This document shows, piece after piece, positions 1-64,000 of a DNA stretch of 64,000 nt. The notes beneath the pieces are model-generated. The model was not told the origin of the DNA. It worked only from the letters and a program-made list of their open reading frames with translations, and made no database searches. Position numbers and translations under genes: made by a program. How positions within the stretch are numbered: the first letter of the stretch is position 1; each line of letters begins with the position of its first letter. Origin of the DNA: Hexactinellida sp. DTS-2022 (Eukaryota > Porifera > Hexactinellida); the NCBI GenBank assembly GCA_028753945.1, contig JAPNXP010000001.1, forward strand, positions 14,188,501 through 14,252,500, in the 5' to 3' direction.

Positions 1-1
1 G

Positions 2-172
2 CGGGCGCTACTTGACACCTCGGGGGGACTAGCCGGCCTCGCGGAACAGCTGACTGAGCTCACTCGGTACATCGAGTTTATACATATAACTCTGGGCGGG
101 AGAAAGGATCCGCTGTTCCTATTCCTGCGCCTGAGGGAGCAATATGGACCTGGAACTGGAACTAACTTATAG
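2..172 (+). CDS. C-terminal part of an unidentified gene (partial)
   Basis: The frame is open from the window edge and gives 56 residues before TAG at 170-172. The peptide is Leu-rich, begins RALLDTSGGLAGLAEQL and ends GPGTGTNL, and has no motif I recognise. It is clearly richer in G+C than the following sequence, as expected for an exon, and a polyadenylation hexamer follows 55 bases after the stop. It is probably the last exon of a plus-strand host gene whose body lies outside the window. No function is proposed. Confidence 0.6.
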   Translation, partial: RALLDTSGGLAGLAEQLTELTRYIEFIHITLGGRKDPLFLFLRLREQYGPGTGTNL

Positions 173-227
173 TTTGTGAAAGTCGTTTGCTCTGTGTGTT
201 ATATAATTTTGTTTCCTTGGTAGTGAA

Positions 228-233
228 AATAAA
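228..233 (+). terminator. AATAAA polyadenylation signal
   Basis: A canonical AATAAA lies 55 bases after the stop of the partial gene at the left edge, in the expected place for its 3' end. No other gene on this strand is near. Confidence 0.55.
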
Positions 234-908
234 TTAAATTGATAATTCGCTTCGGAAATATGGAAAATACTTAATTAATAAACTTCATAATTAAATGACA
301 ATGAAATAATTACCGGGTTCAGATGAGAAGTCTTCAGAAGGTACTACTAACCGAGTTCTACTGTATGCTGTACTAATTATTAATTTCTATATTCGTATGA
401 AACTGTGCAATTTAACTCAATACATCCCTCCCTCCTTACAATTGTATAATTACACTAACGTAATTATCAATGTCGAGTCACTGAGTCAACAGACATAATT
501 ATACTTACAATTCAAGTAATTCATGTAAGGAACTGATTTATACAGATTCATTATATGTGAGGCCAAATCTTTCGCTCCTTAACACTAAATTCCCGTTATA
601 ACAAAGTCGGATATAACGAAGATATATATATTCCCCAGACGGATAAAGTAGTTGATTTTATCCGCATATAATGAAGTAGACTAAGGTCTTCCTACAAGCG
701 GTAGTTAACTGTAGTGCTTTAGACAATTCTGTGTACAGCAATTCAATGCTTATTCTCCGTTATTCACTTATTACCGACTAGCCGGGTTCCCGCGCTTCGC
801 CGCGGCATTCAAATTCAGTTTTCCTCTCCAGGACATTCAATTGTTGTTTTCTTTCATACACAATTAACCCATTGAATTATAGACCAATAAAACTCGAGTC
901 AGAATAAT
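234..908. other. AT-rich non-coding stretch with a decayed MITE piece
   Basis: No coding signal is seen. Around 597-650 the words GTTATAACAAAGTCGGATA and GATATAACGAAG-like sequence match the ends of the TA-flanked element at 34866-35039, so a decayed copy of that family is likely. The rest shows nothing I can name. Confidence 0.4.
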
Positions 909-1113
909 GTGAAAACTCTACAATCTGATAGGTCAAGGTCAGTAGACTCGGTACCCTCGCAAAGTGTAAAAAATATGCATGTGGTAAATTGCAAATTATG
1001 CATTCTATTGACTTTAAAATATCATATTTGCAATTTACCACATGCATATTTTTTACACTTTGCGAGGGTACCGAGTCTACTGACCTTGACCTATCAGATT
1101 GTAGAGTTTTCAC
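909..1113. repeat. Perfect inverted repeat, 88-bp arms
   Basis: The arms 909-996 and 1026-1113 are exact reverse complements separated by a 29-bp AT-rich loop. There is no clear target duplication and no match to the MITE families nearby. It could be a small fold-back element, a template-switch duplication or an assembly artefact. Confidence 0.85.
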
Positions 1114-1148
1114 AATAATATTTGTCATAGTTATATACTTATAATAAG

Positions 1149-1282
1149 CGTTGAAAGCTAGCTTCTAGGTTGATTTTGAATTTTCATTAATTTGTTTATC
1201 AACAAAAACAAATACCGTATTCATATTACAAATCTATAAACGCGAAATTCGTGTTCAGCATACTTGTTTACCTATTATAACA
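1149..1282 (-). repeat. Single inverted copy of the 141-bp repeat unit found at 17.8-18.5 kb
   Basis: Read on the minus strand this matches the tandem unit at 17838-18540, including the words GGTAAACAAGTATGCTGAAC and CACGAATTTCGCGTTTA. It shows that the unit is dispersed as well as tandem. Confidence 0.75.
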
Positions 1283-1959
1283 TTTGACAGTTAGTTTATA
1301 TCTCATATTAGCCGAAAAACCGCCCTCCGGGCGGCATTTTTCTGCTAGTTTACTATGCTTTACTACGCTTTGTCTTTGGTGGTAAGTTTCATTTTCACGT
1401 TTTAATCGCTTTCTCGCTATATTGGGCGTTTGTTTACAATCATACCAACACGCGAACGTTTTTTAAGTGGCATACGTATAGTTGATAACGGGTTTGGATT
1501 TTGTATGTAAATTATGACTGAAGTTGGCAAAATATGTCAACCCGATCTATATATTGTCAGGTTCTTTTATGATAAACATTCAAGGGACAAAAATTGTGCA
1601 TAATAGAGAGAATTCATAATAAGCGAACTCAACTTAGTACAAACCCTATGTAAGTTGTTAAATTGGGACCATAAGGCTTGTTCATAATAAAGCAGACGAA
1701 ATCTTGTTCATAATAAGCTAGACCTGACTGATAGCAATAGGTATGACTATTAAATTGTCCAACAACACAAATGTAAGGTTGAATTTTATTGGTCTATATG
1801 TATATATTCAATTGTTGTTTATATTATGGGAAATCATAATGGAATACTGAACACAAATAACTGATTGGATGAATTAATTTACTCTCGCCCAATTAAATCA
1901 CAGTCTCCGTTAGGCATTCTATACTGCACACTTAACAATTGATAGAGACATAAAAATCC
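1283..1959. repeat. Non-coding stretch with a dispersed repeat and a GC hairpin
   Basis: A GC hairpin CCGCCCTCCGGGCGG lies at about 1322-1336. The part at about 1615-1735 recurs in reverse orientation at about 7635-7745, with shared words for GGGACCATAAGGCTTGTTCA and GCAGACGAAATCTTG. No gene is seen. Confidence 0.55.
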
Positions 1960-2376
1960 TTTTATACTATTTCAATGCTAGATGCTAATTCATACTGGAA
2001 AACCCTCGAATTTAATAGGCTAAAGGTTTTGTCACATTTAAGGAGGGAAGATGTGAATATTTTTCTTAAAAATTCCTTATCTGGAGTGGTCACGTAATTC
2101 CTAGATAATATGCAAAATTTGGTAGAGATCGGTTCAGGCATCTCAGAGGAGATGTGAGGACAGACAGACAGACATTGTCTTTTATATATATAGATATTAA
2201 TGCAGTTTCTATCCCCCGTCACTTTAATACAATCCGGACAAACACACAAACACACAAACACACAAACAAACAAACACACAAACAACAATCGAGATTTAAT
2301 AATACAAGCTGCTCGTCCGCGCTACGCGCGTTCTTTCAACTTGCACTCGGGCCTGCGGCCCTCGCTTGTATTTAAA
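1960..2376 (-). repeat. GC-hairpin/GTTTG repeat family copy
   Basis: In reverse orientation this shares three parts with the copies at 17095-17820 and 57893-58130: a GC-hairpin block (here 2309-2372), a GTTTG/GTGTG simple repeat, and the word GTTTGTCCGGATT followed by a purine-rich part. The hairpin block includes GGGCCTGCGGCCC-type and CGCGCTACGCGCG palindromes. No protein is encoded; it looks like a non-autonomous dispersed element. Confidence 0.6.
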
Positions 2377-2682
2377 GCGAATATTTGTGAATTGATAGCT
2401 TTTCAAATTAAATGCCGGTTAGTAATGTATGTGCATGATTGAGCTCAAACTGATTCTAGGAGCCTATAAAAATTCATATATAGGCTCCTAGTCATTAGGA
2501 GTCCTAGTGCAAGAAACACATTAACAAGTAACGAACATCTGCTAACACTTAATACAATCGAATTAAAGCAAACGGGTTTTGATTGGCATTATAACACACT
2601 TTAAAGGGGGGGGGGGGGGGGGTAAATATACTAAATGCATGAAAGTCTATAATATTTATATTCTAGTGAAGAGAGTTAACTA
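2377..2682. other. AT-rich spacer with a poly-G run
   Basis: The stretch holds a short direct repeat of TAGGAG around 2455-2505 and an uninterrupted G run at about 2606-2622. No gene is seen. Confidence 0.5.
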
Positions 2683-3162
2683 CAGTAAAACCTCGTTAAT
2701 ACGAACACCAGGGGACTTTCAAAATACGTTCGCATTATCCGGAATTCGTACGTATTAACTGATATCATTTGTATTGAAAGGCTTTGAAGGGGACTTATAT
2801 AGTGTTTATATTAATCCTGGGTTAGTAAATAGCATTATTTATTAATTTGTTGAAATACCTTTTGGTTCGCAAATAGCAGCACACTGAACTGAATTAAGTA
2901 CTATGTGTAATTTACAAGTTTAACTTATTTATTAATGTCTTTTTTAGGAGGCAAGATCGCGAAGCGCCCATTAATTAATTGTGTAGTATGTAACACGAAC
3001 GAACAAAGGTCGTAAGCGATATTTGTGAGAGTGATCCGTCGCAAAGCGACCGAGACCGAAGGGCTCGTATAAGAATGCTTTATAATCGTATAAGGCTCGT
3101 ATAACGTTAGTATTAACCATAACGTTCGTACTAAACGTGTTCGTACTAACGAGGTTCTACTG
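2683..3162. mobile_element. Pogo-like MITE (CAGTAGAACCTCGTTA family) with internal insert
   Basis: It begins CAGTAAAACCTCGTTAATAC after TA and ends GAGGTTCTACTG before TA, as expected for a Tc1/mariner (pogo-type) non-autonomous element with TA duplication. A GC-hairpin repeat with CCGTCGCAAAGCGACC and GACCGAAGGGCTCGT lies inside at about 2945-3075. Confidence 0.65.
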
Positions 3163-3620
3163 TAATCGTATAAGTAAGGCTCGTATAATGTTCGTATTAA
3201 CCATAATTTCGTATTAACCATAATTTCTTATTAACCGTGTTCGTACTAACGAGGTTCTACTGTAATCGTATAAGTAAGGCTCGTATAATGTTCGTATTAA
3301 CCATAATTTCTTATTAAACGTGTTCGTACTAACGAGGTTCTACTGTAATCGTATAAGAATGCTATATAATCGTATAAGTAAGGCTCGTATAATGTTAGTA
3401 TTACCCATAATTTCCTATTAATCAGTTCGTACTAATAGTATAACAGTAGAACCTCGTTAATAATTGTTCGTATTAACCTGAGTAATACCAATTGAAAGCC
3501 ATTGTAGGGACCTTAAGTTATTTTGTGGAAACTACTGGTTCGTATTAACCATAATTTCGTATTAATCGTGTTAGTATTAATCATGTTCCTATTAATCGTG
3601 TCCATACTAATAGTATACTT
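3163..3620. repeat. Tandem decay products of the same MITE
   Basis: The block GAGGTTCTACTGTAATCGTA recurs at 3151, 3251 and 3331, interleaved with GTTCGTATTAACCATAATTTC words. This is a degenerate tandem amplification of MITE ends and has no coding content. Confidence 0.6.
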
Positions 3621-3622
3621 AC

Positions 3623-3859
3623 ATCTTTTCTCCTCTGATACACGCCCGCGAATGCGCCCTCATATATCTCCTTAGTCTCCAGCAGCAGATTCTGCTTCCT
3701 CTCCACCAGTATCTGTATAAGCAGATCAAACGTCTGCGATATGGCCATTAGCGTGTTAGCTTCCTCCTGCATAAGTCTCTCTTCATTCAGCTCTTGCAGT
3801 CCCACCATTAGCAAGTCCACTTTCTGCTGGCCTATCGCTATCTGGTCCGATAAACTCAT
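3623..3859 (-). CDS. Coiled-coil exon, TRIM/NHL-protein-like
   Basis: An open frame of 79 codons runs from ATG at 3859 to a consensus donor GTAAGT at 3622-3617. The peptide is helical and heptad-like, with the segments QTFDLLIQILVERKQNLL and ETKEIYEGAF. These resemble the coiled coil of TRIM and B-box proteins, where a similar LxERKxxLL block is common; this is a family resemblance, not a proven match. An acceptor-like TAG lies just upstream (TTGTAG before GGACATG), so it may be an internal exon. The rest of the gene, at lower coordinates on the minus strand, would have to cross the MITE cluster at 2.7-3.6 kb and was not found. It may be an orphan exon. Confidence 0.45.
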
Positions 3860-3910
3860 GTCCCTACAATGCTAGTTAGCGTAATGTAATCAGGTGTGTA
3901 TCAGGGTGAT

Positions 3911-4111
3911 TTATCCAGGCGTGCTGGGCGCGCCTAAAGGAGCGTAATTTGGCAGAATTTTAATCTAGGCGTACAAAAATCGATTCTAGGCCTACAATAT
4001 CGAGAGTTGCTCCCATAGACTTAATACAAGATGACTAATCTAGGCGTACAAAATGAAAACTGAACGAGCTCTAACAAAATCTAGGAGCGCGGTAAATTTT
4101 TCCTGGATGAA
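3911..4111. mobile_element. TTATCCAGG-ended short element
   Basis: It begins TTATCCAGGCGT and ends CCTGGATGAA (inverted), with many internal copies of the word TAGGCGTACAAAAT. Related copies are at 42469-42667 and, more diverged, 28113-28251. There is no coding content. Confidence 0.6.
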
Positions 4112-4152
4112 AGCTTGTAATGTAATCACAGGGAAATTGCATCACTCAACTA

Positions 4153-4324
4153 CAGTCGAACCTCGTTAATACAACCGAAATCGGGTTTTTTTGCCCCCTA
4201 AATGCATGGAAAAAGAGGCAAAAATCCGATACGCAAAAAAACCCGTATTTGACATTATACAGTTCTTTGAGGTTATGAAGAAACAAGGAGAAGCAAGGAG
4301 GCAAAAAAACCCCGATTTCGACTG
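4153..4324. mobile_element. TA-flanked MITE, CAGTCGAA...TTCGACTG
   Basis: A 172-bp element flanked by TA on both sides begins CAGTCGAACCTCGTTAATAC and ends CCCCGATTTCGACTG. The ends are imperfectly matched, suggesting a hybrid of two related families. There is no coding content. Confidence 0.65.
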
Positions 4325-4400
4325 TAGTTATTCATAATACTGTAGTTATTCATGTCCCTACAATGCTAGCGTAATCACAGGAAATTGTAATACTCAACTA

Positions 4401-4578
4401 CAGTAGAATCTCGTTAATACGATCATACGATCAAAAATGTGTTCGTTTTATCCGGAGTTCGTATAAACCGGAGTAATACCCATTGAATAGTAATTGTAGG
4501 GATCTAATTTTGTGGAACTGTTTGTTCGTCTTATCCGGAAATTCGTATTACCGTGTTCGTACTAACGAGGTTCTACTG
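4401..4578. mobile_element. Pogo-like MITE (CAGTAGAACCTCGTTA family)
   Basis: A 178-bp copy begins CAGTAGAATCTCGTTAATAC and ends CTAACGAGGTTCTACTG, with TA on both sides. It is one of the cleanest copies of this family in the window. Confidence 0.8.
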
Positions 4579-5150
4579 TAGATAATCTTAATCGAGATTG
4601 TTACTAAGATAGATTAGAAGTAGTAGAATGGGATATTTTGTATGTATAAATAGCTTGCTAATTATGTATTTGGACTTGGTTATGTATTTCTAATTATTAC
4701 ACAATTTAAAACAAAGATAGTTATCTAGCTTGTACAGTGCTCCAATTTATACTCTAGCTATATAGACACACATACTGTATTATATTGCTATTTGTAGCCA
4801 ACCAACCATATATATTAGAACATTGCATAGTTATGTGCTGCTACATTAATCAAATGGATTAGTCGCGGAGATAATAAATAAAGATACTTCCAGTTTGCCA
4901 TTGCTTGCTATACGGAATATATGAATGTTGTTTTGGCACAGCTGTGTATATAGGAATATTGTTTGCTGTATCATATATAAATCATACCTTGCAGACTTGT
5001 ATTGGCTATATATTCTATTGCATTGACGTGTAGCAAGTTTATATATTATTAATTTATTGATTGTACCGTACCAAGAACACCTGATCATTACATTGCTAAA
5101 ACAGTGCCAGACATTCTTATTAGCAACTAAGTCGATTTTGAATTGAATTT
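4579..5150. other. AT-rich spacer
   Basis: No gene, repeat copy or regulatory motif can be supported here. Confidence 0.4.
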
Positions 5151-5151
5151 A

Positions 5152-5336
5152 CAGTCGACTCCGCTTAATAGAGCCACCGGTTAATCGGTTTCTCCGCTTA
5201 ATCGGGTCAAAATTTCACAGGATTTATAGGACATAATTACAGTTTGGCTTACAATATTTTCGGTTAATCGGTTTCTCCGCTTAATCGGGTCAAAACAACC
5301 TGGTCCCGAGGTGGCTCTATTAAGCGTAGTCGACTG
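5152..5336. mobile_element. TA-flanked MITE, CAGTCGACTCCGCTTAAT family
   Basis: A 185-bp element begins CAGTCGACTCCGCTTAATAG and ends with its inverted form AGTCGACTG, flanked by TA. Close copies of nearly the same length lie at 29506-29689 and 57102-57286. Its right end is only 39 bp from the ATG of GTF2H3, so it occupies the region where the promoter or 5' UTR should be. Confidence 0.9.
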
Positions 5337-5375
5337 TATTAAAGTTTCAAATGCAATTAGATTCTGATTAATCAA

Positions 5376-6269
5376 ATGGCTGCATTCCTTCAGGATTTCG
5401 AGGTACATAGCGATGTAGTTTGCGAGGTCAGCTACCGTTTGTTGTTGGTTATAATAGAAACCTCATCTTCTATCTGGGCTGGTAACACCCATACAACCGA
5501 TTCCCTTTCCCTACCGGAATACCTCGATACGATCATTGTGTTCGTAAACTCCTTCCTATCAATGGACAGGCTCAATAGAGTGTTGGTACTAGCGGCTCAC
5601 AATAACAGATCACATTTCCTATACCCGACTAATGGTGTGGCCTCTCTTGACACCAAATCATTCTTTGACTCCGTGGACATGAGTGAGGTTACCTCTGGCA
5701 TAATATCAAGCAGCAGCAGTCTGCTAGCTGATACGAACAGTGTGGTGTTCACAAGTGAGCTATCTGGTCTGCCTAGTGCTATTGCCAGGGCACTATGCTA
5801 CGCTAATAAGTTCAAAGGAATAGTACCACCTGGTGTCCGTCTGCTTACCCGGGCCCTTATAATTAACTCTAGCCCAGTGGACGCCTCACAGTACATGACA
5901 TTCATGAATGCCAGCTTTGCAGCGCAGAAGGAGAACACGCCAATAGACGCTTGTCTCCTAATAGAAGACTCGAGTCTCCTGCAGCAGGTGACTAACATAA
6001 CTGGGGGGCTATATCTACGCAAGGCCGGGCACTTTGCACTACTACAGTTCCTCCTCTGGTTCTACCTGCCGGAGATAGAGACGCGTGCTTGGTTCCTACT
6101 GCCCCCTAGGAGCTCTGTGGACACCCGGGCCTCGTGTTGCTGTCATGGCGAGCTCACTGAGTTGGGACATATATGTTCTGTTTGCTTCTCCGTGTATTGC
6201 AAGTTCACACCAATATGCCATGTGTGCGAGACCGCGTTCAAGCTGCCTCTGCTGGGAACCAAGAAATGA
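5376..6269 (+). CDS. GTF2H3: General transcription factor IIH subunit 3 (p34/Tfb4)
   Basis: This intronless 297-residue frame has the length of metazoan p34. The core complex subunit acts in RNA polymerase II initiation and nucleotide-excision repair in the nucleus. The protein shows the vWA-like Tfb4 fold: an N-terminal LLLVIIETSSSIWAG strand, LNRVLVLAAHNNRSHFLYP, AIARALCYANK, QYMTFMNASFAAQKENTPID and LLQQVTNITGGLYL, all characteristic of this family. The C-terminal 50 residues carry the zinc-binding Cys cluster (CCCH, then CSVC, then CHVCETAFK). The ATG follows AATCAA and gives a family-length N terminus. A MITE ends 39 bp upstream. I see no frameshift, and the codon pattern is unlike the AT-rich surroundings. 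Confidence 0.95.
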   Translation: MAAFLQDFEVHSDVVCEVSYRLLLVIIETSSSIWAGNTHTTDSLSLPEYLDTIIVFVNSFLSMDRLNRVLVLAAHNNRSHFLYPTNGVASLDTKSFFDSVDMSEVTSGIISSSSSLLADTNSVVFTSELSGLPSAIARALCYANKFKGIVPPGVRLLTRALIINSSPVDASQYMTFMNASFAAQKENTPIDACLLIEDSSLLQQVTNITGGLYLRKAGHFALLQFLLWFYLPEIETRAWFLLPPRSSVDTRASCCCHGELTELGHICSVCFSVYCKFTPICHVCETAFKLPLLGTKK

Positions 6270-6302
6270 ATATACGTATATATATAGTCTATGCATTATC
6301 TA

Positions 6303-6656
6303 TAGTAGAACCTCGATAGTACGAACACGGTTAATACAAATTTTCGGATAAGACGAACGAACAAACAGTTCCACAAAATCAGGTCCCTACAATGGCTATT
6401 CAATGGGTATTAATCCGGTTAATTCGAGCTCCGGATAAAGCGAACAAACAGTTCCACAAAATCAGGTCCCTACAATGGCTATTCAATGGGTATTAATCCG
6501 GTTAATACGAACTCCGGATAATACGAACAAACAGTTCCACAAAATCAGGTCCCTACAATGGCTATTCAATGGGTATTAATCAGGTTAATACGAACTCCAG
6601 ATAAAGCGAACAAATTTATACCGTCCGTTGGTGTTCGTATTAACGAGGTTCTACTG
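6303..6656. mobile_element. Pogo-like MITE with internal 83-bp triplication
   Basis: The ends match the CAGTAGAACCTCG family (left end reads TAGTAGAACCTCG, right end ACGAGGTTCTACTG next to TA). The interior holds three copies of an 83-bp unit containing CAAACAGTTCCACAAAATCA at about 6361, 6444 and 6527. The triplication doubles the usual length. Confidence 0.75.
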
Positions 6657-6775
6657 TACTTACACTCTATGCATTATAGTATACAGTATATTCTCTCTAA
6701 TAGTCCACCAGTGGGCAAATGGGCCAAGGTGGACTATTAGGGAATATTAAAGAATTTAGCCTTAAGTAACATCAA

Positions 6776-6954
6776 CAGTATAACCTCGTTAGTACGAATG
6801 ATTAATACGAAATTTCGGTTAATTAATACGAACACTATTTCAGTCCCCTTCAAAGCCTTTTCAATACAAATGATATTGTTTAACTTAATAGGAATTCCGG
6901 ATAAGGCGAACACTTTTGACGGTCCCCTGGTGTTCCTACTAACGAGGTTCTACT
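6776..6954. mobile_element. Pogo-like MITE copy
   Basis: It begins CAGTATAACCTCGTTAGTAC and ends CTAACGAGGTTCTACT followed by a few extra bases. It shares the interior word CCCCTTCAAAGCCTTTTCAA (inverted) with the element at 2683. There is no coding content. Confidence 0.65.
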
Positions 6955-8007
6955 AACTGTATATACAAATTATACTAACATACGGTATTAATTAAAGTAT
7001 TAGTACAAACAAATATATCGAGGATATATTGAGATTATTAGGGAGTATTAACTATATAACTGACTGTACCTACTTTGTATGGGAATTGATACTTTCAGCT
7101 AGTGCATAATGTAAAGTATAAATATCGAATTTGCAAAGTAACCAATTAGAAATGTCCAACTACTGTAGTCAATCTGTAAATGCAAAGTTATTCTTAACAA
7201 TAGGTGCACATCTGAAACTGTAATATGGTTGGTCAATTATTTCCTATATACATACTATAAATAGTAATTTCTAGCATTTAAACCGTTCATTACTAACTCT
7301 GTTGAAACCTTGATTAAAAGTAACAATCATGCGAAAGTGGTTTTTATTACTTCCAAACTCTTATTTGTGAATTTAATACATATTCATTAGCCATTGAAGC
7401 TATGAATAGTTATGAAGCCTATGTCTGAATATCTATATAGGATATAGTGACTCTGTCTATATTAACTTAGTACAAGGTTGTCGTTAATTACTGTATAATA
7501 GATGATTGAGTGATGACCTGATTAATGTGGTTAATTAATTAGGAGATTATATTACTCTATCTACTTAATTGGTAATCATGTAGATACAAGGTATTACGTA
7601 GTAGGAATTATTAACTTTGATCTAAGAATAACTAATACAGTCTGCTTATTGTGAACAAGATTTCGTCTGCTTAATGTGAAGATTTTTATTATTATGAACA
7701 AGCCCTATGGTCCCAATTTAACAACTTACATAGAGTTTGTATTAAATGCTGCATAAATTTATACTAGTTATACTAATACATTTGTCATAATCTTATTACT
7801 GATTTATTGGATAATCAATAAACTACAAATGTGTCTCAATTAAACGACTACTAAATTATAAAGTAAATTTTCACTTAAATATTCGAACATTATTGGTTAT
7901 TTGTTATAATTACGGTAGACTCTCGTTAATACGGACATTAAAAAAGTGAAATATCAGTTAAGGAGTACGAGAATAATTCTACACAATCGCATCTATATGA
8001 CTGCGGT
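6955..8007. other. AT-rich spacer with a dispersed repeat
   Basis: The only recognisable content is the inverted copy (about 7635-7745) of the repeat at 1615-1735 and a lone MITE end at about 7916 (GGTAGACTCTCGTTAATACG). No gene is seen. Confidence 0.45.
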
Positions 8008-8861
8008 CAGTGGCGTAGGTAGGGGGGGGTCCTGGGGGTCCTAGGACCCCCCCAATCTGTCAGACTGATTTTCTTTCATTATCAATAAAAAACAGAGGAC
8101 TACTCATGTTTCAAAAGTACCTCAAAAATACATACATAGGGTCAATCAATTTATATTTTGTAAATTGAATTACATATAGCTGTTGAATAAACATACAAAT
8201 ATGCCAAGCGATACCCTACTAGGTTTATGGAAATGTTATCTAGTGTTTTTTATGTTAATGGGTAGAGATTACTTCAATAGAATTTCCCGCACCGCAAATC
8301 GGTCTTTTGTTAAAGTAATCTTTTAAAATAGCTGGGGACGATGCCCTTAGACCGCCTTATTGGCTCGCTTCACTCGCTCAGGACCCCCAGGGACGTCGCC
8401 ACGGGGGGGGGCATAGGGGGCAATGTCCCCCCTGGTAGAAATTCTCGCCCCAAGAGCAATGCCCCCCCTGGAAAAATATATTGAACTATTTAATTCTCTG
8501 ATTCATTGATGCTATTGATTTCAATTTAATGAGTTCACATTCTCCAATCCATTTGAGTCATATACCTGTACCAGGTCACGATCCCTAGACACCTCAAAAT
8601 TTTTCTCGCTCGCTTCGCTCGCTCGTCTAAAATGTTAATCTACTCTTATATTAAACGAATTATACTAACCAAAACATTCTCATACTTTACAGGACATTAA
8701 ACTAGAAAACTTTATCGGATAGTTTTTGGCAACATCAACTGCTAGATTTAACACCAATATAATGTTTTCGCTCCCTGGCAATTTCTGTGCGCCCCCTAGG
8801 TGAAAAATCCTGGCAACGTCTCTGAGGACCCCCCCAATCCAAAACCCTGGCTACGCCCCTG
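8008..8861. mobile_element. hAT-type non-autonomous element, 8-bp TSD ACTGCGGT
   Basis: The ends CAGTGGCGTAGG and CTACGCCCCTG are inverted, and ACTGCGGT is repeated exactly at 8000-8007 and 8862-8869. An 8-bp duplication with CAG-type ends fits the hAT superfamily. The element is 854 bp because a second hAT element (8388-8824) is inserted in it. No transposase frame remains. Confidence 0.85.
8388..8824. mobile_element. Nested hAT-type element, 8-bp TSD AGGACCCC
   Basis: The ends CAGGGACGTCGCC and GGCAACGTCTCTG are inverted, and AGGACCCC flanks both sides exactly (8380-8387 and 8825-8832). It lies wholly within the element at 8008-8861, so it is the younger insertion. There is no coding content. 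Confidence 0.82.
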
Positions 8862-9300
8862 ACTGCGGTTAATCAAAACTTCGACACAATCTTATACAAA
8901 TTATTCTAAACGAACGAATATACGAATATTCGTTTGACGATTGAGCATTTAATCTAATTAAAGTCTCAAAATACAGTGGAAATAGTTTTTGTTTATGTTA
9001 CTTTAAATAATTATTGTTACAAAGACACAAAACAGGGTGTGATACAGGGGGGGGGGGGGGGCTGGGATTTCCCCCCCCCAAAAAAAAGTTCCCCCCCCCC
9101 AGGAAAGATGCCCCCATCCCAGGAATTGCTTAACTTTGCCTCAAAGTTATTAAATAAAGGATAAGTTATTGCTAAAATAAACAGGATTAAAGCATAGAAT
9201 GATTATGCCAACTAAATACATTAATTTTGGCCTATACATGTATATGCTGCTCCTATATCCAAGGTAACAGTCTGTTTCTAGGAAAGTTCCCCCCCCCCGA
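8862..9300. other. Non-coding stretch with poly-G and poly-C runs
   Basis: Long G and C runs occur at about 9049-9061, 9071-9079, 9090-9100 and 9290-9298. They could form G-quadruplexes and look like decayed ends of GC-rich hAT elements. No gene is seen. Confidence 0.45.
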
Positions 9301-9741
9301 GGGTGTTGTTGTTGTTGTTGCTGTTGTTGTTGTTGTTGCTGTTGTTGTTGCTGTTGCTGTTGCTGTTGTTGTTGTTGTTGTTGCTGTTGTTGTTGCTGTT
9401 GCTGTTGCTGTTGTTGTTGTTGTTGTTGTTGTTGCTGTTGTTGTTGCTGCTGTTGCTGTTGTTGTTGTTGTTGCTGTTGTTGTTGTTGTTGCTGTTGCTG
9501 TTGTTGTTGCTGTTGTTGTTGCTGTTGTTGTTGCTGTTGCTGTTGTTGTTGTTGTTGTTGTTGCTGTTGTTGTTGTTGTTGCTGTTGCTGTTGTTGTTGC
9601 TGTTGCTGTTGCTGTTGTTGTTGTTGTTGCTGTTGTTGTTGCTGCTGTTGCTGTTGTTGTTGTTGTTGCTGTTGTTGTTGTTGTTGCTGTTGCTGTTGTT
9701 GTTGCTGTTGCTGTTGTTGTTGCTGTTGCTGTTGCTGTCGC
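9301..9741. repeat. TTG/CTG trinucleotide array, about 440 bp
   Basis: An almost uninterrupted array of TTG with interspersed CTG ends at a single CTGTCG. Read in different frames it gives poly-Gln, poly-Asn/Ser, poly-Leu or poly-Val. Open frames on both strands follow from the lack of stops in the repeat, and no flanking gene structure supports translation. The CTG positions recur in blocks, suggesting higher-order duplications. Confidence 0.95.
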
Positions 9742-10089
9742 TGTTGGGAAATGGATTTATGATAATCTTTTCCAACAAAATTCACATATTTTTAATTATT
9801 TATATGTACTTCCTCGCTAATCCCAACAGAGGATTCAAAAAAAATTATGTTCCGATTAGTGAATTCCGATAATTTGGATCAAACTTGTCCAAATCTTTTT
9901 AAACCAAACTAAACATGTAGTATACTACCTAATAACCTAATAATTGTCTGTGACTTATTAATTTATAATTTAATTGTAATATACGTTTGATCTCCTGTTC
10001 GGACTAGCGAGGATGTACTGTAAGATAATTTCCAAATAGTACTGCTGATTATCAACAGACCGGCTAACTGGTTAACGAAATCCGCTAAC

Positions 10090-10153
10090 CGATATTTAAT
10101 AGCAACAGTTAAGTGTGCTTTTTTGGACACTTAACTGTTGCTATTAAATATCG
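10090..10153. repeat. Perfect inverted repeat, 27-bp arms
   Basis: The arms 10090-10116 and 10127-10153 are exact reverse complements around a 10-base loop containing a T run. It sits at the left edge of the decayed hAT gene. Confidence 0.85.
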
Positions 10154-12690
10154 TTTGGAAGTGTGCAAGCAGAACGAATGGATGGCAAGACTGTTCTCAA
10201 TGCTCCAGCAAATCTTTGTTTTCCGAGAGTCTGATATCCGGAAAATTGTGATCGAGGACGTTGTTGGAGTCAGTAAAAACAGCTGGCGAGGGCAATCACC
10301 CACAATTGGCATGGACGAGCTCAGTCAATAGAGCGTATGTATGCAGGCCTTCATCTAGCCTTAAGCCCCCTACCCAAAGTATACAAGGTGTATGGCAACC
10401 AGATGAAGGCCTGTATGTATGGGCATTTCTCGAGCTCTGCTGCCAGATTATGGCACTTTTAAAGATACAAGAATATCGCGATGAAGTTGGAAAATTCAGA
10501 TATGACCAAAAATGCCGGACAGAGGCATCGACTCTTTGTGGACATCTAACTTCGCTAGAGATGCTCTACACTGCTATCATGATGGGGCGTTTGTTGAGCC
10601 GTGTAGATGTGGTCATGCGTGTACTCCAAAGCGGGAAGCTTGGACTATCCAACGCACTTGATTACATGCATCAACTACAGTTAGCAATTCAGAATGATGC
10701 GGACGAGGCGCGAGGAAGTGGCATAGAGAATAGTGAAATATGCTAGAGAGTTCGTCAAAGAAATAGAAAACCGTGTGAGAGATAGGGGAGTGGAATCAGA
10801 TGAGGCTATATTTGGTTGGGGCGGTGAAGCAGCTACGACGAGAAGACGGAGGGCTGAACATGAGTTACCCGAGACAAGATTCAAGGCCATGTATTTGGAA
10901 GTGTACGCTAAGATCAACAAAGAGCTTGCGTTGAGGTTTAATAAGGACAGCAATACAGCGTTATCAGTGATTAGGAGCTGTACACAGTCACGCAGGGTTG
11001 TATCAACTCATTTTGAGGGCAAAACAACTCATTTTTTGTCTACAAACTCATTCAACTCATTCATTTTGCTGTTACCAACTCATTCAACTCATTCAAGAAA
11101 ATGAGTTGATTCTGCCAACTACTTTTTTATTAAACTAATTGTAACTAACGTATATCTTAAATCTTCAGTTTACTAATACATTTACAGCTGCGTCGGTCGG
11201 CTCTCAAAAGTGGTCCGTCCTAATTTGGATCTCCCTACACATTAATGTTACGACAAAGTGAAAGTGGTCTGGCCATGGTCGGAAGTAGGGTTGTATCAAC
11301 TCATTTTGAGTTTGCAAAACAACTCATTCAACTCATTCATTTTGCTGTCACCAACTCATTCAACTCATTCAAGAAAATGAGTTGATTCTGCCAACTACTT
11401 TTTTATTAAACTAATTGTAACTAACGTATATCTTAAATCTTCAGTTTACTAATACATTTACAGCTGCGTCGGTCGGCTCTCAAAAGTGGTCCGTCCTAAT
11501 TTGGATCTCCCTACACATTAATGTTACGACAAAGTGAAAGTGGTCTGGCCATGGTCGGAAGTAGGGTTGTATCAACTCATTTTGAGTTTGCAAAACAACT
11601 CATTCAACTCATTCATTTTGCTGTCACCAACTCATTCAACTCATTCAAGAAAATGAGTTGATTCTGCCAACTACTTTTTTATTAAACTAATTGTAACTAA
11701 CGTATATCTTAAATCTTCAGTTTACTAATACATTTACAGCTGCGTCGGTCGGCTCTCAAAAGTGGTCCGGCCTAATTTGGATCTCCCTACACATTAATGT
11801 TACGACAAAGTGAAAGTGGTCTGGCCATGGTCGGAAGTAGGGTTGTATCAACTCATTTTGAGTTTGCAAAACAACTCATTCAACTCATTCATTTTGCTGT
11901 CACCAACTCATTCAACTCATTCAAGAAAATGAGTTGATTCTGCCAACTACTTTTTTATTAAACTAATTGTAACTAACGTATATCTTAAATCTTCAGTTTA
12001 CTAATACATTTACAGCTGCGTCGGTCTGCTCTCAAAAGTGGTCCGGCCTAATTTGGATCTCCCTACACATTAATGTTACGACAAAGTGAAAGTGGTCTGG
12101 CCATGGTCGGAAGTAGGGTTGTATCAACTCATTTTGAGTTTGCAAAACAACTCATTCAACTCATTCAAGAAAATGAGTTGATTTTGCCAACTCAAAATGA
12201 GTTGATACAATCCTGAACTACACACAACGGTCTTTTGGCCATGAAAGAGTATGAAATAATGGATGACTAGGTTTTAACAGATTTTGCACCAAATTCACGC
12301 CGGAGGTATCCGTAGGTGCACTTAATTAAGAATCAATTGGTTATTTTGAGAGGTGTTAAAAAAATCCCAAGGTTATTGCATGTGAGAGAGGAAAGAGAAA
12401 TACGGTTGAAAATTTAATTGACGAAGATGTATCAGAGTGACAGACTGCCGTTGCATTCAATGTATGCTAAGCTATCTTGTGGATTTGAAGAAGTGGGTAG
12501 GTGGAACTTTTGATGAGTCTTTCAAGTTTTTGACATTTCTACTGACGTTGAGTTAAAACTGCGCGGCGATTGGCTCTAGATGACGACTTCTTGGACAAGC
12601 TCACGCTGATGTATCTCAACGTAGATGTGTTAAGAAAAACTGATAACATTGATGTTGCTCATAGTGCATTTCCGAATTATTGTTAATTGT
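10154..12690 (+). pseudogene. Decayed hAT-type transposase (ZMYM1-like) gene
   Basis: The frame at 10261-10746 and a shifted continuation at 10733-10980 read as the helical middle of hAT/ZMYM1-like transposases. Recognisable segments are CRTEASTLCGHLTSLEML, LLSRVDVVMRVLQSGKLGL, then an Arg-rich RRRRAEHELP and TRFKAMYLEVYAKINKELAL. These correspond to the usual GR-L, W-diL, vsk-LQ and R-RRR/fr-y-vLD blocks of the family. A frameshift separates the parts at about 10740. A tandem-repeat element (10993-12215) interrupts the gene, and a further fragment at about 12530-12660 (DDDFLDKLTLMYLNVDVL) looks like its continuation. No RNase H catalytic core can be followed intact. Confidence 0.55.
10993..12215. 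mobile_element. Inverted-repeat element with 276-bp tandem repeats
   Basis: The outer ends CAGGGTTGTATCAACTCATT and its inverted form (ending GATACAATCCTG) bound the block. Inside, a 276-bp unit is repeated about four times, with starts at 11285, 11561, 11837 and 12113 and very few differences. Each unit holds an ACTCATTCAACTCATTC region next to its inverse GAATGAGTTG. I find no target duplication. The CAGGG start is hAT-like but the class is unproven. Confidence 0.8.
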
Positions 12691-12773
12691 GCATGTCTAA
12701 ATTATGAAAATGTCTATTCTATAGAGGTGTCAGATAATACACAGGTCTCAGTCCTATGGTCCCCTTAATATTA

Positions 12774-12930
12774 ATGATTGTGAAGTTAGCAGTGAAAAAA
12801 CAAAAAACCGTATGCAACTTAACACCCTATAACTTAGTCATACATCATCCGATTGAGGTGCCATTTGGACTCAGATGATTTCAGCCTAGGAGGTTTCTGT
12901 TATTTTAACTAGAACTCTCTCTAACACCTC
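12774..12930. repeat. Left terminal inverted repeat of the OTU transposon
   Basis: It matches 19173-19017 on the opposite strand over about 155 bp, including CCATTTGGACTCAGATGATT and TCAGCCTAGGAGGTTTCTG. Confidence 0.85.
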
Positions 12931-13514
12931 TACACCAGACAGTGACATAGCAAATATTATCAATCTTTTATGCATCATCGTCACTTGTATTTATAACAGT
13001 AGATCTGGATTTGTATGTACCGTTTCTGGAGAAAAAGCATATTATGTATTATTTGAGTGTAGGTACTAATCTAGTTAATAAAACTTTACAAACTTGGTTA
13101 AAAAGAATTAGTACGTACTAACCGAGTTCTATGTAATGTCTAACCTGTCCTACTTCATACTCATTTTGTTTTTAATTGATGTTTCTAATTGGTAAACTTA
13201 ATGTCATCAACACTGACTTGTACCAATCTATAGATTCTGTTGATGCTAGATTATTTCGGGCTATATATATATAACTATATAGTGATTATATAGCTACATA
13301 AACTTTTCAAACGACTTTGTATTGGAGTGATAATCTATTTTTATTTTGATAATTATCTTTAATTTCAATCGTTTTATAACCTTCTCTTGAAAAACTTGGC
13401 AAGGAGGATGGATTATTTTGAAAATTGGATCTGTTACCTTTCAAAAGCAAAATTTGATATAATTTTCTCTTCCAAATCTACTTTTTACTTCCTTTTGCTC
13501 ATTCAATGTGGTGT

Positions 13515-13535
13515 ATTGAGCTAAATCCAGGACCT
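13515..13535 (+). other. 2A-like ribosome-skipping motif, frameshifted
   Basis: These seven codons read IELNPGP, the core of 2A peptides (D-V/I-E-x-N-P-G-P), near the expected start of the transposase. The upstream residues LLLIQCG are in a different frame; a single missing base at about 13513-13514 accounts for the shift. 2A-like peptides are known in non-LTR retrotransposons and some invertebrate NLR proteins. The motif is broken here, so any function is past. Confidence 0.6.
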
Positions 13536-14006
13536 ATTAGTGTATAATTTAATTGTAGTGTCTCAATATTATCCAATTTATAATAGTATGTCTATTTTAG
13601 TTGATGAAAGGATTTCTCAAAAATTTCTGGTTTCTAAGATTTTAGATGCCTTATTTTTATTAGGAGTAAATGTGTCTGATATTGGAACAAATCGGCTACA
13701 CAATTTTAATTGGCGTCTCTCTCATTCACTTTGGGGGAAATTATCAAAATCTATATTTGGTAGCAATCGTGCAGCCTATAGAGCCAAGATAATGAATATG
13801 TGGCGAAGTAATCAATCAAAAATTATAAAATCCAGCAAAGTCAGTTTCCTGTTCTCATTGTGAATCTGTACTTACCTTACCAATTAGTATACATGTCCAC
13901 AATTTTCCTCCTTCATTTTTCTTAACCTATCCAGGAAAATTATTCAGACAGTCAAACAAGATAATACATTCCAATGATGTCAAATATAATAATATTATTA
14001 TATTAC

Positions 14007-14181
14007 AGTTGAAACCGGATATTTTTAACACCGGATATTTTTAACAATCGGATATTTTTAACACATTTTCTTGTAAATAATTAATTATTGTTGTTGTTAT
14101 AAAATCGGGTATTTTTAACAATCGGATATTTTTAACAAATTTTTGTGTAAAGAATGTGTTAAAAATATCCGGTTTCAACTG
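14007..14181. mobile_element. TA-flanked MITE, CAGTTGAAACCGGATA family
   Basis: This 175-bp element begins CAGTTGAAACCGGATATTTT and ends with the inverse, flanked by TA. The interior repeats the word ATTTTTAACA. It interrupts the transposase gene. Confidence 0.9.
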
Positions 14182-15253
14182 TATTTAATATTACTAATTC
14201 AGTTGTTCCTATCTCCACACTTCCTCGTAACCAACAATGTCTTGACTTTATACCCAATTTCACCCATAATTTTAACCCACTTGAGGATTATTATGCTACA
14301 GTCCAAAATGCTTCCAATATGGAATCTAAGATCTCTTTTGAATTTTCATTAACTCAAGACGAATGGAGCCTTATATCTCCACATTACAGTGAAAATAGAT
14401 TAAGTAAGGAATGGACAAATGTTTTCAGTAAAAAGATATCAGTTGTGCATCCATATTGTGTTATTCAATATCTCTATCACCGTATTAACAAGAGTACTGC
14501 AACTCGAAACTTTCCTTATCTTGTAGTGGAAGCAATTTGTAAGTTTAAAAATTGTATCAGGCTTAAAATTTTCATACGCGATATTCCTCATCTGGATGTC
14601 AGAAATATCTCTGTTGAAGTCAATGTTACGGGAACTATTCTGAACAACATTTTAATAATAAAATCTCGCATTCTCGCTAATTATTTGGACTGGATAGGGA
14701 AAAGCTTGCTGAGAAATTGGCCCAAAATTCAACAAGTAATATTTATTATGACCAATTTGCTTGTTCTAAAAGCTTAGAAGTCGCTAAGCATGGGAATCTT
14801 AACTTTTTTAAATCTCAAGAGCTTCTTAGAAAAGTCAAATCTGAACATGAATCAAAGTGCAGATTAAGCAACGACATGTGGCAAGATATTATCATTACTA
14901 AAAAGGCTTATGAAAGCAATATTAAAGGTAATGTTATAGATGGTTATATTCAAAGTGTTTCTCAATGCCCTGTTGTAGTTCATATGCACAGCGAGGAATA
15001 GATACTTCTCATTAGAAAACTACAAGCTAATAAATTGATATTGCATTTAGATGCTACTGGCTCCGTTGTAAGAAATATTGACAAATTCCATAAAAAGATT
15101 CTGTATTATGCCTTAGTAGTAAGACATCCGGAATCCCAAATTAGTCCATTACCACTTGCAGAGATGCTAAGTAGTGAACATACTAACGTTGAAATTACTC
15201 ATTTCCCAACGAATGGTATTATAATGTGAAAAGGATGCTAAATAATGTAACTA

Positions 15254-15430
15254 CAGTGGTGTTCGGCTAATAGCAAGTCGCATTTTGCATGAAATTTGCA
15301 TGCTAATAGGCGAACTTGCTAAATATTAGAGGAACAAAACTAACATTAAATCCTCGCTTGGGGACAGAAAATAACTTGCTAATAGAGCAATATTGCTATT
15401 AGAGCAATTGCTATTAGGCGAACACTACTG
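15254..15430. mobile_element. TA-flanked MITE, CAGTGGTGTTCGGCTAAT family
   Basis: This 177-bp element begins CAGTGGTGTTCGGCTAATAG and ends GCTATTAGGCGAACACTACTG, flanked by TA. It lies between the two presumed catalytic Asp regions of the transposase and destroys the frame. Confidence 0.9.
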
Positions 15431-16614
15431 TACCTTCACCTATGTTGAAGTTGATTTTAGTTGGCCCATGTTACACAGCGTCTGTAATTGCTTTAATGCA
15501 CAAACTCTAGATATGTATTTAAAGTTTAAACGCTTGTTGGGAGAGATTATATCCAGATGCGATTTCTACTTATCGTATAAAAACTGTGCTACATATATGT
15601 TCTGCACATATTATGCACCGCTTTAGCTACAAGATAGATCGAAAATTAAATAAGAGACTTAAGAAAGAGACTAAACAATTTATAATGTTTGTGATGGCTC
15701 GTCTCGTAAGTTGTACATCTCTTAATGAAATGGATCAACTATTTACTTCCTTATGCATGCTATGCCTATACGGGTAAGGTATTATGAGATTGAACAATAT
15801 GTCGAGAAACTTGAGAGTGCAATAGGTCCAAATTATGAAGATTACGTACTAGTACTAGAAATAGAATATTTAACAGAGATTGATGAAGAACTGCCCAACG
15901 AAATGGGGGATAGTGCTACCTATAGAAAAAGTCGCCTTTTGGGAAGCATTTTGATTCTATACTAAAAAAATGCTACAGTTATGTTCAAAAATTAGAAAGT
16001 CAGCAAAGTAATACAATATTTGGTGAAAATTCTGAATTATATTTACCTTGTTTACCTGAGTTTCTAGCTACCCACTATATGCCAATAAGCCCTTTATGGA
16101 GCGGTTTGATTGTTGGCCCAGCATTATTTCCCGAAAAGGTCAAAGTTACAGTTACTGACTCCATGGCAGAAAATTGGATGAGGATTGTCAAACATAATAT
16201 TTTAAAAGACGAATCAAAGTTAAGACCAGGGGATTTTAATCATTTTATAAGAAGAATGTACGAAGGAATATCTGGCAGAATCAAAGCTTTTGACTTTGCG
16301 TTTCTCCCAATAAGTAGCAAAGTCTTGAAAAAAACAAATAGAAAAAGAAAATGGATTGATACAGAGGTTGAAGAAATTTGGGAGAGGCGCAAAAGCAAGC
16401 GTAGTTATTTTTAATCAAAGAAAATGTCGATTACGACAGGTTCAAGTAAAATTAATCCTAGAGTTAAAAAGATAGCTAATTCTCGTAAAAATATTGCAAA
16501 GGGGGAAGCGATAATTACAAACCAATTAATAGCGGAAATTACTTCAACTAGTAAAGTCCATACTCTAGAACGAAAGATGGTCATATAAATGAGTTATCAA
16601 GTGAAGAGAGTATC

Positions 16615-17088
16615 TTGGAAGTGATAGAAGTAAAATATTTCTATCATGGACAATTTATTCCTGTAAATGCTGTATGGCAATGTCAAAAATGCAAGGAATT
16701 TATGTTTACAATTGTAGGAGGGATGGTTTATGAAAACGAAGCTGATGACAAGACAGTAGAAATTCGAAAAGTAGCTCCATCTAAGGAAAAGCGGATTTCA
16801 CCAGATGGGAATTGTCTCTTCAGTTCGCTTTCTTATGTTATAGCTGGAACTGATTCTTATCATAAAGAAATACGCGAGTTATTAATTCAAAATATGACAA
16901 ATAAATATCGGGAAATATGCACTAATTACTGCAGTGCACATTATGATTTACTTCCTGAAAATCATTGTAAATCAACAGAAGATTACCTCAAAGTCAGCAT
17001 GATGGATCCTGTTGGCTCTTGGGGGACCGATTTAGAATTATTCCTAGCAGCTCAAATTCTTAGAACTGATATATCTATCTATATATAA
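16615..17088 (+). pseudogene. OTU-type cysteine protease domain (5' part, split)
   Basis: The 157-residue frame has an N-terminal zinc-like CQKCKEF segment and then the OTU core. The catalytic block is SPDGNCLFSSLSYV with the Cys in DGNC; the WGTDLELFLAAQI block follows at the C-terminal end. The final His-containing part is found only after a 1.5-kb insertion, at 18654-18806 (WNKFSAYGFND, KLDIHELTEKSL). OTU enzymes cleave ubiquitin chains; copies carried by transposons are common in invertebrates. Here the domain is interrupted and so presumably inactive. It follows the transposase on the same strand and may have been fused to it. Confidence 0.75.
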
Positions 17089-17665
17089 AAAGAGGAATTG
17101 TTGTGTGTGTGTTTGTTTGTTTGTTTGTTTGTTTGTCCAGAATTAATTGGAAAGACTACGAGTCCCAGAAAGCTGAAAATTTGTATACAGGGGTAATTTT
17201 ATACTGCGACAACGATCTATTGGTTTTTGAAGAGAAATATTTACATTTGAAGGTGACAAAATATGTTAGCCAATTAAATTCGAGGGTTTGTTAGTATGGA
17301 TTAGCAGATTTCATCAATTAGTATAAATAGATTGTGCATAATAGAAATATTTTCTGAGGCTCCAATTTGATTGATTGAAAATAAATTCATTTAACCAATC
17401 AATCATTTGTCTATTCTATTGCCTGTTTTTCTTTAGTATTATTTTGATTCGAGCTTTCTTATCGTGCAACTGAAATTTATTGAGCTATTAAAGCTCATTA
17501 TTAATATGATTGCTTTTGGGGAGGGAAAGGCCGCGAAGCGGCCGTTAATTGTATCGCGTAGTGCCTAACACGAACGAACAAAAGTCGCGAAGCGACTTTT
17601 GTGAGAGAGTGATCCGTCGCGAAGCGACCGAGACCGAAGGGCTCGTATTATTAAATCTCGATTGT

Positions 17666-17672
<7 letters not shown>

Positions 17673-17757
<85 letters not shown>
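17673..17757. repeat. GT dinucleotide microsatellite
   Basis: About 42 perfect GT units. The Cys-Val open frame through it is a by-product of the repeat. Confidence 0.95.
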
Positions 17758-17759
<2 letters not shown>

Positions 17760-17837
17760 TCCGGATTATATTAAGTGATGGGGGAATAGAAACCGCAATT
17801 AATATTGGGATATAAACTAACTTTCAAATGTTATAAT

Positions 17838-18540
17838 AGGTAAACAAATGTTATAATAGGTTAACAAGTATGCTGAACACGAATTTCGCGTTTATAAATT
17901 TCTCATATTAATATTTGTTGTTGTTGTTTACACAAAATAGGTAAACAAATTAATGAAAATTCAAAATCAACCTAGAAGTTAGCTTTCAACGGGTATTATA
18001 GGTAAACAAGTATGCTGAACACGAATTTCGCGTTTAAAATTTTCTAATATGAATTTTTGTTGTTGTTGTTTACACAAAATAGGTAAACAAATTAATGAAA
18101 TTCAAAATCAACCTAGAAGTTAGCTTCCAACGGGTATTATAGGTAAACAAGCATGCCGAACACGAATTTCGCGTTTATAAATTTCTCATATTAATATTTG
18201 TTGTTGTTGTTTACACAAATAGGTAAACAAATTAATGAAAATTCAAAATCAACCTAGAAGTTAGCTTTCGACGGGTATTATAGGCAAACAAGTATGCTGA
18301 ACACGAATTTCGCATTTAGAAATTTCTATTATTAATATTTGTTGTTGTTGTTGACACAAAATAGGTAAACAAATTAATGAAAATTCAAAATCAACCTAGA
18401 AGTTAGCTTCCAACGAGTATTATAGGTGAACAAGTATGCTGAACACGATTTTCGCGTTTAAAATTTTCTAATATGAATATTTGTTGTTGTTGTTGACACA
18501 AAATAGGTAAACAAATTAATGAAAATTCAAAATCTTAACG
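17838..18540. repeat. Tandem array of a 141-142-bp unit, about five copies
   Basis: The word GCTGAACACGAATTTCGCG (with small changes) starts at 17872, 18014, 18155, 18296 and 18438. Each unit also holds GTTGTTGTTTACACAAAATA and TCAACCTAGAAGTTAGCTT. Single copies at 1149-1282 (inverted) and near 28830-28925 show dispersal. Confidence 0.92.
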
Positions 18541-18653
18541 TCCCTTTCTACCATTTCCATGGTAGAAAGTGTAAGGCCGCACAGCGGCCGTTAACTTGAG
18601 GTGCGTAGCACCGATCTGTCGCAAAGCGACCGAGACCGAAGGGCTCGTTTGTT

Positions 18654-18806
18654 TATAAAGATGAAGATCATGTTTGGAACAAATTTTCAGCATATGGATT
18701 CAATGATAAACTTGATATACACGAATTAACAGAAAAGAGTCTATTTACGCCTTTATTTCAGTCACTTTCAACCTGTGTTAAAAGTGTAAAAAGTATTAAA
18801 CAATAA
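18654..18806 (+). pseudogene. OTU protease domain, C-terminal part
   Basis: The peptide DHVWNKFSAYGF and KLDIHELTEKSLF is the end of the OTU domain begun at 16615-17088, with the His region. It ends at a stop after SIKQ. The two halves are separated only by the inserted repeat block. Confidence 0.65.
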
Positions 18807-19016
18807 CTATGTACAGGATATATTGGATCACTATAACAAAGCTGAAGTAAATAATCTAGGCAAGAGGAATAATCTTTGGTAGAAAGGGACAATCTTTGGT
18901 AATTAGAACAATTAGGCCATAACATATATTAGAACAAATTCTTAATAAATCTATTATTATTTATGATGAGTAGGTAGAGGGGAAAATTAAGGTTGCAAAG
19001 TTTGGTGGAGAAGTGA

Positions 19017-19173
19017 TAATTATTAGGGAGAGTTCTAGTTAAAATGACAGAAACCTCCTAGGCTGAAATCATCTGAGTCCAAATGGCACCTCGATCGGAT
19101 AATGTATGACTAAGTTATAGGGTGTTAAGTTGGACACGGTTTTTTGTTTTTTCACTGCTAACTTCACAATCAT
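19017..19173. repeat. Right terminal inverted repeat of the OTU transposon
   Basis: It is the inverted partner of 12774-12930. Its outer end CTTCACAATCAT is two bases from the target duplication of the next hAT element. Confidence 0.85.
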
Positions 19174-19182
19174 AAGAAAACC

Positions 19183-20075
19183 GGGCATGCCTAATTTCCG
19201 GGACGGGACGGAACCGTCCCGAAAAATCCAGATACCTAAGCTACGGGACGGGACAGGTAGTAGTAAATTATTAATTACGATTACATGGGCTAAAACAGTA
19301 GTTCTTAACTGGTGGGGAATGGATCCTTTGTATAAAATATAATTTCTGAGAAATATTTTATATAAATTCTACGTGCTATAGTATTATTGTCGAGCCTCCT
19401 CACGATTATGATCAAAGCTAAGTTCGAAACAAATTAGAGGAAAACACTTTCACTGGTCCTCACATAGCCAAGCTTGCCCAGTAAACAAGTGCAACTATTT
19501 CATTAAGAATTTTAGAAATTTGATTGGCCGGTATCTATCGAAGAAATGTCAAGATTAAGCGATGTTGATGATGAATCAGATAGATGGGTTGCTGATTTTT
19601 TTAATTATTAAGTTCTTCAACAGAACACTATATAATTAGTATAAGACGTAGCCACTGCTCAGGTTTCACCCGACCATTTTTATTTCGGTAGCTACGGCCC
19701 TGTAAGAGATACCGTATATACATTCATTTTTATGTTGTGAATTAAGTTCATATTTAGGTGGGGAGTAGAGTATCTGGGTCACCCAATATAGGAAATTGCA
19801 CAGAAAAGGTTAAAAACCACATCAAAATAACCTCACCCAAGTTTTAATATTTTCTGGTTCTATTTTATTCACGATACGTGTACGTATTTGTTTAAATATA
19901 CGGTCTCCCTGGCAGTTTAGGAATTTGTAAGGATATATAGGATTTATAGAAGCCTATAGCTATACACATTAGGTGATCTATATGGGAGGTTTCGCACTGT
20001 CCCGTCCCGTACTTTAGGTACCTGGATTTTCCGGGACGGTTCCGTCCCGTCCCGTCCCGGAAATTAGGCATGCCC
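19183..20075. mobile_element. hAT-type element, 8-bp TSD AGAAAACC
   Basis: The ends GGGCATGCCTAATTTCC and their inverse bound 893 bp, with subterminal GGGACGGGACGG clusters in opposite orientation. AGAAAACC occurs exactly at 19175-19182 and 20076-20083. The interior is AT-rich with no intact transposase. Confidence 0.9.
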
Positions 20076-20083
20076 AGAAAACC

Positions 20084-20520
20084 TGGTCTAGAAATATCAA
20101 AACAGTCTCATTGATTATTATAACTAGTTCTGATATTAAGTTAGGGTTTAATCCCTTGTGTTTCCTAATTAAGCCTGGGTCACAATACAATATGGCCACC
20201 ATTAATAGTTTGTGTTAAACAATGTTATTCAAAATGATTCCGGAAATAGAACAAAGGAAGTTATACAGTGGTGATTATGCTTAGTTATGTAATTACAGTC
20301 TTGTTATGATAAGTAGCAGCTTATTATTAGCCAACCATAGCGAACATACATATTACTTAGTCGCTATTGGTTAGGGTACTCGTGAAGTATAGTAATCGAA
20401 CTTAATTAGTATTTCATTACAACTTACTTTATTACACTTCACTTAGTTCGTAACATTAAATACTAATTAACTCGATAATCCACAATACTACCGATTGCTG
20501 AACAATTCTCTATTCCCCTC
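20084..20520. other. Spacer before the gypsy-type fragment
   Basis: This is where a 5' LTR and leader would be expected, but I cannot define LTR ends or a primer-binding site. Nothing else is recognised. Confidence 0.35.
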
Positions 20521-20522
20521 CA

Positions 20523-22062
20523 CGATGGTGAACGAATCGGAGACTGGAGACACCTTTTTAAAGCAGCTGTCACTAACTTATTAGCAGAAGAAAATGGACA
20601 GATACGATCAATCCAACTACTCCCTGCGTATATCAATAGGAGACCGGCTGAAAGGGAGTTAATGAAGGATCTAGTTAAGAATGCTGATAACCTGGATAAC
20701 GCACTAGACTATACTGTCTAGAAAAGACACTCGACCCACCTGTCGATGCATTCATATCTATGCAACAACTCGGGAAGTTACAGTGGGAGCCGGGTCAAGA
20801 GATAAACGATTTCTTCTACGTCGCAAAAAGAAAAGCTGCCCAAGCTGAGACGGGAATGAAATTCTTAGCTTCTATTTTGGGCTCTCAACTGCCAAGAGAT
20901 ATCCAGTCTAAAGTCAAAAACAAAGTCAGAGAAATCGACGACGATCTCGACGGCGAACAAGGGAGAGATTTGATCCAACGAGTGAAACGCGAACTCGTTG
21001 AGCATGGACATACACTATCGAAAGGCAATCGGGACTTCGAAGAAATTGCCAAAGTTGCGGTAGTGTCAAAATATGAAACACCATCTGATCTGGCACCAAC
21101 CGAGGAAGGCGATGACGCAGAAATAACACCTACTATACGTAACACTGTGTCCTACTCAAGGGGTTATAGAAGGTAGACCTTCTTCGAAGCGAAAAGAGGG
21201 CTGTTATATCTGCGGAGACAACCACTTTTGGAAATACTGCCCCCAGAAGAGATGTCCCGCATGTGGTCAAAAGGGGCATAAATTACAGGAATGTAAATCG
21301 AGCAAGTCGGGAAGGGACCGTCACTGGGTTTTCGTAGCAGGATCAGATCAAAGTATATCCGAACTGTCTATCGTACTCTCTGTTAAGATTAACGGCAACC
21401 CAGTCACAGTGATATTAGATTCGGGAGCAGGCCCGTCCGTTTTGGACTACGAAACCTTGTGCGAGTTGGGACTAACGAAATATCTACAGGAGCATTCTAG
21501 TCTAATCTATGGACTCTCACAAGCACCAGTAACCGTAATTGGGAGCGCTGACTTAACTGTCGATCTTGGGGACAACCAAGTTACTATGCAGAGATTTCAG
21601 ATAACCGATGCAGGTTCAACACGCATCTTAGGGAGAGACTTATTGATAAAGTTTGGAACTACAGAATTTGACTGGGAAACGCGGCGCGTGAGGTTAGGTA
21701 ACACCTGGAAAAAATCGAGAGCTGCAATCGAAGGAGGCGAACCACTGTCCCGCGCCTCTGTTGCGCTCTTAGAAGTCAACCTATCCGAGGAAGCCTCTGG
21801 TAGACATCCGTTCTTAATCAACACAGCTCTACCCAACAGTCACAAAGAGAAAATCGACCGAGTACTAAACCAATACCAGGATGTCTTCGCAATTAATCCA
21901 AAAAAACCGGCTGTTACAAACAAGATAAAACACAAAATAGATACTCGAAATTCCCAACCTGTCAAATGCAAATCTCTGAGAGTCGCTCCTACAGTGGAAC
22001 GAGAGATCAATGCACAGGTGCGTGAAATGCTGGACAATGGAATTTGCAAACCTTCAACATCC

Positions 22063-22079
<17 letters not shown>
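20523..22079 (+). pseudogene. Gypsy-type LTR retrotransposon gag-pol fragment
   Basis: A gag-like helical part begins near 20523 (IGDWRHLFKAAVTNLLAEE), is frameshifted near 20715, and continues at 20760-21173. Two zinc knuckles follow at about 21199-21297: C-x2-C-x3-H-x4-C, then C-x2-C-x4-H-x4-C. An aspartic protease is seen at about 21409-21465 (VILDSGAGPSVLDYETL) with the partner segment RILGRDLLIKFG. The start of the reverse transcriptase follows (INAQVREMLDNGICKPSTSP) and breaks off at 22065-22075. The order gag, PR, RT and the RT entry motif fit Ty3/gypsy. RNase H and integrase are absent; the next bases are SRP54 sequence. Confidence 0.85.
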
Positions 22080-22689
<610 letters not shown>

Positions 22690-22704
22690 GAGACGCCTGG
22701 ATAA

Positions 22705-22977
22705 CACCGGAAGCGTTGGGAGCGATGCAACGAGACTCCTGAGCAGACCCGACTCCGTCTCGACACGCAAAGACAGCTTCAGTCTCTAGACGAGATGTTG
22801 AGTCGGAGAGTGAGACTGCAGCTAGGCCCCAAACGCAAATGCAGATTCAGTCCTCTCACAGAGAGTCTGATACTGACGAGCAAACTGCTGCGCCTCGATA
22901 ATCAGAGGGAATATGCTACCACGCTGAGAGCAGGAGAGACAGCAGAGCAGCATGCTGAGCGTGTGCAGGCAAGGTGA
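22705..22977 (+). pseudogene. Arg-rich repeat fragment of Helitron-like type
   Basis: The frame reads NETPEQTRLRLDTQRQLQSL and later DNQREYATTLRAGETAEQHA with ERVQAR before a stop. Such R-x-A-ETPEQ-x-R repeats are common N-terminal to Helitron-type proteins in invertebrates. No HUH or helicase domain follows here. It directly follows the SRP54 pseudogene on the same strand and shares its higher GC. Confidence 0.45.
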
Positions 22978-22979
22978 GA

Positions 22980-24770
22980 TAACTTATATGCTAATTCCAT
23001 CATTTCTAAGTCTGCCTTGAATTTAGCTCGGTCACAATCTGCCTGTTCCTAGAATTGAATTGATAGACCTCACACGATGTGTTAATTAGGTTTTACTTTT
23101 ATTCTACCTGACGAAAAATTACAGTGATCAAATACATACCTGCCAACCGTACAGGGATTCCCTGTACGGTACAGGGTTTTTGACCATTTTGGCTGGACCG
23201 TACAGGGATTTTTAAATTTGTACAGGGATTTTTTAGCTAGGGAAAACATATTGATTGCTAGTCTATAATACCTAAACATGTCTACACTATGTAAATATAG
23301 CATTTTGTTTTTGTGTAAATAATCTGTTCCTATTCGAGCATACAGGGATTCCTTGTACAGTCTATATAAACTCATGTTTTCACCTTTACAAGAAAGATTT
23401 TTCGGGATGTACAGGGATTTTGGCCAATGACAGGGGAAAATAGGAGCCTCGTACAGGGATAGGTCTCAAATAGGTTGGCAGGTATGCAAATAGAAAATTG
23501 GCTCAAAGGAGTAACACGATTAGTTCTATAAAGGGATAAATTTTGGAAGTGATTGAGTGAAAACTGTTGGAGTTATTACGTAATTTGTTATTTCGTGACG
23601 TTATGTACCCACAATCTCTATACAGGTGTTTCACATTGGGTTAACCTGTTCAATAAAATCTGGAGTCATTTCTATCTGAATTGAAAGAGTTATGCTAAAA
23701 ATACCTATCTTATTACGTCATTTCCCCAAAGACAGTTAAACGTTAAATATCTAAGTACGTACTAATCCACTTTATAACCGAGTCTCCTGTACAATATCTG
23801 TTCTCTAATAAACTACAGTAGAACCTCGTTATTGCGAACACCAACATAGGGTAAAAATTTGTTCGAATTAATCGGAGTAAAAACCATTGAATAGCCATTG
23901 TAGGGACATACTGTATATAACTATATACAAGTAGCATATAAATACATGCAACATGCTTATTAACCGAGTTCAGGTTGTTTGATTTAAATCATCGATTTAA
24001 ATCAGACTTTTTTGATTTATATCAGATTTTTTATGTCTATTGTTTTTTGCGAAAAGAAAAGAAATACATTGATAATGAGTCAAATTACATTGATAATGAG
24101 TCATTAACAATGTAATTAATCTATTAGCCAAATAATATACGCCAGTGTGATATAGATTGCAAAAAAACAATTAAAATCAAAATTCTGATTAAAATCAAAA
24201 AAGTCTGAATTAAATAAAAAAGTCTGACTTTTTTGATTTTTTCAAAAAAATAATGATTTTTATTTACCGATTCTCCTGTACAATATCCATTCTATAATGA
24301 GTACATATATTAGGAGCACGGGACCATTCGATAGAGAGACGCCAGGATCGAATATCCGACTAACAATGCAAGCTACGAACCTTGGTACTCCTCCCTGTTC
24401 TCTATGGGACAGGTGACTCTAATTCTAACAGACATTTAACGACAATACCCCAGTGTTCAAAGAGAATGCCTATTCTATAGAGGTGTCAGAGAATACACAG
24501 GTCTCATTCCTATGGTCCCCTTAATATTAATACAACTGTTTACAATATTTTTAACTTCTGTCATATCCGTCATATTACACATCCGTCATATTTCAATAAC
24601 ATATGTAAATATGATTATTTACTCATTATAAGATTTGTGGGCGAGTGATCCGTCGCGAACATCAGTTTGAATACCTTTGAGGTGATTCATACTGGTATCT
24701 TAAAACCCAGCTTTTGATGGGCAGTGCTCTGTAAACAGAACAATCGGGTTTTAAATTTAATATGAAACTA
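22980..24770. other. Mostly non-coding stretch with several MITEs
   Basis: It contains the element at 23135-23486, a truncated CAGTAGAACCTCGTTA copy at about 23817-23940, and an inverted-repeat element rich in GATTTAAATC and AAAGTCTGA words (about 23975-24265). A second copy of the repeat that borders the OTU transposon (CTATTCTATAGAGGTGTCAG, about 24470-24535) and a partial GC-hairpin block near 24640-24660 follow. No gene is seen. Confidence 0.5.
23135..23486. mobile_element. CATACCTGCCAACC-ended element with TACAGGG subterminal repeats
   Basis: The ends CATACCTGCCAACC and GGTTGGCAGGTATG are inverted, and CAAATA is present directly outside both ends. Inside, the word TACAGGG recurs about eight times, several in GTACAGGGATT context, resembling repeated transposase binding sites. 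An element with similar ends lies at 46077-46914. Confidence 0.75.
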
Positions 24771-24773
24771 TCT

Positions 24774-24957
24774 AAAGTAGAACCTCGTTAATACGAACAC
24801 AAACGGACGGTTAAAATTTGATCGCTTTATCCGGAGTTCGTATTAACCGGAGTAATACCCATTGAATAGCCATTGCAGGGACCTGATTTGTGGAACTGTT
24901 TGTTCGTTTTATCCGGAAATTCGTATTAACCGTGTTCGTACTAACGAGGTTCTACTA
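24774..24957. mobile_element. Pogo-like MITE copy
   Basis: It runs from AAGTAGAACCTCGTTAATAC to CTAACGAGGTTCTACT and shares the whole interior with the copy at 4401-4578. The terminal bases are altered. Confidence 0.7.
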
Positions 24958-25030
24958 TAGTAGATCGATGAATAGAACTAGTCAGTTCCCTGATTTCCCC
25001 AATTAGATTTTATAATACTTCGAAAGAGAA

Positions 25031-25340
25031 ATGGCTGACACACTGGAGGAGTTCAGAAAAAAAAACTCAACTCAAAAGTAACATTTATCGACATGGCGAT
25101 AACTATGCACCGAGAGAGGGCTGCGGCCTAACTGTTACTGGAGATATGCGAACAAACCAGGCTGATGCAGACTGACAATATCGTAGCTGAATTAAATAAA
25201 CTATTCACCTCACTGCAGGACAAACAACAAACTGTTATCGATCTGATGAATAACTCCTCCAGATTATAATCGATAGAGAAATTCATAATCCTGAAAACAG
25301 CAAGTGTGACCAAGTTATCTCTGACCTCCTCTCCTCTAAA
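25031..25340 (+). pseudogene. Broken coiled-coil part of a TRIM/NHL-like gene
   Basis: ATG at 25031 starts MADTLEEFRKKN and meets a frameshift in the A run. A second frame reads VTFIDMAITMHRERAAA, a stop (TAA), then LLLEICEQTRLMQTDNIVAE and LNKLFTSLQDKQQTVIDLMN. The peptide is a coiled coil like that at 3623-3859. NHL-type pieces follow in order at 27828 and 28316, suggesting a decayed coiled-coil/NHL protein gene. Confidence 0.5.
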
Positions 25341-25647
25341 GGGAAGGTTCAGTCTCTGCTGAGTGCCGATACAGTCTGTTCTCTCTAATTGTCCACTTCT
25401 CTAATAGTCCACTTTTATAATAGTCCACTAAGGACTCCACTTATTTACTTGTCCAAATCAACTATTAATGTATCTGTAATAGTCCATAACATCCCCAAAG
25501 ATATCCCAAAGATATCCCCGATATCCCCAAGAGGACTTCTTCTAGGAGAGTGCAGTTATCTCCCAGCAGATACTGCAGGATCTGTACGCCATATGGAGTG
25601 CCAGTTTGAATATTCGAGGAGTCCACTGACACTATCAAATTCCAAAC

Positions 25648-25744
25648 TTTCGACTAATTTCGAAACGGACAAGGCCATCAGCGGAATCCAAAATGATATC
25701 TTGGATTCCGCTCATGGCCTTGTCCGTTTCGAGATTAGTCGAAA
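25648..25744. repeat. Inverted repeat, 44-bp arms
   Basis: The arms 25648-25691 and 25701-25744 are reverse complements with two mismatches around a 9-base loop. It resembles the palindromes in the SRP54 pseudogene. Confidence 0.9.
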
Positions 25745-25749
25745 CGAAT

Positions 25750-26679
25750 CCTTATGTTACCCCTGAGGCAATAGAGCTATAATCTAATCCCCAATCTCCC
25801 GCCAGTTAAACAAGCGACTACAGATGCACCTATTCCACTCGACTCACCTAATCTGACACAAGAAACCAATTCCAATGCCAGTGTTATCAACCGTCGACGC
25901 CAATAAATTTCAATCTACCTTCAAACTGCTTGAACGACTTATTATTTGACGAAAGATATTATGAACGATGCGAGACTATATGAATATAGTTATTAATAGG
26001 AATAGGAATAGGAATGTACATATTAATATTATTATAGCATTATAGGTTTTTCGTATTTGAGATTATTTTGAGATTAAAAATTGCTTAGAGATTGTTACTA
26101 AAATGAGATTTTACTGTATGCCGACTATACTATAGTATAGTGGCCAAGCAGGGGTTTTAATTAATAATTATCTAGGATTTTCGTGGCTGGCACTTTATTA
26201 TGGAGGTAGAAATTTTTCGGAGTGCCAGCGGTACCCCGGACTTGTCATAACACTAGTAGAGCAAAATAGGACAAATAAATTAGATAAGAATAGTTTGTAA
26301 ATTATATTAATGTAGAAGCAGGAAAACTAATAATATCTCTTCAAATATTTCTCAAAAAGTAGTTACAATCAAGACGCTCTGGGCACAATATGATTCTAAT
26401 TGGTCAAATAATTCCACAATGCTGAAGTTAAATCAACTTTTCATAAAACGGAAGAATAAAGCATATTGCAACGGATACGGCTTTTGCAACAACATTTTGA
26501 TTGGTTGATGAAAGAGACAGGCTCGGGAATATTGGTGCTAAAATCGTACCCAATATTTCTGTATAATACTATTCTGTGTCAACATACAAATAAATCTAGT
26601 AAATTCTCCGTATCATTTTTCGAAAGGAAAAGAATTCACCATAAAGAGATATCACACTATAGATTAGTATAGAATAATA
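25750..26679. other. Spacer with a truncated hAT-like piece
   Basis: About 26150-26235 matches the left end of the element at 45566-45920 (shared ATCTAGGATTTTCGTGGC and GGCACTTTATTATG) but lacks a partner end. No gene is seen. Confidence 0.5.
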
Positions 26680-26849
26680 CAGTCGAAACCGTTTTTTCCA
26701 AGCTAATCGGGTTTTTTCTAACTAACTATTTATTCTAAATATGTAAGAAATTCCGATTTTTGTGTATTTTCAATCAATTTATTCTAACTAGCGGATTTTC
26801 TTACTTTATTTCCATGGAAATAATTGATTAGAAAAAACCGATTTCGACT
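26680..26849. mobile_element. TA-flanked MITE, CAGTCGAAACCG family
   Basis: It begins CAGTCGAAACCGTTTTTTCC after TA and ends ACCGATTTCGACTG. The right-hand TA is mutated to TG. It is 170 bp with no coding content. Confidence 0.75.
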
Positions 26850-27032
26850 GTGTGTCGTAAGCCACCCGGACACCCGGCAGATATAAGCGGGAATAAGTAG
26901 ACAGGAATATTGAAGAGATAAACAAACAAAGAAAAAAATGGCTATGTTATTGAGTCCACTAAGCCCATTCGGGGAAATACCCATCATCGAAATATATAAA
27001 GCCATCAACTCCGTGAGAAGAGAGTGGATACA

Positions 27033-27174
27033 TACCGTATTTCCCCGATTAAGTGCCGGGGGCTTGAATAAGCGCCGGATCAATAAAAATGACATTGGTA
27101 TGATAAAATTTAAACACATTAGTAGATCACTGTAATGTAATTCCATTGATTTTGGCATTCGGGGAAATACGGTA
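27033..27174. mobile_element. Short inverted-repeat element, TACCGTATTTCCCCGA ends
   Basis: The 142-bp element has matched ends TACCGTATTTCCCCGA and TCGGGGAAATACGGTA. A partial copy of the end word occurs at about 26968-26983. Confidence 0.75.
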
Positions 27175-27179
27175 TATTC

Positions 27180-27308
27180 CTTATGTTAAGCTCAGCTAGA
27201 GAGCTAGCGAGCTGCGGGAGAGCATACAGAGACTGTGTGCTTGTGAACAGCTCAATGTAGCGTACAGGGAAGTCACCAATGTTAGACTCAAGTGGGGTAC
27301 GTGTCGTA
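27180..27308 (+). pseudogene. Linker piece of the broken coiled-coil/NHL gene
   Basis: The frame reads ASELRESIQRLCACEQLN then VAYREVTNVRLKWGT. It is collinear with the coiled coil at 25031 and the NHL pieces downstream. It ends at the hAT element starting at about 27309. Confidence 0.35.
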
Positions 27309-27798
27309 GTGGGAAGGGGCGGATCCAGGTGGGGGGGATTTAGGGGGTTACAACCCCAATTTTGTGTTGAGTGATAACTCTCGCATTACTTTGTGAGTTT
27401 CCATTCTACCACAGATACTTGTGCTGCACCTCATGATAAGAAACACACTCTTACAAAGTCCACCGATTAGCTATAGGATGTATGTTAATATTGTGTATGA
27501 TCTTGTGCTATTAATTTTAACCAAACATTAGATTAATATTCATATAACTAACTAATATTTGGATAAGATAACTAACTTTCGCAATAATGCTGTGATAGTA
27601 GTAAAATAATCAATTGAACAAAAACATAATAAAATTGGATAATAATAGTATGTTTGCTAGTCATAAAATGGCATCTAGAATCATCTCCAGATGTATAAGG
27701 GTCGATTTTTTCTGGGGGGGCACGCCCCCCAGACCCACCTTGGAAATGGTCGCTTATGTATTAACAACCCTCCCTTTTGAAAACTCTGGATCCGCCCC
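27309..27798. mobile_element. hAT-type element, AGGGGCGGATCC ends
   Basis: Inverted ends AGGGGCGGATCCAGG and CTGGATCCGCCCCT bound about 490 bp. The flanks GTAGTGGG and GTAGAGGG are an 8-bp duplication with one mismatch. It interrupts the NHL-like gene. No transposase frame remains. Confidence 0.75.
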
Positions 27799-27827
27799 TG
27801 TAGAGGGACGGGAGATAAGGAACTGTT

Positions 27828-27954
27828 GAGTCCACGGGGTATAGCTATAGATTCTATGAATAGTATAATGTTTGTAGCTGACAAGTGTATAGACAGAATA
27901 CAGATATTCTCTATTAATGGAGACTGGGATCAATCTCTGAAAGATGAGAAATGA
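27828..27954 (+). pseudogene. NHL-repeat fragment
   Basis: The frame reads SPRGIAIDSMNSIMFVADKC then IDRIQIFSINGDW, the classic P-x-GIAID ... I-x-VAD ... RIQ-F-x-x-NG pattern of an NHL beta-propeller blade. It ends at a stop in AAATGA. The reading frame upstream is disrupted by the hAT element. Confidence 0.65.
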
Positions 27955-28112
27955 AACAACCAGAAAACATCAATTTTATACTCAATTCAGTGTTTGTTCA
28001 GTGCTTTTCTACTATTATGAAATTCAATAGAACTAGTTATCGAGAGAATCTCACAAATCCTATGAGTATCCCCTATCAGGAATCTGTACAGACGATACTA
28101 GTGTACAGGGAA

Positions 28113-28251
28113 TTATCCAGGAGCTCGAGACGCTCCTTTTGGAATATGATTTTAGGAAAAAATCAATTAGGAGCGCGAAAATTGACATATACTCCTATAC
28201 TTAACATTAATTTGTGATTTAGGCGTATGAAAATTGGATCTAACCAGGATT
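28113..28251. mobile_element. Diverged TTATCCAGG-ended element
   Basis: It begins TTATCCAGGAGC and ends near CCAGGAT, with CTTAACATTAA and AGGCGTATGAAAATT words as in the copies at 3911 and 42469. It lies between the two NHL pieces and probably interrupts the gene. Confidence 0.5.
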
Positions 28252-28315
28252 AAGAGCGTATTTACAAATGGATGTATAATACACTGCTAGTGTATATGTT
28301 GGTGCTTACAACAGA

Positions 28316-28564
28316 ATGGAGCTAATAGTGCTAACTCGTGAATCGATTGAAGAGAGACGCATGCCTCTAACCACTCAGTACAAACAAGGAGATACTCGTA
28401 TCAGCGATATCTCACTAGCCAGAGAAGAGTTCTATGTTCTGCTACCTGGATCAGAATATCCAATTCAATCCTTCTCCAAAGAAGACACTCTAAACAGATG
28501 CATTATTTACAGAGAGTTGTTGTTGAATGTTTATTGTTTCTGTTTAGATCAACAACTGAGTTAA
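28316..28564 (+). pseudogene. NHL-protein-like C-terminal fragment
   Basis: The 82-codon frame has VLTRESIEERRMPLTTQYKQ, ISDISLAREEFYVLLPGSEY and ESYCFCLDQQLS-like spacing, which suit further propeller blades after the NHL repeat at 27828. No strict NHL signature is present, so assignment rests on order and proximity. Confidence 0.4.
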
Positions 28565-30227
28565 ATTGATAACTCAACTCGGCAAAGAAGGATCTGAGAA
28601 AGGAGAGTTTACTTATCTAACAGGATGACACAAGTAATATTATAACAACTGATTGGAAGGACAATTACAGCTACAGACATTCTCTCCAGAGTGAAATGAG
28701 ACAGATCTCCCATAGAACTGAATAATACTAACATTTCTGTCTTAATTAATGCTAATTCTACTGATTGTATTTTGGTTATTGATTTTTTATGTTATATCGT
28801 ACCAATTTACTGATTAAAATTCATTTGAAACAAGTGACTAGCTTCCAATGGCTATTATAGGTAGACAAGTTCGCTAATTACAAATTTCTAATTAGTATAC
28901 TTATTGTTGTTGTTTACAAAACTAACAACTAAGTTATCTTGTGTTAGAATTCACATAAGACCAGACTTTGATAATTATAATAGTTTGTATTGAGACATAT
29001 AATGTTTGTTGATCTTGTGTTGAATGAACTAATAATAACAAATAAGTTAATTTAAACCAATCTACTTAATGAACAAAGCAAACCGCATAGCGGTTGAGTG
29101 ATCCGTCGCGAATCAATCAAGACCGAAGGGCTTTGTTATATATATTAATTCCTACTCCTCTAATTCTATGAACAACAATAAATAAAATATTCATAGATGT
29201 AATAATTTTGAAAATTTCCATTATAAAATATCTGAAATATGGAAAATAAACAACACAACAACACATCAATTAATACAACAACAAGACAACAAGCTACTCC
29301 CCTAACACAACACAAATATGATTAAACAAGTTCCGCATAATTACCCTGGTACACTCCCCTGTGTCCATTAAGGACCCCTCGTACCAACCGTCTTAATTCT
29401 TCCTAACTACAAATATTATGCAGCCAGCCTAGAAGCTCACCCGTCTGACTAACGTACTTGTATACGGTTAGCTCTCTCTCTCTCTATGTAGCTAGCAAAT
29501 AGCTACAGTCGACTCCGCTTAATAGAGCCACCTCGGGACAAGGTTGTTTTGACCCGATTAAGCGGAAAAACCAATTAAAGAAAATATTGTAAGCCAAAGT
29601 GTAATTCTGTCCTATAAATCCTGTGAAATTTTTACCCGATTAAGCGGAGAAACCGATTAACCGGTGGCTCTATTAAGCGGAGTTGACTGTAATTATCTCA
29701 AAATCTCAAAAGTTAATGAAGTTAAGCATAAAAGATGTATTATCAATGAATAGGAAGTTACCTATTCCGGATAGATCAGAACTAGCCCAGTTTACATAAA
29801 ATTGATAGTCTTTGAGTTATGGTTCCTTTAGGAAATATACATATCCATGGCAACAGAGGAATGTGTCAACATTCCATTTATAATTTCAATATATTTCATT
29901 TAACAATTCCTGGGCATCATCATGTTCCAATCTTGAACATTTGTAACGCGTTTAACTTTGGTAAAAGCAGGTTATTAAAACACGATATTTCGCACCCAGA
30001 ATAGCGATTACGTAATCATATGGTGAAATAGCACTATTCTGAAGGATGCTATGTATACCTTGATACCAAGTTTCTATATAGTTATAATACATTTATGACG
30101 TCTATCATAACTAGTATGGAGATAAATATAACTAACCTATTTATCAATGGACTTTAAGTAATCCATGGTATAATCAGTGGTATGACCTTGTATATTGTTG
30201 TTGTTGTTGTTGTCAGTGTTTCATACA
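28565..30227. other. Non-coding stretch with GC-hairpin repeat and MITE
   Basis: It holds a single 141-bp unit relative near 28830-28925, a GC-hairpin block at about 29085-29135 (AACCGCATAGCGGTT, then GACCGAAGGGCTTTG) and the MITE at 29506-29689. A short TTG run lies at about 30197-30215. A 61-codon frame at 29819 (GNIHIHGNRG) shows no recognisable domain. No gene is supported. Confidence 0.5.
29506..29689. mobile_element. TA-flanked MITE, CAGTCGACTCCGCTTAAT family (copy 2)
   Basis: A 184-bp copy almost identical to 5152-5336, in inverse internal orientation, flanked by TA. Confidence 0.92.
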
Positions 30228-30354
30228 GGATTTGCATGCAAGGCAATCTGGGATAATTACGTTCTTAAGGGATTGAATAAATTAACTTCCTAGTGTAAGT
30301 GGTTTTTCTATGGGGGGAGCAAGTGCCCCCTACAACCCCATGTATGAAACCCTG
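30220..30354. mobile_element. hAT-like MITE, CAGTGTTTCATACA ends
   Basis: Ends CAGTGTTTCATACAGG and CATGTATGAAACCCTG are inverted. The flanks GTTGTTGT and GTTGTGAT match imperfectly and overlap a TTG run, so the duplication is uncertain. Confidence 0.5.
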
Positions 30355-30845
30355 GTTGTGATACCATCTTCTCAAATGTCTCACGTGCGCTTAATTGATT
30401 GGGTCATCTTGGACCATCACCATGTTATATTTGCTAGTATTTAATGATGAAACCACTACACCTACCGGGTTGACTGTCCCTATACACAATAGGCCACAAA
30501 AAAGGTACAAAAAATGTATGTACACAAATGTCGCTGTACACAAATGCCCCTGTACATAGATGTCGTACCAAAGTTGTACACAACTGTTTCTCTCCGATAT
30601 TACTTATCGTATGAGTGAGATAAATATCTGATACGGAGTCATTATTTTCAAATATTCCAATTGAATATCTTCACTATCTGTGGTAAAGTGATCAGCTCCT
30701 TTAGGCAGATGTGTGTGTTAATTAATAGACAATGTATATGATAGTTCTTCTGTTAATTAATTAAGCTAAAATAAACTAAGGAGTAATCTCAATTGAACAG
30801 ACATACGGACATATTTGAAGTGTAGCAATTAACTATTGACATACT

Positions 30846-30886
30846 CACAGTGGCTGGAAATGGCAATTTAGGTCGATTAGGTATTT
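30846..30886 (+). repeat. Left terminal inverted repeat of the RAG1/Transib element
   Basis: CACAGTG heptamer at 30846-30852, a 16-base spacer, then the shared block TAGGTCGATTAGGTA at 30869-30883. The left TSD is 30841-30845. Confidence 0.9.
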
Positions 30887-31124
30887 AGATGCAATATAGA
30901 CTATCAAAATGTATTATCAACTTATAGGATATCGATAGCTAGGATTCGAATGGTCTGATTTATTTTACTGTATGGCTTCAAGTGTATTAATTATGACGTC
31001 AGTGTAATTATTGTGTGAAAAATTTTATCATAAAAAAGAAATTTTTTAATACAATACAAATAAATAGTCATAAACATGTAGAACACACTGAGGGAAAATT
31101 CTGAGAGCAAATTGTATTTTATAT

Positions 31125-33349
31125 TTATTTATTAATACAATCCATGCAACCTTGGTGGTCGTCATTTGTGCATCGTAGTAACGAGTTTACTAATTGGTCT
31201 TGAAGGGAAAGCTCTTTAAATTGTTCGTTTGAGGTGGAGCTTAATTTTTGGGCTGTGCTAATTCGATATCTAAGCAATACAGGATCACTCTGAGTTGTTA
31301 GCCTGACAAGAACGTCCTTGATGTTGCTTTCAAAAGATAGCTTTCTAGCCAAACTCTCCCTGTATTTTCGCACATACTTGTTTAACGCCTCGAGGCCTTC
31401 CTCAGAAAATTTCTTAAGTCCAAATCCATTATTGTATGTAGCGATAAGTTCTGGTGAATGAGCCAACAATTTGTGAAGTGAAGGGGTTATATTGACCCAA
31501 TTGAATTTTAAAACTATTAATTCGTATGTGGTTGTACAAATATCTGCTAACCGGGTTGTATCCACCTTATGAGTACTGTTGAACACTCTTAGAATAGCTG
31601 AGAGATTATTGCACAGGATTTTGACGATTTCTTTATCTGCTTCACTTATCGTAGACGTAGCCCAGTTAATGAAGTCTCTTTTGTTGGAGAAACAGTTCCT
31701 TGCAACATTTCCGGTTGTAGTGGTTCCACCATCACAAGAAGGGAGATCAATTTGCAGCCCTGTTTTCTCGTACAACAAGGATCTATTCTCTTCATAGAAT
31801 TTTGAATATGTTGAGATGTTGGAGACCATTTTTGTAATCCGGCATCAAGGTGATAAATAAGCAGCATCAGCCACCTGAAAACACATAAATAGCTATGCAG
31901 AGGTGATGCTGAGAGTATATCCTTGTTCGATGTCGGAGGATGTGTTAAACCAAACCTGGAGTTTGAATCAAGTTTCAAAAATTCGGTAATTTCAACGTCG
32001 TTAAAAATAGATATTGCATCTTGAATTTGTCGATTAATAGGAAAGGAAGATCTAATCAATTCAAGGTCTTTAAGTTGCAAGTGAGTTGCTGTACACAACT
32101 GACATGAAGCACCGCCTGCGCCGCTCAGTATTTTGGACATTTTTCCATCGAACATAGTTCGGCTTATTTTAACATGACAATGTCCATCTGCTAACTCGAT
32201 CCCATCTGTTTCCAAAAGATTCGTAGGAGTATTTATGAATTCTTTCATGAGAAATTCGACGTTTTCATGATTTTCACTCTTCGCTAGTAAAAGTACAGGG
32301 CGTGTGGTGAATGGGGAATTGGGAATTAAGTTAGACCAGATAATATTATTTGCACAATCCTTAATTGTAAGAGGCTTAAAGGCATACAGAATAAAGCTTT
32401 TGTTGTGAAATTAGGATCATTATTTAATTGATTATATATTCGATGACTGCCCGAACCATCTAAGCCATCAGCAATCTCAAATTCAATTGGATATTGTTGG
32501 GAATTTAGTTCCATTGTTTGCAAAATCCTTTCCGCGGTATGTTTGACTATTTCAAAATAAGAATGAGTGACACCAATATTCTGCCCTTCCCTTTGTATAA
32601 ATTTAATTTTTGGAGTTAGGGCTATTTGTGATCTAAAAAGAGCAATGTGATCGTAAGATGGAAAGATTATACCTTCTGGTTTGCACAACTTTCTGATATT
32701 CGAATATTTTCCCAATTTCTAGAATGTCGAGCAAAAATGCAGACTTATCAATAGGCAATTGCTTGTATGAATTGGAGAAGGTGCCTGTTTGTAATATCTC
32801 GGTGCAAACTTTGGATACTTTCCTGTCGTGTACAATGGTAGAAATTAATTTGAGGGCTAGGCTTGCAATGTCTTTCTCCTCTACCCTCTCACGATCAGCA
32901 ATATAGCGTATATGTTGCAACAAGACAGTTAATCTGGACCTTTGGGATTCATATTGTAATTCAGTTATATGTTTTCTGGGGACAAATGAACTTTCTTCAG
33001 TAAAAATACCGGCACATTTCAAGCAAACTGTCTTTTTTTCGCAAATGCAAGTTTCGCATAAAGTGGTCGTGATAGAGTCGATAGTTGATTGGCTCACTAT
33101 TGAAAATGACTTGCTTCTTGTAAGGAATTTCTGGTCTCGTTTTGCTAGTTCCTCAAATGGTTGGCAATTCCAATCTTCAAGCGTTTGATTTTTGACATTT
33201 GTAGTCCTTGTCAATTTAATTCGCCCAAATTTCCTTTTCAGAGATTGAAAGGTGTCTTCATCAAGATAGAACGTTTCGATATAGTTTCGAGCAGCATTAG
33301 AAGGGTTTTCACTCTTTGTAAGGAGTGTATAAGCCTCATTATTATTCAT
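31125..33349 (-). pseudogene. RAG1-like/Transib transposase, three frameshifts
   Basis: The gene runs from ATG at 33349 to a stop at 31125 in four frames joined by single-base shifts near 32715 (A run), 32400 (GCTTTATTC) and 31810 (CAAAATTC). The N-terminal part has a Cys cluster (CETCICEKKTVCLKC). The core holds EIADGLDGSGSHRIYNQL, the likely first catalytic Asp region, then SENHENVEFLMKEF, MFDGKMSKILSG and CQLCTATHLQLKDLEL, which resembles the RAG1 CTLCDATRL zinc segment. HKLLAHSPELI and FSEEGLEALNKYVRKYRE follow, matching the RAG1 HKTLAH and ASEGNESGNKLFRRFR blocks with the catalytic Glu. The C terminus ends with C-x4-H-x2-C-x2-C. The second Asp is not certain: Lys stands in LAKSENHE where RAG1 has Asp in LADESDHE, but MFDGK offers one. 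Frameshifts may be decay or homopolymer errors. Confidence 0.85.
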
Positions 33350-33952
33350 CTTTTATAATATAATGTAACAAATTGGTATAAAAAGTAACAATATTAATAT
33401 AATAAGAAATCTTGAAATTGGACTTTTTGTCCGATTTTTGTTTTTCGGAACTTTTAAGTGTCTAGAAAGTATGTTCGCGCAATTTCGGGGGCCTAGAAAG
33501 GGTTTATAATTCAAATTAACCCTATAAATATTGTTTAAAACATATAGGCAAGTTCGCACTCCTGTGCCCTTTTAAGATTCTACGGGGGTATATATATCTA
33601 CATTATATTTCAATATCGAATTGTATGGTAATTTTGAAGCAAATGGAATGGAACAGTAATTTCTAATAAAAGGAGCACAAACCGCAAAATATATTTATGA
33701 TGGTTATATCATTAGTTTAGTTAACACTGTTCGTTCATTCTGTACATATTCTCTAAGCATTAAGAATTGTAATGAGTGAACGAATAGTATGAATTTTGAA
33801 ATCAAATTACAAATCACAAACCAGCATGACGTCAATTCACCTATAACTCTTGCAAATGTTGATGGATCCAGTTCATTTTTTGAACAGCGAAGTTTGAGAA
33901 TATGGTGAACCTATATACTTAAAAGCATTCAAATCTAAGTAGATAGATTTTT

Positions 33953-33981
33953 TACCTAATCGACCTATTCCTGCCACTGTG
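33953..33981 (-). repeat. Right terminal inverted repeat of the RAG1/Transib element
   Basis: Read inward on the minus strand: CACAGTG at 33981-33975, a 7-base spacer, then TAGGTCGATTAGGTA at 33967-33953. The right TSD ATACT is 33982-33986. Confidence 0.9.
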
Positions 33982-34322
33982 ATACTACGTAGCAGTTATA
34001 GCGGGTGAGTTATGGAGTATCCTTAATAAAGCATTCCCTTTCTACCACTTTCATAATTAAACATCTTGTTGAGTTTGTATGTCTAATAAACAAGTAAATA
34101 TTTAATCAGTCTTAATGGCATTTGAGGCTGCAATTTAATTGGTTAGGACTCTGTAAAATATAATAGGCTTATATAAATAGAGTTTGTTATTCATAATTAT
34201 GAATTATTATTTATTAATTGTGTTACTTGCAAAGGGAATATTATTTCAGATTTATTCTAAAAATTTATAGAATAGCTTTCTACATCATTTGGCTCATTTG
34301 ACCTCTAATACGTGGTGATATC

Positions 34323-34550
34323 CAGGGGCGGCACTTCGGTGCGGCTGGTGGTCAGGATGGCCAGCTTTGCTGTACCACCTCTATCTGTTCGAAATTAAAC
34401 AATTAATTCACAACTTATCCAATTAATGATTTTATGATCGTTGAACTAGACAGAACTACACTCAAATACCTAGTGTTGAACCTCTGGACCACATTAGAAT
34501 ACTGTAAAATTCACCGCCGTACCACTTTTCGAAAGAACGTGCCGCCCCTG
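34323..34550. mobile_element. hAT-type MITE, 8-bp TSD GTGATATC
   Basis: Ends CAGGGGCGGCAC and GTGCCGCCCCTG are inverted over 228 bp, and GTGATATC is repeated exactly at 34315-34322 and 34551-34558. There is no coding content. Confidence 0.92.
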
Positions 34551-34715
34551 GTGATATCCGTGTCATACAACTTAATGTGATAATAATTTGTGAGGAATTC
34601 GATACACTCTTATTCTCAAATTATTCTACTTAACTTTACAATGCCAGAATGTTCACAAACCATAATTTGAACTTAGAGTTAACTAATTTGTACTCATTAT
34701 AGAATATCGGCTTAC

Positions 34716-35155
34716 AGAGATAATACAAACAACACCAGAAGTCCATACTATAATGCATTTGCATTGATTAGTATCTAACCAGTGCATACCGATGATCTGT
34801 GGATCTGTTCCCTATAAATATTCTTTAAACTATTAATTTATTAGAATGATTTTTGGTAGATAATACAGTGAACTCCAGTTATAACAAAGTCGGATATAAC
34901 GAAATAATTGCTTAAATCCAAATGGAGATTTTTCCCCCAGAACACTCAATGCATTATCATTATCCGTTTCTAACGAATATCCGGATATAACGAAGGAATT
35001 TACAGGTCCCAAGCAATTCGTTATAACGGGAGTTCACTGTATATTAGTCCACATCAAAATAATCTTATTACGGTGTGGTTCATCGGTATGCACTGGTTTA
35101 GATACTAATCAATGCAAATGCATTATAGTATGGACCATTCTGGTGTTGTTTGTAT
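34716..35155. mobile_element. Long inverted-repeat element split by a MITE
   Basis: About 85 bp around 34716-34800 (ATACAAACAACACCAGAAG, then CATTTGCATTGATTAG) is repeated inverted at about 35065-35155. The 174-bp MITE at 34866-35039 sits in the middle. A diverged relative is at about 44165-44420. Confidence 0.7.
34866..35039. mobile_element. TA-flanked MITE, CAGTGAACTCC-GTTATAAC family
   Basis: It begins CAGTGAACTCCAGTTATAAC and ends GTTATAACGGGAGTTCACTG with TA on both sides. Relatives: a short copy at 42204-42281 and decayed pieces near 597-650. Confidence 0.9.
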
Positions 35156-35234
35156 TAAAGAATATTTAAAGGAAACAGATTCACAGACCATTGTTCTAGT
35201 TAATGATTTAATTAAAAATCTTTCATGATTCCTA

Positions 35235-35423
35235 CAGTAGAACGTCGTTAATACAAACACCAAGGGACGGTAAAATTTGTTCGCTTTATCCGGAGTTCTG
35301 ATTAATCAGAGTTTTACCCATTGAATAGCTATTGTAGGGACCTGATTTTGTGGAACTGTTTGTTCGTCTTATCCGGAAATTCGTATTATTTAAACCGTGT
35401 TCGTACTAACGTGTTTCTACTTG
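35235..35423. mobile_element. Pogo-like MITE copy
   Basis: It begins CAGTAGAACGTCGTTAATAC after TA and ends CTAACGTGTTTCTACTTG before TA, with the same interior as the copy at 4401-4578. Confidence 0.75.
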
Positions 35424-36633
35424 TACTTGGCAACAGTTGTGCTTTAATAACTTTTAATATATATTACACTGAAATTTTACAGTTACTTTGTTAAATGCAA
35501 GTAACATATTTCATTCAAAATTAAGTTTATCCAGAATAGTTTAAATAGTAATTGTTCCAATTATTAATTGGATCAAACTTGGTATACAAATAGGATATGA
35601 ACAAGTGCCAAATTACAAGGCCGAGCAGATAAACGTATGCGTGTATTCACATATTCTATTTCGATCTCCGAATATTCTAGTAGCATCTTGTCAAATCAAC
35701 TGATGTTCTAACATAGGAGATTAGATAATACTCTTATTTATTGGATTCTAGGATAATTCCAGTTTGGTTCAGGGTTCCATTCAATTTGAGTTTGGGTCTA
35801 TATTTTAATAATTTAAACGTTGATAGTTATGCAGTTTGAATTAATTCAACGCCTTATTAGGCAGGCCACTGTTAGTTGGAATCTTGTTAACCACCGCCCG
35901 GGTCAGATATCATATCAATCGAAATTGTTATCATTTCAGTAATTATTCTCACATCCTCAAATATACTTCGTGTGGAGCTGAAACAGTATTACCATTAACA
36001 CTGGTGTTTGTGCTGCAAAAATAAATACCATTAATTTTAATATTTAATAGTTTCAAGAAAATGGTAGTTTACGAATTCTTTTGGTAGGGCAGTGTATAGG
36101 AGATATGTAGCAAAAGGAAGCTCACAGACAATGTGAAACAAATACAATAATTGAATGCACGCAGAACTTATGTGTCTGATGAATAATTAAGGTCTGTTCA
36201 AATATAAACTATTTTTGCATCGCCCAATCAGATTAAGGCTATTCCCCATACATTTTTAATGGATCTGAGACTGAAATTTCATTGGTTGGGAATCTGTTAG
36301 ACTGTATAGGCTTATATAAAAAGAACTATTTATTCAGATTTATAAACGATTATTATTTGCATTGTTTAAACAGAATATTATATCGAATCTATTCTATAGA
36401 TTTATTAACGAATATCAACATTCCAGTTAATCAGATCAGGTGAGTTTCAACGATAATTGCTTAATTGACATATTAAAAAACCATTGTGAATTAATATATA
36501 AGATTGCTAAATTGACATACGTGTATATGTTTACAAATTCTTCGATTAGATTGCAAAAACTAAAGTAAACTCGGTTATAATGTACCCCTTCGGAAAATAA
36601 AATAGGTCACACGACCAGGGTGTTATCCAGAGC
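35424..36633. other. AT-rich spacer left of the KDZ transposon
   Basis: The sequence CTTCGTGTGGAGCTGAAACA followed by TATTACCATTAACAC (about 35967) recurs at about 56093. No gene is seen. Confidence 0.4.
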
Positions 36634-36643
36634 TATTTAAAAG

Positions 36644-36770
36644 TACCTGGCGCATGCGCTAAAAGTACCTGGCGCATGCGCTACTAGTACCTGGCGCATG
36701 CGCTAAAAGTACCTGGCGCATGCGCTACTAGTACCTGGCGCATGCGCTACTAGTACCTGGCGCATGCGCT
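36644..36770 (+). repeat. 22-bp tandem array, left KDZ end (six units)
   Basis: ACCTGGCGCATGCGCT recurs every 22 bp, joined alternately by AAAAGT and ACTAGT. The inner GCGCATGCGC is itself palindromic. These are likely transposase-binding repeats. Confidence 0.92.
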
Positions 36771-37028
36771 ACTAGTACTATTACATTTAATACGTATAGG
36801 CAACATTCCTATGAAATGTGACCGTTTCCAATGTGAATAGTATGTTTAAATGGAATGTTCAAATATTTTAACTACAAATCATATTAATTGTTTGTCTGGT
36901 TACCCGTTATTTACCAATATTACTAATTGGAATGTATGCATAATTTGGTTTCGAATTTAAAACTATAAAAAGTTTTTGTCGTTCCTTAATTTGTTTTGCA
37001 AATCAAGTTCTCAAACACTTATATTATA

Positions 37029-40000
37029 ATGGCAGAATACTTCACTTCCTCAATGATGTCTCTGAATTCGAAAAACAAAAAAAGAAAAGCAGAGGAAGAA
37101 GACATCACTTTTCTGACAGAGGATGTAAGGAGAGTGCAATTTGCAGAGGAACCCTTAATTATTTCAGAATTCAACGTATCACAAAGTAAGTGTTCTATTT
37201 ATATAAATTATATTTGTTGTGAAATACTATTTTTTATAGCGTGCGATGAAAATGAGGATTACTCAGAACTTATTAAAGAAATAGAACTTTCTACTATTGA
37301 ACAGTATGTAAGAATCTTAATTGAGGTGTGTCAATTAGAGGACAGTAAATATGTTATAATAACGGATTTCGAACATTCACAAGGTATGCCTTTATATTAC
37401 TTTGTTTATATTTAATCGCTGTATCCAAGTTAAATATACAATGTAAGGACGACCAGTTACATGAAAACTAATATTATTTACTGCATACAAAGTTACAAAC
37501 TAATCACATGTGAAAAATATTGATCAGTAAATATATTGCTCCTTAAAACTATTATACTATTGGTCTAGTTAGTCTGCATTACCCATAAATACAAAAGTTA
37601 TTTGTATCTAGGGTAATGCAATAACTTATAGGAAAACTGGTATTCAAAAGAAAAAGCCTTGTTATTGATACAGAACTTCAATTTTGCTCTTGCTGTGACA
37701 AAAATGATTGTCTTCACTATCAAGCTTTTGTCCAATGTTCACAGATGAAGTGCTTGAAAGTGTGTGAGGCCAACAAACTTGATGAAATAGTCTATTTTCT
37801 AGTCAATCCTACGAATATATTTATCTCAGCACTTGATACTCTTCATAACTATACTTCAAGAAGTGGTAATTGGTTCTGCAATTCTTGTATTGGTAAATGT
37901 AAACAACAACCTAAGCTATCAAATATCCTAGCTATGACTGGACATGACCTATCGATGAAAAATCAACGACGGATTGAATACACTGTGGTAACGTCTAATC
38001 AAATACCAATGAATCTTGATGAAACTCTTTGCTCCAATTATGACAAACAGCTTTCCGAAGGTATCCATCTACCAACTCATCTAATGCCTGAAAAAAACTA
38101 CTGCAAGCACGGTTATATTTTCAACGGAGAGGACCAACTTAAATTGGAAAACACTGGAATAGTTATATATACAGAGAATGATGTAATTGAACTCAAGGAA
38201 CACAAAGGTAGGATGCTACTTTAATAGCTATCTCTATTTAATTTTTGAATAAGAAAATTCTCGTTATTTCATATTACATATAATTTATCATTTAGTGTAC
38301 AGCTCGATATGTGAAGGTCCTTGTAAGTGCCTAGCAGTCTACGAAGGAAATAATTATTTACTCTTAAATATCAACAACAAGTACTTCATTCATTATAGCT
38401 TATTATACGATTATAGTGAGCTCATGACGATGTCAAGGAATACTCTGTACGGATACTTGAGGTTAGTGTACGTATCCATCGTATCTATTCCAGATAATGT
38501 ATATGTTTGAGCAGGGTTTTTTTTAAGGCCGATCTTGCTGTAAATTTTGCACCAGTATTTTTTGGAGTTACACCACGATTTGGGTCGTCCTGGGCCTGTG
38601 CAGTGTTGAGTTATACCAAGGCCGCGCTGAGTTACATCAAGGTCTCAACCTTAAAAAATAGCCTGTGTTTGAGTATACAGTACATCTCTATTAACTGAAC
38701 TTAAGATGTACCCCTTCGAGAATATAAAATAACATATTTTATCAGATTGTAAGTACTAATTAGATCAATTACGTACCTAGCGAGAACTACTGTAATGCCA
38801 ATATTATCTAAATTTATCCTATATTATACGTATGTTTAATTAGTGCTAAAAATCGGAAGCTTCAACGAATGGGAAGAAAGAGTACCTTCAAGTATCACAT
38901 AGTTTATCATGCCTGGAACGCATATTTAAGATTGGTTGACCTTGATTACCCCTCACTTTACACCTGCCCCCAATGTAAGCTGCAGCCAAAAATAGTAATT
39001 CTAGATGGAATAGCTATGGGAACCATGAGATCACTACCAGAAGTTATTGAAACAGAAGACTACGAACAAAAATATTCTATGATTGCAATCTCTGACAGAG
39101 TATTTATTCATGATTCAACCCTTCGAAAAAATTTCTTAAACTACAGCCTGCAAGGCCTAGCAGAAGATAATTTCAATGAACTGGTAAACATTCATGATAC
39201 GTTTTGTGACTACATAACTTCCACTTCTTCAAAGTTGGATAACTGTGTGACAATAAGTGAAAATCATGAGAAGGTTAGGAAAGTGATACAACTTCTGTGT
39301 CGTAACGAGCCGATAACAGGATTGTTTCAATTCTCTATTTTGGATGCAAGCGAGAGAGAAACTATAGTTCACCTGTCTGATGGGGGATCGGCCAAGGAAG
39401 AATCCTTAAACCTGATCTATCAAAAAATGTATACGCTTGAGTGTTTGATCAAGTCAATACAACCATCCATAGACATAACCGGATATGTCACGTTAGACCC
39501 AGTTGTTGCCTCATTATTGAAGAAAATAATGACTCAAATCGATTCCCTATCCAGAAAACCAACCCGAAAGCTAGTTGAATTCTGTCCCGATAGTAATGAG
39601 TACTACAATTACTTCCCGGCTTTTGATAAAAACTACAAGTAAGTCTACTAGTAATCCTCTTGTTAAAATGTGACTACATAGTATATACTGTAATATTTTA
39701 TATGTTTTCCACAGGATACCAGTGTACGAGAATGCAACCGTCGAGTCGGTGGATAACTGTTCAAAAAGATTTCCAAAGCATCACAAGTTTTCTCCAGGAC
39801 TGATGGCTATCACCTGCCAACATAGAGTTTGCTACGGATTTCAGATTCTTAGAAAACATGAATCTACTGTATTAGTTTATAACCTACTACTCAGAATATT
39901 CAAAGTGCAGCCGAAAGTGATAATATATGATAACGCTTGCAACTTACATAATACATGTATGAAAAGGTAATTTGTATTACCTCAGTGTTTAGCTCACTGA

Positions 40001-40316
40001 CTGAAATTATTTGCAGTCTATTTCAAAATTGTAGGAATTACCTTTCTCTCTTCTTTATAGAGATCCAAAGTTATTTATGAAGACTACCTTTCTCATCGAT
40101 CGTTTTCACTCAACAAATCACAAGTGTTGTCCGTCCTACTCAATGAGAAATATTCACACAGAAGAGATGAAGAAAATTAACTCACAAGTTTGTGAACAAT
40201 TATTCTCTTCACTTAGAAGGATTTCAACTCAGATTGCATATATGCGTGTCGAAAACGTCTTTTTCACGACAAGATATTTCCTGGCTTGTTTTAATTCTAG
40301 TAAACCAAAAGTTTAA
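37029..40316 (+). CDS. KDZ transposase (7 exons)
   Basis: Exons with GT-AG borders join in frame: 37029-37185, 37240-37383, 37632-38207, 38296-38461, 38844-39638, 39715-39966 and 40061-40316, giving 781 residues. The N-terminal part is acidic. Exon 3 carries Cys/His clusters (CSCCDKNDCLHYQAF, MKCLKVC) and CKHGYIFNGEDQ. Exon 5 has YTCPQCKLQPKIVILDGIAM, with the probable first Asp. Exon 6 has PGLMAITCQHRVCYGF, ESTVLVYN and IIYDNACNLH, the hallmark KDZ block with the second Asp. Exon 7 has FLIDRFHSTNHKCCPSY and SQVCEQLFSSLRR with the probable Glu. No stop or shift is needed, so the gene looks intact. Exon calls are mine from the sequence; no transcript was available. Confidence 0.9.
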
Positions 40317-40399
40317 TAAATATAAATTTATATTTGAATACAATAAATATTAATAGTGTGTAAAAATGTAATGTGGTAACAGTTATTCAGTCAATGAAG

Positions 40400-42180
40400 T
40401 TACATTTCGAGGGCTACAGGGGGGGCAAGAAAAAACTCTACATCCTCGCTTACGTCTACGAATCCTACACATGGTTTATGATACCAATTAAGGCATTTAG
40501 GGCACTCTACCATGTTAGCAAATGCATAAGATGGTAGGTTACAGAGACACCATAACTTAATCTTAAATTCTGATCTTAAAAGGGTGCACATTTTAGATCG
40601 AAGTATCTTGCTTTCTGTGGTCGGGAAGGGTGTTAATACTTCGTTATTGAAGCAATCACTTAGGTGCGACCTCATTCTATTTTGTTTCCAGCGAACAAGG
40701 GCTGGATCATCTCCGTTTGCAATTGCCAGACAGACTGCAGCTGCAAACAATCCGCAGTCTGCACCTCCTCTTTGTTGTTGAATAGATACAAAAGTAACTT
40801 TTAGTTCTCCAGAACTGCTCCCATAGAGGAGAGATAACTGTACATCCAACTCTTCACTTGTTCTGCTTGTCATCATTGAGTCATAAAGACTGACATTCCC
40901 TTCAATATCAACACTGGAGCACACCCAATGAAGTGCCCCGTCATGGTGTATTTGCATGCTTGGACGGGGAGCTCTGACGAATTGCCGGTTCTAAAATAGA
41001 AATCTTAAAATAAATTAGGCTGCTATGAGACGAGTGTTGGCCTAATTAAGTAGTAAACTTTATCTTAATTACTTACTTTGGAAAGAATTGTATCCTGAAG
41101 GCCCTGTACATGGGGATAAGTATTCTTCAAGAGATCCTATATAATTTACATCGTAAATATCATAACTATATCTGTTGCTAATCAACTTACACAAAATGCA
41201 TTAATACACGTATCAGTTAGGAATGTATTTCCAGTTGACAGCTCATGTAGGGATTGTGATTTGTCTTTTCGGGTGACTATCGGTGTAAATTCAAAAATGG
41301 GGCTCAACGGTATCGTACCCAAAAGCGTGGCTAAGCTGGGTGTAGGTACAGGGAAAGTAGGGTCTGTGTAAGAAGAGATTTCGATCTGTTTTAATTCTGG
41401 AAAGAAAGATCCGTTACTACTAGTATCGATATCGGATACCGGGATCGCTTTGGCAGATGAACACTGAGGATGAGTAGTCTCTGCTGAGTGTGTTTGTTGA
41501 TCCTCAAATCTGGTTTCTGGAGATATCCTGGGATTTTTACTAGAGAACGCTTCTGAAGATGTTCTACGCCTTTTAGTTGCGTGAGGAATCGTCTTTGGAC
41601 TACTATGAGATTGCTCTCGAACGTTATCGCGGTTTCTACTATCTTTGTAACACTTGATAATTTTACATAGAGACTCTCTATTGCAGAGCTTGATATTCTT
41701 ATATTCCACGTCGTTTGGCCAAAATGATGGTTTTAGGGAATCGTCCTTCCAAAAAGCACTGTTTTTCCCTAATTATAGGATGTCGAGTCACACTAAGCAT
41801 ACATTCGGGGATAATATTCGTTTTAGTTCCGTTATTTAATAAATAAATGACAACTCACCAATCGAATCTTTCGTAATCCACGAGACAAGCTTTCGAAGGG
41901 TTGGTACATTGACTATGTCCAGATCTCCCCAGATAAGATCGATTATTCGTTGGTCATCAGATAGCTTGTCATGGCACGGTTCGATGTGTTTACCAACTAT
42001 GGACTTCGAAACGTCATCTTTCAGAGAATGTACGAGCTGTTGAAATTTCTCTGGCCCTATGGTAGCTAGTTTTCCTCTCCATGTATGTACCACTCCTATA
42101 CTTTCTCCTGTTATGGACCGGAATTGCTTGAGAGTAGAGGACAACATCTCACGAGCGTTCGATTTTGTCATTCGAGGCAT
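40400..42180 (-). CDS. C48 (Ulp1-like) cysteine protease with C-terminal PHD-like finger (4 exons)
   Basis: Minus-strand exons join in frame: 42180-41859, 41768-41191, 41136-41077 and 40990-40400, giving 516 residues. The N-terminal exon is helical. Exon 2 holds FWPNDVEYKNIKL, a Ser/Pro-rich, Lys/Arg-containing low-complexity part (ATKRRRTSS, nuclear-signal-like), and the start of the protease. The catalytic elements are His in GALHWVCSS, Asp in VSLYDSM, Gln in SIQQQRGG and Cys in ADCGLFAAAV. A C-terminal C-x-C ... C-x2-C-x4-H-x2-C cluster (VECPKCLNWYHKPC) resembles part of a PHD finger. Ulp1-like proteases cleave SUMO or ubiquitin-like proteins; KDZ elements often carry one. It is tail-to-tail with the transposase, 83 bp apart. 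Confidence 0.88.
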
Positions 42181-42203
42181 TTTAGCTACTTGTAAATTAT
42201 ATA

Positions 42204-42281
42204 CAGTAAACTCTCGTTATAACGAAGTGCTTCAGATATCCATTTCGTTATAGCCGACTTCGTTACAAAGGGAGTTCACTG
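42204..42281. mobile_element. Short TA-flanked MITE inside the KDZ element
   Basis: A 78-bp element begins CAGTAAACTCTCGTTATAAC and ends GGGAGTTCACTG, with TA on both sides. It lies just upstream of the C48 start codon (42180) and may affect that promoter. Confidence 0.75.
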
Positions 42282-42392
42282 TAACTGTTTAGTTAATTAT
42301 TCAGATAGTGCCCAGTACTCAATATTTATTATTTAAAACGAAAGCCTATTTAATTAAACACACCTCATATACGGATGTTGCGTCACACGAGT

Positions 42393-42450
42393 AGCGCATG
42401 CGCCAGGTACTTTTAGCGCATGCGCCAGGTACTAGTAGCGCATGCGCCAG
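42393..42450 (-). repeat. 22-bp tandem array, right KDZ end (three units)
   Basis: AGCGCATGCGCCAGGTA recurs three times in inverted orientation to the left array. Confidence 0.9.
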
Positions 42451-42468
42451 GTACTTTTAAATATATGG

Positions 42469-42667
42469 TTATCCAGGCGTATTGAGCGCTCCTAAAGGAG
42501 CGTAATTTGGATGGATTTTAATATAGACGTACAAAAATCGTGTCTAGGCGTAGAATATCGAGAGATACTCCCATAGACTTAATACAAAATGTGCAAACTA
42601 GGCGTACAAAATGAAAAATGAACTAGCTCAAACTAAATCTAGGCGCGCAGAAACTTTGTCAGGATGA
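42469..42667. mobile_element. TTATCCAGG-ended element adjacent to the KDZ end
   Basis: It begins TTATCCAGGCGT and ends CAGGATGA, about 75-80% like the copy at 3911-4111 by eye. The KDZ element ends a few bases before it. Confidence 0.6.
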
Positions 42668-45328
42668 AAGTAGGTCACACGACTGTAAGTACTCAGTACT
42701 AAGTTTACCCCACATATAAATACGTACATATTCAGTGGCAGAACATCCAGTGCTGGACGTGCTTCAAGCTCTGTACTACTTTCTATACCGCTACATTTAT
42801 AAGTTTAGCCACTTCAAACTCATCGGATTAGCGAGAAAATCTGATGATCGGATCAGTAGTGTACTGTAAGGGGCGGAAAAAATCAATTTAAACTATGTAT
42901 ATATATTTATTCGTAATTTACCGTTGGTAGCAACAATGAGTCACCCCATAATGAGACAAATTCGTTTAATGAGTTTGACAATTATATCCATAGAGAGAAC
43001 ATTACTAATGTTAGGAATTTTGATAAAATTATCAATGGCTTTTAGGTTAAGAAATCAAAAAAAATTATTTATATAAATGTAAATGTATTAAACATTATTA
43101 TTTTATCATATTATCTCACGCCTTGTCATGGGGGCGGAAAAATGTGACGGTGCCAACTGGATCGAATTAATTTAGTCCAATGTCCTGTATCAGTAAAGTC
43201 CTGATGGTTTAATTGTGAGATTACACTGAGGTTATGAGGTCATATATAATTAGCTTACATGTCTGTTATTACTATCTGTATCAGCTCTGTGGTACAGTTC
43301 AATGTGCCACGTGCTACGCTTCTGATAATGCATAGCTTGTGAATAAGTATGCAGATATAGCCATAGCTCTTAGTGTATACTGAGTATAAGAATACTTAGA
43401 TTAATAGTAGTCATAAAATACTAAACGCAAATTCAACTGTGACAACAAACTCAAACATAATAACAATTCAATAACACTGCTTGTAACGATCTACTACATT
43501 AGAAGTGAGATTTGTAAACAAACTGTGCACAATGTGAGTTAAATATGTAGATATAATTGTCAGTTTTAAGTTAACAAACGGTTTTCCTGGCTGTAGTGTG
43601 ATTAAACTATCTGCAGTTCCCTTGATAAAATCATTTCCGTGCTCTTTCCGTCATCAAACTTGAAAATATATTTTAATGAATCAATTATGATCAACTTGTA
43701 ATGTTGCTGTTTAGCTTATTTGGGTCATTTTCGCTGTAGCAGAATTATTGTTAAAAGGCTACTAGAAAATGTAAAGGAATTTCAGCTTTTTACATAATTC
43801 AACTTTTGAATAAGCTCATACATCAAAGCTTTGGGTATTCGTGTCCATATTTGGTTACTCTAGGGATATTATATAATTTTGTTATTTTGTATTATGTAAT
43901 TAAATCAAATATTCTGTAAATCCACGGTAATTGTGTCAAAGTACTTACTTAAATATATGGATGCATCACTCGTTTAGTGAATATTATTGCTCACAAGATA
44001 GCATATTTCGGTTTACTGGTCGCTTCACCGCACTACTAATTAGCTCTAAATTAACTATAGATATTGTTATCATTCGAGCTACTATATAATTACTTGATGT
44101 AGAAGAACGTAACTTGTAATACATTGAATGAGCTCACCAAAGTGTAGTAGACTAAAATAATTATTGACATCGATACACTGTTAGTATCAAATTATTCTAC
44201 GTAATGAACTTTATATTATTATTTCTAGAATGTTCTTAGACAATTATTTCAACTTAGGGTTCATTAATTTATTCTCAATTAACTATATCGTCTTACCGAG
44301 ACTAGTACAAACAACTCCAGTAGAGTCTATAACATGCTTTTGAATTATAGCTATTCTAATTACTGCATTCCTGTGAACCACATCGTCACTAAGATGATAT
44401 TTTCCTGATTGCATTAGACTAATGGATAAATAAGTGTATTTAAATTTCGTATCATTGAGAAATATAATTTAGGCGAACTGTACCAAAGACTATTAAATGT
44501 AAATTAATCCACTCCATTAAATTATGAAACAATTTCAACACGTTTTGTCTTCTAGTACTTTTATGTTTATTGACATCATCTATACATTTAATTTATGTCG
44601 AATTATTGAATGCTGATTTGCAAAGTTGTAAATTGATAGAACATCACCTATGCCATGGACATTAATTATACAAAACTATAGAACAGAATTACAATTGAGA
44701 GTATATTCCTGTAATATGAAATAACTGCATTATTTACAAAGATTAATTTTTCTTTAAGAATTGATTTTATAGATGAACACTTGACTATTAATTTGTGTTA
44801 GCTAATTATTATTAACATTATATTATTGCTTGTATCTATTTGTAGAATAAAAGAATCAATCAATAACCGAGAATCGAGAATCAATTCATTCCAAATAACG
44901 CAGAACTAACAATTGACTGCTGTGAAGTATTATCTGAATACAAAGTGAGTTAGTATTTGCATTAGCTTCGGTCTCGTTGGCTTGCTACGGGTCATTCAAT
45001 TGCTACATGTAGTGTCGCTTTGTTGACAATTTGTTAATAGACTCTAAAATAACGTTATTGATATTTCGGCAAATTTGGTGCCGTACAAATGTTAAGTAAC
45101 TTAAAGTCATACGAATATTTACACCCCCTTCTTATTCATGCTTTACTATTTTGTAAACAAAAGTATTATATGACACACATTTGTAAACTCCACCCCCTTT
45201 GAAAATGTTTATTGATATTTAACTTTCTATCGCATTATTTTGTAGAATCGACTCAATCAAATACTAACAAACTCCGAGACGAACACACCACACATTCTGT
45301 ATCAAGTGAGTTATTATTGAGTTGAGTA
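42668..45328. other. Long AT-rich stretch without genes
   Basis: Only a diverged relative of the inverted-repeat element at 34716-35155 (about 44165-44420, e.g. CAAATTATTCTACGTAATG and ACAAACAACTCCAGTAGAG) is recognised. No open frame over about 60 codons, RNA gene or regulatory element can be supported. Confidence 0.45.
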
Positions 45329-46052
45329 CAGTGGATACCGGTTACCGAATATATCAACCAATGAGCATTTTAATATTCGTTTGAATTGACAAGATTCCGG
45401 ATTTAAGAACATTCGATTTTCGGAACATTTTAGCAATGATGCAATTCGATTTCTTTGAATAGAATCTCTTTAGCTTTGTTCCTAGTTTATTTATAACCGA
45501 TAGTGAGACAGTAAAGCTTTTTCGCCTGTGTTAGTCAAACAGTCGAATGTTACTGTATTGTAGATCAGGGGTTTATCTAGGATTTTCGTGGCAGGCACTT
45601 TATTATGTAGGTATAAATTTCCGTCACCCTAAATGTATTAGCCATAATACATAATCAGTATAATTCAATGATGCGGCACTATTTTAAGGAGGTAATTGCA
45701 ACGGTGCACAAACAGTTGATTATCCAAGCATTTCTGGACCAGAAAATCTGGTGCCATACATCATTTCTGGACCAGAAAATCTGGTGCCATACATGTGTCA
45801 TTCATCCGGCACATAATTAAGTGCCTACCCGGTACCTAAATCGAATCGTAATTCACGAACTTTTTCACCACAACTGATGCCTGGCTAAAAGTGCCGGCCA
45901 TGCACCTAGATAAAGCCCTGTTGTAGATCCATATACTATGTTCTTAAATCCTGATTAACATTACGAAGTATAGAAAACTATACTGTTTACTAGAACATAT
46001 CGGTTATAAGAATATATGTGTAATAATATTTTCTCTAAACCGGTATCCACTG
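45329..46052. mobile_element. TA-flanked element, CAGTGGATACCGGTTA ends
   Basis: It begins CAGTGGATACCGGTTACCG and ends AAACCGGTATCCACTG, TA on both sides. It is 724 bp because a hAT-type element is nested at 45566-45920. There is no coding content. Confidence 0.88.
45566..45920. mobile_element. Nested hAT-type MITE, 8-bp TSD TTGTAGAT
   Basis: Ends CAGGGGTTTATCTAGG and CACCTAGATAAAGCCCTG are inverted, with TTGTAGAT exactly at 45558-45565 and 45921-45928. The word ATTTCTGGACCAGAAAATCT is tandemly duplicated inside. A truncated relative is at about 26150. Confidence 0.92.
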
Positions 46053-46076
46053 TATTGTGTATTTTGTGAATGGTTT

Positions 46077-46914
46077 ATACCTGCCAACCGTACAGGTTAT
46101 GCACTATTTTCCCAGTGATTTAGTTATTTTAAACAGTCTGTGTTTGAATTTCACGCACCAAAATTAGTATGTACTATGTATACACTAACCCGGCCAAAAG
46201 TATTTGAACTACAATAATTTAAATAAAACTACATGTTGGTATAATAAAATAGCAAAATATATGAATCTATATTTCTATGGAGGTGTTACACTCATTAATT
46301 AATAATGATCTAATTAAATATATAATTTCTGATCATTTTGAGGCAATTGGAACATACTTATAATTCTGATTTCAGATTTGAATAACACATGGTCGAATTG
46401 CTAAAGCCACAGAATTTCTAAACGATTCCATATTTTTCCGCTGAGATACAGCCCATTCCCTTATGTGGCCCTTGTGCCCAAAGTGGCACGTGGCACGAGA
46501 CTAATGCCACTTCATGAATATTGAATACAAATGACTTAAAATCACAATTTTATTAAAAGTATAATTAGAGTAAGATATTTAATTAAGACTAGTTTAACCA
46601 GAGTTAATGAGAAACAGGAAATCTCTGTCTGGAATAAAATTCCTGTGGTTTAAATGCTTTTGTTCGGTTAGTGTACTTCTTGGTTCGTGCAAGTAAACTT
46701 TCCAGCAATCACCTGGACATGTTCTGACATAGAAACATAATTGAAAGATATTCTTAAGATTAATCACATTCCTAACACATTCATTATGTGATCACTAATA
46801 ATGACATCGAGCCTGTATAGCAACAAGCGAAATTTCAGAGCCTCGAGTCTTGTAGAAAGGTGTCCAGGGAATTCTTGGCATCCATTGATTTGTCTTGACT
46901 AAGTTGGCAGGTAT
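46077..46914. mobile_element. Element with ATACCTGCCAAC ends
   Basis: Ends ATACCTGCCAACCGTACAGG and GTTGGCAGGTAT are inverted over about 838 bp. They match the ends of 23135-23486. The interior has no coding frame. No target duplication is clear. Confidence 0.6.
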
Positions 46915-47035
46915 TATATTTGATTCCACATGTATAATGTGTTAGCTAACTAATGATAGTAATAATTTTAATTTCGCTGCGAATTTTATCAGTTTCAATG
47001 GGCTCAAATTTAGCTGAAATGTGTGCCATTTCATA

Positions 47036-47172
47036 CAGTAGAACTCAGTTATATCGTAATTTCAGTCATAGTACTAACCGAGGTTATAAATACTGTTGTT
47101 TGGCTAAAAATAGTAGTACATACTAAAGTCAAGTAGGTACAAATCCAGGCACGTTATAACCTAGTTCTACTG
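47036..47172. mobile_element. TA-flanked MITE, CAGTAGAACTCAGTTATA family
   Basis: It begins CAGTAGAACTCAGTTATATC and ends ATAACCTAGTTCTACTG, TA on both sides, 137 bp. Confidence 0.8.
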
Positions 47173-47479
47173 TATACCAGTATTGATTAATTCTACTATC
47201 GAATGTATGTAAGCAACATGTTGATTCAAGATTTAATAAATTTAAATTTACACTTAAAGTAAATAATTAAACATGTGGATATCATAATTTTACGCTCATT
47301 CTAACAAAATGCTAATGAAGTGGATTATAGCTATAACTATTATTAAATTTCAAATTGAGAAAGTCTAAATGAGAACACTCCCTCCCTTGAATAGTTATAC
47401 TACGTTCTTAGTGCGCTCTTACTACCTCCAATGAATCTCCTCTGGGTGTAGTCTGCATGGCTTCCCATTCGGTAGGTTC

Positions 47480-50400
47480 CTCCTATAAATTCCGTTTCAT
47501 ACTCAAGGTGAAAACCTTTGCTTCCTTTCATTAATCTGGATCCTACGTTAGCATCCATTCGTTCAGTGACCGGATAATGCCAACGAAATTAGGAATCTAG
47601 TCCTTCTGTCCAAAGTTCATTTTTCAAAACAACTGTTACTCCTAACTGTTTGTTTGTTGTAAAAGCCACATCTTCAAATGTTTCCATCCTGACACTTGGC
47701 GCTCTGAGATTGGAATTTTCTATTCTATTCACTTCGGTTTGGGAACTATTACTTCTTGCAGCATTATTGAGTAGCAACATCAGTCTCATAGTTCGTACCA
47801 GGCAAGCAAGCCAATTCAATGAATGCCACTAATGGATCTGACCGAGCTGTAAAGTTGTTGTTTGACTTTTTCAATGCACTTTGCATTTGATGCAGTTCCA
47901 AAGGTGTATGTCAACTTTATCGAAATGCATACAAATGTTATCTAAATAATAACTGGCACTCACAATCTTTATCCTTGAGCCTATTGTATATCGCGTTGCT
48001 CTACAAAGACATAATTCCATACTAGTAATCGCATTATACTTTCGGTTATGATAAATTAAGTTTCAAATTTACAATGCGCCAATAATCGCTTCCGTTCTCC
48101 AGCAAAGTAACGAGCCGTAAATTATGCACAGTCTTTTGAGTTCGGCAAAAGCACGCATCTTCTGTGATGAATCGCGGTCCATAGCCAGTGATCCCTCCGA
48201 TCGCTCTGATTCACTGGATGAGAACTCCTGGTGTAGAATCCATGTTTCCTCATTGATGTGATGGCTGATGTATTTGGGCTCTCAGCGAATACTCAGCAAT
48301 ATTCATCCGAAGGTTCGGATATTCGGCTAGCTCGGTATTAACTTGAGTTTTACTCTTAATTCGCAGATGGTGTTGTAATTAGTTACAGATAGTCCAGGAT
48401 AGCAGTTTCCCGCTAAAGTAAAAAAGCCAACGCAATTCTCTCGGTATCTATCTCTCCCAGGTCTCCATCAATAGCTCTCCTGCTGAAGCAGCCTACAAGG
48501 AATTGGTAGGATTTTCCTTTTCCAGCAAATCCGTCATAGATTTGTTGGGCACTGCCTGGGAAAGACGTTTCCATTCTCCTATACTAATTCCTTCGGCGAG
48601 TAAGAATTATTGATGCAGCAGACATCAATGTTCTTTCCTAGAAATACTACTTAGAAACATATCATTTCGGAAAATCGTGGTCGTTAATCATGCTGCTATG
48701 CTTTACAGGAAATATTGTAATAGTCAATAGCTCATTTACAACAGTCATAAATTATTGCCTAATAGTCTAGTGCATAAATATAAAACAAGTAACTAATAGC
48801 ATAAAATACGTAGAATCCCTCCTTTGTGATAACATATTACAACCCTCCCCTCTACGTTTTCGGACGATCTAATCTGACTGGACTGATCAGAAGGCTTGCT
48901 TGTTCTGTTGAACCGACGCAAGGATTGCGTCTGCTCTTCCATTTGAATCTCCCCTCACCGGTTCTCCATTGGGTCAGGATTTGGTTATACGAATTCATGT
49001 GGGGTGGAAACAGTCCAACGAGAGTCCCTCTTGTATTCCTTGAAACTGTAGATGGTCTATAGTGGGCGTACCAACGCCCATTCTTTAACCTAACATATAA
49101 TCACTGGGTAACCCATCTGTCGTGTAGCAGATTAGCGAACAAATTTGTATGAGGAGAAATATTCCGAAATTATATCCAACCCCTTTTGTCATGTCCTCCT
49201 TTTGAAATTTTCGTTTGTTAGCCACTTGACTCGTACCCGAGGAAGCTTAAAAGTAACTTGAGCTTCCTGTCCATCATGAGCACCGCGTTTGATATCCCTG
49301 TCGCACTGTGAGGCTTAGTACTGTAGTTAAAGTCAATTTGGATACCATTGTCTCTATAGAACCTGTGTTTGTTTTCTTAATGGCCTCTATGAATGTTGTA
49401 CTAACTTTTAACTTGGCCGTTAGAAGAGGGATAATATTGCGCTGCCCGATTTTCCAAATGCAGTTTCGCTCGGTAATGTCGCAAATACTGTGCTTGTAAA
49501 TGCTTTCCCATTATCCACATTAAGTTATCCGGAAGCACATGAGTGGAATAATTATCCGAAACTTCTCAACTGACGAGTGTGTGGTTTATGAGGTCACTAC
49601 TGCAACTACTGCTGCAACTTCCTTCCATTTACAATCGGATCTACTACTAATCGAAACATTTTGTACTTGAGTAATCGCCGTGTATCCGACTCAGAAGTAC
49701 ATGAGCATTCCCTAGTGTGTAAGGGAACCTTTGCCGATGAATGTTTGGAGCCCTGCATTCATTAATCACTACGTCTTCGTGTCCTATTGGAGGCACCACT
49801 ATTTTGTTACCCCAGAGGAAACTGCCATTTTGTACGATTAATTCACTACTTCTAGTTCTACCTACGAATGGGACATAGCATTCCTCGGACCCAATAGTCC
49901 GCCCCTATAATAACTACGGTAGTTTGTGAGAATACACTGTATTTCGTTAAGTCGATTTTGTTCCAATCCAAATGGGACAATCTACTACACTCTATCATCA
50001 AACTTGTTTCATCTGGTAAGGAATATCCTTTGGTAGACGGCTCTAGGAATCTGCATGTCTCATTTATTCCATCTTTTGTAAACTTATCCGGTAACTGTAC
50101 GTTCCCAATATTAGTGCCCACCTTGTAATCTTGCCGACGCCTTCCTAGAGAAGTGATCAAACTTTCTACATGCAAGTTTGGGTGTTAATGGTAGCTAATA
50201 AATATGCATGATCTTGTTCAAGTTTGGAAAGTAAATCGTTGATAAGGGGAAAACGCTTGTATAGACTTGTGCATACCGGTTAACCATCACCTTATAGCTC
50301 CACAAACTCGTATTGACCCGTCACATTTCACAATCGGAACAATTGGTGCTGCACAATCGGAATAATATACCCGTCCTATAACTCCTTGAGTTACTAGTCG

Positions 50401-50900
50401 TTCATGTTCACTTCCACCTTTTTCTGAAGCGAAAGTGTTACTGTTCTTGCATCGTAGTACTTTTGGAAAAGCTGTCGGTATAATGATAATAGTCGCATTG
50501 CCACCTGTCGTACAAACGGATTATTTTTGAATAATGTCCCATAAGTTCCTGGAGTTAATTTATTATACGAACCAGGCAGAGTCCTGTCCAACGCAGTTTG
50601 ATAGCAAATCTGAGAACTTTATAGACTCCTGAGTTTCTGTTCCCGGATCCTGTCTGTTGGACTCTTCATGAATAGGATTGCATCCGCTTCGGATGTCCAT
50701 CAAAGGAGAGGTTGATATGTGGATTGATTTATTTCCTTGGCCAAGTGAATATTCATGACCGAAAGCCTTTTCTATGGCAGATCTGGCTGCTAAAATAATC
50801 ATCTTTTTCATGTAATCGTGTATATCACAAACCAGGAGATCGCGTATCATGAAGGCTATCCCCAAATTTTAAATGCTAGGACATTTTCTCATTCGCATTT
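47480..50900 (-). pseudogene. Degenerate LTR-retroelement debris
   Basis: At about 50235-50425 the minus strand reads ERLVTQGVIGRVYYSDCAAP and IVPIVKCDGSIRVCG, then FPLINDLLSKLEQDH after a frameshift, which is the entry region of a Ty3/gypsy reverse transcriptase (SDWAAPIVPV-x-KxDGSIRxCGDY). Upstream, 50430-50865 may be its preceding pol part. At 49858-50175 the frame ending SHLDWNKIDLT and TTVVIIGADYWVRG recalls the protease region of Pao/BEL elements, so two retroelement types may be mixed. From 47480 to 49850 I see only short frames and no domain. No LTR pair was identified. Confidence 0.5.
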
Positions 50901-51750
50901 ACTTAAGCTACCACTAATTCCTCTTGCTTTGGGATCGATAGTGGTAGCTGATACTTGAGTAATAAACGATAGCTTCCGTTCGACGTCTGTTTCACCAACT
51001 GAACAATGTCTGCAAAGGTTTGTTCGTTTATTTCTCAGAAACACAGGGTTCTAAACTAATTGGTGGTTTGTGTTCCCAACACAGAGGACGATTGCATTCG
51101 TTTCGAATATCAAGTGGCAATTAGTGTTGCATTCCTTTATGGGTGTTACACCGCCTGATTTGATGCAACAAAGTCTGTAGTAAGTTAGTACAGTTAGTAT
51201 GTCGTAATTGTGAGTTAGTGGGAGGGAAAGAATAAGTGTATTAAGCTAGGCAATAGTTAACTAAACACCGACTAATCAATAATCATATTTAACTAATGTC
51301 ATAAAAGTATAACAATCATATTACCTAAGAGCATGTATAGTGTGATAACACGACTGTATAGTCATCCAAGTGCGTGTTGTCCGCGGCCACCGGGCTCGAT
51401 AGACCACCGATTGGTGCTCCACTCATTAATTAGGAAGAATGCCCAGATCAAATAAAGGGAAAAGTAAACTGTAGTATGAATAGGCAATATTACTAAATAA
51501 GTACTTATTTTAATCTTTACCGGATTGGTATAGCATGCGTTGTGTATCGAGGAATGTAAGCATATTATTACTGTTATTAATTACTTGAAATAACGAAATC
51601 TATAGATAATTATGTGAGAAATATTGTTGTTTAAAAGCGCGAATTATTCAAGTTCCTCTTAAGCGAACTTGAATAAATCCTTACATATTATAGATACATA
51701 TTCAATTAGCGGAGACATTTGCATTTCAATATCTTTTATTTATAGTTAAA
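50901..51750. other. Region upstream of the NLR gene
   Basis: Non-coding. It contains a GC-rich patch at about 51375-51420 (GTTGTCCGCGGCCACCGG). A TTTATAG tract directly precedes the NLR start and resembles a splice acceptor, so a 5' untranslated exon upstream is possible. No promoter motif can be fixed. Confidence 0.4.
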
Positions 51751-54700
51751 ATGGAGAAAGTGAATATTGCGGAAATTAAGTCTATGAACGAACTTGCAAA
51801 AACGCTAACGCCAGAGAATGTCCGCACGTTGCAAGACATACTCGGCATTCCGTCCGGAATTGTGGAACGAACTGGAACCAATCCATACGATTTCATTAAC
51901 TCGTTGAAATTCAGATTCGTCGCTTTGGATCCCAAAAGATTCCACAAAGCGCTAGAAACCATAGGGAGATCCGACCTTATAACAATAGCCAATAAGATCG
52001 ACTGGCTCAACGTGACCTTCGCAGGGCCTACAACCAAAAGGGATAGCTCCCCTTCAGTAGAATCATTCGTGACCTTACTCAGAAATGAAATGACCAATGA
52101 CCAATGGAAAATGATATTAGGCGGTGGAACGTCGCAAGAGGTTTCGACAGAAATAGAATTCGATTCAGCATTTAAGTTGTGCATTGAAGGAGGTTTGATC
52201 AGCCAAAATATGGAAAGTTTAAGCGAATTGATGCAAGCCGTAGATCGTGAGGATCTAGCTAAAGAGATGAGAAAGTATTCGCCAATATTTACGAATATGA
52301 ATGAATCCGATTTCCAAAGCAAAATGATAGTAGAATTGCAATCCAACGAAACAAAGGATCAAGAAGACTGGGTGAAGAGACTGAGAGAGTATACCGTCCA
52401 GCAAAATGCAAATGTGTACATACACTTTGATGATGAGGAGAGTACCAAATTGGAATCCGTCTATACACCTCTAACGATTGTGAAAGAGGAAATAATGAGA
52501 GTTAAGGAAAATGAAGAGACCAGCCTAAACGAAATTGCATTCCTAAGGTCGATGAACCAAAAAGATAAGGCATTGAAAGTGGTTGATTTCATTGACATTA
52601 TATCGCAGCGTGACCAGACTGATCCCAAAATATTTTGTCTGATAGGGAATCCTGGTTCTGGCAAAACATTTCTATGCAAATACCTAGCCCTCCAGTATGG
52701 AAATGCCAGCCACACTAATTTCAGTTTCGTCATATCGATACAGTGTCGCAGTGAGGAGTGGCACGGCATGGAGAAAACGAGACAAGACGCCGAGAAGGAA
52801 ATCGACCAAGAATTCATCCAGAAATGGTTTTCATATGCAATGCCAATGGGCATCAAATGGTCCAAATCCCTAGCGAAACATCTGACCAAGACAGGAGGAG
52901 AAGGTCTCCTAATAATCATTGACGGGGTGGACGAATTCATCAAGGATGTTCCATTCAAAACGACACTGCTGTACTTCCTGCTGCAGAAACGTGTGCTTAA
53001 CCGCGCAACGCTACTCGTGACCAGCAGGCCCGGTGCGTGGAATGACATCAGAGAGGAACACGGTCAGGCCTTGAGCGTGGACTCCAGCTTCCAGGTGCTG
53101 GGGTTCTCTCCCCAAGACAGAGACAGCTACTTTGAGAAGAGGATTAGCACGGTTGATAAACTGAGAGACACAAAGGAGCTGTTCTTCCGACACGATGAAA
53201 TCAATCAGTTGTCTCTAGTGCCAGTTAACGCTAGTCTCTTCTCGTCGCTATTTAACGCCACAAACAACATTCTATCTCAGACACTGACACAGCTCTACTC
53301 CGCACTGATTGTGTACATAATAAGGCGGCAATTGCATCGCATGGGACTGAAGCGACTAACGCGGGTAGAGCACATGGCACAATTCCATCCATCCATCCTA
53401 GCCTGCATAGACTGCATAGGAAAGGAAGCCTACGAAGGCATATTCCACAGGGAGCTCAGCTGCAGAGAAGAGGATGTGTCGATTCGCGTAGACTCCCGAG
53501 ACCACAAGACTGAGCGACTAGGCATTATGCAGGTACAAGTGAAGGTTCTAAAGCTAGGCCAGAAAGTGAATGTTTGGACCTTTGCACACTTGACACTGCA
53601 AGAATACATTGCTGCAGTGCACCTTAGCAACAAGACATGGACAGTAGAATGCATAATAGTTCGATTCATCGTGAGTAGTGAGGAGGTGTTCGCAATGTAT
53701 AGGATGGTAGTGAGGTTCTTATGCGGTCTGCTATCGGATAGAGCTGCCTGTCTCATGCCCATTATCTGCGGGAATATTATACCAGATACAATGCCACTAA
53801 TCGGTATGCCTATGATCCATCAACTCAGATACTTAAGTAATATCATCGATGTCTCTGACTGGATTCAATTTACTCAGGTCTATCTACTCATTTGCACACT
53901 AATTGTGGAAACCAACTCTCGCTCAATGAAAGAGTATTTTGAATGTTTCATTAAATTGTTGGCAGAACATGTGAACTTCATTTTCGATAAATCTATAGCA
54001 CCAAACGAATTCCATTGTTTTCTGCTATCACTGAATTACTTCTTCCAAATAGAAATCCTATATATTTCGACATATTTAATTAATCCTAACCAGTTCAGTC
54101 TACTACTGCATCAGCTCTCCTCCTGCAGCCTACACTACCTAGCCATTGCATTCTATGGAACAGATACAGAGCCAATCCAATCGTATACGACCCTCCTATT
54201 CTCTGCTGATACACCAATTAACTATAAGATCAGTATTAGCCTCAGAGACTGTGATCTAACAGAGAGTTTGCATTCCAATCCTCTCTTCCTAACAACAAGC
54301 AATACATTGACTGGAAGCATTAGGCTATCCCAATCCGCAATATCCAATGAAATGCTGATACATTTGACCAATCAGTTTGCTAGCTTTGAGAATCTATTCT
54401 ATGTGCCCAAATCAGATGATTCTGATTGGTCTATTCTGCTGCCACTGATATCCAACAACAGAGCTATTCAGGGGCTGTCCATAAGGGATCCTAAATCATA
54501 CCTGCCAGAGACAACAGACATACTATCAGGCCTCTCCTCCCTGGAAGAGTTATTCTTGTTCAATAAGGATCCCTACGCTGCCCTACCTAACCTACAGACT
54601 AACTACAGTCTCAGTTCTCTATCGCTAATAGCATCTGATGTGCCTCCTCTTAGGGAGAATTACCAAGACTTCCTCATTAACCTCATTGCTAATAATACTA

Positions 54701-55152
54701 CTTCATTGAGGGAAATAAGCCTAAATTGTTTACCATCAGTCGGATTGAACAGCTGTACCAGCATCTTATCCCCAATCCAATCCTGTTGTAATCTGGTATC
54801 ACTAACGCTAGCTGCTATTCCATTCACCTCAGATGATATCAGCTGCTGGGACACTGCTATCCCCTATCTTCAGTCTCTTGTGGAATTGCGTCTCGTATCT
54901 ATCCCCTTGCAGGACACAGGACTAATGGAACTGTGCAAGAGTCTGTATAAACACCCAGCTATTCGTAGCTTGAGGATCCATAATTGCAAACTAACTTCCG
55001 ACTCGTGTGAGCCTATTTTCATGCTTATCCACACACTCCCGTATCTACGCCGACTGACGCTATACAAGCCTGAGCTCTCTCTCCCCGATCCCAGCCCGCT
55101 ACAGCTACTCCAGCAAACAGCAGAGCTATTCTCTGTTAAAGTGCAACTGTGA
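51751..55152 (+). CDS. NLR-type receptor: two DED-like domains, NACHT, LRRs
   Basis: A single exon of 1133 residues. Residues about 5-90 and 105-185 each look like a death-effector domain, with the characteristic end patterns ALETIGRSDLI and LMQAVDREDLAKEM. The NACHT domain follows: Walker A GNPGSGKT at residues 299-306, Walker B LLIIIDGVDEF with Asp391, Asp394 and Glu395, and sensor-like LLVTSRPGAW. The winged-helix part ends in WTFAHLTLQEYIAAVHL, typical of NLRs. The C-terminal 350 residues contain Leu-rich repeats (LRSLRIHNCKLTSDSC, LSSLEELFL). NLRs are cytosolic sensors of microbial or stress signals that oligomerise through NACHT; the DEDs would recruit caspase-type effectors. ATG follows AAA and gives a full first DED. 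No break is seen. It sits alone, with transposon debris upstream. Confidence 0.9.
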   Translation: MEKVNIAEIKSMNELAKTLTPENVRTLQDILGIPSGIVERTGTNPYDFINSLKFRFVALDPKRFHKALETIGRSDLITIANKIDWLNVTFAGPTTKRDSSPSVESFVTLLRNEMTNDQWKMILGGGTSQEVSTEIEFDSAFKLCIEGGLISQNMESLSELMQAVDREDLAKEMRKYSPIFTNMNESDFQSKMIVELQSNETKDQEDWVKRLREYTVQQNANVYIHFDDEESTKLESVYTPLTIVKEEIMRVKENEETSLNEIAFLRSMNQKDKALKVVDFIDIISQRDQTDPKIFCLIGNPGSGKTFLCKYLALQYGNASHTNFSFVISIQCRSEEWHGMEKTRQDAEKEIDQEFIQKWFSYAMPMGIKWSKSLAKHLTKTGGEGLLIIIDGVDEFIKDVPFKTTLLYFLLQKRVLNRATLLVTSRPGAWNDIREEHGQALSVDSSFQVLGFSPQDRDSYFEKRISTVDKLRDTKELFFRHDEINQLSLVPVNASLFSSLFNATNNILSQTLTQLYSALIVYIIRRQLHRMGLKRLTRVEHMAQFHPSILACIDCIGKEAYEGIFHRELSCREEDVSIRVDSRDHKTERLGIMQVQVKVLKLGQKVNVWTFAHLTLQEYIAAVHLSNKTWTVECIIVRFIVSSEEVFAMYRMVVRFLCGLLSDRAACLMPIICGNIIPDTMPLIGMPMIHQLRYLSNIIDVSDWIQFTQVYLLICTLIVETNSRSMKEYFECFIKLLAEHVNFIFDKSIAPNEFHCFLLSLNYFFQIEILYISTYLINPNQFSLLLHQLSSCSLHYLAIAFYGTDTEPIQSYTTLLFSADTPINYKISISLRDCDLTESLHSNPLFLTTSNTLTGSIRLSQSAISNEMLIHLTNQFASFENLFYVPKSDDSDWSILLPLISNNRAIQGLSIRDPKSYLPETTDILSGLSSLEELFLFNKDPYAALPNLQTNYSLSSLSLIASDVPPLRENYQDFLINLIANNTTSLREISLNCLPSVGLNSCTSILSPIQSCCNLVSLTLAAIPFTSDDISCWDTAIPYLQSLVELRLVSIPLQDTGLMELCKSLYKHPAIRSLRIHNCKLTSDSCEPIFMLIHTLPYLRRLTLYKPELSLPDPSPLQLLQQTAELFSVKVQL

Positions 55153-56927
55153 GGAGACAGCTAGTGCTATGAGTAACCCATCCTCCCAATCTAGTTATTC
55201 TATTTATGATTAACTTTATTCACGTGTATTGTATATACAGACTCTATAGATTTAGAATTGTAATATTCCTGTGCATATTTCTTCAAAATTCACATAGAAA
55301 AAGGGCATATAGCGATATAGCGATTAACGTAGTAAAAGGGCATATAGAGATTTTATTACTCTTGAATATTTACTGAAAATAGTGAAATATTTTTAGGATT
55401 CTTATTATTCATCGCTTAATTAGAGGGGGAATTAACATGTAATAATATATTTATTTTAATACACGTATCTATTCTAATATATATTAAGGCAAAATATATT
55501 AGTCTTTTTTGAATCATTTATCATGCATTATAAATCAATTATTCTATAAGTGAGCTAATTATATTATCTATCTACTCGATATACGTTCACCCTTGCTAAC
55601 CGAACGAATGTATTCCTATTCATTAAATTTGCTCCGATTAGTGAGATAATTCGGATTAGTAATCACATAGACCTTCCGAGATCCGGACCTCTCAGATCCG
55701 GTTACCTACTTCAACCGGGCACACTTGTTGCTGTAAAGTCAAACTAAATATGGATTTATATAAGGCCCTGTTTGTTGGAATTTTGTTTCAGCTCCCTCGA
55801 CGCGTCAGATTTCACTACCGCACGAATATTGTTATTATTTCCATTATTACACTTACATTTCAAAGTAAGGCCACTGTTCGTTGCCAATTTTACGGTAGGA
55901 CACACTCTAAAATAGCCATAATTTGCTAGCAACAAAATCAGAACCTATAACAAGCATTATTACCCAACGATTGCATATTATCAATAAGCACTCACAAATT
56001 AGACTATTTGCTTAAATAATTATTGACTATCTCGTCATCAAATAATAGATAAGATAATGAGATGCCGCCCGCCCGAATCTTCTGATAGACTTCGTGTGGA
56101 GCTGAAACAATATTACCATTAACACCAATAATGGAGTTCTATGACGAATTATATAACAAATGCACATTTTAAATTAACCACATTCCGTTAACAACATAAA
56201 TTTTGATTTTTGTATGAAACCACAAAATATGTATTAGACACTTTGGAATCGCATTAGCCATTGTCTGAGACCCGTGCAAATTCCCAGTTACGGGCACCCT
56301 CCGGACGACAGTGTCCGAATAATGGAGGTTTGAATGCACCTTTTTAATAAATATTAGTAATCTTATATACTACGTATATATCTTATATATTAAATCACAA
56401 TGATTTGTTTTGTTTTTGTTTGTTCGGAATTGATTGAGGAACTAGTAAGAGCTACAGACTTGAAATTTGGCAGGGGGGTGGGAAATAATGTTTCTAGGAA
56501 CAAGTTCTAATATCTAAGAAAAATATTCATGTCTTCCCTCTCAAAGGTGTCAAAACTATCAGTTGTTAAGTATGCATTATAGGAAGCCTAACAGAGACTG
56601 CAAATTAATTGGCTGAAAAAATAAACACAAATAATTCTGGGTCAAATACATTTGACCAATAAATTTTACCCTATAATTTAGTACTTCAATATTCCCATTA
56701 ATTGCATAAATAGTATAATTTTGTAAAAGTTAAACCTTTCATTCCACCTTATAAACTCTTCATTTCCAAACTTTTGATTAATTAATCAATTAGATTTCAG
56801 ATTCGCTACTCATAAACCCGAAAAAAGATATATTTGTCAGTTAAGAATAATTTTCGTATCAATGACTTTCTTTAGCAAGAATTAACGTATTAATTTACCG
56901 AGAATCATGAGCATATACAGTAGAAGC
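55153..56927. other. 3' flank of the NLR gene and AT-rich spacer
   Basis: No AATAAA lies close to the NLR stop; ATTTATGATTAA occurs at about 55201. The word CTTCGTGTGGAGCTGAAACA at about 56093 repeats that at 35967. A GTTTGTTCGGAATTGATTGA block (about 56413-56530) repeats the block at about 57985-58095. No gene is seen. Confidence 0.45.
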
Positions 56928-57373
56928 TCGCAAACCGGGGCACCTTGGCGTTTCTGAAATATGCCCCGGTTTGGGAGAGTGCCCCGGTTTGCGAGCTTAT
57001 CTACAAAGCTAAAAATACAAATATGAAAACAAAGTAACAAATCAATGAAAAAGAGTGCCCCGGTTTGCGAGCTTTGCCCAGGTACGAGAGCGGAATTTAT
57101 ACAGTCAACTCCGCTTAATTGGGACACCGGTTAATCGGTTTCTCCGCTTAATCGGGTCAAAATTTCACAGGATTTATAGGACAGAATTACAGTTTGGCTT
57201 ACAATATTTTCGGTTAATCGGTTTCTCCGCTTAATCGGGTCAAAACAACCTGGTCCCGATGTGACCCGATTAAGCGGAGTTGACTGTATATGATAAAACC
57301 AAATTCGGAACTATCTGCCCCGGTTTGGGAGGTGCCCCTGTTTGCGAGTGCCCCGGTTTGCGAGCTTCTACTG
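56928..57373. mobile_element. TA-flanked MITE, CAGTAGAAGCTCGCAAAC family, with nested MITE
   Basis: It begins CAGTAGAAGCTCGCAAACCG and ends GCGAGCTTCTACTG with TA on both sides. The interior repeats GCCCCGGTTTGCGAG several times. A CAGTCGACTCC-family element (57102-57286) is inserted in it. Confidence 0.9.
57102..57286. mobile_element. TA-flanked MITE, CAGTCGACTCCGCTTAAT family (copy 3, nested)
   Basis: A 185-bp copy flanked by TA at 57100-57101 and 57287-57288. It begins CAGTCAACTCCGCTTAATTG and ends GCGGAGTTGACTG. It lies wholly within the element at 56928-57373. Confidence 0.92.
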
Positions 57374-57892
57374 TATTATTATGATTTAGTCTAAAAGGTT
57401 GAGCTGTTTACTTTCTTTCTGAAGTAACAAATTTGTCTAATCTAATTAAGGAATCAAATTGTTATAAATACACGCGAGGGCCGAAGGCAAAAGAATAAGT
57501 TGCGCGTAGTTCGGACGATCAACTTAAATAGACTGCTTAGGGGCCACAGCTCAATAAGGTTGGGTTCTGCTATACATACTGTCAAGTAGAATCTGCTAAA
57601 GGTTACTCTATAGTCTATACAACGGTCATTTGTACATAGGCTAGCGGCCAGCTATTATAATTCCTGAATGATTTCCCGTAATATAATTAACCTACGTATG
57701 AGGCCTTCGAACGTTACGTAACGCTTTGGAGGGGGGAGAAGGATTACGAATGTCACAGATCGTACTTTTTATTCCAAAATGGCAAAAAATTTACCTAAGA
57801 AAAGGGATGTATAAATATAGTTAATTTTCCGTTACATTTCACAGTATTTAAATACAACCGGCATAATATTTGAAAAGGTATTTGCCATGAAT

Positions 57893-58130
57893 ACAAGCGA
57901 GGGCCGCAGGCCCGAGTGCAAGTTGTAAGAACGCCCGTAGCGCGGACGAGCAGCTTGTATATATTAAATCACAATGATTTGTTTGTTTGTTTGTTTGCTC
58001 AGAATTGATTGAGGAACTCGTGAGACTACAGACTTTAAATTTTGCAGTGGTTTAGGGAATATTGTTTCTAGGAACAAAAGTTCTAATATCTAGAAAATAT
58101 TCACATTAAATCAAAAGGATTCAACACATG
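57893..58130 (+). repeat. GC-hairpin/GTTTG repeat family copy
   Basis: Hairpins GGGCCGCAGGCCC and CGCCCGTAGCGCGGACG precede TTAAATCACAATGATT, a GTTTG run and a TGAGGAACTCGTGAGACTAC block. A shorter relative is at about 57470-57530. Compare 1960-2376. Confidence 0.7.
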
Positions 58131-58199
58131 TGAAAAGTTATGACGCTATTTCCATAAACCACAATGTGATCTGTGGTTTTAATGTGACATCTCATCCGT

Positions 58200-58585
58200 C
58201 AACCTGAATTCACCGCAAAGAAGGGTTGGAATGCCGCCCATGGGTTTCTTGAGACTGGTGATGTCCTGCAGGGTCCTATCGATAGCCTCAAATGCTGATT
58301 TGTGGGTCATGGCGAATCGCCACTATCATGGCAGCTGCACACGGATGACCTTTGCCAAGGGTGAGTTGCTAGTGATGCGGCAGGTGGGTTGGTCCATCCT
58401 GTGTGTGTCCAGGCACCTTGATGTGCTGTGGAGTGTTCTTCCGCCTTGTAGGAGGGTGGCAGCAATACCGTTAGAGGCTGGTGCCAGCACGATTTGCCTT
58501 GAGACCTGATCTTGGAGAGGATGAGGTTGATGAGGTACGTCTTGCCGGTCCCGCCCACAGCATCGAGAAACATGTTGTTGTCATT
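58200..58585 (-). pseudogene. Helitron PIF1-type helicase fragment
   Basis: From 58575 down: MFLDAVGGTGKT (Walker A) with YLINLILSKIRSQGKS, a frameshifted middle part, then HKSAFEAIDRTLQDI and PMGGIPTLLCGEFR, the motif region before the Walker B/DFRQ segment in PIF1-type helicases. Helitron helicases unwind DNA for rolling-circle transposition. The frame is broken and ends at about 58200. Confidence 0.8.
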
Positions 58586-58588
58586 GTG

Positions 58589-58624
58589 TTGTTCTTGTTG
58601 TTGTTGTTGTTGTTGTTGTTGTTG
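58589..58624. repeat. CAA/TTG repeat at LINE 3' end
   Basis: About ten TTG units, read as poly-Gln on the minus strand between LINE and helicase coding sequence. Confidence 0.9.
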
Positions 58625-59079
58625 AAGCAGCATCAGCGTTTGATCTAGGTAATCCAGTTCGGGTATGCCTTTCTCAGGAACGCTACCACCTTGTCTGAGT
58701 CTTCCCATAGTGATTATGGCCCTTGCGCGACCGTACCCCAGTGATGTGAAATGAGTGGACAGAATGCCCAGTGTAGATTGTCGTTATCAGGACAGCTCTT
58801 GCAGACCTGGCATAACGGACTGTCTGCTTTCCAATTCTGTGGAGGTAACTCTGCTTTTGATACAGTGACCTGTTCTGAGTTGACTAATGGTAGTCTGTTC
58901 CCTCTTTGTCGATGTCCTTTAAGTCCTTCTGTCTATTCTTGATCTGTATACTCCCTGTAGGACTGGGTGACATATACCGGGATCTGCAATCTTCTTGGTG
59001 ATGATGTGGAACTTCTTGTTTTGGTAGTTCACTTGCTTCTATCACTGACACAAGTGCACTCTCGTCGCCTTTGATTCCT

Positions 59080-59567
59080 GTGTGTCACAGTATCCACTGT
59101 AAGTAGAGATGGCCTTCAGTTTGTTGGAGCATGATGTTGAGTTGAGAGAAGCCTTGGCAATGTTTTTAGCATAAGCTTGCTGTCTGTTAATTTCAGCACT
59201 CGGGTCCAGGCTCTGCCTTCAGCCACTCCAGCGCCAGTCTTAGAGCGTTAAACTCTGCTTGTAAAGGTATAGTGACTTGTCCAGCGGGACATTTTAGCTC
59301 TGTCACTTCCTCCCGGTTGCCATTGCAGGTCACTGAGGCGCTGCCTCCCCTAGTGGATCCGTTGCGTGCAGAGCCATCTGTATATATTAGATAGTCTAAT
59401 GGGAAGTGACTATTCTCGATCTCGGTGCTCCTCTCCCTGTAGCTATGGGTTTCTCTCTTTACGAAATCGGTGTTGATGTTAACGTTGGCGAGGTTGGAGT
59501 CTGTAAGCCAAGATGGATGAGTTATTGCTAGCATTAATTCCTCCCTGTTGCATTCATTGATGTTCAT
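59080..59567 (-). pseudogene. LINE RNase H domain
   Basis: The minus frame reads DYLIYTDGSARNGSTRGG with the first catalytic Asp in TDGS, then QAEFNALRLALEWLKA with the Glu. A shifted continuation reads LQWILWHTGIKGDESA, the later W-x-x-x-H-x-G-x-x-GNE-AD-type block, in decayed form. RNase H after RT places the LINE near the I group. Confidence 0.75.
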
Positions 59568-60149
59568 TTCCTGTGCGCGTTCTCTGCTGTCGTTTGTCTA
59601 CCCGGCCTTCTTTCTTAATCTGTTTCTAGGAAAATTTTCAGTCAAGTGTCTCCTTGGGTGTTCGCGCTTAATCTCACGGATTTCTCCCAGGCAATTGCAG
59701 GAGCTCTTATTCCGAGTGTCTCCACCGATGTGAGTTCTGCCTCGATTTGTAACGCTTCTACTGGGGTAGTCAGTAGAAGTCCTGACATTCTCGAGCTGCG
59801 TCCCTCTGTGCTCTCTCTAGTTTGTTGCTGTTAGTTTCAGAGAGCCAAGGCTGCCACGCAGATCTACAATATCCGAGGATCGGCCTGCACATTGTCTGGT
59901 ACACCGTCCTGAGTTCGGCAAGTTCCCACCCCAGTCAGTGCCGGATAGCTAACTAAAAATGCAGTTTCTTCTCTTGATCTATTCTGTGATTCTCTTTGTA
60001 TGTTCGGTTAAGGTTAGTGACCTGTCGTAAGTCACTCCGAGGAAGGTAGGGTTTGGGTTCCACGTTAGGCATTTGCCATTAATCTGGAGATTCGGCTTCC
60101 ATCAGACCTCTCACGGATCCTAGGTAAGAAGTATGCTTTCGCATTTGTC

Positions 60150-60960
60150 GGGGTTTAGTTTCATTTCCCATCTGATGCTCCATTCTGCCACCTTGTCAAT
60201 TGCATGCTGGACCTTACTGGTGGCTACTGTTTTGTCTCTGTGTGCGTGGCCCAGCACGCGATGTCGTCTGCGAACATACTGACGTGTATGCCTCCATTTC
60301 CTACTATGCTTTCTGTAGCGTCTTTTATGAATACGATAAATAGTAGTGGGCTGAGCACTGCTCCCTGTTGTACGCCTTGGGAAGATTTCCTTGACTTGCT
60401 TAAACTATTACCGACTCTCACTTGGATTTCCGGTCTCTAAGGAACCCTCTTATCCAGGTTGTCATCTGTTCGGGATTCGAGCTGTATTAGCTAGTTAATC
60501 AATCCAAATCTCCAAACCTTGTCGAAAGCCTTGCTGAAGTCCAGCAGTGCCAGGACAGTTCTCCAGAATGTGTATTTGAAAGCCACTGTGTACCAGTTGT
60601 GACAATTTGATGGTTTGGTCTTCTGTAGAGTGTAGGGGTCTGAAGCCTGCCTTGGTTCGGACTTAGTTTGCCGTTCTTCACCATAATGTGCATAAGTCTC
60701 ATGACCACCATCCTCTCCATCACTTTTCCCAGACCTGATGTTAAGCTGACAGGTCTATATGACTCTATCTTCTCAGCATCCTTATTCTTCTCAAGTGTAG
60801 GAATGAATCGAATGATGGTTGCTCTCCTCCAAGATGTTGGTGTGTATCCCTGGAACTTCTAGGAGGAGTTGATTATCAACAATAATCTTTCTCGTGCTGT
60901 TGTTGGGAGGAAGGTGATAAATCTCGGAGCTATCTCATCAGGACCGCCTGCCTTGGTAAC
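60150..60960 (-). pseudogene. LINE reverse transcriptase
   Basis: From 60960 down: DEIAPRFI, ATIIRFIPTLEKNKDAEKIE, SYRPVSLTSGLGKVMERMVV in pieces with frameshifts, LLDFSKAFDKVW at about 60530, then QGVQQGAVLSPLLFIVFIKD and SMFADDIACWA with the catalytic ADD at about 60263. The polymerase copies the element's RNA at the target. Several frameshifts make it inactive. Confidence 0.85.
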
Positions 60961-61358
60961 TTGTGTTTGCTAACAGCTTGTTCCAATTCAGTCCCTATGA
61001 AGTCGTGGCTCCCAGAAAATCCTGAAAATCAGAAAATCCTGGATGTTCGCTCTCGCAATGCTCGGCACTTGTATCCCTTTCTTTGCTATTCTTTAGTTGT
61101 TGCTTGGCGAAACATCCAGGACAGCGCCTGCTGCTGTTATCCCAGTGCATCTGTTGTTTTTCCCTTGTAGTCTTGCTGCATAGTTTATAACAGGTGCTTT
61201 GCCATACGCGGCATTCATCGGCTGCCGCACCTTTCGGGTTTTCTTGTTTCATACGCAGCATGTTTCCGCTCCTGATGCTGGGTGGGTCTCTGTTGGATGG
61301 CTTATAGAGCTTGACGAGTGTGTACAGTTTTGACATGTCCACTTTATCTATTTGTTTG

Positions 61359-61480
61359 CTATATCCTTGATAGCCTGGTGCATGGTTTGTGGAAGTCTCT
61401 GTGGCATAGTGCACATGTTATTGGTCTTTGTGTGTCCTCACTCCTGTTTTGCAGCCTGTGCAGGCAGGCCCTGGAATAGT
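61359..61480 (-). pseudogene. LINE N-terminal PHD-like zinc finger
   Basis: CTGCKTGVRTHKDQ in one frame and RPITCALCHRDFHKPCTRLS in the next form a C-x2-C ... C-x2-C-x4-H-x2-C finger split by a frameshift. Only about 400-480 bp separate it from the RT, too little for an APE-type endonuclease, and none is recognised. Confidence 0.6.
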
Positions 61481-61687
61481 TGCTATGTTCCAAGCCTGTT
61501 TGATTAGCAGCAGTGGAGGTAGGCTGGATCTCCTCCACTGCACCACCGAAAACTCGGGTTTCTGAAGTGTGGTCGCGCGGCTCGCGCCCAGTCCAGAATC
61601 CTCTTTGAGGAGTAGCGACTGGTGGTGCTGAGTTCCTGTCATTAGAGTATCTACGGGGCACCGCGAGGAAGTAGAGAGGATTGGCCC

Positions 61688-61688
61688 G

Positions 61689-61728
<40 letters not shown>
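61688..61728. repeat. CAA/TTG repeat at LINE 5' boundary
   Basis: About thirteen GTT units, read as poly-Asn directly after the Helitron segment FLEMLDD. Confidence 0.9.
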
Positions 61729-61735
61729 CATCAAG

Positions 61736-62530
61736 CATTTCAAGAAATGCGTTGTACACCTGACGCTGGTCGTTGGTATCCAGCCTGGATAGCTAACTCC
61801 TCTTGGTCGTAGTCAACTTGTCTATGGTACTGTCCTGTATTGTGGTCCTTGGCACTCTCTCAGGGCCAGGCAGGCCATAGACTGGCAGTGACTGATCACC
61901 CTTTAAAGACACCTTATTTTCCAGTGACCAGAGCGCCTAAAAGGGAAAGAATATCGAAAATATGCCAGCGTGATCATTTGGATCGAGAGATCACCAGAAA
62001 ATGACGCTCACATACCTGGCTGTATATTTCATTATTGCAGTTGGCCTCTTGGTTGTTGATACTGCGCCTGTGCTGGTGGAGAAGTCCTCAGACAGCTGTC
62101 CGTGAAGAGGTTCCACATTTCTCCAGGATTGCTGGGCTGCCGCTGCATGTGGAGAGGATGATGGCTAAGAGGCTCCTTAGGTTGGCAGGAGACTTGGTGA
62201 CAGTGGCCTCCTCCATTGCCAGGCTCAGGTGTTGATCGTTTCAGGAGTCCTCTGAACAAGCAGGCTTCCCGAAATGTGTTGCAGATGTTGTTGTTGACCG
62301 TTCTGAGGTCCTGGAAAGAAGTGGGGTCGGACACCTCGTTGAGCAAGAGCCGCAGGTAGTAGCATTCTCCAGCTCTGGGACTGAAAGTATAGATTCTACC
62401 AATGGCATGAACCCTCCAGATGTCGTCAACTTGATCCTCTCCGTCTACCAACTCTCCTCTCTTGCGTAGCTCCCACTTCTTGGTGCCCTTGTTCCAGGTG
62501 TAGTACTCGGAAAACTCGGGGTATTTAATG
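61736..62530 (-). pseudogene. Helitron middle region leading into the helicase
   Basis: Segments YPEFSEYYTWNKGTKKWELR, GEDQVDDIWRVHAIGRIYTF, ECYYLRLLLNEVSDPTSFQD, LRTVNNNICNTFREACLFRG and GLL match the conserved block between Rep and helicase in Helitron proteins (IGR-x-Y-x-x-SPR-GE-YYLRLLL). After a decayed stretch, SLPVYGLPGPERVPR and NDQRQVYNAFLEM follow. Frameshifts are present. Confidence 0.8.
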
Positions 62531-62585
62531 CTATATGCAAAGCTGTCTTTGGTGCAGAGTTCAAAGAAGGCTGTTAGGATAGTTG

Positions 62586-63440
62586 TTAGGGGTGGGCCTT
62601 GTGCTCTAGGGCGTTGGTTTCGGAGATCATCACCTCCGGCCGTTCTCCAGGTGCACTGTCAGTCCAACCACAGGCGGGAAGTGCTCGTGAGTGGGGTGTC
62701 GGGGATGCGCCAGGCTGCTTCGCTGCTGCCCACATACCTGGCATTCTGGAACTGGGCGACTCTTCCACTGCCCTGAGCTGGTGTGGCTGCTCTTGGTGTT
62801 TCCCTCCTCTGTGCGCTGCAGTTCGAACACCGCTTGGTCCGTTCCATTAGTACGTATTTCAGTGCGGACTAGATGCTTTTGATGCTGCTGCAGATCTCTA
62901 CGCTGATGTGACAGTTGAACTGACGCACCAGAAGGGATTGTATGGCACTACCCACTGGTTGGTGACCTCCTGTCTATCTGCTGGACATACTGGCGCATAT
63001 TTACAGTGCCTGTGCTTCGGCCGTCATCTGGCTTGCGGCGGCGGTATATTGGGTAGCTGTCGTTTCCTTGCTCTGTGCATTGGAGGAACTGATTGGGGAA
63101 ACCCTTGGTGCACTGACCGTCGACCATGCAGGGAGAGTTCTTGTTTAGAGTGCCGCATGGACCGTGAAACATATGAGAGAGGACCAGTTTGTGGAGCGTC
63201 ATGTCATTGGTCTTGTCGGGGATCTCTGCAGAGATGACCAGGTCAATTTCTTAAGGCCTGCACATAGAAATGCATATGAAATTAACATCACAAAGGTTGG
63301 GATTTGATAATTTGCTTTATGAATACACCTAATCTTATCCCCCGGGTCCCGCCAGATGAGGATGTGAGCTTGAGGGATACCACGTTTCTGGTACTCGATT
63401 GAGTACAGCGATGCCGATTGCGTCTTACTTAATCAAGAAT
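62586..63440 (-). pseudogene. Helitron Rep (HUH) region
   Basis: From 63440 down: SIEYQKRGIPQAHILIWRDP, the HUH block, in which Gln stands where the first His of the usual PHAHILI is expected. About 130 bp of non-matching sequence with intron-like ends follow, then IDLVISAEIPDKTNDMTLHK, LVLSHMFHGPCGTLNKNSPC, CTKGFPNQF and DSYPIYRRRKPDDGR, standard Helitron Rep C-terminal blocks. PVVGLTVHLENGRR lies at about 62630. Rep nicks and joins single strands in rolling-circle transposition; the altered HUH and frameshifts make this copy unlikely to work. Confidence 0.82.
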
Positions 63441-63505
63441 TTCATTTATTTTAGTTTCTGAGGAAACCCCCTAATAACTAATTCTGACCGGTCCTGGAGA
63501 TCCTT

Positions 63506-63678
63506 CAGGGCCGGATTTATATCTGTGGGCCCCGGGGCAATCAATCTGTGGGGGTCCTGAAATTTCGTTATTGTACACTAATTTGAATGTATTGGTAGTA
63601 TTATTACTATTGTGGGGGACCTTATGTGTGTGGGCCCCGGTGCAAATATCCTGCATAAGTTCCTTAAGTCCGGCCCTG
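63506..63678. mobile_element. hAT-like MITE inside the Helitron
   Basis: Ends CAGGGCCGGATTTATAT and TTAAGTCCGGCCCTG are inverted over 173 bp, with subterminal GTGGGCCCCGG in both orientations. The flanks AGATCCTT and GGCTCCTT match at six of eight bases. Confidence 0.75.
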
Positions 63679-63689
63679 GGCTCCTTGCT

Positions 63690-64000
63690 TGGCAGCAGGT
63701 TATCCACAATTCGGGCTACTTGGGATTGCAAGTCATTGTGACGAATAAGTAAGCCCTCCCATGCATCGGACGTAGGCCATGGCATCGCACTGTTTCTCAT
63801 GCATGTACCTCGGCCCACCTGTGTGTGTAGCTGGTAGCTCCACCCTCTGACTACTTGGCCATAATCTCCATCTGCTGCCTCAGGCTGTATCGGAGCCTCG
63901 TTAGCTTCCGACCTGAGGGTCTGCTGCTCGCGATCTTGCAGCAGGCATCGACCAAGACTGCTGGAAGAGACCGCACCCTGTAGCAGGTAGTTGCCGTCCC
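63690..64000 (-). pseudogene. Helitron N-terminal coding remnant (partial at window edge)
   Basis: A minus-strand frame (MRNSAMPWPTSDAWEGLLIR, then NDLQSQVARIVDNLLPSKEP) lies before the HUH block and is broken by the hAT-like MITE at 63506-63678. No recognised motif is present; assignment rests on position and GC content. Confidence 0.4.

Follow-up and report, generated by a model that had tools for sequence, protein, structure and literature searches.

A Transib-superfamily transposon with unequal, bipartite ends in a glass sponge genome

The window analyzed here, a stretch of 64,000 nucleotides, holds a transposon-like segment both ends of which begin with CACAGTG. A preliminary description, made from the letters alone, had read it as a RAG1/Transib-type transposon in a probable sponge and as related, by an early branch, to the ancestor of RAG1, without a RAG2-like partner. 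The locus raises the question of where in the RAG1/Transib group such an element belongs, and of what its ends have in common with the recombination signals used in V(D)J joining. With a probability of roughly 0.93, we consider the segment at 30846-33981 to be a Transib-superfamily cut-and-paste DNA transposon of a glass-sponge lineage, moving by the pairing and cleavage scheme proposed below. Its features are collected in Table 1.

Table 1. Features of the element and its target site, by position in the window.
Feature	Position	Strand	Basis
Whole Transib-type transposon, 3136 bp	30846..33981	gene on -	sequence check; second copy C12:2493240-2496381
Target site duplication ATACT, left copy	30841..30845		sequence; single copy in five aligned empty sites
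Heptamer CACAGTG, left end (gene's 3' side, long end)	30846..30852	+	sequence
Second block ATTAGGTA, long end, 23 bp past heptamer	30876..30883	+	element alignment; genome-wide spacing
Transposase gene, broken in three places in window copy; intact sister intronless	31125..33349	-	open reading frames, sister comparison
Catalytic Glu, E653 (RAG1 E962)	31398..31400	-	alignments
LHKLLAH, zinc-binding histidines	31458..31478	-	alignments
CQLC, zinc-binding pair	32093..32104	-	alignments
Second catalytic Asp, D403 (HzTransib D225, RAG1 D708)	32147..32149	-	invariant in alignments; D225 match by residue count
First catalytic Asp, D299 of intact copy (RAG1 D600)	32458..32460	-	alignments
Start of region like RAG1 nonamer-binding domain (PRKHITELQYESQRSRL)	32930..32980	-	alignment; isolated RAG1 NBD 3gna E 0.0075; relative P0004 model
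Second block ATTAGGTA, short end, 14 bp past heptamer	33953..33960	-	element comparison
Heptamer CACAGTG, right end (gene's 5' side, short end)	33975..33981	-	sequence
Target site duplication ATACT, right copy	33982..33986		sequence; single copy in five aligned empty sites

In the window, CACAGTGGC was found at both element ends (30846-30854 on the forward and 33973-33981 on the reverse strand), and its total count of three compares with 0.15 expected, a count of at least three being reached in none of 100 shuffles. With up to one mismatch allowed, CACAGTGGCNGGAA matched the window at the two element ends only (0.01 expected). The ends are not a product of chance and, as the preliminary description had it, CACAGTG stands at both of them with ATACT on either side. 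The third CACAGTGGC of the window lies at 60582-60590 on the reverse strand and is perhaps a chance occurrence.

When a query made of both element flanks with one ATACT between them was run against the genome (112.4 Mb in 18 contigs, the window included), it gave nine matches, two of which are the window's own flanks. Five of the nine span the junction at 93-96% identity, and all five aligned with one ATACT and without the element; two further junction-spanning matches, on contigs C13 and C14, are weak (69% and 70% identity) and stand outside this aligned set of five. The 5-bp duplication at 30846-33981 is real, and the empty sites lacking one ATACT, for which a search had been suggested, exist at five paralogous positions. 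The insertion site is itself repeated: sequences paralogous to the window flanks 30660-30845 and 33987-34139 lie at no fewer than five places, distributed over two contigs (C1:14338924, C1:14373614, C1:14415390, C12:262989 and C12:382613). A sister copy of the element on contig C12, with CCGTC on both flanks, differs from the window copy by 37 substitutions in 3132 aligned positions, a divergence of 1.2%, and also by some small indels. This divergence and the empty sites support a recent insertion of the window copy, as had been proposed from the exactness of its ends; the ends are exact, but the gene between them is broken.

The element contains one gene-sized coding region, on the reverse strand, in which the RAG1-like blocks HKLLAHSPEL, SEEGLEALNKYVRK and CQLCTATHLQL are present. 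The blocks are there as described, but the gene is not open in the window copy, which has three breaks, its open pieces (33349-32633, 32718-32329, 32410-31649 and 31844-31125) lying in three frames. The sister copy carries an intact frame of 743 aa (L051:420-2651), and a Pfam scan of this protein detected no RING, which in RAG1 belongs to the N-terminal region. No second open reading frame of at least 100 aa was found in any of four intact elements, introns being left out of account, and the lack of a RAG2-like partner was borne out by the intact sister elements, which have no second gene of RAG2 size. A RAG2 profile search of the whole genome returned no match, its controls equally returning none.

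In an alignment of 16 rows, the full DDE triad (D299, D403 and E653) and the C2H2 zinc site (C418, C421, H628 and H633) are invariant. We take the CQLC pair to be equivalent to C727/C730 of RAG1 and the LHKLLAH histidines to H937/H942. The best match among solved structures was HzTransib, for which a passage of PMC6941560 gives the triad D126/D225/E436; by residue count, E436 would fall on the third Glu of SEEASE and not on the Glu aligned with E653, and E652, E653 and E656 are all invariant. The predicted model of a relative, P0004, fits RAG1 with the nonamer-binding region included, suggesting a RAG1-like core fold with a nonamer-binding domain (NBD) in this relative. From CxxC to SPLH, the intact copy has 66 residues and RAG1 about 65 (counted from C730 to the H795 given in a passage of PMC7204232), against 31 in P0066, a relative of HzTransib. 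Judging from alignment and length, the sponge proteins probably keep a counterpart of the RAG2-binding part (alpha11-alpha12) that was lost in insect Transibs. Several relatives (P0004, P0006 and the genome's own C1:2.36M) carry a C-terminal tail of the form Cx2Cx3GHx5C, which is absent from the focal family; the CTT1 tail of Subgroup I Transibs reads Cx2Cx3GHx4C.

The C-terminal piece of the protein, used as query against the genome, gave at least 150 matches, the places scored out of 544 candidates (the weakest at 3.3e-31), some of these 150 being two pieces of one copy. An open frame of at least 690 aa, without a stop in the match, was counted in the table at 14 of the 150 scored places. 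Further copies with such ends, which the preliminary description had proposed to look for, were found, the C12 sister among them. Twelve loci were extended: seven have both ends and identical flanks, one (on C10) has both ends and unlike flanks, and at four no second end was found. Identical 5-bp flanks were present in 11 of the 13 elements with both ends examined, and these 11 duplications lean to G+C (30 of their 55 bases, by hand count), as is reported for the target duplications of Transib, ProtoRAG and RAG in a passage of PMC8289069. On C10, only 79 bp separate two short-type Transib ends that belong to different families (3101931 and 3102010), and the flanks of the element at 3098266-3101931 are not an exact match to each other. 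Locus L064 (C12:2143300-2146900) is a divergent, broken Transib that has a CACAGTGG end, carries a CCGHC-like tail and shares 34-39% identity with the other sponge Transibs in the rows listed.

The two ends had been described as starting alike, and they do share the same two blocks, but the left end, reading CACAGTGGCTGGAAATGGCAATTTAGGTCGATTAGGTA, has 9 bp more between these blocks than the right end, which reads CACAGTGGCAGGAATAGGTCGATTAGGTA on the other strand. In the window family, the one-mismatch block at 14 bp of the short end is rivalled by a perfect AATAGG 5 bp past the heptamer. A genome scan for CACAGTGG followed by 4-34 free bases and AATAGGCA gave 158 matches, and the reversed control gave none. 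Of the 100 matches listed out of the 158, 80 have CACAGTG and AATAGGCA 23 bp apart, eight have them 14 bp and six 22 bp apart, the rarer values being 24 in three, 21 in two and 7 in one, and the 23-bp spacers form 12 sequence groups. The ends are unequal in all 13 elements in which both were examined; the long spacer measures 23 bp in 12 of them by position (the block of the C12 copy is degenerate) and 24 in one. The short spacer is not as sharply defined: by best automatic match it measures 14 in seven and 13 in one, with one family at 9 or 10. In the gene-carrying elements the long end lies on the 3' side of the gene without exception (9 of 9). Five loci were fetched as likely gene-less derivatives and four were counted, L062 being left out as having both end kinds and mismatched flanks; the four measure 974 to 1153 bp, which leaves no room for the gene, and each of them combines a long end with a short one; three have identical 5-bp flanks. 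The long end is distinct and its spacer quantitatively fixed. Asymmetric ends are on record for all Subgroup I Transibs and AanRAGL (PMC9435367), 12/23-like asymmetric spacers for some Transibs (in a passage of PMC8355894) and asymmetric ends with spacers of 27/31 for ProtoRAG (in a passage of PMC8289069); since asymmetric Transib ends have already been published, the sponge ends are a variant of what is known.

For the window copy, transposase would be supplied solely by intact copies elsewhere in the genome. The protein would bind both ends through the heptamer and its RAG1-type nonamer-binding region, the latter probably reading the second block, and one end with a 23-bp spacer would pair with one end with a 14-bp spacer, a long and a short end presumably both being needed. 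By analogy with the known chemistry of Transib and RAG, a nick would be made 5' of each CACAGTG, hairpins would then form on the flanks, and the freed element would be pasted with a 5-bp stagger. Past movement is implied by the copies and the empty sites.

The protein database contained 65 relatives, 13 of which are named, all from the glass sponge Oopsacas minuta, which supports the presumed sponge host; the kinship with Oopsacas that these suggest rests on transposon proteins, which can pass between species. A quick tree of 54 rows and a careful one built from 38 of these gave three clades, sponge, insect Transib and RAG1L (support 100 in the 38-row tree, which is unrooted and in which, by a program warning, long branches meet). 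RAG1L forms one clade at 100/100 that includes none of the 14 sponge rows, and a long branch parts it from the sponge and insect Transibs. Mean identity is 24.5% between sponge and insect Transib, 19.5% between sponge and RAG1L and 19.0% between insect Transib and RAG1L; Martin et al. give less than 22% between Transib and RAG1/RAG1L in a passage of PMC7204232. Where precomputed domains are listed, the sponge proteins and insect Transibs have PF26100 alone, and RAG1L has up to five more PF26xxx domains. These data bear out the assignment to the RAG1/Transib type, with HzTransib as best match, the DDE and zinc residues kept and a tree position on the Transib side. To judge by their sequences, the sponge elements are Transib cousins and not RAG1L, and they make up a well-supported new sponge branch of the known Transib superfamily. 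The early-branching position relative to the ancestor of RAG1 found no support as it was worded, sponge and insect Transibs standing together against RAG1L at 100/100. An outgroup to root the tree was sought among bacteria and archaea in two genome scans, which gave 84 and 92 pattern matches and no relative; unrooted and with three clades, the tree gives no order of age among them and neither establishes nor excludes an ancestral position to RAG1. By title and start of abstract, none of the open-access papers listed in the literature search describes Transib in sponges, subscription papers and Repbase lying outside this search, and in the genome papers of Oopsacas minuta and Aphrocallistes vastus a term count of the main texts gave zero for the words RAG1 and Transib.

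It is very improbable that the element is a RAGL transposon or RAG1L relic from inside the RAG1 clade that has lost its RAG2L. A heptamer identical to the RSS consensus, an NBD region and zinc residues of RAG1 type, the RAG1-like length from CxxC to SPLH (66 residues against 31 in P0066) and the CCGHC-like tail of several relatives would fit such an origin, but it is contradicted by the exclusion of all 14 sponge rows from the RAG1L clade, by the lower identity of the sponge proteins to RAG1L than to insect Transib and by the lack of a second frame in the four intact elements, within the limits given above. Furthermore, of the 71 genome matches to a clam RAG1L, with identities of 23-40%, the one at 40% (C12:2144595) is the divergent Transib L064, and many others lie at places already matched by the C-terminal query. 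A domesticated host gene, for which the full open frame of the sister copy could speak, is next to negligible as an explanation in view of the broken window frame, the many copies, the exact ends, the duplications and the empty sites.

The unequal ends could also be inherited, functionless sequence, transposition needing the first ~15 bp only, and this we regard as quite possible, if somewhat improbable. Such ends would agree with the proposal, made in a passage of PMC7204232, that the RAGL complexes of invertebrates rely on the terminal 15-17 bp and tolerate asymmetry fairly well, with the symmetric ends that a passage of PMC8289069 describes for HzTransib and with the degenerate short-end block of several families; they are harder to reconcile with a spacer fixed at 23 although its sequences fall into 12 groups in the 100 of 158 matches listed, and with four gene-less derivatives in which a long and a short end are both retained.

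Taken as Transibs, the sponge elements share with HzTransib and the insect Transibs a single RAG1-like DDE transposase with the same DDE and zinc residues, heptamer-like ends and 5-bp duplications, and these are their best sequence match; the proteins are, however, only ~25% identical, HzTransib relatives lack ~35 residues between CxxC and SxLH in a stretch that sponge proteins share with RAG1, and the sponge ends are asymmetric. In the scheme of Tao et al. 2022, HzTransib (by text and figure legend, PMC9435367) and the insect Transibs make up Subgroup II. The Subgroup I Transibs of ctenophores and Hydra (PMC9435367) have asymmetric ends and a retained alpha11-alpha12 stretch as well, and their CTT1 CCGHC tail, compared by description, may correspond to the CTT1-like tail of several sponge relatives, which the focal family lacks. 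AanRAGL of Aureococcus and ProtoRAG likewise have asymmetric bipartite ends, and the AanRAGL spacers of 4/13 (PMC9435367) differ by 9 bp as the sponge 14/23 do, whereas the ProtoRAG lengths are others; in both, RAG2L lies beside RAG1L and the end-block sequences are unlike those of the sponge. The V(D)J RSS has the identical heptamer and the same order of heptamer, spacer and second block with two spacer lengths, and RAG1/2 may share its RAG1 core fold with NBD, as modeled in the relative; the sponge second block is AATAGGCA and not the nonamer ACAAAAACC, its spacers are ~14/23 and not 12/23, and RAG2 is missing. Drosophila Transib5 and others, as a passage of PMC8355894 presents them, combine near-12/23 asymmetric spacers with a RAG2-less element, but have another second block and spacing, and Transibs are few there, compared with many families in one sponge genome.

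Two views on the origin of the 12/23 rule are set out in passages of PMC8355894 and PMC8289069, one tying it to RAG2 in vertebrates and the other placing asymmetric transposon ends first. Glass-sponge Transibs might obey an enforced pairing of long with short ends (CACAGTG-23-AATAGGCA with CACAGTG-14-AATAGG), which an NBD of RAG1 type would read without RAG2; this suggestion is tentative and we hold it to be rather unlikely. If true, single-gene transposons of early animals would already have followed a 12/23-like rule ahead of the acquisition of RAG2. As a strictly kept long spacer is paired with a short one and the elements examined have no RAG2, the origin of the rule becomes testable with single-gene elements, and one sponge genome offers many Transib families that have an RSS-identical heptamer and a RAG1-like NBD region, intact transposases being present in some of them. 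The bearing on the root of RAG1 depends on a rooted tree.

Apart from the element, the window contains an NLR-like gene on the forward strand at 51751-55152, a single frame of 1133 aa that includes a NACHT domain (PF05729, 9.4e-18). A Tfb4 (TFIIH) frame lies at 5376-6269 and an OTU protease-like frame at 16615-17088. A long trinucleotide-like tract at 9150-9820 is open in several frames (poly-Q, poly-L and S/N-rich), and a frame at 21409-22080 resembles an aspartyl protease, just below its cut-off, and is perhaps derived from a retroelement.
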